Part shown: piece by piece, positions 1 through 64,000 of the stretch | Layout: each line of letters opens with the position of its first letter | How positions within the stretch are numbered: the stretch's first letter is position 1 | IMG/VR virus record: IMGVR_UViG_3300030085_004825 | Span: 58,392 to 122,391 of that record | Direction: 5' to 3' (one strand) | DNA from: a virus | Length of the DNA: 64,000 nucleotides | Notes under the pieces: generated by a model | What the model was told of the DNA's origin: nothing | Databases searched by the model: none | The model's input: the letters and a program-made list of their open reading frames with translations, nothing else | Position numbers and translations under genes: made by a program

Positions 1-156
1 TTTACAACATATACAGGACCATTAACATCTACAGATTATGATTTTGGATTAACTATACCTTTATTTAAAGGTGGAGGAACATCTAAAAAGATATATACTA
101 CAAATAAAGGTAATATCCTTATTAATCCTAATGATACTGTTCTTATAGAACTCTAG
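1..156 (+). CDS. C-terminal fragment of a structural protein (partial)
   Basis: The window opens inside a reading frame whose last 51 codons end at a TAG at 154-156. The visible part is rich in Thr, Gly and Asn with beta-like character and ends in VLIEL. I do not recognise the family. Its position just upstream of the late promoter and the neck genes makes a virion or head protein likely, but that is inference from context. The start lies outside the window. Confidence 0.6.
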   Translation, partial: FTTYTGPLTSTDYDFGLTIPLFKGGGTSKKIYTTNKGNILINPNDTVLIEL

Positions 157-165
157 GTTTTTTTT

Positions 166-181
166 AATATTTATAACAAAA
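166..181 (+). promoter_or_regulatory. Late-type promoter motif AATATTTATAACAAAA
   Basis: This motif lies 8 nt before the ATG of the neck gene at 189. It is one of about eleven near-identical copies in the window, nearly all just upstream of structural genes, so it is probably the late promoter. It differs from the T4 late box TATAAATA as read on this strand. Confidence 0.6.
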
Positions 182-188
182 TACTAAC

Positions 189-1343
189 ATGGCAAATATA
201 CCTATATGGCCAGGATCAAGTAGTTTCTTCCCAGGAGCTACACCTTTTGGCTTTTATGATAATGATTCTCAATTCCAACAAGATACTGATAGATTTGCTA
301 AGTTTGCAGCTCAACGTTTAGGATATCCTCTTGTAGAAGTTGAATTGCAAGATTTAAATTTTTATACAGCATTTGAAGAAGCGATTACAACTTATGGGAA
401 TGAGTTATATGCTTATCAAGTAGCAGATAATTTATTGTCTTTTCAAGGTGCTTCTTCCTCTATTGGTCCTGCTAATGAAGAATTACCTCAAGAAAATTTT
501 TCTGAAATAGTACGTCTTTCTAATCAATATGGAACTGAAGCAGGAGTAGGTGGAACTGTAACATACCATAAAGGAATATTACCTCTAGAACCAGGAAAAC
601 AAACTTATGATTTAAATGAATGGGCTATAAGTGAATCAATTGAAGGTAGGATTGAAGTTAAACGAGTTTACTATGAAATTTCTCCTGCAATTATGAGATA
701 CTTTGACCCATATGCAGGCACAGGTGTAGGAATGCAACAAATGATGGATTCATTTGGTTGGGGGTCATTTTCTCCTGCTATCAATTTTATGTTAATGCCT
801 ATTAATTATGATATGCAAAAAATCCAAGCAATTGAATTTAATGATCAAATTAGAAAATCTCAATATACTTTTGAATTAGTAAATAACCAATTAAAAGTTT
901 TTCCAATTCCAATACAAAGAAGTATAAAAGCATTATGTTTTCAATATGTTAAATTAAATGATACAAACCAACCTTATTACGATAGAGATGGTAGAGAAAT
1001 TATAACCAACGCTTCTAACGTACCATATGAAAATCCTAACTATACACGCATTAACTCAGTTGGTAGGCAATGGATATTTGAGTATGGTTTAGCAATTGTA
1101 AAAGAAATTTTAGGATATGTTAGAGGAAAATATTCACAAATACCCATCCCTGGATCTGAAGTAACTCTAAACCAATCAGATTTAATTTCTGCTGCAACAG
1201 CTGAAAAAGGAGCATTAATAGAAAGATTAAGAGCATATTTTGAAACAACCTCTCGTAAAACATTACTTGAGAAAAAAGCAGCAGAAGGTGAAGCACAAAA
1301 TAAAACTTTAGGGCAAGCCCCTATGACAATTTTTATAGGATAA
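189..1343 (+). CDS. Neck / head-tail adaptor protein, gp13-like
   Basis: This 384-aa protein is probably the first neck component joining the portal to the tail. Residues about 40-70 (QRLGYPLVEVELQD, then NFYTAFEEAITTYGNEL) resemble the helical N-terminus of phage head-completion adaptors. A basic, helical C-terminus follows. Order supports the call: the next genes are a smaller neck-type protein and a gp15-like stabiliser, as in T4 13-14-15. T4 gp13 is shorter (309 aa). A late-type motif lies just upstream, and the stop is 1 nt before the next ATG, suggesting translational coupling. The structural role is fairly sure; the exact T4 equivalence is inferred. Confidence 0.6.
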   Translation: MANIPIWPGSSSFFPGATPFGFYDNDSQFQQDTDRFAKFAAQRLGYPLVEVELQDLNFYTAFEEAITTYGNELYAYQVADNLLSFQGASSSIGPANEELPQENFSEIVRLSNQYGTEAGVGGTVTYHKGILPLEPGKQTYDLNEWAISESIEGRIEVKRVYYEISPAIMRYFDPYAGTGVGMQQMMDSFGWGSFSPAINFMLMPINYDMQKIQAIEFNDQIRKSQYTFELVNNQLKVFPIPIQRSIKALCFQYVKLNDTNQPYYDRDGREIITNASNVPYENPNYTRINSVGRQWIFEYGLAIVKEILGYVRGKYSQIPIPGSEVTLNQSDLISAATAEKGALIERLRAYFETTSRKTLLEKKAAEGEAQNKTLGQAPMTIFIG

Positions 1344-1344
1344 T

Positions 1345-1854
1345 ATGGCACTATTTGGTACACAACGTGATGTTTCTTTAATAAAAAAAATAAACAGAGA
1401 GTTATTAGGAGATATAATAACTCAACAATGTGCTGTGTATAAACTAAATATTTCCGAAACTAAAGTAAACATATATGGTGAAGCATCAGGAGAAAAATAC
1501 TATCAAGATCCTGTATTATTTAATGTTTTAATTGAAAGAGGTGATCAAACTTATTCTACAGGAGATATGGGTGTTGATTATGGAAGAGAAATGGAGTTTA
1601 GGTTCTTTAGAGATGATTTAGTTGATGCTAGTGTAGTTATGGAACCTGGAGATATTATTATGTACTATGAAGCATATTTTGAAGTAGATAGTGTAGTAGA
1701 TAACCAACTATTTGTTGGTAAAGACCCAAGATATCCATATAATGAAAATCCACTAAACCCAGGACTAGAAAATTTTGGTGCTAATGAATCAATAATATGT
1801 AAAACTCATCATGTACCTGCTGATAAAGTACAAATTACTAGAGAAAGATTATAA
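1345..1854 (+). CDS. Neck protein, gp14-like
   Basis: A 169-aa protein starting 1 nt after the stop of the preceding neck gene and ending 3 nt before the gp15-like gene, so the three look co-translated. It begins with a short helix (LIKKINRELLGDII), followed by beta-rich sequence with Tyr- and Asp-rich turns such as YYEAYFEVDSVVDNQLFVG. The pattern fits a small head-completion/neck subunit. Assignment to gp14 rests mainly on gene order; it is shorter than T4 gp14 (256 aa). Confidence 0.5.
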   Translation: MALFGTQRDVSLIKKINRELLGDIITQQCAVYKLNISETKVNIYGEASGEKYYQDPVLFNVLIERGDQTYSTGDMGVDYGREMEFRFFRDDLVDASVVMEPGDIIMYYEAYFEVDSVVDNQLFVGKDPRYPYNENPLNPGLENFGANESIICKTHHVPADKVQITRERL

Positions 1855-1857
1855 AAT

Positions 1858-2760
1858 ATGCCCCAATCAAGAAAACCTAACCCCAAATCACAAAAAGAAA
1901 TATCTAATAACCAGATAGACCCTTATGTTTTTCCTGAAACAGGGCAAACTCTTGGGAATCCTAATACTCCCTTAGATTATAAACCATTCACTGATAAAAA
2001 TCAAAGTGGTTTAGATTTTAATAGATCTGAAAAATTATCTTTAAAAGGTGATAAAGTAAAAAAATTTTCAATAGGTTTACAAGATATAGATGAATCTATA
2101 ATGTATTATTTTAATAATGTAATACGTCCTTTTGTTTATCAAAACACAGACAGAATACCTGTACCTGTAATATATGGTTCCCCTGAAAAATGGAAATCAG
2201 TACAAAAAGATGGTTATTATAGAGATAAAAATGGAGCTATAATGTCTCCTTTAATAATGTTTAAAAGAGATACAATAGATAAAAATAGATCTTTAGCTAA
2301 TAAATTAGATGCCAATCACCCTCATGTATACACCACCCATAAATCAGTATACAATAAAAAAAATGCTTATTCTAATTTTAATGTTTTAAATAATCGTATA
2401 CCTACAGAACAATTTATAGTAAATGTTGTACCTGATTATGTTACTTTAACTTATTCATGTGTTGTACAAACTTATTATTTTGATCAACTAAATAAAATTT
2501 TAGAAGCTATTAATTATGCTTCAGATGCATATTGGGGTGACCCTGAACGTTTTAAATTTAAAGCTTCAATAGATAGTTATTCAACAACTGTAGAAGTTTC
2601 TGATAATACTGATAGAATTGTAAGAGGTAGTTTTTCTATAAAATTGTTTGGGTATATAGTTCCTGATAATATCCAAAAAGAATTAACAGCTATTAAAAAA
2701 TATAACAGTAAAAGTAAAATTGTAATAGGGATTGAGTCTGTTGATACTCTTCCTAAATAA
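1858..2760 (+). CDS. Tail sheath stabiliser / tail completion protein, gp15-like
   Basis: A 300-aa protein with the layout of T4 gp15, which caps the finished tail and joins it to the neck. After a polar N-terminus (about 1-70), the core has the family-type segments IPVPVIYGSPEKWKS, SPLIMFKR, PDYVTLTYSCVVQTYY, an aromatic turn ASDAYWGDPERFKF, and a closing strand with FSIKLFGYIVPD. In T4 the equivalent strands form the terminator ring. Position between neck genes and sheath genes agrees. Confidence 0.72.
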   Translation: MPQSRKPNPKSQKEISNNQIDPYVFPETGQTLGNPNTPLDYKPFTDKNQSGLDFNRSEKLSLKGDKVKKFSIGLQDIDESIMYYFNNVIRPFVYQNTDRIPVPVIYGSPEKWKSVQKDGYYRDKNGAIMSPLIMFKRDTIDKNRSLANKLDANHPHVYTTHKSVYNKKNAYSNFNVLNNRIPTEQFIVNVVPDYVTLTYSCVVQTYYFDQLNKILEAINYASDAYWGDPERFKFKASIDSYSTTVEVSDNTDRIVRGSFSIKLFGYIVPDNIQKELTAIKKYNSKSKIVIGIESVDTLPK

Positions 2761-2772
2761 TTTTTATAAATT

Positions 2773-3255
2773 ATGGCTGAACCTAGTAAACCTACTTTAT
2801 ATAATCATAGATTTAGAGCTAGCAAATTAGATAGTTTTGCTTTAAAAGATACTCCTATACCAACTGCATCTAAAGCCATATTTGCTGAAAGTGGAGATGG
2901 CAATTTTAGTGGTAATTTTACAGGTAATGGGTCAGGTTTAACTAACTTACAAAGACCTATTTCAAATTCTATTTCAACCCATTTTACAGCAAGCAATTTA
3001 AATGCAGGGTTTTATTTTAGAGTAGGTGGAAATGTGACTTGTTCTATTCAATCTTCTTCATTAGTAACTTGTGATGTAGGAAATGAATTTAAACTTTTTC
3101 AAACCTCATCAGCAGGGCAAACTTTAATTTTAACAGGTAGTGGTGTAACTTTAAATTCTAAAAATGGTAATATTAATCTTAATGGTCAATTTTCTTTAGC
3201 AACTTTAAAAAAAGTTGGAAACGATGAGTGGGATTTAACAGGAGATATAAAATAG
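2773..3255 (+). CDS. Small fibre-like structural protein
   Basis: A 160-aa protein. Residues about 35-60 contain GNFSGNFTGNGSGLTNLQ, a collar sequence often found before beta-structured fibre domains. The C-terminal half (about 100-160) follows the pattern VGNEFKLFQT, SGVTLNS, GQFSLATLKKVGNDEWDLTGD that closes many phage fibre and tail-appendage proteins. It sits between the tail completion and sheath genes. A minor tail or collar appendage is plausible; no enzymatic function is visible. Confidence 0.55.
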   Translation: MAEPSKPTLYNHRFRASKLDSFALKDTPIPTASKAIFAESGDGNFSGNFTGNGSGLTNLQRPISNSISTHFTASNLNAGFYFRVGGNVTCSIQSSSLVTCDVGNEFKLFQTSSAGQTLILTGSGVTLNSKNGNINLNGQFSLATLKKVGNDEWDLTGDIK

Positions 3256-3312
3256 AAAATTGGAATATCAAAAAATTTTACGTATTATAAAATAAACAAA
3301 TAAAAATAAATT

Positions 3313-3585
3313 ATGGCAATAGTTACAAATCAAAAAGAAAAAGTTTTTTTAACAGAGGAAGAACTTAAAACATTAAGAGATATTCAATCCCAAACTAAGG
3401 GAATAATTTTAGAATTAGGAGAAATCCAAGTAATGAAACTTCAATTAGAAACTAGAGAAAAAAATGCTAAATCTATTTTTGAACAAACTCTTAAAAAAGA
3501 AAATGATTTTACCCAACTCCTTTTAAAAACCTATGGTACTAGTGAATTAAACCCAGAAACTGGGGAAATTATTAAAAGTGTTTAA
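3313..3585 (+). CDS. Small helical protein upstream of tail sheath
   Basis: A 90-aa, highly charged protein that is helical almost throughout (residues about 12-75; heptad-like EEELKTLRDIQSQTKG, then KLQLETREKNAKSIFEQ) and ends in NPETGEIIKSV. It has no signal peptide or membrane segment. It immediately precedes the first sheath gene and its late-type motif. A tail assembly factor or short coiled-coil structural protein is possible, but I do not recognise a family. Confidence 0.55.
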   Translation: MAIVTNQKEKVFLTEEELKTLRDIQSQTKGIILELGEIQVMKLQLETREKNAKSIFEQTLKKENDFTQLLLKTYGTSELNPETGEIIKSV

Positions 3586-3592
3586 TTTAATT

Positions 3593-3607
3593 ATATTTAT
3601 AACAAAA
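3593..3607 (+). promoter_or_regulatory. Late-type promoter motif ATATTTATAACAAAA
   Basis: This copy of the recurrent late motif ends 14 nt before the ATG of the first sheath gene, and it immediately follows the stop of the preceding small gene. Confidence 0.6.
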
Positions 3608-3621
3608 CTTAATAAAATAAT

Positions 3622-5820
3622 ATGTCTGAAATTATTATTTCTCCTGGAGTAGACGTAACAGAAAATGATCAAACTTTTAATTTTCAACAACCTGCTCAAG
3701 CTGATGTTGCTATTATAGGCCCTACAGTAAGGGGAAAAATTAATATTCCTACTATAGTTACTTCATATGAAGATTATATACAAAAATATGGTGATGATTT
3801 TTTAAGTGGGAGTAGTAATTATAACTATTTTACTTCTTTAGCAACGTATAACTTTTTTCAGAATTTAGGAGATGCACCTGGATCAGTCTTAATAACTCGT
3901 GTTGTAAGTGGTAGTACAGTAACAGATTGGACTCCTGCTACATCTTCTAGAATAGAAACTTCTTTTACAGAAATACAAGCTTCAGCAAGTGTTCCTTTTA
4001 CACCATTTTTTCCATCATCATCATTTTTTATTTCCCAAGGTGCTTCTTCTGATAATCTTACAGGAACTTTTTCAATAAATGGTATAACTTTAGTTATTAC
4101 AGGTAGTGCTCATAATTCTTCTTATAGTGGAAACTTTACTAATACTTCTACTTTAATATATGTCCCTTCAGGTTCAAATGTTGCTAATACGGTAATCTCA
4201 GCTTCAGAACATTTAGCTGCTAGTAGTTCTTTACCAGCTTATAGTTCTTCTTTAGGAAATATATCATCCTCAGCAGACACAAATAATTTATTATTAACAT
4301 ATATTGGACAAAACTCTGCAGGTATAGGAAATAACCAAGTATTTACTTCAGGAAGTACTGCTAGTGGTAACATTACATATACTTTTTCAGGTGGTGTAAA
4401 TACAGAAGCATTTGTGCTAGAAACTATATCTGAGGGAGAAATAATGAATAGTGAGGGTCCTACAGGACCAGATGGTACTTTATTAAGTGGGTCTGAAAAT
4501 AATTACAGATACCAAATAACATCTCCAAATGTAGAAGATGGGACTTTTAATTTACTTATTAGAAAAGGTAATGATACTACAACTTTTCCTTCTGTATTAC
4601 ACACAATAGGTCCTATTTCATTAGATCCTAATTCTTCAAATTATATTGAAAAAGTAATAGGAAACCAAATTCATACTTTAACCCAAGATAGTACAACAAG
4701 TGAGTATTTCATTCAAACCACAGGCAATTACCCTAACAGATACCCTACTATTAGAGTTAAACAAGTAAATGCTACTACTGTAGATTATTTTAATAATGAT
4801 GGAACTGTAAAATCTGAATATACAAGTTCAATGCCTCTTACTCAAAGTGGGGTATTTGGAGGAGCTTTAGGAAATAATATACCAACAAATGCTGCTGGTA
4901 ACTATTATGAAAATATTACTGATTCAAACATTCAAGGTCTTTCTCCTAGTAACTATTCTGAATCTATTTCTTTATTATCTAATAAAGATGCTTATAGATA
5001 TAACACTATAATCACTCCTGGATTAATAGCTGATCCTAATTTTTACCCTAATAGTAATATTATTGTTTCTCAATTAATATCTATGGTAGAAAATAGAGGA
5101 GATTGTATGGCTATAATAGATATTTCTAAATACAATGAAAACACTGGCCAGATAATAGCTAATGCTCAAACTAGAAATACTTCATATGCTGCTACTTATT
5201 GGCCTTGGGTGCAAACACCTCTTCCTAATAATCTTTCTACTTTAGTATGGGCTCCTACATCTACTTTTATCCCTGGAGTATATGCCTTTAATGACTCAAA
5301 TGGTTACCCTTGGCTTGCCCCTGCAGGCATAAATAGAGGAATTATTAGTAATGCTACTCAAACTGAAAAAGTATTAACTCAAGGTATTAGAGATACATTA
5401 TATCAAAATAGAATTAATCCTGTGACTACTTTTATAACTCCTCAAGGGAATTCTATTGTTGTATTTGGACAAAAAACTTTACAAAAACGTAATACTTCTT
5501 TAACACGTATTAATGTAAGACGTTTGTTAATTAATTTAAAAAATTACATATCTCGGGTAGCAAATGAATTTGTTTTTGAACAAAATACCCCTGAAACTAG
5601 AGAAGATTTTCTTTCTCAAATTAATCCTTATTTATCTCTTGTCCAACAACAAGAAGGTTTAACAGCTTTTGAAGTAATAATGGATGAAACAAACAATACC
5701 CCAGAAATTATAGATAACAATAAATTAGTAGGTCAAATTTACATTCAACCTACACGAACAGCTGAATTTATTTTATTAGATTTTAATATCTTACCAACAG
5801 GAGCAGAATTTCCTAGTTAA
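3622..5820 (+). CDS. Tail sheath protein, gp18-like (paralog 1)
   Basis: A 732-aa contractile sheath subunit. The N-terminus (ISPGVDVTENDQTF, then AIIGPTVRGKINIPTIVTS) is the typical sheath start that exchanges strands with neighbours. A Ser/Thr-rich surface insert occupies about residues 110-260. The C-terminal core has YAATYWPWV, PGVYAFND, APAGINRG, VVFGQKTLQ, RINVRRLLINLKNYI and the closing QIYIQPTRTAEFI, which form the inner sheath layer. A second complete sheath gene follows 47 nt downstream. A late-type motif precedes it. Confidence 0.9.
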   Translation: MSEIIISPGVDVTENDQTFNFQQPAQADVAIIGPTVRGKINIPTIVTSYEDYIQKYGDDFLSGSSNYNYFTSLATYNFFQNLGDAPGSVLITRVVSGSTVTDWTPATSSRIETSFTEIQASASVPFTPFFPSSSFFISQGASSDNLTGTFSINGITLVITGSAHNSSYSGNFTNTSTLIYVPSGSNVANTVISASEHLAASSSLPAYSSSLGNISSSADTNNLLLTYIGQNSAGIGNNQVFTSGSTASGNITYTFSGGVNTEAFVLETISEGEIMNSEGPTGPDGTLLSGSENNYRYQITSPNVEDGTFNLLIRKGNDTTTFPSVLHTIGPISLDPNSSNYIEKVIGNQIHTLTQDSTTSEYFIQTTGNYPNRYPTIRVKQVNATTVDYFNNDGTVKSEYTSSMPLTQSGVFGGALGNNIPTNAAGNYYENITDSNIQGLSPSNYSESISLLSNKDAYRYNTIITPGLIADPNFYPNSNIIVSQLISMVENRGDCMAIIDISKYNENTGQIIANAQTRNTSYAATYWPWVQTPLPNNLSTLVWAPTSTFIPGVYAFNDSNGYPWLAPAGINRGIISNATQTEKVLTQGIRDTLYQNRINPVTTFITPQGNSIVVFGQKTLQKRNTSLTRINVRRLLINLKNYISRVANEFVFEQNTPETREDFLSQINPYLSLVQQQEGLTAFEVIMDETNNTPEIIDNNKLVGQIYIQPTRTAEFILLDFNILPTGAEFPS

Positions 5821-5844
5821 CTAGTAACTTTTAACAAAAAAACT

Positions 5845-5860
5845 AATATTTATAATAAAA
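5845..5860 (+). promoter_or_regulatory. Late-type promoter motif AATATTTATAATAAAA
   Basis: This copy ends 7 nt before the ATG of the second sheath gene and could give that paralog its own late transcript. Confidence 0.6.
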
Positions 5861-5867
5861 ATATAAA

Positions 5868-7841
5868 ATGGCAAATTTCACACCCTCACCAGGAGTAACC
5901 CTTAATGAACTAGACCAGACGTTTCTTACTAGCCAACCTATCCAAGCAGGTGCAGCTATTATAGGCCCTACAGTAAAAGGACCTAATGAATTACCTACTT
6001 TAGTAACCTCTTATTCAGAATATCAAACTACATTTGGAGATATTTTTATTAGTGGTGGTAATTCTCACTCATATTTAACATCTATAGCAGCTTATAATTA
6101 TTTTAATTATGGTGGTGAATCACTTTTAGTTACTCGAGTAACAAGTGGTTCTTTTTCTAGTGCTACATCAAATGTCCCCTCAGGTGCAGAATCTGGTATA
6201 TTATCTACAAATGCAGATGCTTTATTATCTTCATTTACTAGCGTAAGTGCCTCAGCAGGTACATATACTAGTTTAGGAACCACAGGTAGTATATCAGGTA
6301 CAGGAGCAGTATTATCTGTTACTTTAGATACTACTTCTTCGATAAGTTCAGTTACTGTAACCTCAGGAGGATCAGGATATGCAATTGGAGAAACTTTATC
6401 AGTAACAGGAAGTTTAATTACAGGAGGAGTAACAGATTTAATATTTACTTTAAATGCTGGTGATATTGTTAACCAAAATGTATTTACTTTAGAAACAATA
6501 AGTGAAGGTGTTATTATGAACAATGGAACCCTAGAAACAGGAGGCACACTATCTTCAGGATCAAAAGATAATATAAGATGGGAAGTTACTCAAGTAAATA
6601 CTGGGTCTGGTAATTTTAATTTAATTGTAAGAAGGGGGGATGATAATACTACTAACAAAGTTATTCTTGAATCATATAATGGAATTAATTTAGATCCTGA
6701 ATCTCCAAGATTTATTTCTAAAATAATAGGAGACCAGAAATTAGCCTATAATGCTACAACTAACCAAATGGAGACAACAGGTAACTACCCTAACAGGTCC
6801 CGATTTGTTCGTGTAAAAAGTGTAAATTCTTTAACCCCCAATTATCTAAACTCCCTTGGAGAAATTTCAGATTCTTCTTTTACTAGTAAGTTACCTTTAG
6901 TAGGTAGTGGATCTTTTGCTAATGGTGTAGGTGATGTAAATACTACAATAAATTTATATGATGCTATAAACACTAATACTCAAGGATTAGCAGGTAGTGA
7001 TTATGATAACATGATAAACTTACATGGAAATCGTGAAGCTTACCAATTTAATCTTTTATTTACTCCTGGATTATTAAATGATACTCATCCAACCCAAATA
7101 ACAAACATTATTTCTAAAACTCAAGAAAGGGGAGATAATATGTTTGTTTTAGATTTAACAAAATATGACGGTAATTTAGCTGATGCTATAGGAGAAGCCC
7201 AAGGAAAAGATACTTCATATGCTGCTACTTATTGGCCATGGGTTCGTATAATTGACCCCACAACTGGAAAACATATATGGTCACCAGCTTCAACTTTAAT
7301 TCCTGGTGTATATGCATTTAATGATAAAGTAGCTGCCCCATGGTTTGCCCCAGCAGGTATAAACAGAGGAGGATTATCTAGTGTTCTACAAGCTAAATTT
7401 AAATTAACTCAAGGTAACAAAAATGACTTGTATGAAAATAACATTAACCCAATTGCTACATTCCCTAAACAAGGAGTAGTTGTATTTGGACAAAAAACAC
7501 TTCAAAAACAAGCATCCGCTTTAGATAGAGTTAATGTGCGACGTTTAATGATTGAATTAAAAAATTATATCCGTCAAATAGCAGACACAGTAGTATTTGA
7601 ACAAAATACTTTAGAAACTAGAGGATCTTTTCTTTCTAGAGTAAATCCATATTTAGATGGTATCCAACAAAAACAAGGACTACATGCTTATAAAGTAGTA
7701 ATGGATGAAACAAATAATGGCCCTGCTGTTATTGATCAAAACCAATTAGTAGGTCAAATTTACATTCAACCTACACGAACAGCTGAATTCATTTCTTTAG
7801 ATTTTATTTTATTACCAACAGGAGCAGAATTCCCAGCATAA
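5868..7841 (+). CDS. Tail sheath protein, gp18-like (paralog 2)
   Basis: A 657-aa paralog of the preceding sheath protein, complete at both ends. It shares the N-terminal SPGVTLNELDQTF and AAIIGPTVKGPNELPTLVTS and the full C-terminal core (YAATYWPWV, PGVYAFND, VVFGQKTLQ, NVRRLMIELKNYI, TRTAEFISLDF). The middle insert (about 105-210) differs from paralog 1, being Gly/Ser/Thr-rich. A 46-nt stretch at 7744-7789 is identical to 5723-5768. Both copies probably reach the virion, or one may be conditional; sequence alone cannot say. Confidence 0.9.
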   Translation: MANFTPSPGVTLNELDQTFLTSQPIQAGAAIIGPTVKGPNELPTLVTSYSEYQTTFGDIFISGGNSHSYLTSIAAYNYFNYGGESLLVTRVTSGSFSSATSNVPSGAESGILSTNADALLSSFTSVSASAGTYTSLGTTGSISGTGAVLSVTLDTTSSISSVTVTSGGSGYAIGETLSVTGSLITGGVTDLIFTLNAGDIVNQNVFTLETISEGVIMNNGTLETGGTLSSGSKDNIRWEVTQVNTGSGNFNLIVRRGDDNTTNKVILESYNGINLDPESPRFISKIIGDQKLAYNATTNQMETTGNYPNRSRFVRVKSVNSLTPNYLNSLGEISDSSFTSKLPLVGSGSFANGVGDVNTTINLYDAINTNTQGLAGSDYDNMINLHGNREAYQFNLLFTPGLLNDTHPTQITNIISKTQERGDNMFVLDLTKYDGNLADAIGEAQGKDTSYAATYWPWVRIIDPTTGKHIWSPASTLIPGVYAFNDKVAAPWFAPAGINRGGLSSVLQAKFKLTQGNKNDLYENNINPIATFPKQGVVVFGQKTLQKQASALDRVNVRRLMIELKNYIRQIADTVVFEQNTLETRGSFLSRVNPYLDGIQQKQGLHAYKVVMDETNNGPAVIDQNQLVGQIYIQPTRTAEFISLDFILLPTGAEFPA

Positions 7842-7855
7842 AAAAATAAAAAAAT

Positions 7856-7871
7856 AATATTTATAATTAGA
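7856..7871 (+). promoter_or_regulatory. Late-type promoter motif AATATTTATAATTAGA
   Basis: A slightly diverged copy of the late motif, ending 18 nt before the tail tube ATG. Confidence 0.55.
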
Positions 7872-7889
7872 ACATAAAACTAACCCAAA

Positions 7890-8381
7890 ATGCCCATTTT
7901 AGATAATAACCAAATATTTTATACAACGTTTGAACCTAAACAAACAAATCGTTTTTATTTAAGTTTAATACCTGGTATTCCTGCTTACTTAGTAAAAGGA
8001 GTAGGTGCCATATCTCTTACACAAAACGCTGTAGCACTTAACCATATTAACCTACAACGTTATGTAAAAGGTAAAACTATTTGGAATACTATTTCATTTA
8101 CTCTATATGATGCTATTACACCTTCAGGAGCTCAATCAGTAATGGAATGGGTTCGTTTAGGGCATGAATCAGTAACAGGTAGAGATGGTTATTCAGATTT
8201 TTATAAAAAAGATCTTACTTTTAACGTAGTAGGACCTGTAGGTGATTATGTTTCTGAATGGGTAATAAAAGGGGCTCAAATCACAGAAACTAGTTTTGGT
8301 GATTATAGTTGGGATGATGATGGAACTCCTGTAAATATAAACGTAACAGTTCAACCTGATTATTGTATATTAAATTACTAA
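7890..8381 (+). CDS. Tail tube protein, gp19-like
   Basis: A 163-aa protein directly after the sheath genes, matching T4 gp19 in length (163 aa). It forms the inner tail tube. Typical features are the N-terminal FEPKQTNRFYLSLI, the central GKTIWNTISFTLYD, and the C-terminal ITETSFGDYSWDDDGTPVNINVTV, a pattern common to Hcp/gp19-fold tube proteins. A late motif lies upstream and a strong terminator follows at 8401-8430, closing the neck-to-tube block. Confidence 0.88.
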   Translation: MPILDNNQIFYTTFEPKQTNRFYLSLIPGIPAYLVKGVGAISLTQNAVALNHINLQRYVKGKTIWNTISFTLYDAITPSGAQSVMEWVRLGHESVTGRDGYSDFYKKDLTFNVVGPVGDYVSEWVIKGAQITETSFGDYSWDDDGTPVNINVTVQPDYCILNY

Positions 8382-8400
8382 AAATTAAAAATTATTTTTA

Positions 8401-8430
8401 AAAGCTCCACTTATGTGGGGCTTTTTTTTT
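8401..8430 (+). terminator. Rho-independent terminator after tail tube gene
   Basis: The stem AAAGCTCCAC (8401-8410) pairs with GTGGGGCTTT (8415-8424) across a TTAT loop, with one G-U pair, and is followed by a run of ten T. It separates the tail block from the T9SS protein gene. Confidence 0.85.
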
Positions 8431-8459
8431 GGAATCTAAAGAAAAAATTTGTATATTTA
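8428..8459 (+). promoter_or_regulatory. Bacteroidota-type promoter TTTG-N20-TATATTTA
   Basis: TTTG (8428-8431) and TATATTTA (8452-8459) are 20 nt apart, matching the known Bacteroidota -33/-7 layout (TTTG and TAnnTTTG). The same spacing recurs at nine other gene starts here. It lies just after the terminator and 15 nt before the ATG at 8475, so this gene is expressed independently of the late tail genes. Confidence 0.65.
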
Positions 8460-8474
8460 AGAAAATTAAAGGTT

Positions 8475-9683
8475 ATGCAAAATACATTAAATTTATTCTT
8501 TTTATTAGTTTATAATATTATATGGTCTCAATGTCCTTATTTAGGACCTGATCAAGTATTACCAACAAATACACAATTAACAACATTATTTGCTGATACA
8601 AGCAATTGTATTGAATATCCTAAAAAAATCATTGATTATAATGTATATGAAATACCATATACACAAATAGAAAATAATGGAATTGAAGTTTACGTTTGGA
8701 ACCACACAGATGCTATAAATATAGGCTTTGATTTTACTTTTTATGAAAACACATATTCAGAATTTTACATATACCGAAAAGGTAGAATTGGATTTTCCCA
8801 ACCAAATAATTCAGGGTTTGAAACTGATGATCCCATTCCTTGGGCTAATATGTACTCTCCTAAAAATTCTATTTTAATAACTGGACGTTATGGTGATACT
8901 CAAGATGGGGGTTCTTTTAAATATGAAACTCAAGGTAGTGCCCCATATAGAAAATGTATTATTTCTTACGATGTACCCTATTATACTAATCAATGGTTAT
9001 GTCCCGAAATATTTAAATTTCATATTATATTATATGAAACAACAAACATAATAGAGCATTTTATAGATTCTAAACCCTTTGAATGTTCAAATTTAGGTAG
9101 TATACAAGGAATACAAAATATTAATGGAACTATAGCAACCACAGTACCAGGTAGAAATGGTGAATTATTTGAGGCATATGAAGAAGCATGGAGATTTGCA
9201 CCACAAGAAATAAAATATTATCCTGAACTAGAATGGTATGAAGTAGGTAACCCTAATATATTAGAAACAGGTGAAGAAATAGAAGTAACACCAACAATAA
9301 ATGGCACTTATTATACATGTCATCCTAAATATGAAAATGGATATATTACACCTAACCTTGATACTATATTTATACAATTAACTCCACCTCATAATATTGT
9401 TTCACCTATTGAAGAAGAATTAACTATTGAAAGTTATTATATACCTAATGCTTTTACACCTAATGGAGATGAATATAATAATTCATGGGGGCCTGTTTTT
9501 TCACCTAGATTTGAAATAAAAAACTATCATTTAGAAATTTATAATAAATGGGGAAATAAAATTTGGGAATCATATAATCCTAATATAAAATGGAGTGGTA
9601 CTAATTATTTAGAAAATATTTATATTTGGAAAATAGATTTAAACGAAAAAAGTTTTTACGGGCATGTAACACTTATTAAATAG
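8475..9683 (+). CDS. Secreted protein with T9SS type B sorting domain (CHU_C / gliding motility-associated C-terminus)
   Basis: A 402-aa protein. The start at 8475 is preferred over an upstream in-frame start at 8415, which lies inside the terminator. Residues 1-20 (NTLNLFFLLVYNIIWSQ) form a signal peptide. The middle has a beta-rich module with YIYRKGRIGFSQ and KFHIILYETTNIIEHFI. The last ~85 residues match the T9SS type B C-terminal domain: YIPNAFTPNGDEYNN, then LEIYNKWGNKIWES, W-S-G-T, and a final GHVTLIK. In flavobacteria this domain directs outer-membrane export by T9SS. Between a terminator and tail genes, with its own host-type promoter, it looks like a moron. Whether it ends on the host surface or the virion is unknown. 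Confidence 0.82.
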   Translation: MQNTLNLFFLLVYNIIWSQCPYLGPDQVLPTNTQLTTLFADTSNCIEYPKKIIDYNVYEIPYTQIENNGIEVYVWNHTDAINIGFDFTFYENTYSEFYIYRKGRIGFSQPNNSGFETDDPIPWANMYSPKNSILITGRYGDTQDGGSFKYETQGSAPYRKCIISYDVPYYTNQWLCPEIFKFHIILYETTNIIEHFIDSKPFECSNLGSIQGIQNINGTIATTVPGRNGELFEAYEEAWRFAPQEIKYYPELEWYEVGNPNILETGEEIEVTPTINGTYYTCHPKYENGYITPNLDTIFIQLTPPHNIVSPIEEELTIESYYIPNAFTPNGDEYNNSWGPVFSPRFEIKNYHLEIYNKWGNKIWESYNPNIKWSGTNYLENIYIWKIDLNEKSFYGHVTLIK

Positions 9684-9687
9684 TAAT

Positions 9688-9700
9688 ATATTTATAACAT
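9688..9700 (+). promoter_or_regulatory. Late-type promoter motif ATATTTATAACAT
   Basis: A shorter copy of the late motif, only 2 nt before the ATG at 9703. It restarts late transcription after the T9SS gene. Confidence 0.45.
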
Positions 9701-9702
9701 AT

Positions 9703-10074
9703 ATGAAAATAGAAAATCTACGTACATTAGTAAAAGAAGAGTTAGAAAAAACTCTAAACGAAGACTATCAAGATAAATTTAAAATGGTAGGTACTTTAAT
9801 TACTAATATTAAAGAACGCCCCCAAAAAGAAATTTATTCTGATATTAGAGCCATCCCTGGTATAACAGTAATATCTTCCACAGAACCCTTAGAATATAGT
9901 GAACAAGATAAAACTAAATTTAAAACCATCCTTTCGGTTAAAGTAGATGGTTATCCTTGGATTACAAAAGGTGGATTTAATAGAGAAAAATTAAAAGATA
10001 TAGCCCAAGACATAAAACAAGTACCAGGAGTTAAAGCTTTCTTTACAAAGGATGAAAATATTTCTACCCTTTAA
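9703..10074 (+). CDS. Small late protein with amphipathic N-terminus
   Basis: A 123-aa protein. Residues 1-20 (MKIENLRTLVKEELEKTLNE) form an amphipathic helix like those starting several other small late proteins here (59182, 62753, 63364). Residues about 25-115 look like a compact alpha/beta domain (GTLITNIKERPQKEIYSDIR, then TILSVKVDGYPW and DIKQVPGVKAFF), with two similar halves of the type strand-helix-IPG/VPG-strand. The function is unknown; a head- or tail-associated role is inferred from the late promoter and neighbours. Confidence 0.5.
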   Translation: MKIENLRTLVKEELEKTLNEDYQDKFKMVGTLITNIKERPQKEIYSDIRAIPGITVISSTEPLEYSEQDKTKFKTILSVKVDGYPWITKGGFNREKLKDIAQDIKQVPGVKAFFTKDENISTL

Positions 10075-10116
10075 TATATGTATATAAAAACAAATAAAGT
10101 TATTTAAATAAAAATT

Positions 10117-10845
10117 ATGAGTGAATTTACAATCCCAACAGAAAAGGTTACCTTACCTTCAAAAGGTTTAATTTATCCAACTGATAGCGAATTATCAAAA
10201 GGTTATATTGAAATGAAATATATGACTGCTAAAGAAGAAGATATTCTTCTTAATCAAAGGTATATTAAAGAAGGAATTGCTATTGATAAATTATTACAAT
10301 CTTTAGTAGTAACCAAATTTGATTATAATGATTTAATTTTAGGAGATAAAAATGCTATTATGGTAGCTGCTCGTGTTTTAGGTTATGGTGGTGAGTATAA
10401 ATTTGATTATGGTGGTGAAGAACATAATATTGATTTATCTCAAATAGACCCTAAACCTATAGATGAATCATTGTTTGCTGCTGGTAATAATGAATTTGAA
10501 TATGTTCTTCCTTTTTCAAAAACTAATATTACTTTTAAAATTTTAACTCATAGAGATGAAACTAAATTGTTAAGAGAATTAGAAGGTCTTAAAAAGATTA
10601 ATAAAAATATCTCATCTGAAATTTCTACTAGAATGAAATATATTATTACATCTGTAGAAAATGATAGAGAAATTAAAACAATTAGAGATTTCGTTGATAA
10701 AAAATTATTAGCTAGAGACTCTCAAGCATTAAGAAAACACCTTAAAGAAATCCAACCAGACATAGATCTGACTTTTTTCCCCTCCTCAGATTCAGAAAGA
10801 GTTGCTATCCCAATCGGGGTTAACTTTTTTTGGCCTGACGTCTAA
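10117..10845 (+). CDS. Baseplate hub protein, gp26-like (T4_baseplate family)
   Basis: A 242-aa protein. The N-terminus (VTLPSKGLIYPTDSELSKGYIEMKYMTAKEEDIL) and the following helix match the T4 gp26-type baseplate family: a LPSKG start, then a T.KEEDIL motif. It is somewhat longer than T4 gp26 (208 aa). The C-terminus ends in VAIPIGVNFFWPDV, a typical FFWP ending. A run of seven T within the FFW codons (10825-10831) coincides with the start of an overlapping +1 frame, suggesting a frameshifted longer product. The tape measure gene follows. Confidence 0.72.
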   Translation: MSEFTIPTEKVTLPSKGLIYPTDSELSKGYIEMKYMTAKEEDILLNQRYIKEGIAIDKLLQSLVVTKFDYNDLILGDKNAIMVAARVLGYGGEYKFDYGGEEHNIDLSQIDPKPIDESLFAAGNNEFEYVLPFSKTNITFKILTHRDETKLLRELEGLKKINKNISSEISTRMKYIITSVENDREIKTIRDFVDKKLLARDSQALRKHLKEIQPDIDLTFFPSSDSERVAIPIGVNFFWPDV

Positions 10846-11116
10846 TCAACCGGAACAAATTAAAGAATACAGATTTGATTTGTATAGACAAATACATCAA
10901 ATCTGTTTTCATGGAAAAGGTGGGTATAGCTGGCCTATAGTATATGCTATGCCCTCTTATTTAAGAAAATTCATCTTTGATGAAATTAAAACTCATTATG
11001 AAGAAGAAAATAAAGCAAGTTCTTCTTCAAAATCATCTAACACTAAAACCCTCCACCCAGGTTCTAATTCTAAACCTACAAAGCCTATATCTACCCCTAA
11101 TTTTTCTAAAGGATAA
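10802..11116 (+). CDS. +1-frame extension of the gp26-like protein (probable frameshift product)
   Basis: This frame has no ATG until 10950, in the middle of what looks like conserved sequence (LYRQIHQICFHGKGGYSWP, then YAMPSYLRKFIFDEI). Its only early start is a weak TTG at 10802. The open frame joins the upstream gene at TTTTTTT, where a +1 slip would read Phe-Phe-Gly-Leu and give a fusion of about 332 aa. The C-terminal 40 residues are Ser/Thr/Lys/Pro-rich and disordered. Frameshifted pairs just before the tape measure are typical of tail assembly chaperones. A homopolymer sequencing error that splits one gene is the main alternative. Confidence 0.6.
   Translation: MLSQSGLTFFGLTSNQPEQIKEYRFDLYRQIHQICFHGKGGYSWPIVYAMPSYLRKFIFDEIKTHYEEENKASSSSKSSNTKTLHPGSNSKPTKPISTPNFSKG
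10825..10831 (+). other. Candidate +1 frameshift site, T7 run
   Basis: Frame 0 reads AAC TTT TTT TGG CCT. A phenylalanyl-tRNA on TTT can slip +1 onto an identical TTT, after which the next codon is GGC in the extension frame. The frame-0 stop (TAA at 10843) lies 12 nt downstream. Confidence 0.5.
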
Positions 11117-11141
11117 ATTATAAATAAACTTTTATATTTTT

Positions 11142-11157
11142 AATATTTATAATAAAC
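11142..11157 (+). promoter_or_regulatory. Late-type promoter motif AATATTTATAATAAAC
   Basis: This copy ends 7 nt before the tape measure ATG at 11165. Confidence 0.6.
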
Positions 11158-11164
11158 CCATTCA

Positions 11165-13594
11165 ATGGCTAAAAATTTATACGGAAGACTAAAAGAATCT
11201 AAAATTGAAGCTCAAGAACTTCAAAGTTTAATTGAAAGGATCAATATTCAAGCTAACAGTATAGATTTTGATCCTGAAGGAAGTTTAAAAAATACAGTTG
11301 GTGACCTAAAAGAAATAAATTCTTTAGCTGATCAATTTTATAGTTACCAAAAAAGTATAGCACTTGGTGGTCAAAAGAATAAAAGTCTTACCGCTGATCA
11401 AGTAAAAGATTTATCTAAACAAGTTAGTTTAAAAAAAGCAGCTTTAAAAGCTGATCAAAAAGCATTTAATCAAAACCTAAAATCTTTACAAGCCCAAATA
11501 TCAGCTACACAGAAAAAAGGAGTTTTAGAAAAAGCTGAAATGGACAAGCTTAACCAACAGATAAAAACTAAAAACTACCTTGCTAGTAAACAAGAAGAAA
11601 TAAATAAAAGTCTTAAAAAAGGGGTTAAAGAAACTGAAAATTTAGAAAAGGAACTTAGAAAAGCAGCAAAACAAGCTACATATTTTGAACGATCAAATAA
11701 AGCTTTAGAAAAAATGAATAAACTCATGGAAGCTATTCCTTTTACTAGTATGCTTAATCCTCTAACAGCCTTTAATACTATAATATCATTTATAGTAAAA
11801 TCATTTGTAGAAATAGACACATCCACCGCTGCTGCAGCTAAAAGCTTAAATAGAAGCTACAGAGAAGTAGAGAATATAAGGTTAGGGATGAGAGAAATAG
11901 CTATGGATTCTGGTAACCAATTAGTTAATACTAGAGATATGTTAGAGGTTTTTGTTGCTATAAATGAAGATTTAGGAACAACATTAGATTTTACTAAAGG
12001 ACTGACTGAAGAACAACAAAAAGGAGTAGCATTTCTTGGAAAAATGTATAAATTTTCTGGTTTAACTCTTGATGAAGTTAAAGGTTTACAAAAGCTTTCT
12101 TTTTTTCAACGTAAAGATGTAGAAAAAATGTCTGGTGAACTAATGTCTCAATATAAATTATCCGGATTAAGATATAAAGTAGCTTTAAATGAGAAAAAAG
12201 TTTTAAAAGACATACAAAATACCTCAGCATTTTTTAAAATTAATATTGAAGGTGGAGCAGTTGGGTTAGCTGATGCATTAGCTGCTACCCAAGCATTAGC
12301 TGTATCTTTAGATCAAGTTAAAAATACTGCAGGGGGACTATTAAGTTTTGAACAATCAATAGAAAAAGAATTATCAGCCGAATTACTTTTAGGTAAAAAA
12401 ATAAATGGGGAGTACATGAGAACTCTTGCATTTAATAAGGATTATAAAGCATTAGCTGAAGAAATTAGAAATACTGTTGGTAGTTCTAGAGAAGAATTTG
12501 AAAGAAATGCTATTCAATCTCAAGCTTTAGCTGACTTTTTAGGAATGAGTGTTGAAAGTATGGCTCAAATGGTTTTTGATTCTGAAGCAGCACAAGAAGC
12601 TTCAAAAGAGACTGTTAATATTGAACAACAGAAAGTAAATTTACTTGGAAGTCAAACAGCAATAGCACAAGAACAATTAGAACTACAAAACCAACAAGTA
12701 GGTTTACTTGATACATTTGATGCTATACTCCAAAAATTCATAGACACTCAACTCCCTGGAATATTTGCAGGATTAGAGCTTATGAAAACTGCACTTAGTG
12801 ATGCTGGGGGATTTATGGAAAAAATATTAAGTACTTTTGACCTAATAAAAACCGCCATATCAGTAGCTGCAGGTCTTATAGCAGGAAAATTTATATTTCA
12901 AATAGCAAATGCTATTACTAAAGGGGTTATTCAATATAAACAAAATCAAGCAATAGAACAATCCTTAAATAGACAAAATTTATTAATAGCAGAACAAACT
13001 AGATTACAAGGATTATTATCATTAGAAAAAACTGAAGAAAGCCTTGTTACAGCAGCAACTTTACAGGCAGAAAGAGCAAAAGGAAATACTATATCACAAA
13101 ATATTATAAAACAATCAACTTTAACATCTGGAGCAGTAGTTGAAGCAGGAGCAAAATCTACAGCAGCTGTAGCAGGATCAGCTGGTCTTCTATTACCTGT
13201 TATATTAGGTGGTATTGCTGCAGTTGCATCAGCTATGGCTGTTTTTTCAGCAATGGATGATGGTGTTATAGGCCCGGGATATGGCAGTAGAGTACTTTTA
13301 ACTCCACAAGGGGGAATAGCATTTAATAATAAAGATACTATTGTAGCAGGTACTAATTTAACTAAAGGAAATGATGTAATATCTTCTCCTGAAGGTTCTA
13401 TTAGTTTAGGTGGTGGTAGTGATCCACGTTTACTTGAAGAAATAATGAAAATGAATAGAAACATAGAAAATCTAGCTAGTAGACCTGTAGATATAACAAC
13501 TAATATTGATGGAGAACCTTTAATAAACATAAAAGGTAATTTTCCTAATGAAGATGCTTTAGTTTCTGCTAAAGATAGTTTTAAAATATCATAA
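11165..13594 (+). CDS. Tail tape measure protein
   Basis: An 809-aa protein. Residues 1-190 are charged coiled coil with repeated K/E/Q heptads. A hydrophobic patch near 195-220 (LNPLTAFNTIISFIVKSF) leads into a long helical core. Around 550-680 there are Ala/Gly/Ile-rich, membrane-compatible helices (IKTAISVAAGLIAGKFIF; AGLLLPVILGGIAAVASA). The C-terminus has DGVIGPGYGSRVLLTPQGG and RPVDITTNIDGEPLI, endings seen in tape measure proteins. It fills the role of T4 gp29, setting tail length and probably threading through the inner membrane during DNA entry. Position after the gp26-like frameshift pair agrees. Confidence 0.78.
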   Translation: MAKNLYGRLKESKIEAQELQSLIERINIQANSIDFDPEGSLKNTVGDLKEINSLADQFYSYQKSIALGGQKNKSLTADQVKDLSKQVSLKKAALKADQKAFNQNLKSLQAQISATQKKGVLEKAEMDKLNQQIKTKNYLASKQEEINKSLKKGVKETENLEKELRKAAKQATYFERSNKALEKMNKLMEAIPFTSMLNPLTAFNTIISFIVKSFVEIDTSTAAAAKSLNRSYREVENIRLGMREIAMDSGNQLVNTRDMLEVFVAINEDLGTTLDFTKGLTEEQQKGVAFLGKMYKFSGLTLDEVKGLQKLSFFQRKDVEKMSGELMSQYKLSGLRYKVALNEKKVLKDIQNTSAFFKINIEGGAVGLADALAATQALAVSLDQVKNTAGGLLSFEQSIEKELSAELLLGKKINGEYMRTLAFNKDYKALAEEIRNTVGSSREEFERNAIQSQALADFLGMSVESMAQMVFDSEAAQEASKETVNIEQQKVNLLGSQTAIAQEQLELQNQQVGLLDTFDAILQKFIDTQLPGIFAGLELMKTALSDAGGFMEKILSTFDLIKTAISVAAGLIAGKFIFQIANAITKGVIQYKQNQAIEQSLNRQNLLIAEQTRLQGLLSLEKTEESLVTAATLQAERAKGNTISQNIIKQSTLTSGAVVEAGAKSTAAVAGSAGLLLPVILGGIAAVASAMAVFSAMDDGVIGPGYGSRVLLTPQGGIAFNNKDTIVAGTNLTKGNDVISSPEGSISLGGGSDPRLLEEIMKMNRNIENLASRPVDITTNIDGEPLINIKGNFPNEDALVSAKDSFKIS

Positions 13595-13599
13595 AATAT

Positions 13600-13615
13600 A
13601 ATATTTATAATAAAA
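13600..13615 (+). promoter_or_regulatory. Late-type promoter motif AATATTTATAATAAAA
   Basis: This copy ends 15 nt before the ATG at 13631 and starts the baseplate block. Confidence 0.6.
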
Positions 13616-13630
13616 TAATAACTAAAAAAC

Positions 13631-13984
13631 ATGGGACTTAAAGAAAAATTAACTACTGATGGGTCAAAATTTACATACCCTGCTGATGGAGCTGTAGCTC
13701 AACCTTACAATGAAGATTTTACCCCTTCAACTAATGTATTAGCAACCAAAAATTCAGCTTTACATGCTACTAATAATGGTGAAGTAGGATACTCTCTTAC
13801 AGGAGCTAATCCTAGCATGGAAAACCCAGGAGGAGGTAGCTCTACAGTTACTAATGCTTCTGCTGAATATAAAGATGGAAATACTATATCTGATTTACCT
13901 AATGCTAGTACTTTAGATTTAAATGGTGGATTTGGACCTAATGGTAAATATGAAGATAATGCGCCTGAAGGAGCTAATTTTTAA
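13631..13984 (+). CDS. Small baseplate-region protein, N-terminal paralog 1
   Basis: A 117-aa, Gly/Asn/Ser-rich protein, mostly extended. Its start (MGLKEKLTTDGSKFTYPADG) and the segments NEDFTPSTNVLATKNSALH and GEVGYS match the next gene, so the two are paralogs. The N-terminus is also shared by the larger protein at 14368. It has no catalytic motif, signal or membrane segment. A small baseplate or tube-tip component is inferred from position between the tape measure and hub genes. Confidence 0.55.
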   Translation: MGLKEKLTTDGSKFTYPADGAVAQPYNEDFTPSTNVLATKNSALHATNNGEVGYSLTGANPSMENPGGGSSTVTNASAEYKDGNTISDLPNASTLDLNGGFGPNGKYEDNAPEGANF

Positions 13985-13995
13985 TATAAACTCTA

Positions 13996-14367
13996 ATGGG
14001 AGACATTTTAAATACTTTAATAAGTACAGGCTCTTTATACACTTATAATGCTGTAAATGGTACTCCCCAAGTTTACCCTGAAGATTTTACTCCTCCAATT
14101 AGTCCATTAGCAACTAAAGATTCAACTTTACATTTTAACCCTAATGCTAAAAAAAATAAATTAGGTTATTCTACTATAGGCACAGCAATGAGTAACTATA
14201 ATACCTTTTTTCAAGATTGGGTTTCATCTAATAATAACACAGCTTACCTCCCTAACCCTTCAAATTTAGAACTTACAGATCCTGAAGGGTCAGACATTAA
14301 AAATAAACCTAAGTACAATTATATAAAAGGAAATAGATACCAAGACCAAAACTTTAAAATAGACTAA
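13996..14367 (+). CDS. Small baseplate-region protein, N-terminal paralog 2
   Basis: A 123-aa paralog of the preceding protein, sharing the order TGSLYTY, PEDFTPPISPLATKDSTLH, LGYSTIG and LPNPSNLEL. The stop at 14365-14367 directly abuts the next ATG at 14368, indicating tight translational coupling with the 514-aa baseplate protein. Function is unknown; the shared N-terminal module suggests that all three proteins dock in a similar place. Confidence 0.55.
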   Translation: MGDILNTLISTGSLYTYNAVNGTPQVYPEDFTPPISPLATKDSTLHFNPNAKKNKLGYSTIGTAMSNYNTFFQDWVSSNNNTAYLPNPSNLELTDPEGSDIKNKPKYNYIKGNRYQDQNFKID

Positions 14368-15912
14368 ATGGGATTATTTGAAATATTAACAAACCCCCCT
14401 GAAGGATTTACTTATTATTCTCAAACAGTATTTCCTAATCCTAATGCTGTATCTACACCTGATACATTTGGTCAAAGAAGCATAGATAGTAGTAATAAAC
14501 CTAAATATAAAGCCCCTAATAAAGTAGTAAAATTACCAAATGTAATAGGTAACAGTTATTCTAATCCTTTAGATAGAATAAGATATAATTCTAAATCATG
14601 GGGCCCTGATTTTATAACTCGAGGAAATCAATTTGGTACTGTAAGAACAGCAGATGATATAGAAAGATTTGTTAAATATTTTTTTCCTATTTCTGCTCAA
14701 CAAAATTCTGATCTTAGCACTACAATCTCATTAGAAGGATTTCAAAGAGGAGGAATATCAGGTTTATCTTTTATTTTAAAACAAAATTTACTGTCTCAAT
14801 TATTTGGTGATAAAACTATATATACTCCTTTATCTACTTTAACTCAAATTGGTATAAGTTTATCTGGTACATCTGTTAAAAAACAAGGATTTTTAAATAA
14901 AAAACTTAAAAAAGATGATTATGGTATTCAACCTGATTTTAGAAAAAAGATTTTAGGTCCTAACAAAAATGAAAAAACTGATTATCTTAGTGCATCACCT
15001 AATTATCAAGGAAATGGAAATATTGAAAAAAGAATTAATTTTAGAAGTGGAGGGACTAGAGGTAATGTATCTGATTATACCCAAGGAAAAAAGATATTTA
15101 AAGGAACTGAACCTCTTGGTCCATTAGATAAAATAAATGCTTCTCCAATATATGAATCTGAGCAAGCTTCAAATAATCCTATTTTTAAAGATTTATGCGA
15201 TTTTAGGATAGCTATTATTAATAATAATTCTATCCAAGAATCAACTTTAAAAAACTATTATTTACATTTTAGAGCTTATATAGAAAATTTTAGTGATTCT
15301 TTTGATGCTAAATGGAAAGGAATTGATTATATGGGTAGAGCAGAAGAGTTTTACAGGTATAGTGGATTTAAAAGAAAAATTAATTTATCATTTATGTTAG
15401 CTGCTTCTTCTAAAGAAGAATTATTACCTATGTATAAAAAATTAAATTTCCTTGCTTCCTCTTTAGCCCCTAGCTACTCAGAAAATGGCTATATGAGAGG
15501 TAATTTATCTAAAATAACAGTAGGAGATTATTTACATGAACAACCTGGCTTTATAGATAATATTAGTGTAACCATCCCAGATAATTCTCCTTGGGAAGTT
15601 AACTTAGGATTAGATGGTGAACCCTTATCTGATTTAAGACAATTGCCTCACCATTTAAAAGTTAAAATGAACTTCGTACCAATCCATGAATTTAGGCCTG
15701 AAATAATGAAATTAACTGAGCTAAAAAATCCTACAGATTTTACAGGAGACAACTTAAAAATAAAAGAACCTAGGTATGGTAAACAAAGATTTATATCTTT
15801 AAAAAACTCTACTGATGGCACTAAAGGAAGTTGGGGAACAGAAGACAATTCAGATTTAAATCTTAATAATTTTCAATCCCCTGGTAGTTTTATTAATGAT
15901 GAATTTGCTTAA
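14368..15912 (+). CDS. Baseplate protein (tube-initiator / hub type)
   Basis: A 514-aa protein. The N-terminus (MGLFEILTNPPEGFTYYSQ) is related to those of the two small upstream proteins. The C-terminal domain (about 285-450) has the pattern YLHFRAYIENFSDSFDAKWKG, YMGRAEEFYRYSGFKRKI, MYKKLNFLASSLAPSY, GYMRGNLSKITVGDYL, PWEVNLGL. I associate this with contractile-tail baseplate proteins that start the tube or bind the hub (T4 gp48/gp54-type role). A LysM protein follows 9 nt downstream, as in many simple baseplates. The exact T4 counterpart is unresolved. Confidence 0.6.
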   Translation: MGLFEILTNPPEGFTYYSQTVFPNPNAVSTPDTFGQRSIDSSNKPKYKAPNKVVKLPNVIGNSYSNPLDRIRYNSKSWGPDFITRGNQFGTVRTADDIERFVKYFFPISAQQNSDLSTTISLEGFQRGGISGLSFILKQNLLSQLFGDKTIYTPLSTLTQIGISLSGTSVKKQGFLNKKLKKDDYGIQPDFRKKILGPNKNEKTDYLSASPNYQGNGNIEKRINFRSGGTRGNVSDYTQGKKIFKGTEPLGPLDKINASPIYESEQASNNPIFKDLCDFRIAIINNNSIQESTLKNYYLHFRAYIENFSDSFDAKWKGIDYMGRAEEFYRYSGFKRKINLSFMLAASSKEELLPMYKKLNFLASSLAPSYSENGYMRGNLSKITVGDYLHEQPGFIDNISVTIPDNSPWEVNLGLDGEPLSDLRQLPHHLKVKMNFVPIHEFRPEIMKLTELKNPTDFTGDNLKIKEPRYGKQRFISLKNSTDGTKGSWGTEDNSDLNLNNFQSPGSFINDEFA

Positions 15913-15921
15913 TATAATTTT

Positions 15922-16233
15922 ATGAATAGATACTCTACAGCCAGAATATTACCTGCTACAGATGAAATAAAAAGAAGATATTCTAATATAAAATACCCTT
16001 CTATTTTACCTTCATCTAATGATATATATGTTCTTACTTCTTTAGGAGATAGGTATGATGTTTTAGCTTTAAATTATTATAGTGATACATCTTTATGGTG
16101 GATTATTTCTAAAGCTAATTCTTCTCAATCTACGGATTCATTATATCCAACAGTAGGTTCTCAAATTCGGATTCCATCACCTAGTAGGATTCCAACTATA
16201 TTAGCTGATTTTAAAAATTTAAATATATACTAA
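15922..16233 (+). CDS. LysM-type baseplate protein, gp53-like
   Basis: A 103-aa protein. Residues about 30-80 form a LysM-like unit: DIYVLTSLGDRYDVLALNYY, LWWIISKAN, then a closing VGSQIRIPSPS. The T4 wedge protein gp53 and the Mu/P2-type baseplate LysM proteins have such a module; there it mediates protein contacts in the baseplate, not cell wall binding. The whole protein is little more than the module, about half the length of T4 gp53. Confidence 0.65.
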   Translation: MNRYSTARILPATDEIKRRYSNIKYPSILPSSNDIYVLTSLGDRYDVLALNYYSDTSLWWIISKANSSQSTDSLYPTVGSQIRIPSPSRIPTILADFKNLNIY

Positions 16234-16247
16234 ATTTTAAATAAGTT

Positions 16248-19200
16248 ATGCCTAAAAAAATTCTTAAAAAAAATGTAGTAGGAGAAGAACTTCAATCTTA
16301 CGTCTCTAATCAAATTAAAAGAAGACAAAAAACTCATGGTAGTGGAGTACTTTCATCTAGAACAACAGAACAATTAGTTCAATTAAATTCTACTAATTCT
16401 TGGGTTAAACTTGCATCAGGAGTAGCAGTCACAGATAAAAAACTACAAGATTTAGGTATTTTTGCAGGTACTGGGTTAGAAGCTTTTAGAGGGATGGGTC
16501 TCGCTAAAAACCATATTTTATTTGGTGGAGTTTCTAATTTAACAAATAATGGTGATAATTACAAATTAAACCAGCAAAATGATTTTATAGGTACTTATGA
16601 ACCTGAACAAGATTTTGGGATAGTACCTATGCCTGGAATAAAAGATTTAACAATAAAAGCTTTAAATAGAGGTTCTTTAAAGAAAGCTATTATAAAAATT
16701 AAAGCCCAAAACAGAAATCAGTTAAATATTTTAGATGCACTTTATTTAAGATTAGGTTATACTGTATTATTAGAATGGGGAAATAGTAATTTTTTAACTA
16801 ATGAAGAAGGAAGACTAGAAAAAGTACAAGATACTATTTTAGAAAATAAAGAATTATTTTTTAATGAAGGTTGGCAAAACAAAGCCTATGATGATATTTT
16901 AAGAAAAGTTGAAGAATATAGAGTCCAATATCAAGGAAATTATGATGGAATGTTGGGTAAAGTATCTAACTTTGATTGGAAATTTAATAGTGATGGTTCT
17001 TATGATATAACATTAACTGTATTAAGTTATGGAGATATCATTGAATCTTTAAAAACCAATATAACAGCCCCTTCAAGTACATATACTTTTATTGATCAAA
17101 ATAGTATAGCATCACAAGAAGGAACTTCTGTAAATGATAATAGATCAAGTAACATTATCTTTACTTTATTACAAACTTTTAAAATAGTATCTAACTTAGA
17201 AAATGGCAAATACTTAACCCCTACAGTTACTATAAATAAAAATACTCCTAAAAAAATAGGAGATTTTATAGAACCTGGCCCTGAAACAATCATTACAGGT
17301 AAAAAAGAATTTTATTATAAAACAATAGCTAGACTTAAAAGAACCCTTAATAGTAAAGAAGTAACAAGTGATGAGCTTAAATATTATAAAATAACTCCTA
17401 ATTCAAGTGAATTAGATAAAAGATTTAAAGAATTAGCAACAGCAGATGTTGATGCTTTTAAAACTGTACCTTGGAATACTGTTGAAAAATTAGGAAATAA
17501 ACTAATAGTTAGAGAACCTAATGATGGGTGGGCACCTGCACAAGCTATCCCCTATAATGGTGGAAACTTACTTCGTTGGATAGTAAATGCAGGGACTGAA
17601 GAAATTGCAGATAAAGAATTTGAAATAAGAGCTTATGGGTTTGAATTAGAAGAATCAAGCACATTAAAAAATGATATCTGCAACCCCTCAGTACCAAATC
17701 ATACTCAAAAGTTTTTTATTCCTGAATTTGAAGATAACTTTAAAGAAACAGTACTTAATAAAAGCAATTTAGGCTCTCCTAACTCATTATTTAAAAAAAT
17801 TAGAAGAGACAATGTAGAATCACTTCTTAAAAATAAAAATACTATTTATGAACTTAATAGAACAGAACCTAACCAACCTAATAACAAAAATAAATTTATC
17901 TATGTAGAGGATGTTAGAGAAGAACCATGTGGGGATTGGAATAGTGATTTATTTGAAAGTTATGATAAGTTTAATGGTGTAGGTAAAGAACTAACATTAG
18001 ATTTAGAAAAAGTTAAAGAAAAAATAAGATCATTAACAAAATTTAGGGATGTAAAGGGTAATATAATTGATATAAAGATTAAACTTGATAGAACTATTAG
18101 AGTAAGCGGAGATACAATAATTAAAGACGATAATGTAAAAAATAAAGATATATTTCCTATCCAATTTAATCCAAAACAAAAAGCTGATTTTAGATTAACA
18201 GATCCTATAATAAATAAAAGAGTAATTGATATAAGAGTTAAATGGAAAAAAAGAGTAACTAATTTTGAATTTTTAAATTGGGAACTCCCTTCTCCTGGGT
18301 ATATAGGGTTAAAATCTTATACTGATATTAGTAATTCTAATTATAATGTTAATGATATAGGTAAAATATTTTATCCTGCTAATTTTCCTAATTTAGATAG
18401 AGAAGATATTGAATATTATTCATTAAAAAGTCTTTTAAGTAAAGAGGAAAAAAAGACTTATATAGCAGTAGATAGTGAAAAATTTAAACAAGGTAAAAGA
18501 GATAACTTATTAGTAAACGTAAAAAATGATTTTGATGTAATAGAATACCCTCAAGATTTTACAATACAAAAAGATAATTTAGGAGATTTTAATATTATAG
18601 ATGAAAATAGATATTTTACTTATCCTATTCAAAACTCTACTTTAACAACTAATTCATCCCCAAGATTAAAGCGCTATAAAAGTGAAACTACAGCTTCTTA
18701 CCCATCTGAATCTAATGATCTTAGAGACCCTAAAGTTAACTACCATTACCAACACCCTTATATAGTCTGGGGCCTATCAGGTTCTACAATTAATATAGAT
18801 AGTAACGGTTTTCAAATAGAAAGAGAAAAAGTTATATTTGATGGTTTAGAAAAAGGATATGGAGGAGAATCTAGAGGGGAAAGATTTACAGAGTTACCTA
18901 TTATAGAAAAAACACCTTTTGAGTTTACACCAGGTAGGGGACCTGCTTATTCTAGTGCAACTTTTAATGATCCTGCTTTTAAAGATAAATATAACGATGA
19001 TTTTGAAACTTATAAAAGTAACCAAGGAAATATTTTAGATAGTTACCCAAAACCCGAATACGATACAGAAGGTAACATAGTAAAAGATGGATATGAATTT
19101 TTTCATAGGTTTGTAGGAGAAACCCAAGAAAAAGCAAAATCAGATAAAAAGCCCTTTTATTGGGACTTATCATTTGAACAAGAAATAACCACTTTAAGTA

Positions 19201-21329
19201 CTGGAGAAGCAGAAAATCCTTTAAAATTTATAGAACCTTTTGATGAAAAAGGAGTAGTAGTATTTAATACTAGTCCTAGAAAATATTATATAAGATTTGG
19301 GTTTCTTTTACAACTTGTAAGAGATAAAACATTAATAAAAATAGACACTAAAAAATCTGATTATAAAGATAATCCTCCTATATTTGATATATCTTATCAA
19401 CAAGGAATTTCTGATATGTTATGTATGCCTAATCAAATGTCTTTTGATTTAAATAAATGCTTTGTAAGAAATGATAGTGTAAAATATTTTAAAGACGATA
19501 AAGAGGAAAACTACAGTTTATTTTCTGAAACTTACCCTTGGGACCATAAAAACATCTCTAACCCAGATAAATATTTTGAATCAGTAAAAACTAATTTAGA
19601 ATTATTTGACCCTGATATAAATTACACATCACCAGTAGCTAAAGGAAAAGATAAAAATGTAGCTGATACTATGAACATATATTTAGAATTTGATTTTGTA
19701 GGGAACTGTATGTTATCCTCTACAGATGAAAGAGGAAATATGTCAACATATGATTTTGTTAATAATATATGTATAGGTTTAAATAAAGCCTTAGGGGGTG
19801 TAAATAACCTTGAACCTGTTATAGATGAAATAGATAATATTTTATATGTTATAGATTCCTCACCTAAATATGATTCTAAAAAATTAGATTCCTCTGATAA
19901 CCAAACCTCAGATTATATTCTACAAGTATTAGGATACACCTCAGAAAATAATATTTTTGGTGTAGAATCTACTTTTTCACGAAAAATAGATTTAAAAACT
20001 GCTATTACTCCTGAATATGCTACTATGATAGCAGTTGGAGCAACTGCAGCAGGTTATGCTAAAGGTATTGAAGCAACTTCTTTTGCTACATGGAATAAGG
20101 GACTTATAGATAGATTTAAAGCTAATTTTTTACCCCCTGAAAAACCTAAATCAGGTAGTATTTCTGAAGAAGGAAGTATTGAAACATTTAAAGAAGAAGT
20201 TATACAAACTTATCAACAAATGATGTCTTTAGATATTAATAACAATAACTATAATAGTTTAGCTATAATACCTAATGGTAATAAAAGAGAATTTGATGTT
20301 TCTAAAGCAAGTGAGAATGTTTCTATAGCTACTGAATATTATAAATTTTTATTTGGTAATAGAGCTGCTAAAGAACCTAATAAATTTGTTGGTGGTGGAA
20401 CAGGATTTATACCTTTTAAACTAAATATAACCCTAGATGGAATTTCAGGTTTTAAAATATATCAAAAATTAAAAGTTGATACTGATTTTTTACCTGATGG
20501 GTATGCTGTAACTACCGAATTTATTATTACTGGAGTAGATCATGTTTTAAGAGATAACGATTGGGAAACTAATTTAAAATTAATTATGCTTCCTAAATTT
20601 GAAGATTATAAAGAAATTGTAACTTTAGATACTTTTAGATCAACTGCTGTAACATATAATACTGAAACTATTAGTAGCCAACAAAAAAACACAGTTAAAG
20701 ATGATTCAAGTTGGGCTGATTTAGTAGTTGAAGCAACAGAATGTGTTTTTAACAATAACCCAGTACCTACAATAGCTTTCTGTGCTAAATATTCTACTAT
20801 GATTGCTAAATCTATAGTAAGTAAAATTAATAATGGTGATTGTAATAATGTAACTGGTGGATGGGGTGATGCTAATAATCCAAATTATAAAGACAAAATA
20901 GAATCCACAGGAAAATATGTATTACAAAATAGTGGTATAATAAAAGGTCCTGATCTTGCAACTAAAATGGTAGATTTCTTTAATAACTCTAATTGGGAAT
21001 ATGGAGATGTAGTTCAATATTATTTACTCCCAAATCCTAACAGTAGTGATCCAAATGAAGTAAATGGTTATAATAAATATGTAACAGATGTTACACAATG
21101 GGAAGCAGGTAATGGTACTAAAGTAAAAAGAAATGGTAGTGCTGCTTACCATATCCAAGTCTATACAGGAAAATACTCTAAAAATAATAGCGGAACAGGA
21201 TGGACTACAGATAAGAAAAATAATTATGGAACTGCATTTGTATATAAATCAAAAACCTATCTTGAAGGAGACGAATACCAAATAAATGTATTCAAAGTAA
21301 AAGATAATATTGTAAATACTTATAACTAA
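16248..21329 (+). CDS. Giant baseplate hub protein with C-terminal papain-like peptidoglycan hydrolase domain
   Basis: A 1693-aa protein. The N-terminal ~280 residues (IVPMPGIKDLTIKALNRGSL, NILDALYLRLGYTVLLEWG, VSNFDWKFNSDGSYDITL) look like a gp27/gpD-type hub domain. A long middle region follows, and residues about 1340-1470 (GGTGFIPFKLNITLDGISG, ATEFIITGVDHVL-like order) resemble the second half of a hub fold. The last ~190 residues have a CHAP/NlpC-like arrangement: Cys1512 in AFCAKYST, WEYGDVVQYY, His1635 in AYHIQVYTGKY, then GWTTDKKNNYGTAFVYKS. This would be the tail-tip wall hydrolase replacing the T4 gp5 lysozyme domain. The hub role is probable; catalysis is inferred from motif order. 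Confidence 0.68.
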   Translation: MPKKILKKNVVGEELQSYVSNQIKRRQKTHGSGVLSSRTTEQLVQLNSTNSWVKLASGVAVTDKKLQDLGIFAGTGLEAFRGMGLAKNHILFGGVSNLTNNGDNYKLNQQNDFIGTYEPEQDFGIVPMPGIKDLTIKALNRGSLKKAIIKIKAQNRNQLNILDALYLRLGYTVLLEWGNSNFLTNEEGRLEKVQDTILENKELFFNEGWQNKAYDDILRKVEEYRVQYQGNYDGMLGKVSNFDWKFNSDGSYDITLTVLSYGDIIESLKTNITAPSSTYTFIDQNSIASQEGTSVNDNRSSNIIFTLLQTFKIVSNLENGKYLTPTVTINKNTPKKIGDFIEPGPETIITGKKEFYYKTIARLKRTLNSKEVTSDELKYYKITPNSSELDKRFKELATADVDAFKTVPWNTVEKLGNKLIVREPNDGWAPAQAIPYNGGNLLRWIVNAGTEEIADKEFEIRAYGFELEESSTLKNDICNPSVPNHTQKFFIPEFEDNFKETVLNKSNLGSPNSLFKKIRRDNVESLLKNKNTIYELNRTEPNQPNNKNKFIYVEDVREEPCGDWNSDLFESYDKFNGVGKELTLDLEKVKEKIRSLTKFRDVKGNIIDIKIKLDRTIRVSGDTIIKDDNVKNKDIFPIQFNPKQKADFRLTDPIINKRVIDIRVKWKKRVTNFEFLNWELPSPGYIGLKSYTDISNSNYNVNDIGKIFYPANFPNLDREDIEYYSLKSLLSKEEKKTYIAVDSEKFKQGKRDNLLVNVKNDFDVIEYPQDFTIQKDNLGDFNIIDENRYFTYPIQNSTLTTNSSPRLKRYKSETTASYPSESNDLRDPKVNYHYQHPYIVWGLSGSTINIDSNGFQIEREKVIFDGLEKGYGGESRGERFTELPIIEKTPFEFTPGRGPAYSSATFNDPAFKDKYNDDFETYKSNQGNILDSYPKPEYDTEGNIVKDGYEFFHRFVGETQEKAKSDKKPFYWDLSFEQEITTLSTGEAENPLKFIEPFDEKGVVVFNTSPRKYYIRFGFLLQLVRDKTLIKIDTKKSDYKDNPPIFDISYQQGISDMLCMPNQMSFDLNKCFVRNDSVKYFKDDKEENYSLFSETYPWDHKNISNPDKYFESVKTNLELFDPDINYTSPVAKGKDKNVADTMNIYLEFDFVGNCMLSSTDERGNMSTYDFVNNICIGLNKALGGVNNLEPVIDEIDNILYVIDSSPKYDSKKLDSSDNQTSDYILQVLGYTSENNIFGVESTFSRKIDLKTAITPEYATMIAVGATAAGYAKGIEATSFATWNKGLIDRFKANFLPPEKPKSGSISEEGSIETFKEEVIQTYQQMMSLDINNNNYNSLAIIPNGNKREFDVSKASENVSIATEYYKFLFGNRAAKEPNKFVGGGTGFIPFKLNITLDGISGFKIYQKLKVDTDFLPDGYAVTTEFIITGVDHVLRDNDWETNLKLIMLPKFEDYKEIVTLDTFRSTAVTYNTETISSQQKNTVKDDSSWADLVVEATECVFNNNPVPTIAFCAKYSTMIAKSIVSKINNGDCNNVTGGWGDANNPNYKDKIESTGKYVLQNSGIIKGPDLATKMVDFFNNSNWEYGDVVQYYLLPNPNSSDPNEVNGYNKYVTDVTQWEAGNGTKVKRNGSAAYHIQVYTGKYSKNNSGTGWTTDKKNNYGTAFVYKSKTYLEGDEYQINVFKVKDNIVNTYN

Positions 21330-21333
21330 TAAA

Positions 21334-22011
21334 ATGTATTACCCTAAATCACAAATAAAAACTGGATTTATTACTAATGGTAATGAGTATATTTTATCTA
21401 CTACTTTAGAAAATTATAAAGGTTCTTATTTTAAAACCTCAACAGGAAAAGTATTTACTGGTAAAAACCCAAATAAGTCTTCAATTAAATTATTACCTTT
21501 TAATTCTAGATATAATACCGCAACAGATTCAAATTCTCCTACTTTATCTAATAAAACTAACCCCGAAAAAACAATTGCACCTGTTACAAAACAAGCTGCT
21601 ATTTTATCTCCTGAAGATTTTAAAAAATATGCTAAATATGATTCTAACTCTTCTGTATATAGTAATACTGTTGATATTAAAACAAGAGTTATACCCCAAT
21701 TTAGTCCTACCTACCCAACAGAACAAGAAAAAGAAAAAGGTATATTTACTAGATATTTTTGTAAAAAGAATAATGAACGTAAATATATTGAAATATCTAA
21801 AGCTTCTCATGATAAACTTACAAATAAGGATGATAGTATAGCTTGGGATTTATATACAAGTTTTTCTTTTTCTTGGAAAATAAAAGGAGATAGAAATAAA
21901 ACTTATATTAGAAACCAATCCTCAGTTTCTAAAATTGAATCCCAACTAAACTATATAGGATTTTCAAAATACTTTAAAGGTAAATTTTTACAATATTTCT
22001 TGGAAGATTAA
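21334..22011 (+). CDS. Baseplate-region protein of unknown function
   Basis: A 225-aa protein beginning 4 nt after the hub gene stop. The N-terminal ~60 residues (TGFITNGNEYILSTTLENYKGSYFKTSTGKVFTGKNPN) form a Tyr/Thr/Gly-rich beta unit. The C-terminal part (about 125-225) is basic and helical, with RYFCKKNNERKYIEISKA and LYTSFSFSWKIKGD. It has no signal or membrane segment. It is the last gene of the late tail block, and a virion role is likely. I do not recognise a named family. Confidence 0.5.
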   Translation: MYYPKSQIKTGFITNGNEYILSTTLENYKGSYFKTSTGKVFTGKNPNKSSIKLLPFNSRYNTATDSNSPTLSNKTNPEKTIAPVTKQAAILSPEDFKKYAKYDSNSSVYSNTVDIKTRVIPQFSPTYPTEQEKEKGIFTRYFCKKNNERKYIEISKASHDKLTNKDDSIAWDLYTSFSFSWKIKGDRNKTYIRNQSSVSKIESQLNYIGFSKYFKGKFLQYFLED

Positions 22012-22030
22012 AGAAACCTTAGTATCTTAA
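21999..22030 (+). promoter_or_regulatory. Bacteroidota-type promoter CTTG-N20-TATCTTAA
   Basis: CTTG (21999-22002) and TATCTTAA (22023-22030) are 20 nt apart. The box ends only 4 nt before the ATG at 22035, so a transcript would begin at or next to the start codon. It marks the switch from late tail genes to replication genes. Confidence 0.5.
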
Positions 22031-22034
22031 TCTT

Positions 22035-23300
22035 ATGTATTGGCTTATAGAAAATCAAACTAAGATAGATCATCTTTGTCAAATAAAACACAAAGAAGCA
22101 TATGTTGAAGTAATCCCAACATCACCATTTCTACACCCTGTAGAAAATAGTATATGTGCTATTTACATTAGACCAATAACTGATACAAAAGGGTATATTA
22201 TCCCAATAAACCATAGTGAAACAATAAATTTTGATATAGAAGAGGGAATAAAAGTACTAAACAGCATAAAAAAAATCTATATAAGAGATAAAAAAGAATT
22301 CCTACATTACATAAAAGAAATACCACTTAGCAACTTACTACAACCAACCCCATCCCCTACTACGTATATACCAGAATTAACACCTGCCCACAACCATATT
22401 AACCAAAATAGTGGTGGACGTGTGCATACTAACCCGTTAATACCAATAGTTAAACACTATGAGGTATGTGAACAAAACTATAATGAGTTTAATATAGGGG
22501 AACCAAATTTATTTTACAATAATAGAGCATCAATTGTGTTTAATATGATAGAACAAGCGGGAATCAAAGCAGATAACACGCTATATCAACATTATTTTGA
22601 TAAAGACACCAACGATGGTTATGTATACACACAATATAATTTTAACACAACAACTACGAGACCCTCTAATAGATATGGAGGTGTAAATTACTCGGCATTA
22701 AATAAAGAAAATGGAGAAAGAAAATGTTTTAAACCGCGCAATGATTTATTTATCGAAATGGATATTAGTGCTTACCATCCTACCCTTTTGGCTAGTCTCT
22801 GTGATTATAACTTTTATACTATGGATATTCATGAGTCTTTTGCTGAAATGTATGGAGTTGACTACAAAAAAGCCAAAGAAATTACGTTTAAGCAAATCTA
22901 TGGAGGGATTTGGGAAAAATATGAACATCTTCCGTACTTTAAAAAAGTAAAAGTATATACAAATGAGTTATGGGAAGAGTTTCAAATAAAAGGGTATATT
23001 GAGTGCCCAACATCTAAATATAGATTTGAGAAAGATAAACTGGATAATATGAATCCACAAAAACTTTTAAATTATCTATTACAAAATTTGGAAACCTCAA
23101 CTAATGTTCTTATATTATGGGACATATTTAAACTTTTACGAGGAAAAAATACAAAACTTGTACTATATGTTTATGATTCGTTTTTATTAGATTATGATGA
23201 AACCGAAACAGAAATTTTAGAACAAATTAAAGAAATATTTAAACAAAGAAAATTACAAATTAAAACAAAAATAGGTAAAGATTATAGCTTTACAAAATAA
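22035..23300 (+). CDS. Family-A-like DNA polymerase, short form with degenerate exonuclease region
   Basis: A 421-aa protein with the three polymerase motifs of Pol I. Motif A is Asp243 in EMDISAYHPTLLASL. Motif B is Lys281 to Gly in KEITFKQIYGG. Motif C is VYDSF with Asp381, where the usual HDE reads YDS. A TTTRPSNRYGGVNYSAL segment upstream fits the conserved TGRLSS region. The first ~110 residues look like the start of a 3'-5' exonuclease fold (GYIIPINH), but the DxE metal site is absent. It is much shorter than Pol I. The phage also has a family-B polymerase at 52799-55759, so this may serve priming, repair or recombination. Activity is unproven. Confidence 0.68.
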   Translation: MYWLIENQTKIDHLCQIKHKEAYVEVIPTSPFLHPVENSICAIYIRPITDTKGYIIPINHSETINFDIEEGIKVLNSIKKIYIRDKKEFLHYIKEIPLSNLLQPTPSPTTYIPELTPAHNHINQNSGGRVHTNPLIPIVKHYEVCEQNYNEFNIGEPNLFYNNRASIVFNMIEQAGIKADNTLYQHYFDKDTNDGYVYTQYNFNTTTTRPSNRYGGVNYSALNKENGERKCFKPRNDLFIEMDISAYHPTLLASLCDYNFYTMDIHESFAEMYGVDYKKAKEITFKQIYGGIWEKYEHLPYFKKVKVYTNELWEEFQIKGYIECPTSKYRFEKDKLDNMNPQKLLNYLLQNLETSTNVLILWDIFKLLRGKNTKLVLYVYDSFLLDYDETETEILEQIKEIFKQRKLQIKTKIGKDYSFTK

Positions 23301-23304
23301 ACTT

Positions 23305-23766
23305 ATGCTTAATACTTTAAAAGAATCACCCAATACGTATAACATATATGACTTTAATAGTGCTGTAGACCTTACGTTGATGAATAATAGATTGTTTTGT
23401 ACTTTTACTACTTTAGAAGATTTAGATAATCTTATTGAACAACTATCTAGCAAATACGTTATAATGTATAATAAAATGTTTGTTTTAAAAGTACAAAGTA
23501 ACGAAGAGTATACAGTTACATATAACGTTGATCAAGGTAATGTTAATGATATACCTGAAAATACTATTCTTGTACATAGAAAAAAAGAATCAAACACTTT
23601 ATATACAATAAATGCTCTTAATGAGTTAATAAAAAAATTAAATGGGGGAGTAGTAGATACAAAGTTTCCAATTAGTTGGCAACATTATAAAAATTGTATT
23701 CTACTTACTCAACATAATGAAATTAAACAACTAAATACAAAAATTCATAAGATTATTGAATTATAA
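23305..23766 (+). CDS. Conserved-looking protein of unknown function
   Basis: A 153-aa soluble alpha/beta protein starting 4 nt after the family-A-like polymerase, so probably co-expressed with it. It has NNRLFCTFTTLEDLDNLIEQL, then VIMYNKMFVLKVQ and ENTILVHRKKESNTLYTINALNELI. I recognise no catalytic motif. Its place between the polymerase and gp32 suggests a replication or regulatory role, by context only. Confidence 0.5.
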   Translation: MLNTLKESPNTYNIYDFNSAVDLTLMNNRLFCTFTTLEDLDNLIEQLSSKYVIMYNKMFVLKVQSNEEYTVTYNVDQGNVNDIPENTILVHRKKESNTLYTINALNELIKKLNGGVVDTKFPISWQHYKNCILLTQHNEIKQLNTKIHKIIEL

Positions 23767-23798
23767 TTTGGTTATTTAAATAAAGGTTAATATATTTA
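23767..23798 (+). promoter_or_regulatory. Bacteroidota-type promoter TTTG-N20-TATATTTA
   Basis: A perfect copy: TTTG at 23767-23770 and TATATTTA at 23791-23798, with a 20-nt spacer. It lies 30 nt before the gp32 ATG and heads the gp32-uvsX-exonuclease operon. Confidence 0.7.
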
Positions 23799-23828
23799 CA
23801 GTTATAAATTTTAAAATAAAGTTATATT

Positions 23829-24659
23829 ATGAATCTAGATGCAATCAAGAAAAAGCTTGACACACTACAAAAATCCTCTAATAATAATGGAGGTAACAAA
23901 AGCGATTATATTCCGCTAAACAAATTTAAACCTTCAGTAGGTAAACAAACAGTAAGAGTTGTACCTTTTAAGTACAATAAAGACTACCCTTTTACAGAAA
24001 TGCAATTTTACTATAATATTGGTAAATTTAGAACTCTTGCTTCTCCATTAAATTGGGGTGAAAAAGACCCAATTGCAGAATTTGCAAAACAACTTAGAGG
24101 TACTAATGATAAAGAAAATTGGAAGCTAGCTAAAAAACTAGACCCTAAAACTCGTATCTTTGTTCCTGTAATTGTTAGAGGGCAAGAAGCAGAAGGAGTT
24201 CAAATGTGGGAATTTGGTAAATTAGTTTACACAGAATTTTTAAATTTAGCTGCTGATGAAGAAGTTGGTGATTTTACAGATATTGTAAATGGTAGAGATA
24301 TTAAATTAGTTACTACTAGCCCTGATCAAAATGGTACTAAATACAATAGTACTTCTATTTCACCTTCTATGAAACAAACACCTTTATCATCTGATAAAGC
24401 ACAAGTTGAAGCATGGTTAGAAGATCAACAAAACCCTAAAGAAACATTTAAACCACTTCCGTTTGATACTCTTAAAGGTGCTCTTCAAGAATGGTTATCA
24501 CCTGAGGAAGATGAAGAAGGAGAAATTTCTTCTGAACCTGCTGTAGAATTTGATGATGAAAAAACTGATTCAAATTATAGCCTTTCTACTAAAAAGAAAC
24601 AAACTAAAGTAGATAAGTTTGATGAAATGTTTGATAAAGAAGACGGTTTACCATTTTAA
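23829..24659 (+). CDS. 32: Single-stranded DNA binding protein, gp32-like
   Basis: A 276-aa protein that coats ssDNA at forks and organises the T4-type replisome. The core (about 25-215) has the OB-fold landmarks QTVRVVPFKYN, EMQFYYNIGKFRTLASPLNWG and DPIAEFAKQLRG. The C-terminal tail is acidic and ends DEMFDKEDGLPF, the usual partner-binding tail. There is no cysteine in the whole protein, so the T4 His-Cys3 zinc site is missing. It begins the operon with uvsX and the exonuclease. Confidence 0.88.
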   Translation: MNLDAIKKKLDTLQKSSNNNGGNKSDYIPLNKFKPSVGKQTVRVVPFKYNKDYPFTEMQFYYNIGKFRTLASPLNWGEKDPIAEFAKQLRGTNDKENWKLAKKLDPKTRIFVPVIVRGQEAEGVQMWEFGKLVYTEFLNLAADEEVGDFTDIVNGRDIKLVTTSPDQNGTKYNSTSISPSMKQTPLSSDKAQVEAWLEDQQNPKETFKPLPFDTLKGALQEWLSPEEDEEGEISSEPAVEFDDEKTDSNYSLSTKKKQTKVDKFDEMFDKEDGLPF

Positions 24660-24669
24660 ATAAAGTTAT

Positions 24670-25749
24670 ATGCCAAGAAATAGAAAATCACTGTCAGAAG
24701 CAGTAGATAATGAATTAAAATCAGATTTTAATTTAAATAGTTTTAAAAATAAAAAAGGTTTAGCATCTAATGTTAAATTTAAAGCCCAAGATTGGGTTCC
24801 ACTCTCCCCAGCATTCCAAGAAGTAACATCAGTACCAGGAATACCTTTAGGTCATATTGTTTTACTTAGAGGCCACTCAGATACAGGAAAAACTACCGCG
24901 TTACTTGAGGCAGCAGTTGCTGCCCAAAAACGTGGTATACTACCTGTTTTTATCATTACAGAAATGAAATGGTCTTGGGAGCATGCTAAAATGATGGGTT
25001 TTGAAGTTAATGAAGTATTTGATAAAGAAACAGGTGAGTTAATTGATTATGAAGGTCAATTTCTTTATGTTGATAGAGAAACTATTAATACTATAGAAGA
25101 TGTTGCAGCATTTGTTTTAGATTTAATGGATGAACAGAAAAAAGGTAATTTACCTTATGATTTAATGTTTTTATGGGATTCAATTGGTTCAGTACCTTGT
25201 GAAATGTCTGTTAAATCAAATAAAAATAATAACGAATGGAATGCAGGTGCTATGTCAACCCAATTTGGGAATAATGTTAATCAACGTATTACATTATCCC
25301 GTAAAGAAAGTTCAAAATATACGAATACTTTAGTTTGTGTTAATAAAGTTTGGGCGGCTAAACCTGCTGTACCTATGGGACAGCCTAAATTAATGAATAA
25401 AGGTGGTTTTGCAATGTGGTTTGATGCAACTTTTGTAGTAACATTTGGAAACATTGCAGATTCTGGTACGTCTAAATTAAAAGCTATTAAAGATGGTAAA
25501 CAAGTAGAATTTGCTAAACGGACAAATTTACAAATTGATAAAAATCATATTAATGGTATACAATCTAGAGGAAAAATTGTTATGACACCTCATGGGTTTA
25601 TTTTAGATAATGATAAAGATCTAAAAGATTATAAAGATTCACAAAAAGAAGAATGGAAAAAAGTATTAGGAGGAGGAGATTTTAATATAATCGAAGAAAA
25701 TTCTGATACTTCACAGGTTGAATCTTTTATTACTGAACCTGAAATATGA
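24670..25749 (+). CDS. uvsX: RecA-like recombinase UvsX
   Basis: A 359-aa strand-exchange ATPase. Walker A is GHSDTGKT (residues 68-75) and Walker B is LMFLWDS (about 160-166). It also has the UvsX-type N-terminal PLSPAFQEVTSVPGIPLGH and the DNA-binding loop region around NKGGFAMWFDATFVV. It pairs ssDNA with homologous duplex in recombination-dependent replication and works with gp32 encoded 10 nt upstream. The stop overlaps the exonuclease start by 4 nt. Confidence 0.9.
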   Translation: MPRNRKSLSEAVDNELKSDFNLNSFKNKKGLASNVKFKAQDWVPLSPAFQEVTSVPGIPLGHIVLLRGHSDTGKTTALLEAAVAAQKRGILPVFIITEMKWSWEHAKMMGFEVNEVFDKETGELIDYEGQFLYVDRETINTIEDVAAFVLDLMDEQKKGNLPYDLMFLWDSIGSVPCEMSVKSNKNNNEWNAGAMSTQFGNNVNQRITLSRKESSKYTNTLVCVNKVWAAKPAVPMGQPKLMNKGGFAMWFDATFVVTFGNIADSGTSKLKAIKDGKQVEFAKRTNLQIDKNHINGIQSRGKIVMTPHGFILDNDKDLKDYKDSQKEEWKKVLGGGDFNIIEENSDTSQVESFITEPEI

Positions 25750-26774
25750 AAAAAGATCTTTTAAATCTTTTAGATAATATACAAGAAACAGAAAAAGAAT
25801 TACCTCAATTTGAACGTTATATATTAATTGATGGACTTAATTTATTTTTTAGAAGTTTTAGTGCTATAAATGCTGTTAACCCTAAAGGAGCTCATGTAGG
25901 TGGTTTAGGAGGGTTTTTCCGCTCATTAGGGTTTTTAATTCGTCAAATTCAACCAACTAAAGTATTTGTTATATTTGATGGAAAAGGTTCTTCTAATAAT
26001 AGAAAAAATTTAATACCTGAATATAAAGCGAATCGAAATACTTCTCGAATTACTAATTGGGAAGTATTTGAAAGTTTAGAAGAAGAAGATGATTCTAAAA
26101 TTGATCAAATTGTTAGAATTATTCAATATCTAAAAACACTACCTGTAAAAACTATATCAATTGATAAAGTAGAAGCTGATGATATAATTGCATACCTAAG
26201 CAAAACCCTACCAAATAACCCTAATGATAGAACTTTTATAGTATCAAGTGATAAAGACTATCTTCAATTAGTATCAGAACAAGTTATTGTTTATAGACCT
26301 ATAGAAAAAGAATTTTATACTGAACAAACAGTAAAAGATAAATTTAATGTTACCCCTAACAATTTTCTCTTATATAAACTACTAATGGGTGATAACTCAG
26401 ATGGAATCCCAGGTATTAAAGGTTTAGGCCTTAAAAAATTATATAAACTATTTCCTGAATTAACAGGAAAAAATATGGAGCTAGATGATTTATTAGATTT
26501 ATGTGAAAATAAATTAAAAGATCATGTAATATATGCTCGTGTTTTACATGATGTAGAATTATTAGAAAATAAACATAAAGTTATGGATTTATCAAACCCA
26601 ATGATAGATGATAAAGATAAAATGTTTATAGATAAATTTGTAAAAGATGAATCTCTTAATTATTTACCATCTCAATTTATTGAAATGTACAAACAAGATC
26701 AACTTGGAGGTATTATAAGAAATGTTGACATTTGGCTTAAAGATAATTTTGAAAATTTATTGGAAAACAAATAA
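25746..26774 (+). CDS. rnh: 5'-3' exonuclease / flap nuclease (T4 RNase H type)
   Basis: A 342-aa FEN-family nuclease removing RNA primers and flaps on the lagging strand. Metal-site motifs are in order: LIDGLNLFFRSF, FVIFDGKGSSNNRK, VEADDIIAYL, VSSDKDYLQLV, then LMGDNSDGIPGIKGLGLKK with its helix-hairpin-helix. T4 RNase H is slightly shorter (305 aa). It overlaps uvsX by 4 nt, indicating translational coupling. Confidence 0.88.
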   Translation: MKKDLLNLLDNIQETEKELPQFERYILIDGLNLFFRSFSAINAVNPKGAHVGGLGGFFRSLGFLIRQIQPTKVFVIFDGKGSSNNRKNLIPEYKANRNTSRITNWEVFESLEEEDDSKIDQIVRIIQYLKTLPVKTISIDKVEADDIIAYLSKTLPNNPNDRTFIVSSDKDYLQLVSEQVIVYRPIEKEFYTEQTVKDKFNVTPNNFLLYKLLMGDNSDGIPGIKGLGLKKLYKLFPELTGKNMELDDLLDLCENKLKDHVIYARVLHDVELLENKHKVMDLSNPMIDDKDKMFIDKFVKDESLNYLPSQFIEMYKQDQLGGIIRNVDIWLKDNFENLLENK

Positions 26775-26790
26775 ATTATTGTTATATTTA
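26759..26790 (+). promoter_or_regulatory. Bacteroidota-type promoter ATTG-N20-TATATTTA
   Basis: ATTG (26759-26762, one mismatch to TTTG, inside the exonuclease coding end) and TATATTTA (26783-26790) keep the exact 20-nt spacing. It lies 17 nt before the helicase ATG. Confidence 0.5.
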
Positions 26791-26807
26791 AATAAAAGTT
26801 ATAAAAA

Positions 26808-28166
26808 ATGACGTTAAAATCAATTGACGAATACGGCTCAATCTTTCAAATGAAGGTTATTTCTTCATTACTAACACATAAGAATTTTTTACAAAACATA
26901 AATGATGTTTTAGATAGTGAGTATTTTACTAACCCTGCACATAAATGGGTTATAAATGAAATATTAGATTACTACGAAAAATATCATACTACTATTTCAA
27001 TGGATATTTTAAAAGTTGAAATGAAAAAAGTAGAAAATGAAGTACTTCAAGTTTCAATTAGAGAACAACTTCGTGAAGCATATAAAGCAGATATAGATGA
27101 TTTAACTTATGTTCAAGAAGAATTTTCTGCATTTTGTAAAAATCAACAACTTAAAAAAGCATTATTAAATAGTGTAGATTTACTTAAAGCAGGTGATTAT
27201 GATTCTATAAAATATATGATTGAAGCTGCTATGAAAGCAGGCCAAGATAAGAATATAGGACATGAATATAGAAAAGATGTAGAATCTAGATATAGGGAAG
27301 ATCATAGAACAACTGTACCAACACCTTGGGAACCTATAAACCAATTAATACAAGGTGGTTTAGGTAATGGTGATTTAGGGTTAATATTTGGAAATCCTGG
27401 TGGAGGTAAATCTTGGACACTAGTTGCTTTAGGTGGGTTTGCTGTAAAAATGGGTTATAATGTAATCCATTATACTTTAGAACTAAGTGAATCATACACA
27501 GGTAGACGATATGATGCTTTTTTTACTAATGTTCCTGTAGATAATTTAGAAAAACATAAAACCAAAGTAGAAGAAATAATACCTGAACTTCCAGGTGAAT
27601 TAATAATCAAAGAATATCCTATGGGTAAAACTACTATGTCTACAATAGAAGCCCATATTAAAAAGGTTACAGATTTAGGAATAAAACCTGATTTAATTAT
27701 TATTGATTATATTGATCTTCTTTCAACAAAAAAGAAAACTGTTGACCGTAAGGGAGAAATAGATGATATTTATACTAGTACTAAAGGATTAGCAAGACAA
27801 CTTAACATACCAATATGGTCAGTTTCTCAAGTAAATCGTGCAGGCGCTAAAGATAATGTTATAGAAGGAGATAAAGCAGCTGGTAGTTACGATAAAATGA
27901 TGATCACAGATTTGTCTATATCCTTATCAAGAAAAAAAGAAGATAAAGTAAACGGAACAGGAAGATTTCACATTATGAAAAATCGATATGGGATGGATGG
28001 CCTTACTTACCAAGTTAATGTTGATACAACTATTGGTAAAATAGAAATTGGTGATGTATATGATGATGAAGCTGATACTGTTACCCCTAGTTCTCCAAAC
28101 AATGAAAATTTTGACAATTTAGATCGTAAAATGTTAAAAAAGAAGTTTTTTGAATTAAATTCATAA
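26808..28166 (+). CDS. 41: Replicative DNA helicase, gp41-like (DnaB family)
   Basis: A 452-aa hexameric helicase. The N-terminal ~150 residues are helical as in DnaB (SLLTHKNFLQNINDVLDSEYF). The RecA-like motor has Walker A GNPGGGKS (195-202), Walker B LIIIDYIDLLS and the sensor-type VSQVNRAGA. It unwinds DNA at the fork together with gp43 and gp45. No primase gp61 gene is seen in this window. RNR genes follow 18 nt downstream. Confidence 0.9.
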   Translation: MTLKSIDEYGSIFQMKVISSLLTHKNFLQNINDVLDSEYFTNPAHKWVINEILDYYEKYHTTISMDILKVEMKKVENEVLQVSIREQLREAYKADIDDLTYVQEEFSAFCKNQQLKKALLNSVDLLKAGDYDSIKYMIEAAMKAGQDKNIGHEYRKDVESRYREDHRTTVPTPWEPINQLIQGGLGNGDLGLIFGNPGGGKSWTLVALGGFAVKMGYNVIHYTLELSESYTGRRYDAFFTNVPVDNLEKHKTKVEEIIPELPGELIIKEYPMGKTTMSTIEAHIKKVTDLGIKPDLIIIDYIDLLSTKKKTVDRKGEIDDIYTSTKGLARQLNIPIWSVSQVNRAGAKDNVIEGDKAAGSYDKMMITDLSISLSRKKEDKVNGTGRFHIMKNRYGMDGLTYQVNVDTTIGKIEIGDVYDDEADTVTPSSPNNENFDNLDRKMLKKKFFELNS

Positions 28167-28184
28167 CCCTAAATTTTTATTAAA

Positions 28185-29174
28185 ATGCCAAAAAAAACAA
28201 ACCTATTAGAAGAAAGAATAGTCTATAAACCTTTTGAATATCCTCAAGCTTTTGACTATTGGATGAAACAACAACAAGCACATTGGTTACACACAGAAGT
28301 CCCAATGATGTCAGATATTAATGATTGGAAACAAAACCTAAACGAAACAGAAAAAAATATAATAGGTTCTATTTTAAAAGGATTTGCACAAACAGAAACT
28401 GTTGTAAATGATTATTGGACAGGGTTAGTAACAAAATGGTTTAGGAAACCCGAAGTTATAGCAATGGCTACTACTTTTGGGGCTATGGAAACAATACATG
28501 CAGAAGCTTATTCATTATTAAATGAAGAATTAGGTTTAGATGATTTTAGTGAGTTTTTAGAAGATGAAACTACAATGGCTAAAATAGAAACATTAATGAA
28601 TGTTAGAGATAGTTTTGATGGTGAAGTAGATTGGCATGAAAGAGCCAAATCATTAGCTATATTTTCAGCATTTACAGAAGGTGTAAATTTATTTTCTTCA
28701 TTTGCTGTTTTACTTTCATTTAAAATGAGAAATAAATTAAAAGGAGTAGGGCAAATTGTAGAATGGAGTATTAGAGATGAATCAATGCACTCAGAAGCTG
28801 GATGTTGGTTATTTAGAACATTATTAGAAGAAAACCCACATTTAAAAACACCTGAATTAGAAGCATCTATTAATGAAGCAGCTTTACTTTCTCTTCAACT
28901 TGAATTAGATTTTATAGAGAAAGTTTATGAATTAGGTGATCTTGAAGGGTGTTCAAAATATGACCTACAAAACTTTATTAAAAATAGAGTAAATACAAAA
29001 TTAGCAGATTTAGGATATAACCCTATCATTTTAGATGTTGATATGACAGCAGTTAAAAATATGAAATGGTTTGATTCATTAAGTGCTGGAAAACAACACA
29101 CAGACTTTTTTGCAAATAGAGTAACAAATTATAGTAAAGGACATTTAGAGTGGGATTCCACTTCAATATTTTAA
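28185..29174 (+). CDS. nrdB: Ribonucleotide reductase class I, beta subunit
   Basis: A 329-aa di-metal protein supplying the radical for reducing ribonucleotides. Ligand motifs are visible: GFAQTETVVNDYW, METIHAEAY (Glu102, His105 and the radical-type Tyr109), FTEGVNLFSSF and RDESMHSEAG. The order nrdB then nrdA is the reverse of many hosts. It provides dNTPs for phage replication. A start at 28185 fits the 18-nt gap after gp41. Confidence 0.9.
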   Translation: MPKKTNLLEERIVYKPFEYPQAFDYWMKQQQAHWLHTEVPMMSDINDWKQNLNETEKNIIGSILKGFAQTETVVNDYWTGLVTKWFRKPEVIAMATTFGAMETIHAEAYSLLNEELGLDDFSEFLEDETTMAKIETLMNVRDSFDGEVDWHERAKSLAIFSAFTEGVNLFSSFAVLLSFKMRNKLKGVGQIVEWSIRDESMHSEAGCWLFRTLLEENPHLKTPELEASINEAALLSLQLELDFIEKVYELGDLEGCSKYDLQNFIKNRVNTKLADLGYNPIILDVDMTAVKNMKWFDSLSAGKQHTDFFANRVTNYSKGHLEWDSTSIF

Positions 29175-29179
29175 AAGTT

Positions 29180-30889
29180 ATGGATAACAATTTAATTGCA
29201 GATTACACACAATGGGAAAGAGGTAAAGATTACCCTGAGTTTTTAGATGAAGTAGCTTTATCAACAATTTCAAAAGGATATCTCCTTCCAGGTGAAACAC
29301 CTAAAAAAGCATATAGAAGAGTAGCTAATGCAGTAGCAGATAGATTAAATAGACCTGATTTAGCAAATAAATTTTTTAAGTATATTTGGAATGGGTGGAT
29401 TGGTTTAGCTTCACCTGTACTATCTAATACAGGAACTGATAGAGGTTTACCTATTTCATGTTTTGGAATTGATACACCTGACTCAATTAGAGGTATTGGT
29501 TTAACAAATGCTGAATTAATGAGATTAACTTCTTATGGTGGTGGAGTTGGTATTTCTTTATCTAAAATTAGAGGAAGAGGAGAACCTATTAGGGGAAATG
29601 GTAAAAGTGAAGGTGTAGTGCCTTGGGCTAAAATTTATGATTCAACTATTATAGCAACCAATCAAGGATCTGTAAGAAGAGGAGCAGCATCTGTTAATCT
29701 AAACATCAACCACCCAGACATAAAAGAATTTTTGCAAATTCGTAGACCTAAAGGTGACCCAAATAGACAATGTTTAAATTTACATCAATGTATAATTGTC
29801 GATGATGCTTTTATGAGACGATTAAATGATCGAGATCAAGAAGCAATGGATTTATGGTTAGAAATTTTAAAATCACGAGTTGAAACAGGTGAACCATATA
29901 TTATGTTTGAAGATAATGTTAATAAAGATAACCCTATGGCATATTTAATGAATAACCTAAATGTGTCTATGACTAATATTTGCTCTGAAATAACACTACA
30001 TACAGATGAAGAACATTCATTTATATGTTGTTTATCTTCATTAAATTTAGCAAAGTATGATGAATGGAAAGACACAGATGTAGTTGAAACTGCTATTTAT
30101 TTCTTAGATGGTGTAATGCAAGAATTTATAGATAAAACTAGTGGTCAAGAATCTATGAAACGTACTCATAGGCATGCTTCAAAAGGTAGAGCATTAGGAT
30201 TAGGAGTAATGGGTTGGCATACATTTTTACAAAAGAAAAATTTACCATTTAACTCTATTGCTTCCACAGCTTGGACACATACCATTTTTAGTAATATAAA
30301 ACTTAAAGCAGAAGCAGCAAGTAGACAATTAGCCCAAGAATATGGTGAACCTTTATGGTGTAGAGGAACAGGTATGAGAAACACTCATTTACTTGCAATT
30401 GCCCCTACCGTTTCAAATTCTAGAATTAGTAATTGTTCAGCTGGTATTGAACCTTACCCTGCTAATATGTACACATTTAACGGAGCTAAAGGTACATTTA
30501 TTGTTAAAAACCCAGATCTACAGAATATTCTAAAAGAAAAAGGATATGATACAGATAAAGTATGGGACCAAATTTTAGCTGATGATGGATCTGTTCAAAA
30601 TTTACCAAGTGAGGTATTAAGTGAAGATGATAAAGAAGTATTTTTAACTTTTGCAGAAATTAATCAATTAGGTTTAGTTCAACAAGCCGCTATTAGACAA
30701 AAATATATAGACCAAACTCAATCTCTTAATTTATGTTTTTCACCTACTGATTCACCAAGGTGGATAAACCAAGTTCATATAGAAGCATGGAAACTAGGAG
30801 TAAAAACTCTTTATTACTTAAGAACAGACTCAGTAATTAAAGGAGATCTAGGTTCCCGTACAGTAGATTGTATAAGTTGTGATGGGTGA
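29180..30889 (+). CDS. nrdA: Ribonucleotide reductase class I, alpha subunit
   Basis: A 569-aa catalytic subunit. The ATG at 29180, preceded by AAAAGTT, is preferred over an in-frame start at 29150 inside nrdB. Active-site pattern N-I-C-S-E (Asn266, Cys268, Glu270) carries the thiyl radical. Partner cysteines are in PISCFGID and the ICCLSSLNL segment, TLYYLRT gives the tyrosine pair of the radical path, and the C-terminal CISCDG is the reducible CxxC tail. It is short and appears to lack an N-terminal ATP cone, so dATP inhibition may be lost. Confidence 0.9.
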   Translation: MDNNLIADYTQWERGKDYPEFLDEVALSTISKGYLLPGETPKKAYRRVANAVADRLNRPDLANKFFKYIWNGWIGLASPVLSNTGTDRGLPISCFGIDTPDSIRGIGLTNAELMRLTSYGGGVGISLSKIRGRGEPIRGNGKSEGVVPWAKIYDSTIIATNQGSVRRGAASVNLNINHPDIKEFLQIRRPKGDPNRQCLNLHQCIIVDDAFMRRLNDRDQEAMDLWLEILKSRVETGEPYIMFEDNVNKDNPMAYLMNNLNVSMTNICSEITLHTDEEHSFICCLSSLNLAKYDEWKDTDVVETAIYFLDGVMQEFIDKTSGQESMKRTHRHASKGRALGLGVMGWHTFLQKKNLPFNSIASTAWTHTIFSNIKLKAEAASRQLAQEYGEPLWCRGTGMRNTHLLAIAPTVSNSRISNCSAGIEPYPANMYTFNGAKGTFIVKNPDLQNILKEKGYDTDKVWDQILADDGSVQNLPSEVLSEDDKEVFLTFAEINQLGLVQQAAIRQKYIDQTQSLNLCFSPTDSPRWINQVHIEAWKLGVKTLYYLRTDSVIKGDLGSRTVDCISCDG

Positions 30890-30915
30890 TATATGTATAA
30901 TTAAAAATAATAAGT

Positions 30916-31200
30916 ATGGAAAATGTAAAAATTGCTTTATTAATAGTTTTATCATATATTAAAAAAGCTTTTAAATGGGTTGGAAGAAAAATTAAAAGTT
31001 TCTTTGTATGGGTATTTAGTAAAACAACTATTGACGAAAAAGTTATAGAAGTTGCAGAAGAAATATCTGATCGAGCAAAAGTTGTAAAAGAAGAATTAAA
31101 AGATGTAAAAAAGGCTCTTGGTAATGTTGTAGACCAAACAAAAGATGTAGCAGGAGCAGTAAAAGGTAAAAAAAGAAGAGGCAGACCTAAAAAATCCTAA
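30916..31200 (+). CDS. Small basic protein with AT-hook-like tail
   Basis: A 94-aa protein. The N-terminus (VKIALLIVLSYIKKAFKWVG) is hydrophobic to amphipathic and might contact a membrane. The middle (about 35-80) is charged helix with alternating K and E. The C-terminus KKRRGRPKKS resembles an AT-hook or basic DNA-binding tail. It follows nrdA by 26 nt and is closed by the terminator at 31222. DNA compaction and membrane tethering are both speculative. Confidence 0.5.
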   Translation: MENVKIALLIVLSYIKKAFKWVGRKIKSFFVWVFSKTTIDEKVIEVAEEISDRAKVVKEELKDVKKALGNVVDQTKDVAGAVKGKKRRGRPKKS

Positions 31201-31221
31201 TAAACTTAAATATTTTTATTC

Positions 31222-31249
31222 AAAAGGTGTACATTTGTATACCTTTTTT
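31222..31249 (+). terminator. Rho-independent terminator
   Basis: The stem AAAAGGTGTAC (31222-31232) pairs with GTATACCTTTT (31237-31247) across an ATTT loop, with one G-U pair, and runs into T. It separates the replication/RNR block from the envelope cassette. Confidence 0.75.
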
Positions 31250-31260
31250 ATATTTATACT
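31250..31260 (+). promoter_or_regulatory. Weak late-type motif ATATTTATACT
   Basis: It matches the late motif core but not the downstream AAAA. It sits just after the terminator and 30 nt before the first gene of the envelope cassette, so it is the best candidate promoter for that cassette. Confidence 0.35.
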
Positions 31261-31290
31261 CAACACACGTTTTATTTTAAATAGTTTTTT

Positions 31291-31560
31291 ATGAAAATTT
31301 ACAAATATATAAAAAGTAGAATTATGGCTTTTAAAGACATGTTTAAAGACAATAATGATGTAAATGAAAAAAACGTAATAGGATTTTTATCATTTGCAGT
31401 AATGGTATTATTTGCTCTTGCTGATTTAATAACAGGATATTTAGGTAAAGATTTAGTAGTTCAAGAATTTATTTATAATTCTTTTCTAGTAATTACTTTA
31501 GGATGTTTTGGGATAGCAGGAATTGAAAAAATATTTTCTAAAAAAGATAACGAAGAATAA
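31291..31560 (+). CDS. Two-helix membrane protein, holin-like candidate
   Basis: An 89-aa protein with two predicted membrane helices, about 32-50 (VIGFLSFAVMVLFALADLI) and about 62-82 (FIYNSFLVITLGCFGIAGI), and charged ends, the size and layout of a class II holin. An internal ATG at 31324 (MAFKDMF) is an alternative start. It opens the cassette that ends with an amidase, which supports a lysis role. No sequence motif proves holin function. Confidence 0.55.
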   Translation: MKIYKYIKSRIMAFKDMFKDNNDVNEKNVIGFLSFAVMVLFALADLITGYLGKDLVVQEFIYNSFLVITLGCFGIAGIEKIFSKKDNEE

Positions 31561-31562
31561 AT

Positions 31563-34361
31563 ATGAAAAAGTTTTTATTATTATTATTGTGTTTAACTAC
31601 ATTTTTTAGTTTTTCACAAGAAGTAGCACCAGTTACTTTTAGATTAGATTTAAATGAGGTTATAGATAATGTACCTAATTACGGAGAAGCTCAAGTATTT
31701 ATACAAACTAATGTTGCTAATTGGGTTGATATACCAATGGAAGATATAGGTGGAAATGGCATATATAGAAAAAATATTAATATAACCCACCCAGAAGATG
31801 AAAATATAGATGTATTTTATAGATTTAAAGTAACATCTTTTGGAACTAATGGTTTACCCTATACTTTATGGGAAGGAGGAGTAAATTCAGACCCAACCTG
31901 TCTTTTTGATCCTAGTACTCAAGGTTTAGCCGGGGGAGATATAAGGAAAGTAGTAGTACCACAAGAACTAATTGATAATGGTACCTATGTTAACCCAACT
32001 GGAGAATTTAAATTAACGCATTGTTTTAATGTATGTGGTAATGCATCATGCCCACCAGAACCTTGTATAAATGGTTTAACTTCAACTAATGCTTATCAAC
32101 AATGCATTAATGGAGGATCCCAAGCTCTTATAGTTTTTGAATGGCAAACTGAATGTGAAATACAATCTGTTGAATATACTAATGCTGAAGGAGTAGGCCC
32201 ATTTACATACCCAGTTAACCCTGATGCTTTAAATTTTGGAGTATATGCAGGAACACCGAATATGCCACCAAATTGGTCTGTAGAACACCAATTAACAGTT
32301 AATTTTGCTGATGGAACCCAATCTGCTCCTATTTTTTATACCCCACAACCATGCATCCCAGGTTGTACTGATCCTAATTCAGTATCATATAATCCATGGG
32401 CTAATCAAGATGATGGTACATGTTTAAATGCCGGTGGGGGAGAAAATTGTGACCCAGGAGATTATGAAATAACAATATCGGTAACTTTAGATAATTGGCC
32501 AGGAGAAACATCATGGACATTAGTGTCGTTGTCTGATGGAGGAATTCCTATACAAATGCCACAAGGAGAATATGATTATTCAGATGTAGGTCAAACATAT
32601 GATTATACAGTTTGTATTGATGGTCAAGGAGTTGAACTCATTATAAATGATTCATATGGTGATGGATTAGTAGGTGGTAATACTCCTGGAAATGTTGTTA
32701 TAACAGACTGTGATGGTAATATTTTATGGACTTTAACTGATGTTGCACCAAATCTTGATTTTGACTATGTAGCATATTCAGGACCTGTATTTGGAAATGC
32801 GTGCAGTGGAATAACACCTGTTCTAGGATGCACAAACCCAGCATATCAAGAGTATGACCCTACAGCAACAATAGATGATGGTAGTTGTGCAAATTTACAT
32901 GTATATGGATGTATAGATACTACGGCTTATAATTACAATCCTAATGCTACTATGCAAGAAATAATTCCTACTTGCGATTATGAGTTGTGGATTGGAGATG
33001 CCGCTGCTGATGGTTGGGGTAATTCATACATTGGTATAACCCAAGGAACAAACCAATGGACATTTACAATGGGGCCAGGTTCTTACAGTCAAACATTCCC
33101 TTTAACATTAGACACAGATAAACCTGTCGAAGTTTATTATTTTGAAATAGCGGCTCCACAACAACAAGCACAAGAAGTTGAATTTCAAACATGGCAAAAT
33201 TCATTTAAACTAACTAACGCAGATGGAGTAGTATTAATGCATGAAGGTTCTAATCCTTTTGCAAATAATGGACTAGGAGCTCTACAGCCATTTGAAGGTC
33301 CATTTTATGAAAAATATCAAGCAATACCTTTTTGTGGTGATTTATGTGTTCCTGTCATACTTGGATGTACTGATTCAACATCACTAAATTACAACCCAAA
33401 CGCAAACACAGATGATGGTTCTTGTATTCCAATTATATATGGTTGTACTAATGAATTAGCATTTAATTACAACCCTGATGCTACAGTAGATGATGGTAGT
33501 TGTATACCAACTATTTATGGATGCACCGACCCATCTTCTTGGAATTACAACCCAGATGCAAATGTTGATGATGGTTCATGTATATATTTTGGTTGTACTG
33601 ACTCTACAGCTTTAAATTATAATCCTGCTGCAAATGTAGATAATGGAACTTGTATATACCCAATATATGGCTGCACAGATCCTGAAGCATTTAATTACAA
33701 CCCTGAAGCAAATGTTGATGATGGTTCATGTATACCTGTAATTTATGGTTGTATGGATCCTACAATGTTTAATTTTAACCCTATAGCAAACACTGATAAT
33801 GGTTCATGTATACCTGTAATATTTGGTTGTACTGACTCTACAGCTTTAAATTATGACCCAATGGCTAATACAGATAATGGAACTTGTATATTACCACTTA
33901 CAGGGTGTACAGACCCAAATGCTTATAATTACGACCCAACAGCAAATGTACCAGATTCAACAGCATGTTTATATGATGCAGGTTGTATTGGGGGGCCTGG
34001 TGAACCTTATTGGTTAAATAATCCATGTTTTGCTTGGGTAATAGATGTTGATATTTATTGTTGTGAAGTAGAATGGGATGCTTCATGTCAATCAATGTAT
34101 AATTACTGTGTTGATGGTTGGCCTGTAGGAATAGATGAAATGGATATAAATGGAATTATAGTTTACCCAAACCCAACAGATAATATTTTAAACATTGAAA
34201 CTCATTTATCATTTAAATATGAATTAAGAGATGCAATGGGTAAATTAGTATTAACAGGAGAAGATAAACGTTTAGAATTAGGAAAATATGATGATGGAGT
34301 TTATTTTTTAACTATAATTCATAACGAGAAAAAATTTAATAAAAGAATCATAAAACAATGA
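31563..34361 (+). CDS. Large secreted protein with Cys-rich GCTD repeats and T9SS type A sorting domain
   Basis: A 932-aa protein. Residues 1-18 are a signal peptide ending FSFSQ. Near residues 260-800 are about eleven repeats of the form GCTDPxAxNYNPxANxDDGSC, whose Asp/Asn spacing suggests calcium-binding disulfide-stapled units. Two beta-rich modules (about 295-410 and 475-590) interrupt them. The last ~75 residues match the T9SS type A domain (Por_Secre_tail): IIVYPNPTDNILNIE, then LRDAMGKLVLTGE, and GVYFLTIIHNEKKFNKRIIKQ. It should be exported through the host T9SS and anchored or released at the surface. It starts 2 nt after the membrane protein and overlaps the barrel gene by 4 nt. Such a protein is unusual in a phage. 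Confidence 0.85.
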   Translation: MKKFLLLLLCLTTFFSFSQEVAPVTFRLDLNEVIDNVPNYGEAQVFIQTNVANWVDIPMEDIGGNGIYRKNINITHPEDENIDVFYRFKVTSFGTNGLPYTLWEGGVNSDPTCLFDPSTQGLAGGDIRKVVVPQELIDNGTYVNPTGEFKLTHCFNVCGNASCPPEPCINGLTSTNAYQQCINGGSQALIVFEWQTECEIQSVEYTNAEGVGPFTYPVNPDALNFGVYAGTPNMPPNWSVEHQLTVNFADGTQSAPIFYTPQPCIPGCTDPNSVSYNPWANQDDGTCLNAGGGENCDPGDYEITISVTLDNWPGETSWTLVSLSDGGIPIQMPQGEYDYSDVGQTYDYTVCIDGQGVELIINDSYGDGLVGGNTPGNVVITDCDGNILWTLTDVAPNLDFDYVAYSGPVFGNACSGITPVLGCTNPAYQEYDPTATIDDGSCANLHVYGCIDTTAYNYNPNATMQEIIPTCDYELWIGDAAADGWGNSYIGITQGTNQWTFTMGPGSYSQTFPLTLDTDKPVEVYYFEIAAPQQQAQEVEFQTWQNSFKLTNADGVVLMHEGSNPFANNGLGALQPFEGPFYEKYQAIPFCGDLCVPVILGCTDSTSLNYNPNANTDDGSCIPIIYGCTNELAFNYNPDATVDDGSCIPTIYGCTDPSSWNYNPDANVDDGSCIYFGCTDSTALNYNPAANVDNGTCIYPIYGCTDPEAFNYNPEANVDDGSCIPVIYGCMDPTMFNFNPIANTDNGSCIPVIFGCTDSTALNYDPMANTDNGTCILPLTGCTDPNAYNYDPTANVPDSTACLYDAGCIGGPGEPYWLNNPCFAWVIDVDIYCCEVEWDASCQSMYNYCVDGWPVGIDEMDINGIIVYPNPTDNILNIETHLSFKYELRDAMGKLVLTGEDKRLELGKYDDGVYFLTIIHNEKKFNKRIIKQ

Positions 34362-35419
34362 AAAAACTTTTAATTTTATTTCTATTATTACCTGTAATTA
34401 CATTTAGTCAAACAGAATCTAAATTTAAAAAAACAGTTAAAAAGATTTTTAAGTATTCTACTTTTTATGGTGCTGTTACTGGTGGTAATTCTATATCTGA
34501 TGTTAATGTTTATTCTGTAACAAATGGTTTAGAAACTTCAATTGTTAAAACCCCTTTTGATTATTCAATTGCATTAGGAGTTAGAAAAATAGCTAGATTT
34601 GGTTATGAAAATAGAGCTAATGTATTTTTTGATGGAACAGAAAAAACATATGGTGATGCTGCTACAATTGGTAAGATAAATGGATTTGAATATTTATTTG
34701 AAGCAGATTGGACAAGACAACAAGGTACATCATTTTTAAATCAAGACTATTTTTTAAGATATGTAGCAAAAAATTGGATTGCTAAAGCAGAATATTTAGA
34801 AGATGGATTTGCTGACATTAGATACTTTGAATCCTCAGAAAGATATAGACAAAAAATAGGAAATAAACTATCTTTTAATATAGGTGCAGTACAGCGTATA
34901 GCAGAACCTTATGGTTATAATCCATTAGATCAATGGTTATTATCAAATGGTAGTTTGCATTACACTGACTTAGCACTACAAGAAGGGTATTCTATTGAAT
35001 TTGATGGTAATGGAGGTGTAAATTATTTTAACCCTAATGGAGAATTAGTAGCAGAAAACACCCAAGTATGGGAAGCAGTAACTATACCAGAAGTATTAGC
35101 TGAATACACAGAAAGAGAAAGAAAAGCATTAAAATATCAATGGAATCATTCATTAGTAATAGGTTTTGATTTTTATCACTATACTAAAGATTTTTGGGTG
35201 CATTCATGGGGTAATGTAATGCCTTTACATTTAGAAACTAAAAGTGATTACTCATACCATAAATTTAATGGTGGGCAATGGATAGATTACTCAGGTGGTT
35301 TAATATTTGGATATAAAATTACTAAAAATTTAGGAGTATTTTTAGAAGGTAAATATAACAAATATTGGAATAGAAAATGGCACGATTTTAGTGTTGGAGT
35401 AAATTATATAATTTTATAA
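34358..35419 (+). CDS. Outer-membrane beta-barrel protein
   Basis: A 353-aa protein with a signal peptide (KKLLILFLLLPVITFSQ) and a series of amphipathic strands rich in Tyr, Phe and Trp. It ends in strands FGYKITKNLGVFLEG and WHDFSVGVNYIIL, a typical barrel C-terminus. The first gene overlap (ATGA) couples it to the T9SS protein. It may alter the host outer membrane during infection, for example by masking receptors or aiding lysis or export. That role is inference. Confidence 0.65.
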   Translation: MKKLLILFLLLPVITFSQTESKFKKTVKKIFKYSTFYGAVTGGNSISDVNVYSVTNGLETSIVKTPFDYSIALGVRKIARFGYENRANVFFDGTEKTYGDAATIGKINGFEYLFEADWTRQQGTSFLNQDYFLRYVAKNWIAKAEYLEDGFADIRYFESSERYRQKIGNKLSFNIGAVQRIAEPYGYNPLDQWLLSNGSLHYTDLALQEGYSIEFDGNGGVNYFNPNGELVAENTQVWEAVTIPEVLAEYTERERKALKYQWNHSLVIGFDFYHYTKDFWVHSWGNVMPLHLETKSDYSYHKFNGGQWIDYSGGLIFGYKITKNLGVFLEGKYNKYWNRKWHDFSVGVNYIIL

Positions 35420-35420
35420 A

Positions 35421-35705
35421 ATGGCAAAAGAATTAAACGAAGACACAGGTTTTAAAGTAAGTATAAAAACTTTAATAGGTATTGCATTTGCAATAGCAAC
35501 AGTAGTAGCAATGTGGTATGCGTTACAAGCTGATATACAAGAAGCAAAAGAATTACCCAAACCCCCTGAACCAGAAGTAACTAGAATGGAATTTGACATG
35601 AAAGATCAAATAGTTAGACAAACTATTATGACAACTCAAGAAGATGTCAAAGAACTTAAAGAAGATATGGATCGCATAGAAGAAAAAATTGATAACCTAA
35701 AGTAA
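35421..35705 (+). CDS. Single-pass membrane protein with coiled coil
   Basis: A 94-aa protein. One membrane helix spans about 13-35 (KTLIGIAFAIATVVAMWYAL). It is followed by a Pro-rich linker (LPKPPEPEV) and a charged coiled coil to the end. The layout resembles an inner-membrane spanin subunit, and the neighbours (holin-like, barrel, amidase) favour a lysis role. I see no separate outer-membrane spanin lipoprotein with certainty. Confidence 0.5.
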   Translation: MAKELNEDTGFKVSIKTLIGIAFAIATVVAMWYALQADIQEAKELPKPPEPEVTRMEFDMKDQIVRQTIMTTQEDVKELKEDMDRIEEKIDNLK

Positions 35706-35711
35706 ATTATT

Positions 35712-36041
35712 ATGAAAAAGGTATTTTTGCTATTATTTAGCATATTTTTTACAATAAGTTGTTATACTCAGATTACTATTAAACATTTTAATGCTTCATG
35801 GAATGCTACAAATAATGTTACATGGCTTAAAAGCTTAACTGATTGTAGTGTAAAATACTATGACATAACTAAATCTCCTGAACTACAGAAAAAATATAAA
35901 GTAGTTGTTGTTCCAACTATTATAGTATTTCAAGATGGAGAAGAAATAGAGAGATATCAAGCAGATATCTCTTTTAAAATGCCCGCTACAAAAGATGAAG
36001 TACAAGAAGCTATTGATGAAGCTATAATGGGTGGATTTTAA
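35712..36041 (+). CDS. Exported thioredoxin-fold protein lacking CxxC
   Basis: A 109-aa protein. Residues 1-19 are a signal peptide (KKVFLLLFSIFFTISCYTQ); the Cys could be a lipidation site but the lipobox is poor. The rest follows thioredoxin: KHFNASWN, LKSLTDCSVKYYDITKSPEL, then VVVPTIIVFQDGEEIERYQ with the cis-Pro loop. The redox CxxC is replaced by NATNN-like sequence, so it cannot be a normal oxidoreductase. It may act as a binding scaffold in the periplasm. Confidence 0.6.
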   Translation: MKKVFLLLFSIFFTISCYTQITIKHFNASWNATNNVTWLKSLTDCSVKYYDITKSPELQKKYKVVVVPTIIVFQDGEEIERYQADISFKMPATKDEVQEAIDEAIMGGF

Positions 36042-36059
36042 AATTTATAAATATAAAAT

Positions 36060-36977
36060 ATGTTACTAAAAAAAGGATCAAAAGGTAAAGAAGTAAAAGA
36101 ACTTCAAAAAGCTCTAGAAATAGGAGCAGATGGTATATTTGGCTCTGGAACAGAATCAGCAGTTAAAAAATTCCAAAAAGATAATGGATTAATAGCTGAT
36201 GGAATAGTAGGCCCTGCTACCTGGGAAGCTATAGGAATAGATACAGATACAGATACTACAGCTGAAGAAACAGAGTATACAACTAAAGACGGTTTAATAA
36301 TTGAACGTCAATATTTAGATAAAAATGAGTATGTAAGAGATTATGGTAAAATAGAACCACTAGGTTTTTTCCTTCACCATACTGCTGGTTGGGATAACCC
36401 ATTCGCATGTGTAAATAGTTGGAATAAAGATAAAAGAGGTAGAGTTGCTACTCAATATGTTATAGGAGGAACTAATGTAAAAGGTAAAGAAGCTAAGTAT
36501 GATGGTGTAGTAGTAGAATGTTTCCCAAATAATTATCTAGGATGGCACTTAGGAAAAGTAGGAAATTTTAAAATATCAAAATTATCAGGTGGCGTAGAAC
36601 TTAATAATTTTGGTTACTTAACTAAAAAAGGAGATAAATATTATACTTATGTTAATACAGAAGTTAAACCTGAATTTGTTTGTGACTTAGGATATAAATT
36701 TAGAGGACACCAATACTGGCACGCATACTCAGATAAACAAATTGAATCACTTCGATTATTAATTTTACACTTAAAAGATATTTATCCAAAAATGGATTTA
36801 GAAAATGGACTTCCAAAATTATTAAAAGAAGGAGTTCATCCAAAAGATGCGTTTGAATTTAATTTAGATGCTTATAATGCAAAACAATTTGGTTTATGGA
36901 CACACACAAATGTTCGTAAAGATAAATTTGATTGCTTCCCTCAACATGAATTAGTTGAGATGCTTAAAGGTTTGTAA
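36060..36977 (+). CDS. Endolysin: N-acetylmuramoyl-L-alanine amidase with peptidoglycan-binding domain
   Basis: A 305-aa cell wall hydrolase. Residues 1-60 are a PG_binding_1 unit (KGSKGKEVKELQKAL, DGIFGSGTESAVKKFQ, DGIVGPATWEAI). Residues about 95-250 are an Amidase_2-type domain with zinc-type His106/His107 in FLHHTAGW, a YVIGG strand and FRGHQYWHAYS near the end. It has no signal peptide, so release needs a holin, for which 31291-31560 is the candidate. A strong terminator follows. Confidence 0.85.
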   Translation: MLLKKGSKGKEVKELQKALEIGADGIFGSGTESAVKKFQKDNGLIADGIVGPATWEAIGIDTDTDTTAEETEYTTKDGLIIERQYLDKNEYVRDYGKIEPLGFFLHHTAGWDNPFACVNSWNKDKRGRVATQYVIGGTNVKGKEAKYDGVVVECFPNNYLGWHLGKVGNFKISKLSGGVELNNFGYLTKKGDKYYTYVNTEVKPEFVCDLGYKFRGHQYWHAYSDKQIESLRLLILHLKDIYPKMDLENGLPKLLKEGVHPKDAFEFNLDAYNAKQFGLWTHTNVRKDKFDCFPQHELVEMLKGL

Positions 36978-37000
36978 AATTACATTTTTTAAAAATACTT

Positions 37001-37027
37001 GGAGTCCCAAAAGGGACTCCTTATTTT
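37001..37027 (+). terminator. Rho-independent terminator after endolysin
   Basis: A perfect 8-bp stem GGAGTCCC / GGGACTCC with AAAA loop (37001-37020), followed by TTATTTT. It ends the envelope cassette. Confidence 0.85.
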
Positions 37028-37034
37028 ACATGCT

Positions 37035-38081
37035 ATGAAACGATTTTTTCCAATATTAATTTTAATAGCAGCTTTAAGTTTAGCAACTGTAGCTGCTTAC
37101 TATAGTGTTTTTGGTATTAGTAAACTATTTTCTTCTCAAGCTAGTGCTGTGATATTAATGGCTGCTATACTTGAGGCCTCTAAACTTATTACTGCTTCTT
37201 ATTTAGAAAGATTTTGGCAAACTATTCATTGGGTAAGAAAAACTTATTTAATTTCTGCTTTAATAGCATTAATGGCTATAACTTCACTTGGAATTTATGG
37301 GTTTTTAGTTTCTGCTTATCAAGAAACTGCATATAAAATGCAAGCAATAGATAAACAAGTTGAAGTAAAAGCTAAAAAACGTGATAGATACCAACAACAA
37401 ATAAAAGATATATCTAAAGAACAAAAAGATATAAACACACAAATAATTGAATTAAGTGAAAGTCTAGGTAATAATGTTATTCAATATACTAATAGTGAAG
37501 GACAACTTATAACCACACAATCCTCAGCAACACGTAAAATTATCCAACAACAATTAGATGTTCAAACATCTAGAAGAGATAGCTTAACTATTAAACAAGA
37601 TATTTTAAATGATAGTATTACAAAATTTGATTTAGATATACTAGATTTAGAAACTAATTCAGAAGTTGCAGCAGAAATTGGACCCTTAAAATATGTTGCT
37701 AGTATTACAGGAAAAGATACTGATCAAGTAGTGAATTGGTTTATATTAGTTTTTATATTTGTTTTTGATCCTTTAGCTGTTATGTTACTTATTTCTGCAA
37801 ATAAAATATTCTATGAAAATTCTAAAAAGAATATTTATGGAGAAAAAAAAACTAAAGTTTTAAAAGAAGAAAAAGTAGAGGTAAAACAGGAGGAGAGTAA
37901 AGCCGAGCGGGTTAAAGCCCCAACTCCCCCCTCTACTATTTCTTCTGAAAAGCAAAAACTTCAAGATGAAATAGCTAAAATTCAAAGATCTGGAGCTTCA
38001 AGTAAAAGAGCAGGACAAGCTATAGAAAATTTACAATCTCAAATAAAAAAAATAGATAATGATAATACTAAAACTTATTAA
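37035..38081 (+). CDS. Four-pass membrane protein with periplasmic or cytosolic coiled coil
   Basis: A 348-aa protein. The ATG at 37035 is preferred over a TTG at 36999, which lies before the terminator stem. Membrane helices are at about 4-25, 34-52, 65-90 and 235-260. Between helices 3 and 4 is a long coiled coil (about 95-220). The C-terminal ~80 residues are charged and cytosolic-looking. The segment ILMAAILEASKLITASYLERFW and helix 3 (ALMAITSLGIYGFLVSAYQ) look strongly constrained. The function is unknown; superinfection exclusion or membrane reorganisation is possible. Confidence 0.6.
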   Translation: MKRFFPILILIAALSLATVAAYYSVFGISKLFSSQASAVILMAAILEASKLITASYLERFWQTIHWVRKTYLISALIALMAITSLGIYGFLVSAYQETAYKMQAIDKQVEVKAKKRDRYQQQIKDISKEQKDINTQIIELSESLGNNVIQYTNSEGQLITTQSSATRKIIQQQLDVQTSRRDSLTIKQDILNDSITKFDLDILDLETNSEVAAEIGPLKYVASITGKDTDQVVNWFILVFIFVFDPLAVMLLISANKIFYENSKKNIYGEKKTKVLKEEKVEVKQEESKAERVKAPTPPSTISSEKQKLQDEIAKIQRSGASSKRAGQAIENLQSQIKKIDNDNTKTY

Positions 38082-38086
38082 AATTG

Positions 38087-38118
38087 TTTGTTTTTTTAAA
38101 GGTTATTTATTATATTTA
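38087..38118 (+). promoter_or_regulatory. Bacteroidota-type promoter TTTG-N20-TATATTTA
   Basis: A perfect copy (TTTG 38087-38090; TATATTTA 38111-38118). The box ends 4 nt before the ATG at 38123, so transcription would start about at the start codon. It heads the deazaguanine block. Confidence 0.65.
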
Positions 38119-38122
38119 GGTT

Positions 38123-38917
38123 ATGAAAAAGGTAAAAATATCTCATGAAGTTCCATTCTGTCTTTTAGAAAAAAGTAAGGAATTTAATGATTATGATTAT
38201 TGTCTTCCTCATTTAATGGATCAAAATGAAGAATATAAAAATTTCTTTTATGAATCTAAAAAACAAGGTAGATATATTGTAATGGATAATTCGTTACATG
38301 AACTAGGTGAAGCATATAACACAGATCGTTTATTACATTGGATTAAAGAAATTCAACCTGATGAATTTATAGTACCTGATGTTTGGGAAAATTATAGTGA
38401 ATCAGTTAGAAATGCTAAATTATGGTCTCAAATTGAATTACCTGAAGGGGTTACAAAAGTAGCAGTAATACAAGCTAAAACAAAACACTATGCGGCATTA
38501 TGTACTCAAGTGTATAAAGATTTAGGATATAAGAAAATAGCATATTCATACGGTGCTTCATATTATAATGATATTTGCCCTCACCCAAATAAAGATTTTG
38601 GTAAAGCAATTGGTAGATATATGGTTATAAATGACTTAATGAAAGATAGAATATTATCTTCAACAGATAGAGTACATTTATTAGGTACTGCTTCCCCAAT
38701 TGAATTTGGATTATATAAAAATATAGAATGTATTGAATCAATAGACACATCAAATCCTATTATGGCATCACTTGAAGGAATTAAGTACCATGACTTAGGG
38801 CTAGATTATAAACCAACAGCTAATATGAATAACTTTCAAGATATTGATATTAAAAATATAAATATGGAATTAGTTAATTTTAATACTAAAGCATTTAAAA
38901 GTATAAATGAACTATAA
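38123..38917 (+). CDS. DpdA-like DNA/tRNA-guanine transglycosylase family protein
   Basis: A 264-aa protein of the TIM-barrel transglycosylase type. It shows IVMDNSLHELGEAYN (Asp55), FIVPDVWENYSESV, VHLLGTASPIEFGLY and the C-terminal SIDTSNPIMASLEG. These match the compact phage relatives of TGT that exchange guanine for a 7-deazaguanine in DNA. It lacks the C-terminal zinc region of bacterial TGT. Linked queC, queD and queE and a distant folE2 make a DNA modification role likely. Catalytic residue assignment needs a structural alignment. Confidence 0.66.
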   Translation: MKKVKISHEVPFCLLEKSKEFNDYDYCLPHLMDQNEEYKNFFYESKKQGRYIVMDNSLHELGEAYNTDRLLHWIKEIQPDEFIVPDVWENYSESVRNAKLWSQIELPEGVTKVAVIQAKTKHYAALCTQVYKDLGYKKIAYSYGASYYNDICPHPNKDFGKAIGRYMVINDLMKDRILSSTDRVHLLGTASPIEFGLYKNIECIESIDTSNPIMASLEGIKYHDLGLDYKPTANMNNFQDIDIKNINMELVNFNTKAFKSINEL

Positions 38918-39161
38918 AATAAAACAAATGAAAGAATTTATAAAAAAGAATTCAATTAAAGTATGTACATGGATAGCACTACTATATTTTATTACCTTAT
39001 CCTACTCTGATGCATATATAACAAATGTATATAAACGTGAAAAAATACAACTAGAAGCAGAGTATAATCATCTTTTAGAAAAACAAAAAGAGGCATATGA
39101 AACTATTGTTATGATGAGTGAAAAAATTAATAAACTTGAAAAACAAAACCCAGATGAATAA
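38907..39161 (+). CDS. Small single-pass membrane protein
   Basis: An 84-aa protein. One membrane helix lies at about 18-37 (VCTWIALLYFITLSYSDAY), followed by a charged coiled coil to the end. The start at 38907 overlaps the DpdA-like gene by 11 nt; the ATG at 38928 (MKEFIKK) is equally good. It overlaps the next small gene by 8 nt. Function unknown. Confidence 0.45.
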   Translation: MNYKIKQMKEFIKKNSIKVCTWIALLYFITLSYSDAYITNVYKREKIQLEAEYNHLLEKQKEAYETIVMMSEKINKLEKQNPDE

Positions 39162-39315
39162 AACAGCTATAGAACAAGTAAAAGAATATGTTTATAAAAA
39201 TTACCCAGCATATAAAGATAAACAATTAACTATAAAGGAACTTGATAGTCATTTTAGAGTATATAAACACTTAGATGGGTCTCCTTTAATATTAGGTAAA
39301 CAAATAATAAAATAA
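39154..39315 (+). CDS. Small soluble protein
   Basis: A 53-aa protein from the ATG at 39154, which overlaps the preceding stop and is preferred over a GTG at 39118. The sequence has a helix (AIEQVKEYVYKNYPAY) then a strand-like HFRVYKHLDGSPLILG. No known family is recognised. The location within the deazaguanine operon may be incidental. Confidence 0.45.
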   Translation: MNKTAIEQVKEYVYKNYPAYKDKQLTIKELDSHFRVYKHLDGSPLILGKQIIK

Positions 39316-39326
39316 AAATAAAAGTT

Positions 39327-39683
39327 ATGAGTAAAGGTAACATTAAAGTAAGATTTCCTAATGAATCTTTTTATGATGAAATAAACGTAAAAAATGTTAT
39401 AGATTTTAAAATATCTAAAGAATTTGATGATGAAATTTTTGGTTATTTAAACTCTTCCTTTGTAGCTATTAAAAAAGAAGATTATAAAAAACTTAAAACA
39501 AAAGAAATGAATTTAGATAAAAAAATAGAATTTGAAAAATTCCGTGAAGAATGGAAAAAGAATTGGTATGATTACTATCGTTTATTAGATATAGATTTTG
39601 AAGCATTTATGAGAATGAAAGGATTAACAATAGAAGAATATAAACACTTAAATAACGAAGAATTATGGAAAGGCATGTTGTAG
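39327..39683 (+). CDS. Hypothetical protein upstream of queC
   Basis: A 118-aa charged protein, with a beta-like first half (GNIKVRFPNESFYDEINVK) and a helical Trp/Tyr-rich second half (REEWKKNWYDYYRLLDIDF). AAAAGTT directly precedes its ATG. It overlaps queC by 19 nt, so the two are coupled. No family recognised. Confidence 0.5.
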   Translation: MSKGNIKVRFPNESFYDEINVKNVIDFKISKEFDDEIFGYLNSSFVAIKKEDYKKLKTKEMNLDKKIEFEKFREEWKKNWYDYYRLLDIDFEAFMRMKGLTIEEYKHLNNEELWKGML

Positions 39684-40543
39684 TTTCCCTATCTGGAGGA
39701 ATGGACTCCAGTACATTGTTGTTACGTTGTCTAAAAGAATATGACACGGTAACAGCTATTTCATTTGATTATGGACAAAAACATCGAGTTGAATTAGAAC
39801 GCGCTCAATCATTGGTAGATTATCTTAACAGAGAACAAGATTATCAATTATCATATATTGAACCTAAATTTAGTAATATTAAATATCGTCAAATTAAATT
39901 AGATGGTTTAGTTGATTTACTTGATTCTGCATTAGTAGATGGTGGAGATGATGTACCTGAAGGTCATTATGCTGAAGATAATATGAAAGCAACAGTTGTT
40001 CCAAATAGAAACAAAATATTTGCCTCTATTACACAAGCAGTAGCACTGTCTAGAGCAAACCAAACAGGCGAAAATTGTGATATTGCACTTGGTATTCATG
40101 CAGGTGATCATGCTATTTATCCTGATTGTAGACAAGAATTTAGAGATGCAGATGATGCAGCATTTAGAATAGGTAATTGGGATGCTGATAAAGTAGGTTA
40201 TTTTACACCCTATCTTGAAGGTGATAAATTTACTATTCTACAAGATGGAGAAAATTTATGTGATTATTTAGGTCTTGATTTTAATGAAGTTTATAAACGT
40301 ACAAATACAAGTTATAAACCAATCCCAATTAAACAATTTCACCCTATGATAGATTCTATAAAATGGTACTCAGACTATAAATCAGCTTCATCTGTAGAAA
40401 GAGTAGAAGCATTTATTAAATTAGGAAGACCTGACCCTGTAGAATATGCAGATGAAACAGGCCCCGTAGAGTGGGAAACAGCAAGAATATATGTTGAACA
40501 AGTACTCTCAGAGTATGAAAAAGAACAATTTAACGTAAAATAA
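39665..40543 (+). CDS. queC: QueC-like 7-cyano-7-deazaguanine (preQ0) synthase
   Basis: A 292-aa PP-loop ATPase that would convert 7-carboxy-7-deazaguanine to preQ0. The ATP loop is VVSLSGGMDSSTLLL (residues 7-21), followed by SFDYGQKHRVELERA and the family-type VPNRNKIFASI. The usual C-terminal zinc site (one Cys then a CxxCxxC) is absent: the matching stretch reads NTSYKP and later WYSDYKSASSVERVEAF, with the DP of GRPDPVEY retained. It is longer than most QueC. Operon position before queD and queE supports the role. Confidence 0.78.
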   Translation: MERHVVVSLSGGMDSSTLLLRCLKEYDTVTAISFDYGQKHRVELERAQSLVDYLNREQDYQLSYIEPKFSNIKYRQIKLDGLVDLLDSALVDGGDDVPEGHYAEDNMKATVVPNRNKIFASITQAVALSRANQTGENCDIALGIHAGDHAIYPDCRQEFRDADDAAFRIGNWDADKVGYFTPYLEGDKFTILQDGENLCDYLGLDFNEVYKRTNTSYKPIPIKQFHPMIDSIKWYSDYKSASSVERVEAFIKLGRPDPVEYADETGPVEWETARIYVEQVLSEYEKEQFNVK

Positions 40544-41004
40544 TGAAACATCAATCAACTAAAATATTTGATGGATTTAGTACAGTATTCCGTCAATGGA
40601 GAGCAAAAGAAACACATTGTAGTTATTTACATGGATATGGAGTATCATTTAAAGTAACATTTGAAGGTCAACTTGATCATAGGAATTGGGTTTGGGATTT
40701 TGGTGGTATGAAAAGAGCTAAAACCCAAATTGATGGTATGTCCCCTAAAGCTTGGATGGACTATATGTTTGATCATACATTAATTGCAGCAAATGATGAC
40801 CCAGAATTAGATTCATTTAGAATGATGGATGCACAAGGATTAATTCAATTAAGAATAATAGATGATACTGGTGCAGAAAAATTTGCTGAGTATATTTATA
40901 ATAAGTTAAATAGTTTTGTTGAAGAAGAAACAGATGGTAGAGTAAGAGTTACACAAGTTGAATTTATGGAACATGGAAAAAATACAGCAATTTATGGAGA
41001 ATAA
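40543..41004 (+). CDS. queD: QueD-like 6-carboxytetrahydropterin synthase
   Basis: A 153-aa protein of the PTPS family, acting on the dihydroneopterin triphosphate made by GTP cyclohydrolase. Landmarks are FRQWRAKETHCSYLHGYGVSF with the catalytic-type Cys and a HGY metal motif, VWDFGGMK, FDHTLIAANDDP and the C-terminal VEFMEHGKNTAIY. The FxQWRA/HGY form is a distinct QueD variant seen in proteobacteria and phages. Its ATG overlaps the queC stop (TAATG). Confidence 0.82.
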   Translation: MKHQSTKIFDGFSTVFRQWRAKETHCSYLHGYGVSFKVTFEGQLDHRNWVWDFGGMKRAKTQIDGMSPKAWMDYMFDHTLIAANDDPELDSFRMMDAQGLIQLRIIDDTGAEKFAEYIYNKLNSFVEEETDGRVRVTQVEFMEHGKNTAIYGE

Positions 41005-41065
41005 TTACTGGTATGTAACAACAACCTATAATAATTTTAAATTTAAATACGTTTTAGTAAAATAA
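40994..41065 (+). CDS. Candidate 23-aa micro-ORF between queD and queE
   Basis: An ATG at 40994 overlaps the end of queD and gives MENNYWYVTTTYNNFKFKYV plus three residues, stopping 1 nt before the queE ATG. It exactly fills the only gap in the operon and would couple queD and queE translation. It is aromatic and basic. It could be chance. Confidence 0.3.
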   Translation: MENNYWYVTTTYNNFKFKYVLVK

Positions 41066-41066
41066 T

Positions 41067-41852
41067 ATGGAAAAACCTTTAGGAAGAATAAAAGACTATG
41101 ATAAAAGATTACCTGTACTAGAACTATACAGATGTGTTCAATCTGAAGGGAGTAGATTTGGTAGACCAACTATAGCAGTTAGAACAACTGGATGCACACA
41201 TAGGTGTTATTTTGGAGAAGAAGGAGGATGGTGTGATAGTTGGTATACTAGTATACACCCAGAAAAAGGAACATTTAATTTTAATGATATTATTAAAATA
41301 TATGATGAAAATCCTCATGTAAAAGAAATGATGTTAACAGGTGGTTCACCTACAATGCATCCTGCATTAGTAAATGAATTAACTCATTTTGCAAATCAAA
41401 GAGGTATTCTTATTACTATTGAAACTGAAGGTTCTCATTTTCTTAAAACTGATTTTCCATTAGGTCTAATTTCTTTATCCCCTAAATTTTCTAATTCTGT
41501 TCCTAAAATAGGTGCTTTAACACCTAATGGAAAAGAAACAGATGAAAGAATGATTAAGCAACATAATAAATTAAGATTAAATTATAGTGCTATTAGAAAA
41601 ACATTAGACTATCACACTGATTATCATTATAAACCAGTTTGGGATGGTACTGATGAATGTTTAAAAGAAATAGAAGATTTTAGAATTAAAATGGAAATTC
41701 CAAAGCATAAAACTTTTATAATGCCTGCAGGTGATACAAGAAAAGAATTAATTAAAATGTACCCTTTAGTATTTGATTTATGTGCTGAACATGGTTATAA
41801 TTTAACAGGTAGAGACCATATAATAGCCTTTGATACAGAACGAGGAGTATAA
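41067..41852 (+). CDS. queE: QueE-like 7-carboxy-7-deazaguanine synthase (radical SAM)
   Basis: A 261-aa radical SAM enzyme converting carboxytetrahydropterin to 7-carboxy-7-deazaguanine. The N-terminus CVQSEGSRFGRPTIAVRTTGC is typical. The [4Fe-4S] cysteines are Cys43, Cys47 and Cys56, in a C-x3-C-x8-C-D pattern, whereas the usual form is C-x3-C-x2-C. MMLTGGSPTMHP supplies the SAM-binding GG. It contributes to preQ0 with QueC, QueD and FolE2. Confidence 0.8.
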   Translation: MEKPLGRIKDYDKRLPVLELYRCVQSEGSRFGRPTIAVRTTGCTHRCYFGEEGGWCDSWYTSIHPEKGTFNFNDIIKIYDENPHVKEMMLTGGSPTMHPALVNELTHFANQRGILITIETEGSHFLKTDFPLGLISLSPKFSNSVPKIGALTPNGKETDERMIKQHNKLRLNYSAIRKTLDYHTDYHYKPVWDGTDECLKEIEDFRIKMEIPKHKTFIMPAGDTRKELIKMYPLVFDLCAEHGYNLTGRDHIIAFDTERGV

Positions 41853-41863
41853 AAATATAAAAA

Positions 41864-42211
41864 ATGTTTGAATATAATGCAACAGTAATAAAAGTAGTTG
41901 ATGGTGATACTATTGACGCTATGGTAGATTTAGGATTTAGTACTTTTAAAAAAGTAAGAATTAGAATGCATGGTATAAATGCACCTGAATCTCGTACTAG
42001 AGACTTAGAAGAAAAGAAAAAAGGATTAGCTGCAAAAGCTAGACTAATCGAACTTCTCGAAAATAATGATAACGAATTTATATTGATATCACATGGAGTT
42101 GGTAAATTTGGAAGATGTTTAGGAGATATCCGTAATGTTAACAACGAATCAATCAATAAGCAATTAATAACTGAAGGCCATGGAACAGAATACTATGGTG
42201 GTAAAAGGTAA
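41864..42211 (+). CDS. SNase-like (thermonuclease) protein
   Basis: A 115-aa protein of the staphylococcal nuclease fold. It shows VVDGDTIDAMVDLG (calcium Asp pair), VRIRMHGINAPESRTRD (Arg and Glu of the active site, with Asn at a position often Asp) and GRCLGDI with the second Arg. It has no signal peptide, so it acts in the cytoplasm, perhaps in host DNA degradation. It follows queE by 11 nt. Confidence 0.8.
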   Translation: MFEYNATVIKVVDGDTIDAMVDLGFSTFKKVRIRMHGINAPESRTRDLEEKKKGLAAKARLIELLENNDNEFILISHGVGKFGRCLGDIRNVNNESINKQLITEGHGTEYYGGKR

Positions 42212-42252
42212 CTAAATATCTTTAAAACTTTATAGCATATTAGTTTTTTTTT
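42210..42252 (+). terminator. Possible weak terminator before fibre module
   Basis: AACTAAATAT (42210-42219) can pair with ATATTAGTT (42237-42245), with one bulge and a long loop, followed by a T run to 42252. The stem is AT-rich and weak. Confidence 0.35.
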
Positions 42253-42268
42253 CATATTTATAATAAAA
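42253..42268 (+). promoter_or_regulatory. Late-type promoter motif CATATTTATAATAAAA
   Basis: This copy ends 7 nt before the ATG at 42276 and starts the fibre/adhesin block of four genes with no further late motif between them. Confidence 0.6.
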
Positions 42269-42275
42269 AAGACTA

Positions 42276-43259
42276 ATGGCTTATACTTTTAAAACTAGAG
42301 CTTTTGGACCTAACGCTAAAGGTGATACTTTATCTTTTGAAGAATTAGACGACAGTTTACTCTTCCTTTCAGAATCCATAGCTAATAACCTTACTTCTTC
42401 TATTAATAGAGGTAAAAATTTTATATTAGTAGATTCTGATAACTCTCCTGAACTTAATGCTTTAAACCTTTCATCTTCTTATGTTGAAGCTAAATCTCTT
42501 TCCCCTTCTATTAATAATAGAGTTTCTGTTTTAATAACCCCTGGTAAATATTCTTTTTCTTCTGAATTTAAAGTTGATACACAATATATTGATTTAGTTT
42601 CTTTAACTGGAGATTGTGATGTTTTTATAACTGGGAGTAATACTTTAAATGTTACTGCTAATGATGTTTATCTAAGAGGAATTGATGTTTACACTAAAAA
42701 TTTTACTATAGGAGATAATTTAAATTCTCTTAAAATGAAAAGTTGTAAAGGAGGAGCTAACAGTTTTGGTGGAGCTACTGATCCCATTATAGGAGCTACT
42801 GCTTCTATAGGTACTTTAGTAACAGGAAAATTTATTGATTGTGAAGGAGGAGATAATAGCTTTGGTGGTAATGGTTTAGCTTATGGAACTTTTTTAGATT
42901 GTATAGGAGGAGATGGTTCATTTGGATTTGATTGTAATGGTACTTTTGAAAATTGCACAGGAGGAAATTGGAGTTTTGCTGGAGAACATAATATTGAAGG
43001 AGGAAGTTTTAAAAATTGTACTGGAAAAGAAAACAGTTTTGCTTCTATAGGAGATATAAAAGTTGGTTCTACTTTAGAAGATTGTACTGGAGAAAAAGAT
43101 AGTTTTGCATCTAGCCCTACTTCTAACATTGAAGGTAACCTTATTAAATGTATTTTAACCTCAGGCAGCTTTAGTGAAGTTAATATTATAAATTCTGGTA
43201 GTTTTACTTTATGTATTAATGAAGAAAATAAAGTCCAAACAACTAATACAACAACATAA
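42276..43259 (+). CDS. Fibre-type protein with Gly-Ser-Phe/Cys repeats (beta-helix candidate)
   Basis: A 327-aa protein. After an N-terminal region (about 1-140), residues about 150-300 contain roughly seven imperfect units of the form F-x-x-C-x-G-G-x-x-S-F-G/A, for example FIDCEGGDNSFGG, FLDCIGGDGSFG, FENCTGGNWSFAG and FKNCTGKENSFAS. The regular Cys and Phe ladder suggests a right-handed beta-helix. It is first in the fibre module, so it probably forms part of a receptor-binding fibre. Confidence 0.6.
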   Translation: MAYTFKTRAFGPNAKGDTLSFEELDDSLLFLSESIANNLTSSINRGKNFILVDSDNSPELNALNLSSSYVEAKSLSPSINNRVSVLITPGKYSFSSEFKVDTQYIDLVSLTGDCDVFITGSNTLNVTANDVYLRGIDVYTKNFTIGDNLNSLKMKSCKGGANSFGGATDPIIGATASIGTLVTGKFIDCEGGDNSFGGNGLAYGTFLDCIGGDGSFGFDCNGTFENCTGGNWSFAGEHNIEGGSFKNCTGKENSFASIGDIKVGSTLEDCTGEKDSFASSPTSNIEGNLIKCILTSGSFSEVNIINSGSFTLCINEENKVQTTNTTT

Positions 43260-43271
43260 TAAAATAAAAAC

Positions 43272-46200
43272 ATGATAAATTATTCATTTGTAGGATACGA
43301 CATTGTAAATGATAGAATATTTTTTAAAGGCACCCCCACACCAGGCACAAAAGATCTATTCCAAGGAGAAAATCTTCAAACTTCTGTAGCTGCTGATATT
43401 CTTTTTAATTATGAAGATCAAGAAAATGAAACAATAGAAGATTCTACAACTATATCTTTTCTTAAGAGTCTTTTAACTGATTTTAGTATAACAGCTACAA
43501 AATCTGTTGATTTTAGAATAGAAATAGAAGACTTAACTTCTATCTCAAATATATCTATAATAGCTGAAAATTTAGATAAAACTAAGTCTTATGTTAACAC
43601 AGGAACTGTTACATTTGCTAAAATTTCACAATTAATTGATATTCTTAAACCAAAACCTAAATGGAAAACAATGGGCAAATGCCGAAATTGTTTAGTTGTA
43701 AATTTCCTTTCAGGATCAAATAATTATAATTTAGAAGGAAGTATAAATGGAGAACATATAGGAGATTATAATTTTAACCAAAAAAGATATGAATTTGATT
43801 TAATTGATTATACTAACCCATCTCTCCCAACTATTACACCTTATTATATTTATTGGCGCCCTAATATTACTACTTCTTTTACAGATTATGCAGGCACTAG
43901 TAGAAGTATTAGTAATGAACATAAATGGATAGCTATACCCCAAGCAGATTTTCCTACTAATATAAATACTACTAGTAGTTTTTATCATGTTCAATCTATG
44001 TTTTCTGCTTCTTGTCCTTATAGCACAGAAGTACCTAATTCAACATGGTATAACTTTTTTGGTGAAAAAGGATTTTTTAGGTTAAGTTTAGCAGCCCCAA
44101 CTTCTCCTATCCTTGGCCCAAATGATTCTAAAGAATGCCCTGAATACAGTCCTTCACCTGCTGGAGGATGGGGATTTAATTGTGGTGGTGATGGAAATTG
44201 TGTTGGAGCCCCTTCAGGATCTGTAGGAACATATGCTACTTTAGCTGAATGTGAAGTTAGCTGTAGTGTAGAAAGTACTGGAAGTTTTGGTTTTAATTGT
44301 ACACCTAATGGATGTGTTGAAGGATCAGCTGGCAATACTGGTAGTTTTGCAACTTTACAAGAATGTTTAGATAGTAATTGTAATACCCCAACTATACTTT
44401 TCCCTACCACATGTTCTGAATGTGTTGAAGGAGAAAATACAATATTAAATGGAGACTTTTCAGATGGGCTTAATAACTGGGTAATCCCACCTATGCCATC
44501 ACCAGCAGGAAACATAACTTCTGCTGGGCAAACTTTATCTGCTGCTCCTAACACTACTTTTACAGGATCTACTCCTAATATAAGTTCTTCTCTTTTTGCA
44601 CAACAAGAAGGATTATTCTCAGAAAAATGTAATTATACTGTATGTCTAGAAGCTTGGAACCCAGTAGGAGAATGTGAAATTGTAGTAGATGTAGGAGGTT
44701 CTACTCAATATCTAATATCAGATATGTTTACTACTCCTCAAGCTTATACTTTTACTTTTCAAGCAGGTGGTGATTTCCCTCTTACTTTATATATGGCAGG
44801 TTCAGGTAGATTGAATGTAGATAATGTGTCAGTATGTTTGGATTATTGCCCTCCTGGATTTGAACCACCAGGAGAAAGTTGTATTATATCTGCTTCTGCA
44901 GATTGCTATGTAGACATAGATTATGGATGTATTTGTCCTGATGGGTTTATACCTGATGTAAATAGTCCTGGTAATTGTATACAAAGTGGATCTTTTACTG
45001 TTCCTAAACTTGTAACAGGTATAGAAGTAACTGCTCCTCTAGAAGGAGACCACCGATGGGGGCCTCTTAAACCTAGTCTTTATTATAATTTTAGAATAGG
45101 GGGAGATGCAGGAAGTGTAACTGGTTCTACTTCACCATTTCAAGGAAATAGTAGAGTATACAACACACAGTTTGATTTTGATATCCTTTCAGCTAGTTTT
45201 TGGAATGAAAATGCATGGTCTGAAGATTCTTTCATGAATCAGTTTATGAGAAATATTGGTGCTCTTCCCATTGGTTACTATGGAGGAGGTAATTTTATAA
45301 ACTTAGCAACTTCAGGTACTTATCATGTAGCTTTAGCAGCAGATGATACTTTTAGAGTAAAAGTAGATGATGTTACTGTAGTTGATTTATCTCAATCCCC
45401 TGGTAATTTTAGTCTCTACCAAAAACAGCAATTTAATGCTAGAACTCCTTTAGGTCCAAATGCAAATATACCTGTACAATCCGCAGAAGATTATGATGGT
45501 AATATTATTTATCTCCCTACAGAAAATAGTAATCTAATTGATATTAATCTAGGTGCTGGTAATGGTTATGAAAATACTTATGGTTATAGATCTTTTAATA
45601 TCTACCCTATAACAATGTCAGCTGGATGCCATAAAATAACAATAGAAGGATCAGATATAGGAGGTACAGCTGCTGGATTTGGTGGAGTTATATTTAATAA
45701 CACAGCACAAGAAATTGTAGATGCTGAAAGTTTAGATGATTTAAATGATATATTTAATACACGAGATAATTTAATTTTTGATCTTGCCCTTACCTCATCT
45801 ATTACAGCTTCTTGCCCTGAAGGGACTATTGCTTTAGGTACAGGATCTTGTGATTTATGTGTTACATCAGGTTCTATGTCTACCCCATGTGGTGATTGTA
45901 TAGAATGCCCTCATGGAATACTATATAATGGCTATGTAGTAGATGAAGGAGGACCTACTTTATTAGGAAGAGGAACAGGAGGAGTAGTAAATACAGATAG
46001 CTCAGGGTCTTGGACTATTCCTGATGAAACAGCTTGGGAAACACTTATAACTTTTTTAAATGATAATACTGCTCCTACCCAAACAAATGGTGCTTTAGAT
46101 GTAATATCAGGAGGAAAAATGAAAGACTATACTCGAGATTTAGATGCTTCCTGTTGGGCTTTTCCAAATGTAGGAGCTCAAACTGATAATAATAGTAGTG

Positions 46201-46967
46201 GATGGGCTGGAGTTGCTGGTGGTCAACGTACACCTTTAGGTGTTTTTGATGAATTAGGATTTAGTGGATATTGGTGGAGTGCAAATTCAATTACTCCTTC
46301 TTCTACTACAATGAAAGCTATACAATTAAAATATTATTCTGATGATGTATTTAAAGAAACTTACACTAAAAATGCAGGATTCTCTATTAGATTAGTAAGA
46401 CCTTCCCAATCAGGAGAACTTAATGGAGACTACATCCCAGACGCATATACAGGAAATAATGGTCTTATATATGATGGTATTGTTATAGGTAGTCAAGTTT
46501 GGATAGATAGAAATCTAACAGAAACTTTATATAATTCAGGTAGTGCTCCTATTCTGAATCAAAATGATCAAGGACTTTGGAATTTAGCTACTAATGGGTC
46601 AAACGATTATAGATGCTTTTACAATAATGATTCTAGTTTTACTAGTAGTATTGTAGGTAATGTTGATCCACAAACAAATTTATGTTACCAATATCCTATT
46701 AATTATATATACCAAGAATGTAATAATAATAATATATTAATCCAAACAGAATCTGGCTCTTCTACAGCATTAAATAGTATACAAAAATCCCCAATTGATG
46801 GAAAATGTTGGAAATTAATCCAATCAGGATCAGATAATTCTTCTATAGCTGCTAATATTTTCTACCAAGGAAACTATTTCTCAGGTAGTAATCATATTTA
46901 TAGTGATTGTGATGAATGTAATGCTATACATACTATATACATGAGCTTTGAAACTAAAAACTGTTAA
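43272..46967 (+). CDS. Large multidomain adhesin / tail fibre with FISUMP-like C-terminus
   Basis: A 1231-aa protein without a signal peptide. It has an N-terminal structural region (1-280). Two Cys-rich units follow (GFNCGGDGNCVG to YATLAECEVSC; GFNCTPNGCVEG to FATLQECLDSNC). A carbohydrate-binding-like module comes next (ILNGDFSDGLNNWVIPP to RLNVDNVSVCLDYC, about 390-530). A PA14/sliming-type region covers about 580-830 (YHVALAADDTFRVKVDDV). The FISUMP-like domain (about 890-1110) has SWTIPDETAWETL, GYWWSANS, NAGFSIRLVRP and GSQVWIDRNL. FISUMP domains are typical of Bacteroidota and Fibrobacter surface proteins. A host glycan-binding fibre is the best guess. Confidence 0.65.
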   Translation: MINYSFVGYDIVNDRIFFKGTPTPGTKDLFQGENLQTSVAADILFNYEDQENETIEDSTTISFLKSLLTDFSITATKSVDFRIEIEDLTSISNISIIAENLDKTKSYVNTGTVTFAKISQLIDILKPKPKWKTMGKCRNCLVVNFLSGSNNYNLEGSINGEHIGDYNFNQKRYEFDLIDYTNPSLPTITPYYIYWRPNITTSFTDYAGTSRSISNEHKWIAIPQADFPTNINTTSSFYHVQSMFSASCPYSTEVPNSTWYNFFGEKGFFRLSLAAPTSPILGPNDSKECPEYSPSPAGGWGFNCGGDGNCVGAPSGSVGTYATLAECEVSCSVESTGSFGFNCTPNGCVEGSAGNTGSFATLQECLDSNCNTPTILFPTTCSECVEGENTILNGDFSDGLNNWVIPPMPSPAGNITSAGQTLSAAPNTTFTGSTPNISSSLFAQQEGLFSEKCNYTVCLEAWNPVGECEIVVDVGGSTQYLISDMFTTPQAYTFTFQAGGDFPLTLYMAGSGRLNVDNVSVCLDYCPPGFEPPGESCIISASADCYVDIDYGCICPDGFIPDVNSPGNCIQSGSFTVPKLVTGIEVTAPLEGDHRWGPLKPSLYYNFRIGGDAGSVTGSTSPFQGNSRVYNTQFDFDILSASFWNENAWSEDSFMNQFMRNIGALPIGYYGGGNFINLATSGTYHVALAADDTFRVKVDDVTVVDLSQSPGNFSLYQKQQFNARTPLGPNANIPVQSAEDYDGNIIYLPTENSNLIDINLGAGNGYENTYGYRSFNIYPITMSAGCHKITIEGSDIGGTAAGFGGVIFNNTAQEIVDAESLDDLNDIFNTRDNLIFDLALTSSITASCPEGTIALGTGSCDLCVTSGSMSTPCGDCIECPHGILYNGYVVDEGGPTLLGRGTGGVVNTDSSGSWTIPDETAWETLITFLNDNTAPTQTNGALDVISGGKMKDYTRDLDASCWAFPNVGAQTDNNSSGWAGVAGGQRTPLGVFDELGFSGYWWSANSITPSSTTMKAIQLKYYSDDVFKETYTKNAGFSIRLVRPSQSGELNGDYIPDAYTGNNGLIYDGIVIGSQVWIDRNLTETLYNSGSAPILNQNDQGLWNLATNGSNDYRCFYNNDSSFTSSIVGNVDPQTNLCYQYPINYIYQECNNNNILIQTESGSSTALNSIQKSPIDGKCWKLIQSGSDNSSIAANIFYQGNYFSGSNHIYSDCDECNAIHTIYMSFETKNC

Positions 46968-46984
46968 TAAAAAAATAAAAATAA

Positions 46985-48583
46985 ATGCCAATTTTAAATT
47001 ATACAACCGAAGTAAAAGAACTAATGCTTTCTATGTCATTAGACGTATTTTCGTCTTCAATTTCTAATGTAAATATAGGATTTGGTCATAGACAAGGTTA
47101 TAGTGGATCTATTTATCCTAGTAGTTCTTTTAGTGGGTCTGTAATATTACCATATGACAGTAATACTATAATTCCTTCTTTAACTCCTGCTATTAAAATT
47201 TTATTACCTTCTTCCTCTTATTTAGATACTGGATCTAAAGTTTCAGCTTCTTTAGGTGCTTTAACTACTAAATATGAAGTAGGAGGAACACATAACCCAA
47301 ACCGTTATGAATTACAATTTGTAGAAAATGCAACTGGTTATTCATCTTTTCCTTGTAATACAACAGATTGTTATCCTGGAGAGGTATTTTGGACGTTTGA
47401 TTTTGTTAGTGTTAATAGCCCAACTTCTTTTAGCCCTAGTAATAGAAATTTACATAGACCTTTAAAAGGGGGTATATCTATTTCTTCTACATCTAACACA
47501 ACTCCTTTCGCTTCCCAAGGAAGTATGGGAACAATGGGAGGAATAACTCAAGACTCAGCTTCTAATGCTTTAGTAGGATTAACTAATAACCACGTAGTAA
47601 TTAGAGATGCTTTTTATACAAATCAAAGAACATTAACAAACCCACAAAATGAATATGATCTTTTAGATCCTAGTGGTAATAGTTTTGGAACTAATACTCC
47701 CCCTACTTCATATACACAATTAGTATATCAAGATGCTGAAACAGGAGCTGCAAATAGTGCTAAAGAAATAGGTAGAGTTATTAGATATGTACCTTTATAC
47801 ACATCAGCTTCTACTGTAACCTCAAATGGTGCTCTTACTAATAAAGTAGATGGAGCGATATTTTCACTATATTGTTCTTCAAGTACATCAACTATTATAG
47901 ATTTTACTTCTTCATACCAACAATTAGGATTTACTAGTGCTTCTCTTTTTACCTCCTCTTTACCATTTGCAACTACTAATGAAATAGATGGTATGATTAA
48001 CCCTACAAGTTCATATTATAACCCACCATTATACTCCTCAGGAAGAACAACTGGCCCTAAAGGAGAAGACCCTTGCCCATTACGAATTTCAGGATTTACT
48101 AATGCTATAGTAGGATATAATTTACAAGGAAATACAGTACCTGCATTTTTTGAAGATTTAATTGAATTTGTTAAACCTGAAGATAGTGGGTCTTATGCCG
48201 TTACTTCAAGTACAACTTCTACAGTATGCCCTTGGCCAGGTTGGAAGGGGGATTCAGGGTCTACTTTAATAGCAGATTTTAGTGGAAGTTATAAAATAAT
48301 AGGCTTAGTATTTGCAGGAAATGGAGGTATAGTAGGTTCTGTTAGTGTTGGTAGCCAAACTTTCCCATTATATCAGGCTTCTAGTCATGGATTAGCTTGT
48401 AGAATAGATCATGTAGCTTCTGAATTAGGAATAAAAGCATGGACTGGTAGTGTTGCCCCTGTAGTTGATCATGATACAATAGATTATAGAACAGTATCAG
48501 GAAGTAATGATACAAAAATATTAAATTGTAGTGGTTCTAATTTTTATCAAGTAGGATTAACTACAAACCATAAATTTTGTTAA
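46985..48583 (+). CDS. Structural protein with trypsin-like serine protease domain
   Basis: A 532-aa protein. The first ~165 residues are Ser/Thr-rich and beta-like. From about 170 it follows the chymotrypsin-like layout: GLTNNHVV with His203, KVDGAIFSLYC with Asp289, and WKGDSGSTLIADF with Ser424, then IIGLVFAGN and a C-terminal RIDHVASELGI. The order and spacing of His, Asp and Ser fit a working triad. No signal peptide is present, so the protease probably belongs to the virion or acts in fibre maturation. The substrate is unknown. Confidence 0.72.
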   Translation: MPILNYTTEVKELMLSMSLDVFSSSISNVNIGFGHRQGYSGSIYPSSSFSGSVILPYDSNTIIPSLTPAIKILLPSSSYLDTGSKVSASLGALTTKYEVGGTHNPNRYELQFVENATGYSSFPCNTTDCYPGEVFWTFDFVSVNSPTSFSPSNRNLHRPLKGGISISSTSNTTPFASQGSMGTMGGITQDSASNALVGLTNNHVVIRDAFYTNQRTLTNPQNEYDLLDPSGNSFGTNTPPTSYTQLVYQDAETGAANSAKEIGRVIRYVPLYTSASTVTSNGALTNKVDGAIFSLYCSSSTSTIIDFTSSYQQLGFTSASLFTSSLPFATTNEIDGMINPTSSYYNPPLYSSGRTTGPKGEDPCPLRISGFTNAIVGYNLQGNTVPAFFEDLIEFVKPEDSGSYAVTSSTTSTVCPWPGWKGDSGSTLIADFSGSYKIIGLVFAGNGGIVGSVSVGSQTFPLYQASSHGLACRIDHVASELGIKAWTGSVAPVVDHDTIDYRTVSGSNDTKILNCSGSNFYQVGLTTNHKFC

Positions 48584-48604
48584 TTAAATAAAAAATAAAA
48601 AAAT

Positions 48605-51112
48605 ATGAATTATACTGTATGCTTAGATGCAACCACTATAGGATTTGATATTAATAACTTATCAGGTAATGGGTTTAGCATATATACTAATATTGATGGG
48701 TTTATTACTCCTATAGCACAAAATGTTCCTTCTAGTGAACTATTTGCACCACCTTTAGGAGAGTGTCCCTTTACTATTACTAATGTTCCTTCTGGGTCTA
48801 CCCAATTATTAATAATAGACCAGTGTAATTCTACTGTTTCTTCTAGTGTATCTATTAATTTTTCTGCTAGTATATCTTCTGCAACTTCTAGTCTTATAGA
48901 TACTACTTGTTGTTATTCTTTAATAGATATTGAATCTTGTGGTACTGGAAGTAATAGTTGGTGTAATGAATGTAATATAGGATTTGATACTATATCAACT
49001 TCCCCAGTAGGAAGAATTATAGCAGGAGATTTACAAAGTTCTTGTGGTACTGTTACTGATTATGTTATTGGGTGGTATAGAAATAATGATTACTCATCCC
49101 CTGAAATATTAACAGGAGTAGGTACTAGTTTTTCTTATGAATTTACACATCCCTTAGATTCAAGTACAGGACCTTTAGTACTTGATGGTAACTATGAAGG
49201 TATAATCCATGATATAATAATTGACGGAGTTCAATATAGTAATTATGAGAGTGGATCAGGTGTAGGACAACCTATACCTTTTGAAAGTTGTTTTGAGACT
49301 GTAGTTGTAGCTCCATTTAATTGTGCTAATGGAACTTTTCCTTTACCTTATACACATCAAATTTCTCTCACTGCAGCAGGAAATAATCTTGTATCACCTC
49401 CTGTAGCAGCCACATATACTTTATCTTCAAGTACAGATTATTTTGCTTATAGGTTTGATCCTTTTGAACAAGTAGCAGATGAACTTGAAATTAAATTTAT
49501 TTCTGGAGATCCTAGTTCTACTTCTAACCCAACTTTATATTCTGAGCCTATATATTTAGAAAAAATACAAGCAGGAAATGGTGCAGGTGATAATTTAACT
49601 TCTGAAGCTAATGTTAATAATAATACTTATCCTAAAGCACGAAGCAAAACTATTAAAAGAGTACTTACATTAACAGGATCTTTAGAAAGAACAAATGGTG
49701 ATAAATTAGAAATAAAAGTATCCCCTTTAGGGGCTCAAACATCTTGGCAATTAAAAATGCAATGTTTAGATGAATTTGATTGTAATCATTGTTATTTTGA
49801 TGATAGCCCTCCTAGAAAAATTCAAACTATTACTTTAAATAGAAATACATCATCTCTAGATGACCCTGGCTGCCCCAACAGTACAGGATCATGTGCTACC
49901 CAAAAAATTCAACTCCAAGTAAGTGGATGCTTTACAGATGATACTGGTTTATTTGGAACTGGTAGTTATATATTTGATGGTCCTTCTTACGGGGTAGTAA
50001 GTAGCCCAACTACAGTAAATCTTCCTGTTAATGGGGTAGATATGTCTAATAAATTTACTGTTAGTGGTTTTGTGCCAATCCAACCTATAATGGCAAATAC
50101 AAATTGTGATACAATTGAACCTGGTTGGTCTGGAAGTATTGAAAAGTATAATTCTGTTGAAAATGGAGTATCTACCACTGGTTTGCCTCTAGGTGCTATT
50201 AGTATGTCTTTTAATAATTCTGATTTTTATAATCATTATAAAGATTCTTTAACAACTGTAGAAGAAACATACATTACTACTTATGGTAATATTACTACAG
50301 ATTGTAATGACATTAATTATTATCTTTTTTATGAACTAAAAATCCCTAACCCAGGAGACCCTAATATACCTTGTGGTGATGGAGTTGCTACTAAAACATA
50401 TCAAATACATAGAACAGCTTATCCTGATATAGAATTTGATGATACAAATTACAAAATTCATATCCCTATGCCAGAGGTTGAAAATTGCTATACTTGTTCT
50501 TCTGATATAACTTGTTGTAATCTTACACAACTTTGTAATTATGTTGATGTAGTTAATAATAATAACTTTAACAGTGTTACAAACCAAGCATTTATAGAAA
50601 CTTATCAAGGTTCTAGATTTACTATTCCTTTTGGAACAAAAAAGCCTAAGGTTGAAACTGGTGATATTACACCTAATTTTACTAGTTCCCAATGGCATGG
50701 AATAAGAGTTATAAGTATCCCTAAGTATTCTATGGAAACTTTACCATTCCAACCTACCCCAGGAGGAGATTGGGTAAATTACCCTAATTTATCAGCTTCA
50801 GTTTGTCCTAATTATACCTCATCTAGTTTCCCTAATGGAGTAAATAATGGAAACTTCTTTAGTTATGAAGGAGTACTTTATGGTTACCAAATAATATTTC
50901 CTAATTTAACATCTAGTCTTTCTAATGCTATGAATAATGATTTTGAAATATATGCTAGAGTAGGAAGTAATAGTGGTATTCTTTCCCAATCAATCCAAGA
51001 CAACCCTAGTGCACCCTTACTAATTTATGAATATAGCTCATCTACAGCTACAGTTCATAATGCAGCATTTTTTGAAGGAGGAAGTCCTACATTAGTTATA
51101 GAACCTTTCTAA
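48605..51112 (+). CDS. Large Cys-rich structural protein of the fibre module
   Basis: An 835-aa protein without a signal peptide. It is Ser/Thr/Asn-rich and beta-like, with many Cys pairs (CCYSLIDIESCGTG, CNECN, CSSDITCCNLTQLC). A segment about 560-640 has repeated Tyr/Asp-rich strands. The last ~120 residues (PTPGGDWVNYPNLSASVCP, YEGVLYGYQIIFPNL) look like a compact beta domain. It is last in the four-gene adhesin block. The family is not recognised; a fibre or tip component is likely. Confidence 0.55.
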   Translation: MNYTVCLDATTIGFDINNLSGNGFSIYTNIDGFITPIAQNVPSSELFAPPLGECPFTITNVPSGSTQLLIIDQCNSTVSSSVSINFSASISSATSSLIDTTCCYSLIDIESCGTGSNSWCNECNIGFDTISTSPVGRIIAGDLQSSCGTVTDYVIGWYRNNDYSSPEILTGVGTSFSYEFTHPLDSSTGPLVLDGNYEGIIHDIIIDGVQYSNYESGSGVGQPIPFESCFETVVVAPFNCANGTFPLPYTHQISLTAAGNNLVSPPVAATYTLSSSTDYFAYRFDPFEQVADELEIKFISGDPSSTSNPTLYSEPIYLEKIQAGNGAGDNLTSEANVNNNTYPKARSKTIKRVLTLTGSLERTNGDKLEIKVSPLGAQTSWQLKMQCLDEFDCNHCYFDDSPPRKIQTITLNRNTSSLDDPGCPNSTGSCATQKIQLQVSGCFTDDTGLFGTGSYIFDGPSYGVVSSPTTVNLPVNGVDMSNKFTVSGFVPIQPIMANTNCDTIEPGWSGSIEKYNSVENGVSTTGLPLGAISMSFNNSDFYNHYKDSLTTVEETYITTYGNITTDCNDINYYLFYELKIPNPGDPNIPCGDGVATKTYQIHRTAYPDIEFDDTNYKIHIPMPEVENCYTCSSDITCCNLTQLCNYVDVVNNNNFNSVTNQAFIETYQGSRFTIPFGTKKPKVETGDITPNFTSSQWHGIRVISIPKYSMETLPFQPTPGGDWVNYPNLSASVCPNYTSSSFPNGVNNGNFFSYEGVLYGYQIIFPNLTSSLSNAMNNDFEIYARVGSNSGILSQSIQDNPSAPLLIYEYSSSTATVHNAAFFEGGSPTLVIEPF

Positions 51113-51117
51113 AATAA

Positions 51118-51149
51118 TTTGGTATACTAATTTTGTCTTCATACATTTA
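51118..51149 (+). promoter_or_regulatory. Bacteroidota-type promoter TTTG-N20-TACATTTA
   Basis: TTTG (51118-51121) and TACATTTA (51142-51149) with a 20-nt spacer lie 20 nt before the folE2 ATG. A TAATTTTG at 51128-51135 is an alternative -7 box but lacks a spaced TTTG. Confidence 0.65.
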
Positions 51150-51169
51150 ATAAAACTAAAAAAAAATGT

Positions 51170-52192
51170 ATGGGAAAGAAATTTGTTAAAAAGTATGAAT
51201 GGGTAGGTGATGTTAAATCATATAAAGAACCCGAAGAAAATGAAAACTCTATGTTCTACACAGAACCAAATAGAGATTATGATTCTAACTATAAACCTAC
51301 TAAAGAGGATATTGAAACGTTTCCTGATTTACAAAATGGCCCTTCATCACTAATTCAAGGGTCTCCTGTAGAAATTCAACAAGTAGGAATTCATAATTTT
51401 AGATTACCTTTAAGATATAAAACTCGAGATAATGGTATTATAGAATTAGAGACTAAAGTAACAGGAACTGTATCACTTGAAGCTCATAAAAAAGGTATTA
51501 ATATGTCTCGTATTATGAGATCATTTTATGAATTTAAAAATGATACTTTTAGTATAGACAAATTAGAAACTGTATTGTCTGCTTATCAAGATAAATTAAA
51601 AACTTTTGATTCTAAAATAGCACTTAAATTTTCATATCCTATTATTCAAAAATCATTAAGATCTGATAATGAAGGATACCAATATTATGATGTTACTTTA
51701 GAGGGTGATTTAAACAAACAAGGTGAATTAAGAAAAATTATTCATTTTGATTTTGTATACTCCTCAGCTTGTCCTTGTTCTTATGAATTAGCTGAATACG
51801 CTAGAAAATATAGAAATAAAGCAACAGTATCTCATTCACAAAGATCTGTAACTAGAATATCAATTGAATTTGATGATATGGTTTGGATAGAAGAATTACA
51901 AGAAATGTGTGCTAAAGCATTGCAAACTGAAACACAAGTAGTAGTAAAAAGAGAAGATGAAATGGCATTTGCTGAGTTAAATGGATCATATTTAAAATTT
52001 GTAGAAGATGCTGCTAGATTATTGTATGAGCAACTAATTAATGATAAAAGAATAAAAGACTTTAGAATCATATGTTCCCACCAAGAATCACTCCACTCTC
52101 ATGATGCTGTTTCAGTTATATTAGCTCCTAACAGTAAATTTTCTAGAGATATTCCACATGAGTTATGGTCAAGTTTAATCCATATCTCTTAA
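51170..52192 (+). CDS. folE2: GTP cyclohydrolase IB, FolE2-like
   Basis: A 340-aa enzyme for the first step of pterin/preQ0 synthesis (GTP to dihydroneopterin triphosphate). Family landmarks are QQVGIHNFRLPL, TGTVSLEAHKKGINMSR, the metal/catalytic region SACPCS (Cys201, Cys203) with HSQRS, and GSYLKFVEDAARLL. The ATG at 51170 is used because an ATG at 51166 is out of frame. It lies 9 kb from queCDE but completes their pathway, and it has its own host-type promoter. Confidence 0.85.
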   Translation: MGKKFVKKYEWVGDVKSYKEPEENENSMFYTEPNRDYDSNYKPTKEDIETFPDLQNGPSSLIQGSPVEIQQVGIHNFRLPLRYKTRDNGIIELETKVTGTVSLEAHKKGINMSRIMRSFYEFKNDTFSIDKLETVLSAYQDKLKTFDSKIALKFSYPIIQKSLRSDNEGYQYYDVTLEGDLNKQGELRKIIHFDFVYSSACPCSYELAEYARKYRNKATVSHSQRSVTRISIEFDDMVWIEELQEMCAKALQTETQVVVKREDEMAFAELNGSYLKFVEDAARLLYEQLINDKRIKDFRIICSHQESLHSHDAVSVILAPNSKFSRDIPHELWSSLIHIS

Positions 52193-52201
52193 ATAAAAAT
52201 T

Positions 52202-52798
52202 ATGAAAAAAGAAATACCAACTCACGACCCACAAACAGGTGAATTAAATCCTCATTATGAAGAATTAACTGGAAGGAGAAATCCTTTACAAACTGTTCTT
52301 TCAAATTTTAATAAATCAAATAACCCATTTAAATATGTCCCATTTGTAAGTGAAGTAGAGGAATTTAACCATACAATGGGTAAACCAAACAACTATGAAC
52401 CAACAATCCCAGAAAAAAAGGAATGGCAGTTTGTATATGACTTCATCCTTGAAGAGCTCGAAGAGTATAAAGAAGCATGCGAAACAGGAAACATTACTGA
52501 AGTTCTTGATGCTTTATGTGACATTGCCTATGTTTCGTTGGGCAACGGCACTATGTTACATGGTCTTAAGGATCAAATATGGCCCGCGTATCAAGAAGTA
52601 CAAGCATCGAATATGTCAAAAGCTTGTTCTAGTGAAGAAGAGGCACAAGAGACCGTTAGAGTACGTTCCGAAGAGCAAAAGGAAGCATGTCACTATGAAA
52701 AGGTTGGAAAGTATTATATCGTCTATAGAACACGTGATAGAAAAGTAATGAAAAATATAAATTATTTTAGACCAAATCTAAAACAATTTTTAAAGTAA
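52202..52798 (+). CDS. MazG-like nucleotide pyrophosphohydrolase
   Basis: A 198-aa protein of the all-alpha NTP-PPase superfamily. It has VSEVEEFNHTMGKPN, then DFILEELEEYKEA with the EExxE metal motif, and EVLDALCDIAYVSLGNGTMLHG with the ExxD second half. Residues about 125-145 (VQASNMSKACSS) match the family's nucleotide-binding end. It may clear non-canonical nucleotides or adjust host nucleotide signals. It abuts gene 43 directly (stop at 52798, ATG at 52799). Confidence 0.75.
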   Translation: MKKEIPTHDPQTGELNPHYEELTGRRNPLQTVLSNFNKSNNPFKYVPFVSEVEEFNHTMGKPNNYEPTIPEKKEWQFVYDFILEELEEYKEACETGNITEVLDALCDIAYVSLGNGTMLHGLKDQIWPAYQEVQASNMSKACSSEEEAQETVRVRSEEQKEACHYEKVGKYYIVYRTRDRKVMKNINYFRPNLKQFLK

Positions 52799-54562
52799 AT
52801 GTATAAAAAGTGTTTTGCTGAATATAAAAGTTATAATAAATACCTGATCCATTTATGGACGGATGAGGGCTATTCTACCACTGAATGGTCCTCTCCTGCT
52901 TATATTGAATGTGATGAAAGTGAAGCAAAATATAAAGGTTTAAATGGTGAACCATTAAAAAAGATATATAAATGGAAAAGAGATATGGATGGTCTTCATT
53001 TTCATGATATGTCACCTTATCAAAATTTTTTAATTGATAAGTATGGAATTAATGATGAACCATCAACCACTCATAAGGAAATATTTTTTGATATAGAGAT
53101 TGAAATGGGAGATGCTTTAACTCCTGAATATATTCAATCTGCACCTAAAAAAGTTACTTCAATTGCTTGGTATTTTAAACAAGAGGATGAATGGAAAATT
53201 ATAATACTAGATCCTAAACAACAAATTCAACCAACAGTAAATAAAAATAAAGAAATAATCCCTGTTTACAATGAAGAAGTGTTACTATCTAAATTTCTTA
53301 CCTACATGAGAGAACTAGACCCAGACATTCTTATAGGTTATAATAGTGATTACTTTGATATCCCTTACTTATATTATAGAATTAAAAATGTATTAGGTGA
53401 AGAAATGGTAGAGTATTTATCTCCAATTCAACAAGTTAAAGAAAAACGTAGTTTTAGAACAGGTGAAATTTATGATTCTAAACAACCAATTGAAATAGCA
53501 GGGGTTGAGTCACTTGATTATATGCGTTTACATAAAAAATATAGTTGGGAAGATGAACCAAGTTGGAAATTAGATGCATTAGGTGAAAAGTATGCTGGTT
53601 TAAATAAAATAGAATATAATGGTTCTTTGGATAGATTATTTGAAGAAGATATTGAAACATTTATAGAATATAATTTTCGTGATGTTGAAATTTTAGTTGA
53701 ATTAGATAAAAAATTAGAATATTTAGCACTAACTAAAAACTTATCTCATAAAGGTAAACATAACTATGGAGAAGTATACCACAATACAGTTACACAAGAT
53801 GGTGCTATTTCAGCTTACTTATTATCTGAAGGTATAATTCCTCCTCCTAAAGAAAAACATCAAGAAAAGAAAAAAGGTTATGCGGGTGGCTATCTATTTT
53901 GTCCTAAAGCAGGTATTTACAAGTATATGTTTGATGAAGATTTAACTTCACTATACCCTTGTATTATTATGTCTTTAAATATAGGTAAAGAAACAATGGT
54001 AGGTAGAATTGTAAGTGATACTTTACCTGAAAATTTAAGGTATAGACCTTATATGAATGCTGAAACAGGTTTACCTATACCTTCTAGAAATAATTATTTA
54101 GGATTAAATGATTTAAAGAAAAAAGACCCTAAAGAAAAACTTACAATTGAAAACGCTAAAGGTAAACGTACTCAAATTGAAATAGATGCTTTAATTAATT
54201 TAATTGAAGATATGGAAATGGCCGTATCTGCAAATGGTACATTTTTTAGAACAGATAAACAATCAGTACTATCAATTATTTTAGATAAATGGTTTAATGA
54301 AAGGGTAAAGTATAAAAACCAAATGAAAAAAGCTTATAAAGCAGGTAATACTGAATTAGGTGCTTCGTTTCATTTAAAGCAGTATACAATGAAAATTTTG
54401 CTAAATAGTTTGTATGGTGCAACTGCTTTACCTTCATTTAGATACGCAATGAATAAAGCAATATTAAGTGAAGCAATTACATTAAGTGGATGGAGAATCA
54501 TCCAAGAATCAGCTTTAGCAGCAAATAGACATATTAATAAATTAATGAAAACAAAAACATAA
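52799..54562 (+). CDS. 43A: DNA polymerase family B, N-terminal part (gp43A-like)
   Basis: A 587-aa part of the replicative polymerase with its proofreading domain. Exo I is FFDIEIEMG (Asp98, Glu100), Exo II LIGYNSDYFDIPYL and Exo III YNFRDVEIL. KKGYAGGYLF is the YxGG switch. Palm motif A is DEDLTSLYPCII (Asp381) and fingers motif B is KILLNSLYGA (Lys532). It ends at HINKLMKTKT, just after the fingers, so motif C is missing and is supplied by 54827-55759. The stop overlaps the next ATG (TAATG). Confidence 0.9.
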   Translation: MYKKCFAEYKSYNKYLIHLWTDEGYSTTEWSSPAYIECDESEAKYKGLNGEPLKKIYKWKRDMDGLHFHDMSPYQNFLIDKYGINDEPSTTHKEIFFDIEIEMGDALTPEYIQSAPKKVTSIAWYFKQEDEWKIIILDPKQQIQPTVNKNKEIIPVYNEEVLLSKFLTYMRELDPDILIGYNSDYFDIPYLYYRIKNVLGEEMVEYLSPIQQVKEKRSFRTGEIYDSKQPIEIAGVESLDYMRLHKKYSWEDEPSWKLDALGEKYAGLNKIEYNGSLDRLFEEDIETFIEYNFRDVEILVELDKKLEYLALTKNLSHKGKHNYGEVYHNTVTQDGAISAYLLSEGIIPPPKEKHQEKKKGYAGGYLFCPKAGIYKYMFDEDLTSLYPCIIMSLNIGKETMVGRIVSDTLPENLRYRPYMNAETGLPIPSRNNYLGLNDLKKKDPKEKLTIENAKGKRTQIEIDALINLIEDMEMAVSANGTFFRTDKQSVLSIILDKWFNERVKYKNQMKKAYKAGNTELGASFHLKQYTMKILLNSLYGATALPSFRYAMNKAILSEAITLSGWRIIQESALAANRHINKLMKTKT

Positions 54563-54825
54563 TGGCACTATCCCCACAATCAATTAGAAAAGGTGTTCAA
54601 GTTAAATTTGATGATGTTATAGTAGATAAACAAACTATAATAGAAAGAAGTGAATCTTGGACAGAAAAACAAGAAATATTGTTTAGAAAATTTCTTAAAC
54701 AAGGAGGTAAATGTAAAATACAAGGTTTAAAAGTTGAGGTAACACCTCAACATGAAGTACTTACCTCAAAAGGAGAAAAACCAAGTGGGAAAATGGTAGC
54801 ACCTGGAATTGATCAAAGATTTTAA
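54562..54825 (+). CDS. Small ORF inserted between the halves of gene 43
   Basis: An 87-aa basic protein sitting exactly between the two polymerase parts, overlapping the first stop and ending 1 nt before the second ATG. It contains helices (EKQEILFRKFLKQGG) and a strand pair (KIQGLKVEVTPQHEV). No HNH, GIY-YIG or LAGLIDADG motif is visible. Possibly a remnant of the element that split the gene, or a small subunit that helps the halves associate. Confidence 0.55.
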   Translation: MALSPQSIRKGVQVKFDDVIVDKQTIIERSESWTEKQEILFRKFLKQGGKCKIQGLKVEVTPQHEVLTSKGEKPSGKMVAPGIDQRF

Positions 54826-54826
54826 A

Positions 54827-55759
54827 ATGAAACATATAGAAGACGTACCGTGGATGATTTGTGATGAAGGTGATGTAAACTACTGTGCCTATGTAGACAC
54901 AGATAGTAATTATTTTCATGCTGAACCTATCCTAAAGCACTTCTATCCTGATTTTGATAAAATGTCTGATGAAGATAAAGATGAAAAACTTGAAAAAGTA
55001 GCTCTTAAATATCAAGACATTATCACAGATTCTTATAATACACTAGCTAAAGAATGTTTTAATGTACCTACACATAGACTTGAAATGAAAACCGAATGTG
55101 TAATCAGATCAGCTTATTTTAGGAAAACTAGAAGATATGCTCAATGGATCACTAAACAGGAAGGTATAGTAAAGGAATCACTTGATATAAAAGGTCTTGA
55201 GTTTAAAAAAGCAAATTTTCCACCTGTATTAGGTAAGTTTTTTAAAGAGATTTTAATTGATGTTTTGAAAGGCTCTACACAAACTGATGTAGATCAAAAA
55301 GTTAAAGAATTTAAAAAACAAATACTAAATGGAGAGATACCTTTAACTAAATTAGGTAACCCAACAGGAGTAAAAACATTAAACAAATATATGGGACGCA
55401 AACCTAAAGCGGGTGAAATGTTTACTCAAATGATTAAAGGTGCTCCTGTAAGTGCTAAAGCAGCTGCTGTGTATAATGATTTAATTAGGTTTTGGAAATT
55501 AAACCAAAAACATTCCTACATAGCACAAGGTGATAAAATTAAATATATCTATTTAAAACCAAACCCATACCAGATAGACACATTAGGGTTTTTAGATTTT
55601 GATTTACCACCTAAAATAGAAGAGTTTATGGAAAAATATGCTGATAGACAAAAAATATTTGATGCTATATTACTTAATAAATTAGAAGGTTTTTATGATG
55701 ATTTAGGTTGGTCATTAAATTTAAACCCATATAAAGACAAGTTTTTTAATTTTAGTTAG
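54827..55759 (+). CDS. 43B: DNA polymerase family B, C-terminal part (gp43B-like)
   Basis: A 310-aa part carrying palm motif C YVDTDS (Asp24, Asp26) and the thumb. The ATG at 54827 is preferred over a TTG at 54809. Later segments KTECVIRSAYFRKTRRYAQ and SLDIKGLEFKKANFPP match the KxKKRY region and thumb of T4-type polymerases. The C-terminus (LGWSLNLNPYKDKFFNF) resembles a clamp-binding tail. It must pair with the 43A product to give an active enzyme; split gp43 is known in some Aeromonas T4-like phages. Confidence 0.88.
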   Translation: MKHIEDVPWMICDEGDVNYCAYVDTDSNYFHAEPILKHFYPDFDKMSDEDKDEKLEKVALKYQDIITDSYNTLAKECFNVPTHRLEMKTECVIRSAYFRKTRRYAQWITKQEGIVKESLDIKGLEFKKANFPPVLGKFFKEILIDVLKGSTQTDVDQKVKEFKKQILNGEIPLTKLGNPTGVKTLNKYMGRKPKAGEMFTQMIKGAPVSAKAAAVYNDLIRFWKLNQKHSYIAQGDKIKYIYLKPNPYQIDTLGFLDFDLPPKIEEFMEKYADRQKIFDAILLNKLEGFYDDLGWSLNLNPYKDKFFNFS

Positions 55760-55787
55760 GTTATTTAATAAAAAGTTATTATATTTA
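55756..55787 (+). promoter_or_regulatory. Bacteroidota-type promoter TTAG-N20-TATATTTA
   Basis: TTAG (one mismatch) and TATATTTA (55780-55787) keep the 20-nt spacing. The box ends 3 nt before the gp45 ATG, implying a leaderless or nearly leaderless transcript. Confidence 0.5.
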
Positions 55788-55790
55788 AAT

Positions 55791-56525
55791 ATGGTTAATA
55801 AATTAGTTTTACAAAGTGTTATAAACAAATACTACCTTGGTGAGGTAGAATCTGTTAAATGGAAAATACAAGATAAAGTTTTAACAATAGACTTTATGTC
55901 TATAAATAAAGAAGTAATAGGAAATATTACTCACACTGATATTGATATTGAAGATAGCAGTTTAGCTATTTTTGATACTAAAAAACTACTTAACCTAGTA
56001 AATATTACCTCAGGTGATCTATTAATTAATTTAGAAAAAACTAAAGCAGTTTATACTAAATTATACCTTGCAGATAGTGATTTTAATTTAACTTATGCTT
56101 TATCTGATCCATTACTAATTGGGAAAGTAGGCACAGTAGATGAACCTAAATGGGATATGGTTTTACCTTTAGAAAAAGAACAAGTAGATAATTTAATTAA
56201 AGCAAAATCTGCTTTAGCAGGTGTAGGTAATATGACTTTATCCCCTGATAAAGATTTAGATGGGGGTGATTTATGTGTTGTTACTTTTGGGGATGAACAA
56301 GGACATAATAATAAAATTATTTATAATTTAATAGGTGAGATAAGACAAGCAGATGTAAGTATCCCTTTTAATTCAGATATGTTTAAAACTATTTTAAATG
56401 CAAATAAAGATCTAGAAGAAGGTACACTTTATCTTAGTTACCAAGGTTTAATGAAATTAGAATTTAGATCTGAAAATACTATAAGTACTTATTATGTAAT
56501 TCGTAAAGAAGAAAGTGCTTTTTAA
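55791..56525 (+). CDS. 45: Sliding clamp, gp45-like
   Basis: A 244-aa processivity clamp (T4 gp45 is 228 aa). It has the alternating helix-strand layout of PCNA-like clamps, a central PKWDMVLPLEKEQVDNLI linking the two domains, and a C-terminal GLMKLEFRSENTISTYYVI. It encircles DNA and tethers gp43. In T4 it also activates late transcription, which could connect to the late motif here. Confidence 0.82.
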   Translation: MVNKLVLQSVINKYYLGEVESVKWKIQDKVLTIDFMSINKEVIGNITHTDIDIEDSSLAIFDTKKLLNLVNITSGDLLINLEKTKAVYTKLYLADSDFNLTYALSDPLLIGKVGTVDEPKWDMVLPLEKEQVDNLIKAKSALAGVGNMTLSPDKDLDGGDLCVVTFGDEQGHNNKIIYNLIGEIRQADVSIPFNSDMFKTILNANKDLEEGTLYLSYQGLMKLEFRSENTISTYYVIRKEESAF

Positions 56526-56539
56526 TATTTATATAAAAA
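56524..56539 (+). promoter_or_regulatory. Late-type motif AATATTTATATAAAAA
   Basis: A diverged copy overlapping the gp45 stop and 57 nt upstream of the next ATG, beyond the usual distance. It may give late expression of the chaperonin block. Confidence 0.35.
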
Positions 56540-56571
56540 TTTGGAAATCCAAATAAGTTTTAATATATTAT
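56540..56571 (+). promoter_or_regulatory. Bacteroidota-type promoter TTTG-N20-TATATTAT
   Basis: TTTG (56540-56543) and TATATTAT (56564-56571) with 20-nt spacing lie 25 nt before the ATG at 56597. It probably drives the small gene and groES-groEL. Confidence 0.6.
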
Positions 56572-56596
56572 AGTTATAAACAATTTAAATGTAGTT

Positions 56597-56949
56597 ATGC
56601 CAAAAATTCAAAGCCGAGGACGCCCCTCTAAAGACAATGATTCTCCAAAATCAAATTATTGTATTATTAAAGACCCATTAATAGAACCTTTTTACATTTC
56701 TAAAGATGCTACAAATTTTACAGTTTTAGAAAAAACAATTTCAACAAGAGGTTTTGCTGGTAAAAAAGCAACGGGTAAAGAAATAGAAAAAACTGTAGGG
56801 TATTATTCAAGCTTTAAAAATGCTTTAAATAGAATAGCAAAGGAAAAATTTTACAAAAATAAAAGTGAATATGACTCAATTCAAGATTATATTGGATCTT
56901 GGAATAAAGTAAAAGATGGATTAGAAACATTATTAAATAAAATAGAATT

Positions 56950-56953
<4 letters not shown>
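56597..56953 (+). CDS. Conserved-looking phage protein of unknown function
   Basis: A 118-aa protein with a basic N-terminus (SRGRPSKDND), an extended first half and a helical C-terminal half (YYSSFKNALNRIAKEKFY, then YIGSWNKVKDGLETLL). The GRPSK start may contact nucleic acid. It overlaps the groES ATG by 4 nt. No catalytic motif recognised. Confidence 0.5.
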
Positions 56954-58878
<1,925 letters not shown>

Positions 58879-58879
<1 letters not shown>

Positions 58880-59142
58880 TGGAGATAGAAAAAATTGAGT
58901 ATAATGAACTTATCGCTACACGAGTACCCCCTGGAGATCAGTGGGTGCTCGTAAACGATAAGAAAAAAATTGTTCATAAAACAATAACTGATGCTTTAGA
59001 GGCATGGTTTGATAAAAATCAAGAACAAGTTGAGTTTCGTTTAGCGCCTCTAGATAGTAAACTTTATGTTATAAGAAGTGAAGAAAAAGAAATCACCCCT
59101 GAACCAACTAAAAGGTATAATATTTATGGAGACCCTACTTAA
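58879..59142 (+). CDS. Small hypothetical protein after groEL
   Basis: An 87-aa protein whose ATG overlaps the groEL stop (TAATG). It has VPPGDQWVLVNDKKKIVHK, a strand-rich start, and then a helix (TITDALEAWFDKNQ). Its last codons lie in the terminator stem at 59129. No family recognised. Confidence 0.45.
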
Positions 59143-59158
59143 CGGGTCTCTTTTTTTT
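59129..59158 (+). terminator. Rho-independent terminator after chaperonin block
   Basis: A perfect 7-bp stem GAGACCC (59129-59135) / GGGTCTC (59144-59150) with an 8-nt loop containing the preceding stop codon, followed by eight T. Confidence 0.85.
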
Positions 59159-59174
59159 AATATTTATAACAAAA
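59159..59174 (+). promoter_or_regulatory. Late-type promoter motif AATATTTATAACAAAA
   Basis: It directly follows the terminator T run and ends 7 nt before the ATG at 59182. Confidence 0.6.
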
Positions 59175-59181
59175 TAATAAA

Positions 59182-59445
59182 ATGGACAATTTTAACTTAA
59201 AAAAGTATTTAGCTGAAAATAAGCTAGAAACCACAAAAGAAAACAGTGGACCTCATGTTGATCTAGGTTTCGACCCAGAACAAAAAGACCCAGCAGAACA
59301 TATCAGAGTCTTAGCAAAAGAATTAGAAACTGCTTTAAAAACAAAAGATTGGGGTATGGTATCAGGAGTTTTAGATGACTTAGAATATTTAACATATCCA
59401 GATAAATTTCCTTCTACTTGGCTTAAAAAACATAAACAAAAATAA
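59182..59445 (+). CDS. Small late protein with MDNFxLKKYL N-terminus
   Basis: An 87-aa acidic protein. The N-terminus MDNFNLKKYLAENKL is nearly the same as that of the protein at 63364, although the rest differs. The body (PAEHIRVLAKELETALKT, then GMVSGVLDDLEYLTYPD) is helical. The late motif and the shared N-terminal peptide suggest targeting to the head or prohead, as T4 internal proteins are. That is inference. Confidence 0.5.
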   Translation: MDNFNLKKYLAENKLETTKENSGPHVDLGFDPEQKDPAEHIRVLAKELETALKTKDWGMVSGVLDDLEYLTYPDKFPSTWLKKHKQK

Positions 59446-59450
59446 AATAA

Positions 59451-60404
59451 ATGAGGTTTATAGACATTTTAAGAGAAGAAGAAGAAGAAGGTGTAGGATC
59501 TGCAAGAGCCAAATATGATATAGCAATTCAAACAAGTGATACTGATAGTGTAGTTAAAGCTTTAAGTAATATAAATAATTATGGTGTTTATGCTCAAAGT
59601 TTAAGAGACCCTAAAGCTATAGAAAAAGTATTTGGTCCTAGAAATCCTAATCAAAGGTATAAAGCCGCTTCACAAAACTGGGGGGAAATAATTCTTCCTA
59701 GAAAAAAACTTAAAATTGAAGATGCTATAGAACGCAACCCAGAATGGGAAAACATTAAAAAAGAATTAGAAGTAGATTCAAATGAAGAAGCTGTTAATAA
59801 ATTATCATCTATAGAAGATTTTCAAGAATTAGTAGCTACGGGTATATTTAGTGTAAAAAAAGCAGGTAAAACAAATCAAATTGATTATTATTATCCTCTT
59901 AAAACACCTGATAATATTAAAAAATATGGAGGGGTATTAGAAAAAGATAATCATTTTTATGTAAAAGATGATAAAATAATTTTTCCATTTGATAAAAGTC
60001 CCTATTCATCTAAACCCTATTTACAAAAAGTTTTAAATACTATAATGGATAAAGCTGATGTTAAATATAAATTAGTTGATGTTGAAAGATTAGATACTGA
60101 TGAGGAAGGTGAAGTACTTGAAAAACCTAAAAAAGAAAAAGTTCCACCATTAACAGTAACAGCTGATTCTTTAGATAAAGTTGAAAAAATACGTAACCAA
60201 TTTAAAAAAGAAATTGGAGATGTTGCCACAGCAAAATATGAAACAGAACCTGTTGATGTAGACGGTGAAAGAAAATATAAACTCATTATAACAGGCATCT
60301 CAGCTGACCAACGAAAAAAACTATTTATTAAAAAAGCAATGTTAAAAGAAGAAATGGAATTTGATCTTGATTTACATTTAATGCAAAAAAGAGCAGGATT
60401 ATAA
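59451..60404 (+). CDS. Late protein of unknown function
   Basis: A 317-aa charged protein beginning MRFIDILREEEEEG. It has a helical N-terminal half (SVVKALSNINNYGVYAQSL), a mid region with YYYPLKTPDNIKKYGG, and a C-terminal domain (about 235-300) of the type strand-helix-strand (DSLDKVEKIRNQFKKEI, YKLIITGISADQRKKLFI). It sits 5 nt after the preceding small late gene and probably shares its transcript. No family recognised. Confidence 0.5.
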   Translation: MRFIDILREEEEEGVGSARAKYDIAIQTSDTDSVVKALSNINNYGVYAQSLRDPKAIEKVFGPRNPNQRYKAASQNWGEIILPRKKLKIEDAIERNPEWENIKKELEVDSNEEAVNKLSSIEDFQELVATGIFSVKKAGKTNQIDYYYPLKTPDNIKKYGGVLEKDNHFYVKDDKIIFPFDKSPYSSKPYLQKVLNTIMDKADVKYKLVDVERLDTDEEGEVLEKPKKEKVPPLTVTADSLDKVEKIRNQFKKEIGDVATAKYETEPVDVDGERKYKLIITGISADQRKKLFIKKAMLKEEMEFDLDLHLMQKRAGL

Positions 60405-60411
60405 GATAAAG

Positions 60412-60443
60412 TTTGTTTTTTAATAAAAGTTTTCGTATAATTA
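60412..60443 (+). promoter_or_regulatory. Bacteroidota-type promoter TTTG-N20-TATAATTA
   Basis: TTTG (60412-60415) and TATAATTA (60436-60443) with a 20-nt spacer lie 15 nt before the gp44 ATG. Confidence 0.65.
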
Positions 60444-60458
60444 GTTATAAAATAAGTT

Positions 60459-61382
60459 ATGAAAGACAACACTTTGTTAGTTGAAAAATACCGTCCTACT
60501 GATTTAAAATATTATATAGGAAATGAACAAGTTAAAGAAACAATCCAAAAATATCTAGATCAAAACGATATCCAAAACTTTATATTCTATGGACCTGCTG
60601 GAACAGGTAAAACAACACTAGCTAAACTTATAGTTAAAAATCTAAACTGCGATCATCTTTACATCAATGCAAGTGATGAAAATGGAATTGACACAATCAG
60701 AGAAAAAGTCAAAGGTTTTGCTTCTGCTGCCTCTTGGAATGGTATAAAAGTAGTTATTTTAGATGAAGCAGATTTTATCACTATAAATGGACAAGCAGCA
60801 CTTAGAAATGTAATTGAAACATTTTCTCGTTCAACTCGCTTTATATTAACGTGTAATTTTATTGAGAGAATAATTGATCCAATACAATCACGTTGTCAAG
60901 TACTTAAAATTGTTCCCCCATCAAAATCTACTATTGCAAAACGTTTAACAAGTATAATGGGGTTAGAAAATATTTCACATGATATTAAAGAGGTAGCTAC
61001 TATAGTAAATAAAAACTATCCTGATGTTAGAAAAATGCTTAATACAATTCAGTTATCTACTGTTGATGGTGGACAAAATGATTTATACCTTAAAATAGAT
61101 GAATCTGTTTTAGCTTCAAATAATTATACTAAAGAAGTATTAAGAGAACTTACTCAAACAAAAAATTGGATTAAAATAAGACAAATTATAGCAGATAGTG
61201 GTATAAAAGACTTTGAAGAGTTATATAGAGCATTATTTGAACATGTTTCAATTTATGCTAAAGATAAGGAAGGATTAATAACAATAATTTTAAATGACCA
61301 TCTCCACCAATCAAACTTCCGGATTGATAAAGAGATTAATATAATGTCGGCAATAGCCAAAATAATAGAAACAATTAAATAA
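60459..61382 (+). CDS. 44: Clamp loader large subunit, gp44-like (AAA+)
   Basis: A 307-aa RFC-like ATPase that opens and loads the gp45 clamp. It shows VEKYRPTDLKYYIG, Walker A GPAGTGKT (45-52), INASDENGIDTIREKV, Walker B VVILDEADF, and the arginine finger region DPIQSRCQ (SRC motif). T4 gp44 is 319 aa. The gp62-like partner is encoded two genes downstream. Confidence 0.9.
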   Translation: MKDNTLLVEKYRPTDLKYYIGNEQVKETIQKYLDQNDIQNFIFYGPAGTGKTTLAKLIVKNLNCDHLYINASDENGIDTIREKVKGFASAASWNGIKVVILDEADFITINGQAALRNVIETFSRSTRFILTCNFIERIIDPIQSRCQVLKIVPPSKSTIAKRLTSIMGLENISHDIKEVATIVNKNYPDVRKMLNTIQLSTVDGGQNDLYLKIDESVLASNNYTKEVLRELTQTKNWIKIRQIIADSGIKDFEELYRALFEHVSIYAKDKEGLITIILNDHLHQSNFRIDKEINIMSAIAKIIETIK

Positions 61383-61390
61383 ATATAAAA

Positions 61391-61648
61391 ATGCAAAATC
61401 AAGCACCCCCACAACAACCAAATATTGATCTAACAAACACTACAGCAGTAGAAGGATTTAATGGAGGTAAATTATTTGGACAAGCAGTAGTAATTCGTAA
61501 AGTATCTAAATTTGTAACAGGAACAGATGAAGATATGCTTATGCCTATTCCTGTATTTTATGATTTAGAATCAAAGAAAGTTTTACCTGATTCTCTCCCT
61601 AAAGAAATTAGAGAAGAGTATAAAGATATCATCATTGAGCAATCTTAA
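61391..61648 (+). CDS. Small protein between gp44 and gp62
   Basis: An 85-aa protein with a disordered start (QNQAPPQQPNIDLTN), a beta-like core (GGKLFGQAVVIRKVSKFV) and a polar end (LPKEIREEYKDIIIEQ). The 3' end overlaps the gp62-like gene by 14 nt. No family recognised; context suggests a replisome accessory role. Confidence 0.5.
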   Translation: MQNQAPPQQPNIDLTNTTAVEGFNGGKLFGQAVVIRKVSKFVTGTDEDMLMPIPVFYDLESKKVLPDSLPKEIREEYKDIIIEQS

Positions 61649-62093
61649 ATATCCTAGACCAGGCAGAAAGCAGATAAAAAATATATGGGGGTGGTTAAAC
61701 GAAATTACCCTTTATAAAACTCCTGCTGACTGTTTTACTGATGAATCATGGGATTGTTTTAATTCTTATATGATTCATCGGTTTGTGTCTATGAATATAA
61801 ATTACGTTGAGTTGACTAATTATGCTCAAACTATACCTTATGATAATAAGATTCAAACCTATAATATTTATAGAGAAATGATCCCGAAAAAGAAAGTATT
61901 TTTAAAATACATAAAAAGTAAAAAGAAATCTCCTCAACCAAAACTTGTAGAATATTTAAGTGAATATTTTCAATGTGGTAAATTTACAGCTGCTAGATAC
62001 TTAGAGGTAATGAAGAAAAAAGAAAAACTAACAATACTTCAAAATATGGGTATTAATGAAAAAGAATCTAAAAAGTTATTAAAAAGTGGGTAA
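61635..62093 (+). CDS. 62: Clamp loader small subunit, gp62-like
   Basis: A 152-aa helical protein starting at a TTG, as there is no suitable early ATG. The pattern resembles short gp62 versions of marine T4-like phages: SYMIHRFVSMNINYVELTNYAQ, then YNIYREMIPKKKVFLKYIKS, and a tail EYFQCGKFTAARYLEVM with GINEKESKKLLKS. T4 gp62 is 187 aa. It links the four gp44 subunits. Position near gp44 supports this. Confidence 0.62.
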   Translation: MSNLKYPRPGRKQIKNIWGWLNEITLYKTPADCFTDESWDCFNSYMIHRFVSMNINYVELTNYAQTIPYDNKIQTYNIYREMIPKKKVFLKYIKSKKKSPQPKLVEYLSEYFQCGKFTAARYLEVMKKKEKLTILQNMGINEKESKKLLKSG

Positions 62094-62295
62094 AAAATTA
62101 AAAGTAGGAGATAAAGTACATTGTACCTTTTTAGGTGAAGGCCATAAAGGTGAAATAGTAGAAATTCAATCTCCTAAAACTTATAAAGTAAAATTAGTAA
62201 ATTTTAATAATACTATTCTTCCAAGTGTAGGTTGGTATGAAAAACCTAAAAAGAAAAAAGATACTCTACCTTGGTATATACATGAAAAAATTTAA
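62086..62295 (+). CDS. Small SH3/KOW-like protein
   Basis: A 69-aa protein with a GTG start that overlaps the gp62-like stop. The core LKVGDKVHCTFLGEGHKGEIVEI reads as a small SH3-like barrel (KOW/Tudor type), with a basic C-terminus (EKPKKKKDT). RNA or protein binding is possible. Function unknown. Confidence 0.5.
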   Translation: MGKKLKVGDKVHCTFLGEGHKGEIVEIQSPKTYKVKLVNFNNTILPSVGWYEKPKKKKDTLPWYIHEKI

Positions 62296-62308
62296 ATAAT
62301 AAAAAAAG

Positions 62309-62539
62309 ATGAATCCACCAATAACTAAAATAAATAAAGAGTTATACAAAAAAGGGTGGTGGCTACAAGTAAGCCCACTAGCAAGAATTAACCCAGAAGA
62401 ATGGATAGTAGGTGTTTTAAGAAAAGGCAAAGCATCTTGGATAACAGAGGTATGTAAGAGTGGACATCTTGACCCATACTCAGCTATTGAATGGGGTAAG
62501 CAATGGATAGAAGAATATGAAGAAAAAAAGAAAAATTGA
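62309..62539 (+). CDS. Small Trp-rich protein of unknown function
   Basis: A 76-aa protein with six Trp residues: KGWWLQVSPLARINPEEWIV, ASWITEVCKSGHLDPYSAIEWGKQW. It looks like a compact alpha/beta fold. It overlaps the next gene by 23 nt. No family recognised. Confidence 0.45.
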   Translation: MNPPITKINKELYKKGWWLQVSPLARINPEEWIVGVLRKGKASWITEVCKSGHLDPYSAIEWGKQWIEEYEEKKKN

Positions 62540-62729
62540 ACAAACAGACTCAATAGTTGATTCAATTATTGATCAATTTGTTGAAAGAGCCAAATTTGGA
62601 AAAGAAAAATACAATACAGATCTAGATAGAATTGATTTAAGTTTATTAGATTGGATAGAGCATGCTAAACAAGAACATATGGATGCTATACTTTATCTTG
62701 AAAAAATTGAAAGAACAATAAAGGGCTAA
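62517..62729 (+). CDS. Small helical phage protein (MazG-like fold candidate)
   Basis: A 70-aa protein: SIIDQFVERAKFGKEKYN, then LSLLDWIEHAKQEHMDAILYL. The pattern R-x-x-x-G-x-x-K-Y and E-H-x-D-A-x-x-Y is common in short phage proteins related to the all-alpha nucleotide pyrophosphatases. It is short, so activity is doubtful. A late motif follows at once. Confidence 0.5.
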   Translation: MKKKRKIEQTDSIVDSIIDQFVERAKFGKEKYNTDLDRIDLSLLDWIEHAKQEHMDAILYLEKIERTIKG

Positions 62730-62743
62730 TATTTATAATAAAA
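62728..62743 (+). promoter_or_regulatory. Late-type promoter motif AATATTTATAATAAAA
   Basis: This copy overlaps the preceding stop and ends 9 nt before the ATG at 62753. Confidence 0.6.
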
Positions 62744-62752
62744 TACTATAAA

Positions 62753-63124
62753 ATGTCAAACGAATTAAAACGAATGCAAGAATTAGCAGGAGTGCCTGTT
62801 AATGAAAAAAAAGAAAATATAAACGAAGTTTATGTAGCTGGTGGTATTGTAGGTGTAGGAGCAATTACACAAATCCCACCTCGTGAAAAATCAGATTATG
62901 AAATGGCTTTTGAACATTTTATAGGTGAAGGATATGGTGTAGATATTGAAGAAGAAAAAAAAGAAGAACCAGTAGAAGAAGGATTAAAATTAGATCCTAA
63001 CATGACTGTTGAAGAGTTTATGGAAAAACTACTTGGACCTGATTATAAAAGAAAACCTCAAGAAAAACGAGATATGGTTTCTAAAGTATATGATGAATTA
63101 AAACGAGCTAATTCTATCAAATGA
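62753..63124 (+). CDS. Small late protein with amphipathic N-terminus
   Basis: A 123-aa acidic protein. It begins SNELKRMQELAGVPVNEKK, an N-terminal helix with an Ala-Gly step that could be a processing site. A Gly/Val-rich patch (AGGIVGVGAITQIPP), an acidic linker (EEEKKEEPVEEG) and a helical end follow. The late motif suggests a head- or virion-associated protein. It overlaps the next gene by 4 nt. Confidence 0.45.
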   Translation: MSNELKRMQELAGVPVNEKKENINEVYVAGGIVGVGAITQIPPREKSDYEMAFEHFIGEGYGVDIEEEKKEEPVEEGLKLDPNMTVEEFMEKLLGPDYKRKPQEKRDMVSKVYDELKRANSIK

Positions 63125-63357
63125 GAAACTCAAAATCTACCGTTGAATTATCAATCCCTTTACTTCTTAAAGTACTAGAATTTGCTAAAGATGGTGCTAC
63201 ATCTGATGAAGAACTTCGTAAAGTAGCAAATAATATGATTGAATTAAGCAAATATGCTGGGGAATTAGGAATGATAGACTATGAAGCTATAATGGGTGGA
63301 GAAGAGCAATTAGCTGAAAGAAAATTAATGATGGTGAGAGCCGGAATTTTAAAATAA
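63121..63357 (+). CDS. Small helical late protein
   Basis: A 78-aa, fully helical-looking protein (VELSIPLLLKVLEFAKDG, ELRKVANNMIELSKYAGELG) in the same transcript as its neighbours. It has no membrane segment. No family recognised; possibly a head or scaffold accessory protein. Confidence 0.45.
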   Translation: MRNSKSTVELSIPLLLKVLEFAKDGATSDEELRKVANNMIELSKYAGELGMIDYEAIMGGEEQLAERKLMMVRAGILK

Positions 63358-63363
63358 AATAAA

Positions 63364-63741
63364 ATGGATAACTTTGATTTAAAAAAATACTTAACAGAAA
63401 GTAGACTATTAAAAGAAGAAGCAATATTTGCAGATTTTAGATCTGGAGTTGAAGGGGGATCCTTATTAGAAAAATTTGCTAGAACTCTGAGTGAAGAATT
63501 GCACACTTTTGGAGCTCAATCTAATATGACTATAGATGATCTATACAGAACAGGAGAAATGGAAATATTTAAAGATGGAGATCCTGAAGGGTTTTATGCA
63601 TCAAAAGTAGAATCTTTAGAAGCTTACCAAAGTCTTCCTCCTGTATTTACTGTTAATAATAATATTGAAGGAAACGAAACATTTACTATTACTAAAAATA
63701 AAGATGGAAGTTTCTCAGCTACTAAAGTAGAAAAAGAATAA
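63364..63741 (+). CDS. Late protein with MDNFxLKKYL N-terminus
   Basis: A 125-aa protein sharing its N-terminal peptide MDNFDLKKYLTESRL with the protein at 59182. After this peptide the sequence is unrelated: a helical part (GGSLLEKFARTLSEELHT) and a C-terminal strand pair (ETFTITKNKDGSFSATKVEK). The repeated leader supports a capsid-targeting or packaging signal. Function otherwise unknown. Confidence 0.5.
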   Translation: MDNFDLKKYLTESRLLKEEAIFADFRSGVEGGSLLEKFARTLSEELHTFGAQSNMTIDDLYRTGEMEIFKDGDPEGFYASKVESLEAYQSLPPVFTVNNNIEGNETFTITKNKDGSFSATKVEKE

Positions 63742-63767
63742 AATAAACTCTTATATAAAATTATATT

Positions 63768-63793
63768 AAGCTTGGCCTAGCCAGGCTTTTTTT
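63768..63793 (+). terminator. Rho-independent terminator
   Basis: A 9-bp stem AAGCTTGGC (63768-63776) / GCCAGGCTT (63780-63788), with one G-U pair and a CTA loop, followed by a T run. Confidence 0.8.
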
Positions 63794-63802
63794 GTATCTT
63801 GG
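63771..63802 (+). promoter_or_regulatory. Bacteroidota-type promoter CTTG-N20-TATCTTGG
   Basis: CTTG (63771-63774, within the terminator stem) and TATCTTGG (63795-63802) are 20 nt apart. The box ends 4 nt before the ATG at 63807. It closely matches the promoter of the family-A-like polymerase gene. Confidence 0.45.
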
Positions 63803-63806
63803 TAAT

Positions 63807-64000
63807 ATGCCAAAGAAAAAACCCTCTATTCTTAAAGAGATTAGAGAAAAACAATTGCCTGAGATAAATTTTGCTTATCAAAAGGCAATTTCTTATTCTC
63901 AACTATCTATGTTTAATGAATGCCCTAAAAAATGGTCATTACAATATAGAGAAGGTCATAAACAATTCACCTCAAACATCCATACTGTATTTGGAACTGC
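63807..64000 (+). CDS. PD-(D/E)XK-type nuclease, N-terminal part (partial)
   Basis: The first 64 codons of a gene running past the window end. The sequence ISYSQLSMFNECPKKWSLQY followed by a HTVFGT segment matches the start of Cas4/AddB-type PD-(D/E)XK nucleases, where the Cys may bind an iron-sulfur cluster and the His begins the active site. The catalytic D/ExK lies outside the window, so the assignment is tentative. Confidence 0.55.
   Translation, partial: MPKKKPSILKEIREKQLPEINFAYQKAISYSQLSMFNECPKKWSLQYREGHKQFTSNIHTVFGT

Follow-up and report, generated by a model that had tools for sequence, protein, structure and literature searches.

A tail-operon site of a T4-like phage and its relatives is recurrently filled by a gene for a type B cargo of the type IX secretion system

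Between the tail tube gene and a tail-terminator-like gene of a T4-like myovirus we identified an inserted gene that encodes a type B cargo protein of the type IX secretion system (T9SS). The phage is represented by a 122,391-base IMG/VR virus record (IMGVR_UViG_3300030085_004825), and positions 58392-122391 of this record make up the stretch of 64,000 nucleotides analysed here, termed the window. The gene is located at positions 8475-9683 of the window on the plus strand. The same site is filled in some related phages and empty in others. The host group is most likely Bacteroidota, and we think it probable that the cargo protein is displayed on the surface of the infected cell via the host T9SS.

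The sheath protein of the phage has its nearest isolate relative in Flavobacterium phage immuto (48% identity), which infects Flavobacterium sp. LMO8. Two tail-sheath genes (phrog_23) are arranged in tandem at 3622-5820 and 5868-7841, whereas a single one is annotated at the equivalent place in phage immuto. The left flank of the insert is the tail tube gene (7890-8381, plus strand; phrog_4542), which has a late motif at 7858. The right flank (9703-10074, plus strand) is termed tail-terminator-like on the basis of a weak match only (E 0.02); this gene adjoins the tube gene in relatives with an empty site. The neighbourhood also includes a baseplate-hub-like gene (phrog_150), and farther along the window are a DNA polymerase-like gene, gp32, a 5'-3' exonuclease, a DnaB-type helicase, both ribonucleotide reductase subunits and an amidase. 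As a test for lysogeny the phage record, which may be incomplete, was searched for integrases, with zero matches.

The cargo gene is AT-rich (27.5% GC) and codes for 402 amino acids, with an ATG at 8475 and a stop codon that ends at 9683. A GTG start at 8415 (422 amino acids) was rejected, as it lies inside the terminator tail and upstream of the promoter and overlaps both. The assignment to the type B cargo proteins, made before from the sequence alone (the sequence-only reading), was confirmed by profile searches. Residues 323-391 match PF13585 (CHU_C) with an E value of 9.6e-10 and 38.9 bits, which is over the curated Pfam cut-off of 27, and the domain is placed at the very C-terminus. Comparison with TIGR04131, which had been suggested as a check, gave a divided answer: the protein scan matched residues 323-401 with 30.3 bits (E 3.4e-7), below the cut-off of 35, and the search of the genome's reading frames yielded 34.7 and 35.3 bits, the higher value with the neighbours of the gene included. 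The TIGR04131 score is at the cut-off and not clearly above it. Taken from PF13585, TIGR04131 and the structure model, the sorting domain comprises residues 320-402 (9432-9680, plus strand).

A putative Sec signal peptide is formed by residues 1-19 (MQNTLNLFFLLVYNIIWSQ; 8475-8531, plus strand), as indicated by the sequence, a model helix at residues 2-16 and the relatives. This hydrophobic helix ends with WSQ, and the usual lysine is missing from the segment; a signal-peptide-like segment is found at the equivalent position in all aligned relatives. The passenger (N-domain) between both ends (residues 20-300; 8532-9374, plus strand) shows homology to the corresponding domain of type B proteins from Bacteroidota, and residues 20-300 match no Pfam family. 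An AlphaFold model generated with 75 sequences has a mean pLDDT of 87.3 and shows the N-terminal helix, followed by a passenger rich in beta structure and a beta domain at the C-terminus, in agreement with the internal beta-rich module that had been proposed. An earlier model of a 654-amino-acid relative, generated with seven sequences, was useless (pLDDT 39). The top viral structural matches of the model are two phage proteins named 'Gliding motility-associated, C-terminal domain'. A fold search of the PDB with the good model revealed generic Ig-like matches only (TM about 0.15), and Hoc of phage RB49 is among the weak matches. The sequence search of the PDB returned picornavirus 2A proteases, which are chance matches only (E 0.058 or worse).

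The cargo gene is preceded by an intrinsic terminator (8400-8425, plus strand), located after the tail tube gene and the strongest one in a 20 kb scan. The sequence-only reading had described a strong terminator at this place, and it is indeed present. Since relatives with an empty site have it as well, it is part of the ancestral tube operon and predates the insert; it was therefore rejected as a component of the moron. The terminator scan listed no terminator of the moron's own between 9683 and the next gene.

At 8428-8459 on the plus strand the cargo gene has the motif TTTG-N20-TATATTTA, which we take to be a promoter of the Bacteroidota -33/-7 type. Sites of this type are found upstream of 5 of 131 genes (0.44 expected in shuffles), gp32 being one of the others. 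The motif is conserved in the leaders of L003, L004, L148 and the L011/L283 type, and L121 has similar leaders. Both neighbours of the cargo gene have the late motif TATTTATAA, which is located 11-32 bp before 19 genes of the genome on the coding strand (for instance at window positions 168, 3594, 5847, 7858, 9689, 11144 and 13602). Genome-wide, TATTTATAA is followed by an A-rich stretch, and the core TATTTATA of the motif corresponds to the T4 late box TATAAATA in reverse complement. The copy that belongs to the next gene (9689-9697, plus strand) has been retained beyond the insert. Upstream of the cargo gene the late motif is absent: a weight matrix built from the sites before the 19 genes scored at best 6.7 there, compared to 11.5-21.5 on these sites. 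The motif evidence thus agrees with the earlier proposal of a host-type promoter that is unlike the late motifs of the neighbouring genes. Among 45 distinct cargo leaders, 36 have a host-like pair and lack the late motif, the pair being a loose pattern counted without shuffle control. In six leaders, all of which belong to a three-gene version of the insert, the late motif lies 11 bp ahead of the ATG. This suggests that timing may differ between lineages and that early timing is not general.

Viral contigs were gathered by their tube or terminator-like gene, and presence of the cargo gene was not required. Altogether, 89 loci with both flanking genes were obtained, which include a few duplicates of one contig (the window and its sister contig are each represented twice). 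The site is empty in 58 of the 89 loci, with a gap of 77-131 bp, and filled in 31, with a gap of 1.3-2.6 kb. All 31 filled sites contain either a T9SS type B gene coding for one chain of 400-820 amino acids or a three-gene cassette with the sorting domain on the last gene. Empty sites retain both the terminator and the next gene's late promoter, and the insert is located exactly between the two. The gene is therefore an addition between two neighbours that adjoin each other in relatives, and it has its own host-type promoter motif; both features bear out its description as a moron inside the tail operon.

On a tree of the tube and terminator-like proteins, presence and absence of the insert change about 13 times, and at least 10 of these changes are forced by well-supported branches. 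The tree contains 126 contigs (70 filled, 56 empty) and is presence-biased, since many of the filled ones were found via the cargo search. Close relatives can differ in the state of the site (L010, for example, is empty among filled ones), and in the diverged phage L303, with a tube protein of 61% identity, a cargo gene is again located after the tube gene. About a dozen gains or losses at one site suggest that these viruses probably redecorate the surface of the infected cell. An empty site does not mean zero T9SS cargo, because a 156 kb relative with an empty tube site (L180, G029) encodes a type B protein of 257 amino acids elsewhere, near 76.8 kb.

The cargo gene is under purifying selection. 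Its dN/dS is 0.31 compared to L003 (68 synonymous and 101 non-synonymous changes) and 0.26 compared to L004; the tube and terminator-like genes have values of 0.05-0.09. The dN/dS of gene 10117 compared to L003 was discarded, as the L003 reading frame is cut by the contig end. Identity to L003 is 86.7% in the C-terminal domain (CTD), 92% in the last 50 residues and 80.8% in the passenger. The patchy gain and loss and the low GC content would also be expected if the gene were a neutral passenger, that is a host gene fragment gained by chance and not yet lost. We regard this as highly improbable given the dN/dS values, the frame that is open in the copies examined and the repeated occurrence of one gene family at one site.

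At least 245 viral contigs encode the cargo family. About half of 74 newly fetched loci are located at the tube site, the rest in unrelated neighbourhoods of other large phages. Among 50,697 phage records, only two uncultured phages of 635-642 kb match the family. These two, LR745206.1 (L165, 635 kb) and LR756502.1 (L166, 642 kb), have four type B (CHU_C) matches each and in addition one to three type A matches; LR745206 holds a full-length relative of the window protein with 39% identity.

The sequence-only reading had left room for a virion protein besides a surface protein. The product would then be a tail decoration or adhesin made together with the tail genes, and its CTD would only help the virion to touch the T9SS or gliding machinery. 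The location between the tube and tail-terminator-like genes is compatible with this, as is the late-type promoter in the three-gene lineages; beta-rich Ig-like folds are moreover common on virions, as in the weakly matching RB49 Hoc. A virion component would, however, hardly be lacking in roughly two thirds of the close relatives, whose tail genes are the same, and the family is also found outside tail operons in other phages. The signal-peptide-like N-terminus and the absence of the late motif here likewise argue against it, and the PHROG search of the cargo protein matched no family, virion families included. The comparative evidence favours export to the surface, and we consider a virion protein quite unlikely.

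The closest bacterial homologues are type B proteins of 800-1430 amino acids from Bacteroidota MAGs, which in their best segment are about 58-63% identical to the 654-amino-acid member of the family. An N-domain tree places the phage sequences almost in one group, with two bacterial ones inside; the lineage of the window is on a long branch and its exact place is unsure. CHU_C was matched in 65 of 75 aligned members, some bacterial rows being cut before the CTD. Type B CTDs require PorP/SprF-like shuttles for secretion, which deliver them to the surface, and one shuttle may serve several substrates, orphans included (PMC12618676; PMC9143113). Orphan substrates without an adjacent shuttle gene exist (PMC12618676). 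A search of the phage record for PorP/SprF found none, and six sampled bacterial genomes with homologues have 10-22 such genes each. Since the phage brings no shuttle, one of the host would be used.

For display on the surface we propose the following course. The host-type promoter would drive transcription of the cargo gene during infection, probably before that of the surrounding tail genes. The protein would be exported by Sec, and its CTD would hand it to the host T9SS translocon, a host PorP/SprF-like shuttle being assumed to pick it up. It would then stay anchored outside the infected cell, where the passenger would alter the cell surface. Flavophage adsorption is tied to gliding and T9SS genes, with SprB and RemA as possible receptors (PMC13288928; PMC7345892); SprB travels on the gliding track via SprF (PMC12635249). 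For this reason a block of adsorption is the likeliest benefit of display, although superinfection exclusion is proposed here only tentatively. The passenger might cover T9SS-delivered surface adhesins that serve as phage receptors and thereby stop adsorption of a second phage, or the cargo might compete with receptor adhesins for a common shuttle.

In the extreme case of such competition the passenger would be nearly irrelevant: the CTD would saturate the host PorP/SprF shuttles and keep SprB-like adhesins from the surface, so that gliding or receptor display would stop. The CTD is more conserved than the passenger, the phage has no shuttle, and a single shuttle is known to interact with several substrates (PMC12618676). 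Yet the passenger would then be needless, although purifying selection acts on passengers too and they are conserved between phages, and we judge this form of surface display unlikely. The main alternative to the adsorption block is adhesion for spread, a kind of surface display in which superinfection plays no part. Infected cells or their debris would adhere to one another, to surfaces or to uninfected hosts and thereby help progeny to reach new cells. Such a role is suggested by the SprB repeat, a repeat of the gliding adhesin SprB, in 35 of the 75 aligned members and the PKD-like domain in 32; the protein of the window has neither, and for a phage with no known lysogenic phase the protein would pay off only by acting on the right cells, before or after lysis. 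We consider adhesion for spread rather unlikely.

Use of the host T9SS is also indicated by a second T9SS cargo of 932 amino acids (31563-34361, plus strand) with a type A sorting domain at residues 867-930. This domain scores 39.9 bits with TIGR04183 (cut-off 23) and 34.7 with PF18962 (cut-off 27). The protein has a signal-peptide-like start and GCTDP..NYNPxANVDDGSC repeats, its gene lies between the ribonucleotide reductase genes and the amidase, and it is also present in G030 and G031 (78-79% identity) and G022 (56%). That one phage carries cargoes of both classes is better explained by use of the host T9SS than by chance. A type A sorting domain (46.5 bits) is also found in gp015 of the isolate Flavobacterium phage immuto_2-6A (NC_055915.1, 13186-13419), a 'cohesin domain' protein; the tube-hub site of this phage is empty. 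It offers a culturable test case for phage T9SS cargo.

Phage-encoded T9SS cargo as such is already known. Cryophage has, like the phage of the window, T9SS sorting domains on phage genes that are variable between variants, and its authors propose superinfection exclusion or strain competition for the type A cargo (Bellas et al., 2020, PMC7468147). It differs in the type A CTD (on endoglucanase, GH39 and PA14 proteins) and in being a 76 kb phage, and neither a tail-operon hotspot nor type B cargo nor the shuttle question is described for it (PMC7468147). In crAss-like phages, T9SS sorting domains of Bacteroidetes phages were likewise reported, once on an ORF with BACON repeats; these are gut phages with another passenger, and no recurrent insertion site is described (PMC6949934). 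The two phage proteins with the gliding-motility name mentioned above, the BFVD entries A0A6J5NJX2 and A0A6J5L8Z9 of uncultured Caudovirales phages, match our model with their C-terminal parts (E 2.6e-11 and 7e-8). They are known only from database annotation and are short (187-199 amino acids), a length that resembles the last protein (P3) of the three-gene form.

Bacteroidota type B substrates (TIGR04131/PF13585; SprB, Fjoh_3952 and the class of the orphan Fjoh_1123) share with the phage family the signal-peptide-like start, the beta-rich passenger and the C-terminal CHU_C domain, and SprB repeats are a feature of many family members too. The phage proteins differ from them in being phage-encoded, in their length (400-820 amino acids versus 800-1430 in the nearest bacterial kin) and in the lack of an accompanying PorP/SprF gene. 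No paper on a phage type B cargo was found in the open-access literature. The novelty lies in the tail-operon site, which is fixed and recurrently filled, in the type B class, in the forms with one and with three chains and in the combination with a type A cargo. As flavobacterial T9SS and gliding genes have repeatedly been implicated in phage adsorption, the type B hotspot bears on how infecting phages change the cell surface. With this shuttle-less family the identity of the host shuttle and the effect of display on adsorption can be tested directly, and its members are natural short type B substrates for studies of shuttle specificity.

The three-gene form is found in the related phages L124, L117, L126, L112 and L355-L398. 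P1 usually has 197 amino acids (up to 632) and P2 has 185-195; both have signal-peptide-like starts and no sorting domain. In all 35 distinct cassettes P1 and P2 end in a shared motif, roughly x-P-I-x-H-N/D at the stop codon, and N or D at the last position covaries between the two (L375, L393). In each of the 31 cassettes with a readable P3, this protein has the type B CTD. An HN ending occurs in none of the 132 ORFs of the window's phage. Judged from these sequences, the three-gene form resembles a surface structure of several subunits that are linked by a tag. A broader possibility, which we hold with considerable reserve, is that large Bacteroidota phages maintain, at a fixed tail-operon site, a mobile family of T9SS type B surface proteins of their own. 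Exported as a single chain, or as three chains that leave the cell separately and are joined via the shared C-terminal tag, these proteins might form a surface structure specified by the phage and moved by the host gliding/T9SS machinery during infection. Among the P2 matches listed for 295 genomes from the same class as the bacterial homologue, almost all lie within much longer frames.

Follow-up and report, generated by a model that had tools for sequence, protein, structure and literature searches.

A conserved, lysis-linked four-gene module with a type IX secretion cargo in marine phages of Bacteroidota

The locus lies on the plus strand of a 64-kb window (the whole stretch of DNA that was analysed, 64,000 nucleotides), which is the final 64 kb of the 122,391-base viral record IMGVR_UViG_3300030085_004825. 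Tail sheath, tail tube and UvsX-like proteins mark the phage as a myovirus, and its tail sheath is closest to that of Flavobacterium phage immuto (44% identity). Six genes were found exactly where a first-pass annotation, made from the letters alone, had placed them (Table 1). They encode a holin-like protein (HOL), a large protein with a type IX secretion system (T9SS) type A sorting domain (T9A), a predicted outer-membrane barrel (BAR), a short coiled-coil membrane protein (CC), a thioredoxin-fold protein (TRX) and an endolysin (AMI). The three signal peptides of that annotation were found by sequence in T9A, BAR and TRX.

Table 1. Features of the lysis-linked locus (window coordinates).
Feature	Position	Strand	Description and evidence
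Hairpin, terminator 5' of operon	31222..31247	+	-12.2 kcal/mol, z -4.7 (200 shuffles)
Late-promoter-like element	31243..31268	+	core ATATTTATA; TATTTATA from 31251; 40 nt 5' of first gene
HOL	31291..31560	+	89 aa, two-TM holin-like protein; frequent neighbour of the module, not universal
T9A	31563..34361	+	932 aa T9SS type A cargo; sequence, profiles, model
T9A signal peptide	31563..31616	+	MKKFLLLLLCLTTFFSFS, before QE; sequence inspection, hydropathy screen only
T9A Cys-rich repeat stalk	33345..33965	+	GCTDPxAxNYNPxANxDDGSC units; weak repeat matches in marine phage records
T9A constant pre-CTD Cys domain	33960..34115	+	AWVIDVDxYCCxxxWDxxCxxxYxYC; most invariant part of T9A alignment
T9A T9SS type A sorting domain	34161..34358	+	YPNPTDN ... 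RIIKQ; TIGR04183, PF18962, fold match 8glk_D
BAR	34358..35419	+	353 aa outer-membrane beta-barrel, signal peptide; AlphaFold2 barrel; 4-nt overlap with T9A
CC	35421..35705	+	94 aa, N-terminal TM helix and putative periplasmic coiled coil; alignment, 62% mean column identity
TRX	35712..36041	+	109 aa secreted thioredoxin fold; profile against PDB, best E 8.6e-10
AMI	36060..36977	+	endolysin, exchangeable neighbour; PG_binding_1 and Amidase_2
Hairpin, terminator 3' of operon	37001..37020	+	-16.1 kcal/mol, z -4.3; minus strand reads as terminator too
TM360	37035..38081	+	membrane protein flanking lysis locus; 38% identical to immuto gp185, E 2e-62

The six genes had also been described as lying between two terminators. 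Both boundary hairpins fold far better than their shuffles; however, a consensus terminator scan alone found 4 terminators versus 3.3 in shuffles, which is not above chance. No RNA elements were found at the Rfam gathering threshold. The start of TM360 was set at ATG 37035 in preference to TTG 36999, which just precedes the second hairpin.

A late-promoter-like element is located between the first hairpin and HOL. The motif TATTTATA has 43 plus-strand copies in the record, 24 of them intergenic, and intergenic DNA makes up 4.2% of the record. The intergenic copies lie mostly 11-40 nt 5' of start codons, those of both sheath genes and of the tail tube gene included, and none is found between 13602 and 31251, which is the region of DNA-metabolism genes. 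When a motif matrix was built from 20 other sites, with the module's own site left out, this site ranked 20 of about 122,000 positions and was the best among those outside the training set. In related loci, a strong site was found 34 nt 5' of T9A in L083 and a moderate one 55 nt 5' of HOL in L019, and other relatives (e.g., L086 and L087) show no strong site at that place. Judged by its position, the element would be a late promoter, and the motif makes late expression of the module likely.

T9A is organised as a signal peptide, a variable beta-sandwich head, a Cys-rich repeat stalk, a constant Cys domain and the sorting domain. The type A domain proposed in the first-pass annotation was borne out by TIGR04183 (35.9 bits, cut-off 23) and also by PF18962 (34.7 bits, cut-off 27). 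In addition, the last 75 residues of the T9A model superpose on 8glk_D, the cargo domain of NucA from the solved structure of the F. johnsoniae T9SS, over 75 columns with an rmsd of 1.6 and a TM of 0.82 on the target. On the basis of the profiles and the model, T9A appears to be exported to the surface by the T9SS of the host. The model contains strings of Ig/fibronectin-like sandwiches with a low pTM (0.35), and its structural matches include surface glycan-binding proteins; the sequence search against PDB gave no match. PF18962 is matched by 25 of the 26 T9A members, and 18 of 21 viral contigs checked have a sorting domain above the cut-off, each with a single such site. Some heads in the relatives contain MAM (E 4e-21) or CBM (carbohydrate-binding) domains. 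The GCTDPxAxNYNPxAxxDDGSC repeats are also present in large phage proteins of L037, L048, L098, L101, L104, L121 and L123, which have no sorting domain and some of which begin like tail proteins.

The 353-residue protein had been described as a barrel, and the AlphaFold2 model of BAR is indeed a beta-barrel of moderate confidence (mean pLDDT 75, pTM 0.66). The BAR alignment contains 64 members with 58% mean column identity and has no meaningful Pfam, NCBIfam, PHROG or PDB family. PorV and PorP/SprF were considered as identities and rejected, as no such Pfam or NCBIfam match was obtained among the 64 members. Foldseek against PDB retrieved generic barrels only, and the sole close structural relative is a viral protein, A0A516LKJ4 (TM 0.73, 25% identity).

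The alignment of CC shows a hydrophobic helix close to its N terminus and a heptad-like pattern at its C terminus, with a putative periplasmic part of about 58 residues; the protein has no meaningful match in the curated families of Pfam, NCBIfam and PHROG. The thioredoxin fold assigned to TRX by the first reading agrees with the profile search, and the CXXC active site is absent, the site reading FNAxWNxxN throughout the alignment. The TRX of the window passes a lipobox screen (TISC), as do 6 of 105 TRX proteins, and with so few a conserved lipoprotein is ruled out. The distances between families correlate at 0.60 for BAR and T9A and 0.52 for BAR and TRX, and more weakly for CC (0.31-0.43); the values obtained with the neighbouring M15 endolysin are no lower, and we therefore take none of them as a sign of protein contact.

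Relatives of the locus were collected from IMG/VR, where BAR retrieved 110 relatives, of which 80 were kept, and T9A retrieved 45. Near BAR, the first 65 representatives contain T9A in all 65, TRX in 64 and CC in 62. Used as a second, independent bait, CC recovered at least 600 stretches, at least 574 of them confirmed to encode it, yet BAR, CC and TRX have no match in 50,697 phage genome records beyond one at chance level. Among the matches listed, all four genes are present in 36 of 41 CC-bait loci with a full flank; of the remaining five, at least three do contain CC, which the gene picking had missed. Clustering of the combined loci from both baits at 90% barrel identity left 104 non-redundant loci among the matches listed, and 95 of these have the complete module on one strand. 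Only three gene orders were found among them, all cyclic rotations of T9A-BAR-CC-TRX (56, 27 and 12 loci), and the median gap between T9A and BAR is -4 nt, the typical 4-nt overlap. T9A is seemingly missing in L204 despite a good flank. The conserved unit is thus these four genes, a set that is far beyond chance and that is found in at least two phage backbones, and its carriers are marine phages of Bacteroidota.

A search of 84,980 species genomes gave five matches, all of them in MAG contigs and one in an archaeal MAG. A bacterial origin of the module was rejected, because these five contigs may be misbinned phage. The module barrel in the MAG named as archaeal (Ca. Nitrosopelagicus; L205, CALBOT010000064.1) most likely belongs to a misbinned phage contig.

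In the window, the module is flanked by HOL and AMI. AMI, already called an endolysin by the first reading, matches PF01471 (PG_binding_1) with 59 bits (cut-off 23) and PF01510 (Amidase_2) with 27.2 bits (cut-off 26). HOL has no match to a Pfam or PHROG holin family and is 51% identical to immuto gp192, which adjoins the immuto endolysin and holin, a position that is suggestive of a holin. The order of all six genes, as first proposed, is not conserved. The endolysins beside the module are of unrelated types (Amidase_2, peptidase M15 of phrog_894, the phrog_3000/33083 type and possibly DUF5675, of unknown function), that is, at least three types, or four with DUF5675, and some loci have no endolysin nearby; the holins are of phrog_3427 or of the HOL type. 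Since the endolysin and HOL are exchangeable, a six-gene unit was rejected.

The linkage to lysis genes as such is real and extends over many phages. Lysis enzymes occur at 0.19 per kb within 1 kb of the module versus 0.006 per kb at 4-10 kb (about 30 times denser), and holins at 0.28 versus 0.003 per kb; as the lysis families were recognised among neighbour clusters, distant types that were not recognised are missed, and the contrast between near and far within the same loci is still large. A recognised lysis gene lies within 4 kb in 50 of the 64 loci with at least 4 kb of flank on both sides, so that in relatives the T9SS and barrel genes are mostly not separated from lysis genes, and none was recognised in the other 14. 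The existence of such a module, conserved, linked to lysis and with a T9SS cargo among its four genes, is in our view very likely.

Comparison of close relatives shows exchange of the T9A head. L026 and L027 share 98% identity over 500 nt on the upstream side and over 1 kb on the downstream side, and their BAR, CC and TRX are 99, 100 and 95% identical, respectively; the last 150 residues of T9A share 94-96% identity and most of the head about 30-40%. The same pattern, with the head exchanged and the anchor kept, was found in L028 and L033. Between the window and L084, BAR is 97% and T9A 77% identical, and the T9A lengths differ by 131 residues. Wholesale replacement of the head on a kept anchor is in keeping with a surface protein that binds a variable partner outside the cell.

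The gene set, the density of lysis genes, the late motif and the exchange of the head with a constant anchor lead us to infer that the module is a late, lysis-linked surface-display system with a variable head. A coordinated system at the Bacteroidota envelope had been suggested from the first reading, and the T9SS cargo, the barrel, the late motif and the lysis linkage uphold this part, but not the six-gene cassette with its endolysin. The additional idea that the system breaches the envelope is one candidate function, against which stand the exchange of the head with its anchor kept and a separate spanin-like pair in the same phage, described below.

As a whole mechanism we tentatively favour, at rather less than even likelihood, a surface display that causes adsorption interference on the infected cell. 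T9A would exit by Sec and then be carried to the surface by the type IX system of the host. Its Cys domain and sorting domain would serve as its anchor, to be received or held by BAR in the outer membrane. TRX, with no CXXC redox chemistry, and CC may secure the display complex on the periplasmic side or accompany the Cys-rich cargo. Binding of the exchangeable head to the host surface or receptor would then keep competing phages, as well as the phage's own progeny at lysis, from adsorbing to the doomed cell or to its remains. Both the contacts between T9A, BAR, CC and TRX and the adsorption interference itself are steps that we infer, and the exchange of the T9A head is the reason for the preference. 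Nevertheless, simple exclusion has no obvious need for an inner-membrane coiled coil and a thioredoxin fold, or for adjacency to a holin and an endolysin, and late expression is late for classical exclusion; furthermore, the structural models behind this reading are moderately confident for BAR and of low pTM for T9A. If it is true, these phages repaint the host by means of an export machine specific to Bacteroidota and then burst it.

The density of lysis enzymes and holins close to the module is the best neighbourhood evidence for another reading, which we consider unlikely, in which CC, TRX and BAR would be a non-lipoprotein spanin, with T9A as its surface part, and would carry out an outer-membrane lysis step. 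In the cultured relative immuto, homologues of HOL and TM360 enclose, in place of the module, genes for an endolysin and a holin together with an overlapping spanin-like pair, and proteins with a lipobox are few near the module (10 of 1,636 ORFs). The module resembles two-component and unimolecular spanins (PMC6139136) in that its genes lie in the lysis locus and include a putative inner-membrane coiled-coil protein, and an outer-membrane protein has been suggested as a possible o-spanin in spanin-less phages (Kongari et al., PMC6139136). Unlike those spanins, the module has a barrel (BAR), a TRX that in most cases is no lipoprotein and, in addition, an exported surface protein; the adjacency to holin and endolysin typical of a two-component spanin is found, and the lipobox of an o-spanin is not a general feature of the module. 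If the outer-membrane lysis step were true, it could account for the opening of the outer membrane by some phages that lack spanins.

However, the same phage has an overlapping spanin-like pair (G000:C1:42468-43180, record 42.5-43.2 kb) just 5' of the terminase gene and about 47 kb upstream of the module. It is homologous to immuto gp187/gp186, and its members have 119 residues (N-terminal helix and coiled coil) and 142 residues (signal peptide, coiled coil and C-terminal helix); in proteins of the gp186 type, a signal peptide and a C-terminal helix are present and a lipobox is absent. The pair is a candidate spanin. It was found in three or four of 22 other module contigs, G001, G005 and G024 among them, and was not detected in the remainder, and its presence weakens the module as a strict spanin substitute. 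Furthermore, a role in lysis gives no reason for an obligatory T9SS cargo whose head can be exchanged, CC is a short protein, and the 14 full-flank loci mentioned above have no recognised lysis gene. In cultured flavophages, single proteins near the endolysin, elemo gp32 (L211:30613-31158) and Calle gp18 (L212:24687-25286), begin with a membrane helix and end in a beta segment that resembles an outer-membrane anchor, and are possible unusual unimolecular spanins.

A sensor would account for all the parts, with one in each envelope layer, a variable outer head and conserved inner parts, and it agrees with late expression and adjacency to holins. The module would sense superinfecting virions, kin or host density outside the cell and control the holin, as a Bacteroidota counterpart of T4 lysis inhibition, a reading that we regard as improbable. 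It is equally doubtful that T9A, BAR, CC and TRX together span the envelope without a break from surface to inner membrane, and that the phage thereby reads the outside with the exported, exchangeable head and times its lysis; no counterpart of such a trans-envelope lysis-decision system is known. Against a sensor, no signalling feature was found in the module, and several holin types lie beside it.

The MAM and CBM domains of some heads, the adhesin-like sandwiches of the T9A model and the occurrence of its Cys-rich repeats in large non-cargo proteins, some with a tail-like start, would suit a surface adhesin by which infected cells, debris or progeny stick to particles or glycans, and which would serve an ecological or nutrient purpose and not exclusion. 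The placement in the lysis locus and the need for BAR, CC and TRX are unexplained by such a role, to which we give little credence.

Least probable is that BAR, CC and TRX serve as dedicated aids to the export or anchoring of T9A, whatever the role of its head: the pairing of T9A with BAR is obligatory, and in F. johnsoniae type B cargo relies on cognate PorP/SprF barrels whose genes are often linked to that of the surface protein (PMC12618676), but the sorting domain here is of type A, for which cargo uses PorV, and BAR, with neither a PorV nor a PorP match and generic barrels only in Foldseek, belongs to an unrelated family. Such a helper role overlaps the adsorption-interference mechanism as a sub-step.

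Among known phage systems, Lom and the Lc/NmpC-type porins are phage-encoded barrels near lysis genes for which receptor change or exclusion has been proposed; they are single genes and are not known to have T9SS cargo, thioredoxin or coiled-coil partners. A phage-encoded T9SS type A cargo has been reported in Cryophage (PMC7468147), and there too the cargo varies between close variants. According to the available part of that report, however, the cargo consists of enzymes or a PA14 protein in one phage, and neither a barrel, coiled-coil and thioredoxin set nor a linkage to lysis is described. T9SS-tagged proteins of Bacteroidetes phages are also known from the crAss-BACON gut phages (PMC6949934); in the accessible text these are BACON repeat proteins beside head genes, and no such module is described. 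Phage T9SS cargo was earlier a matter of isolated cases, whereas the conserved lysis-locus system described here always includes one as an obligatory component. No description of the four-gene module was found in the literature searched, a scope outside which most subscription journals fall. The module could be a variant of surface exclusion if adsorption interference is confirmed.

Several other features were observed. Across the whole record, the motif TAATATTTATAATAAA is found before structural genes (in the window, for example, at 168, 3594, 5847, 7858, 11144, 13602, 42255, 59161 and 62730), and its core TATTTATA is the reverse complement of TATAAATA of T4. Two neighbouring tail-sheath-like genes (3622-5820 and 5868-7841) are alike, and the first matches phrog_23. 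Directly 3' of the tail tube gene, a second T9SS cargo, of type B and with a signal peptide, is encoded at 8475-9683 (ORF from GTG 8415); its C terminus matches CHU_C with 39.3 bits (cut-off 27) and TIGR04131 with 34.7 bits, or 35.3 with its neighbours (cut-off 35). Type B T9SS-like C termini were also found in further phage proteins, at L053:8391-9623 (minus strand), L054:11704-12942 (minus strand) and L133:18008-19897. Finally, the gene at 39665-40543 encodes a QueC-like protein, an ATP-dependent queuosine-precursor synthase by sequence, which suggests 7-deazaguanine modification of the DNA; immuto encodes DpdA and QueF.
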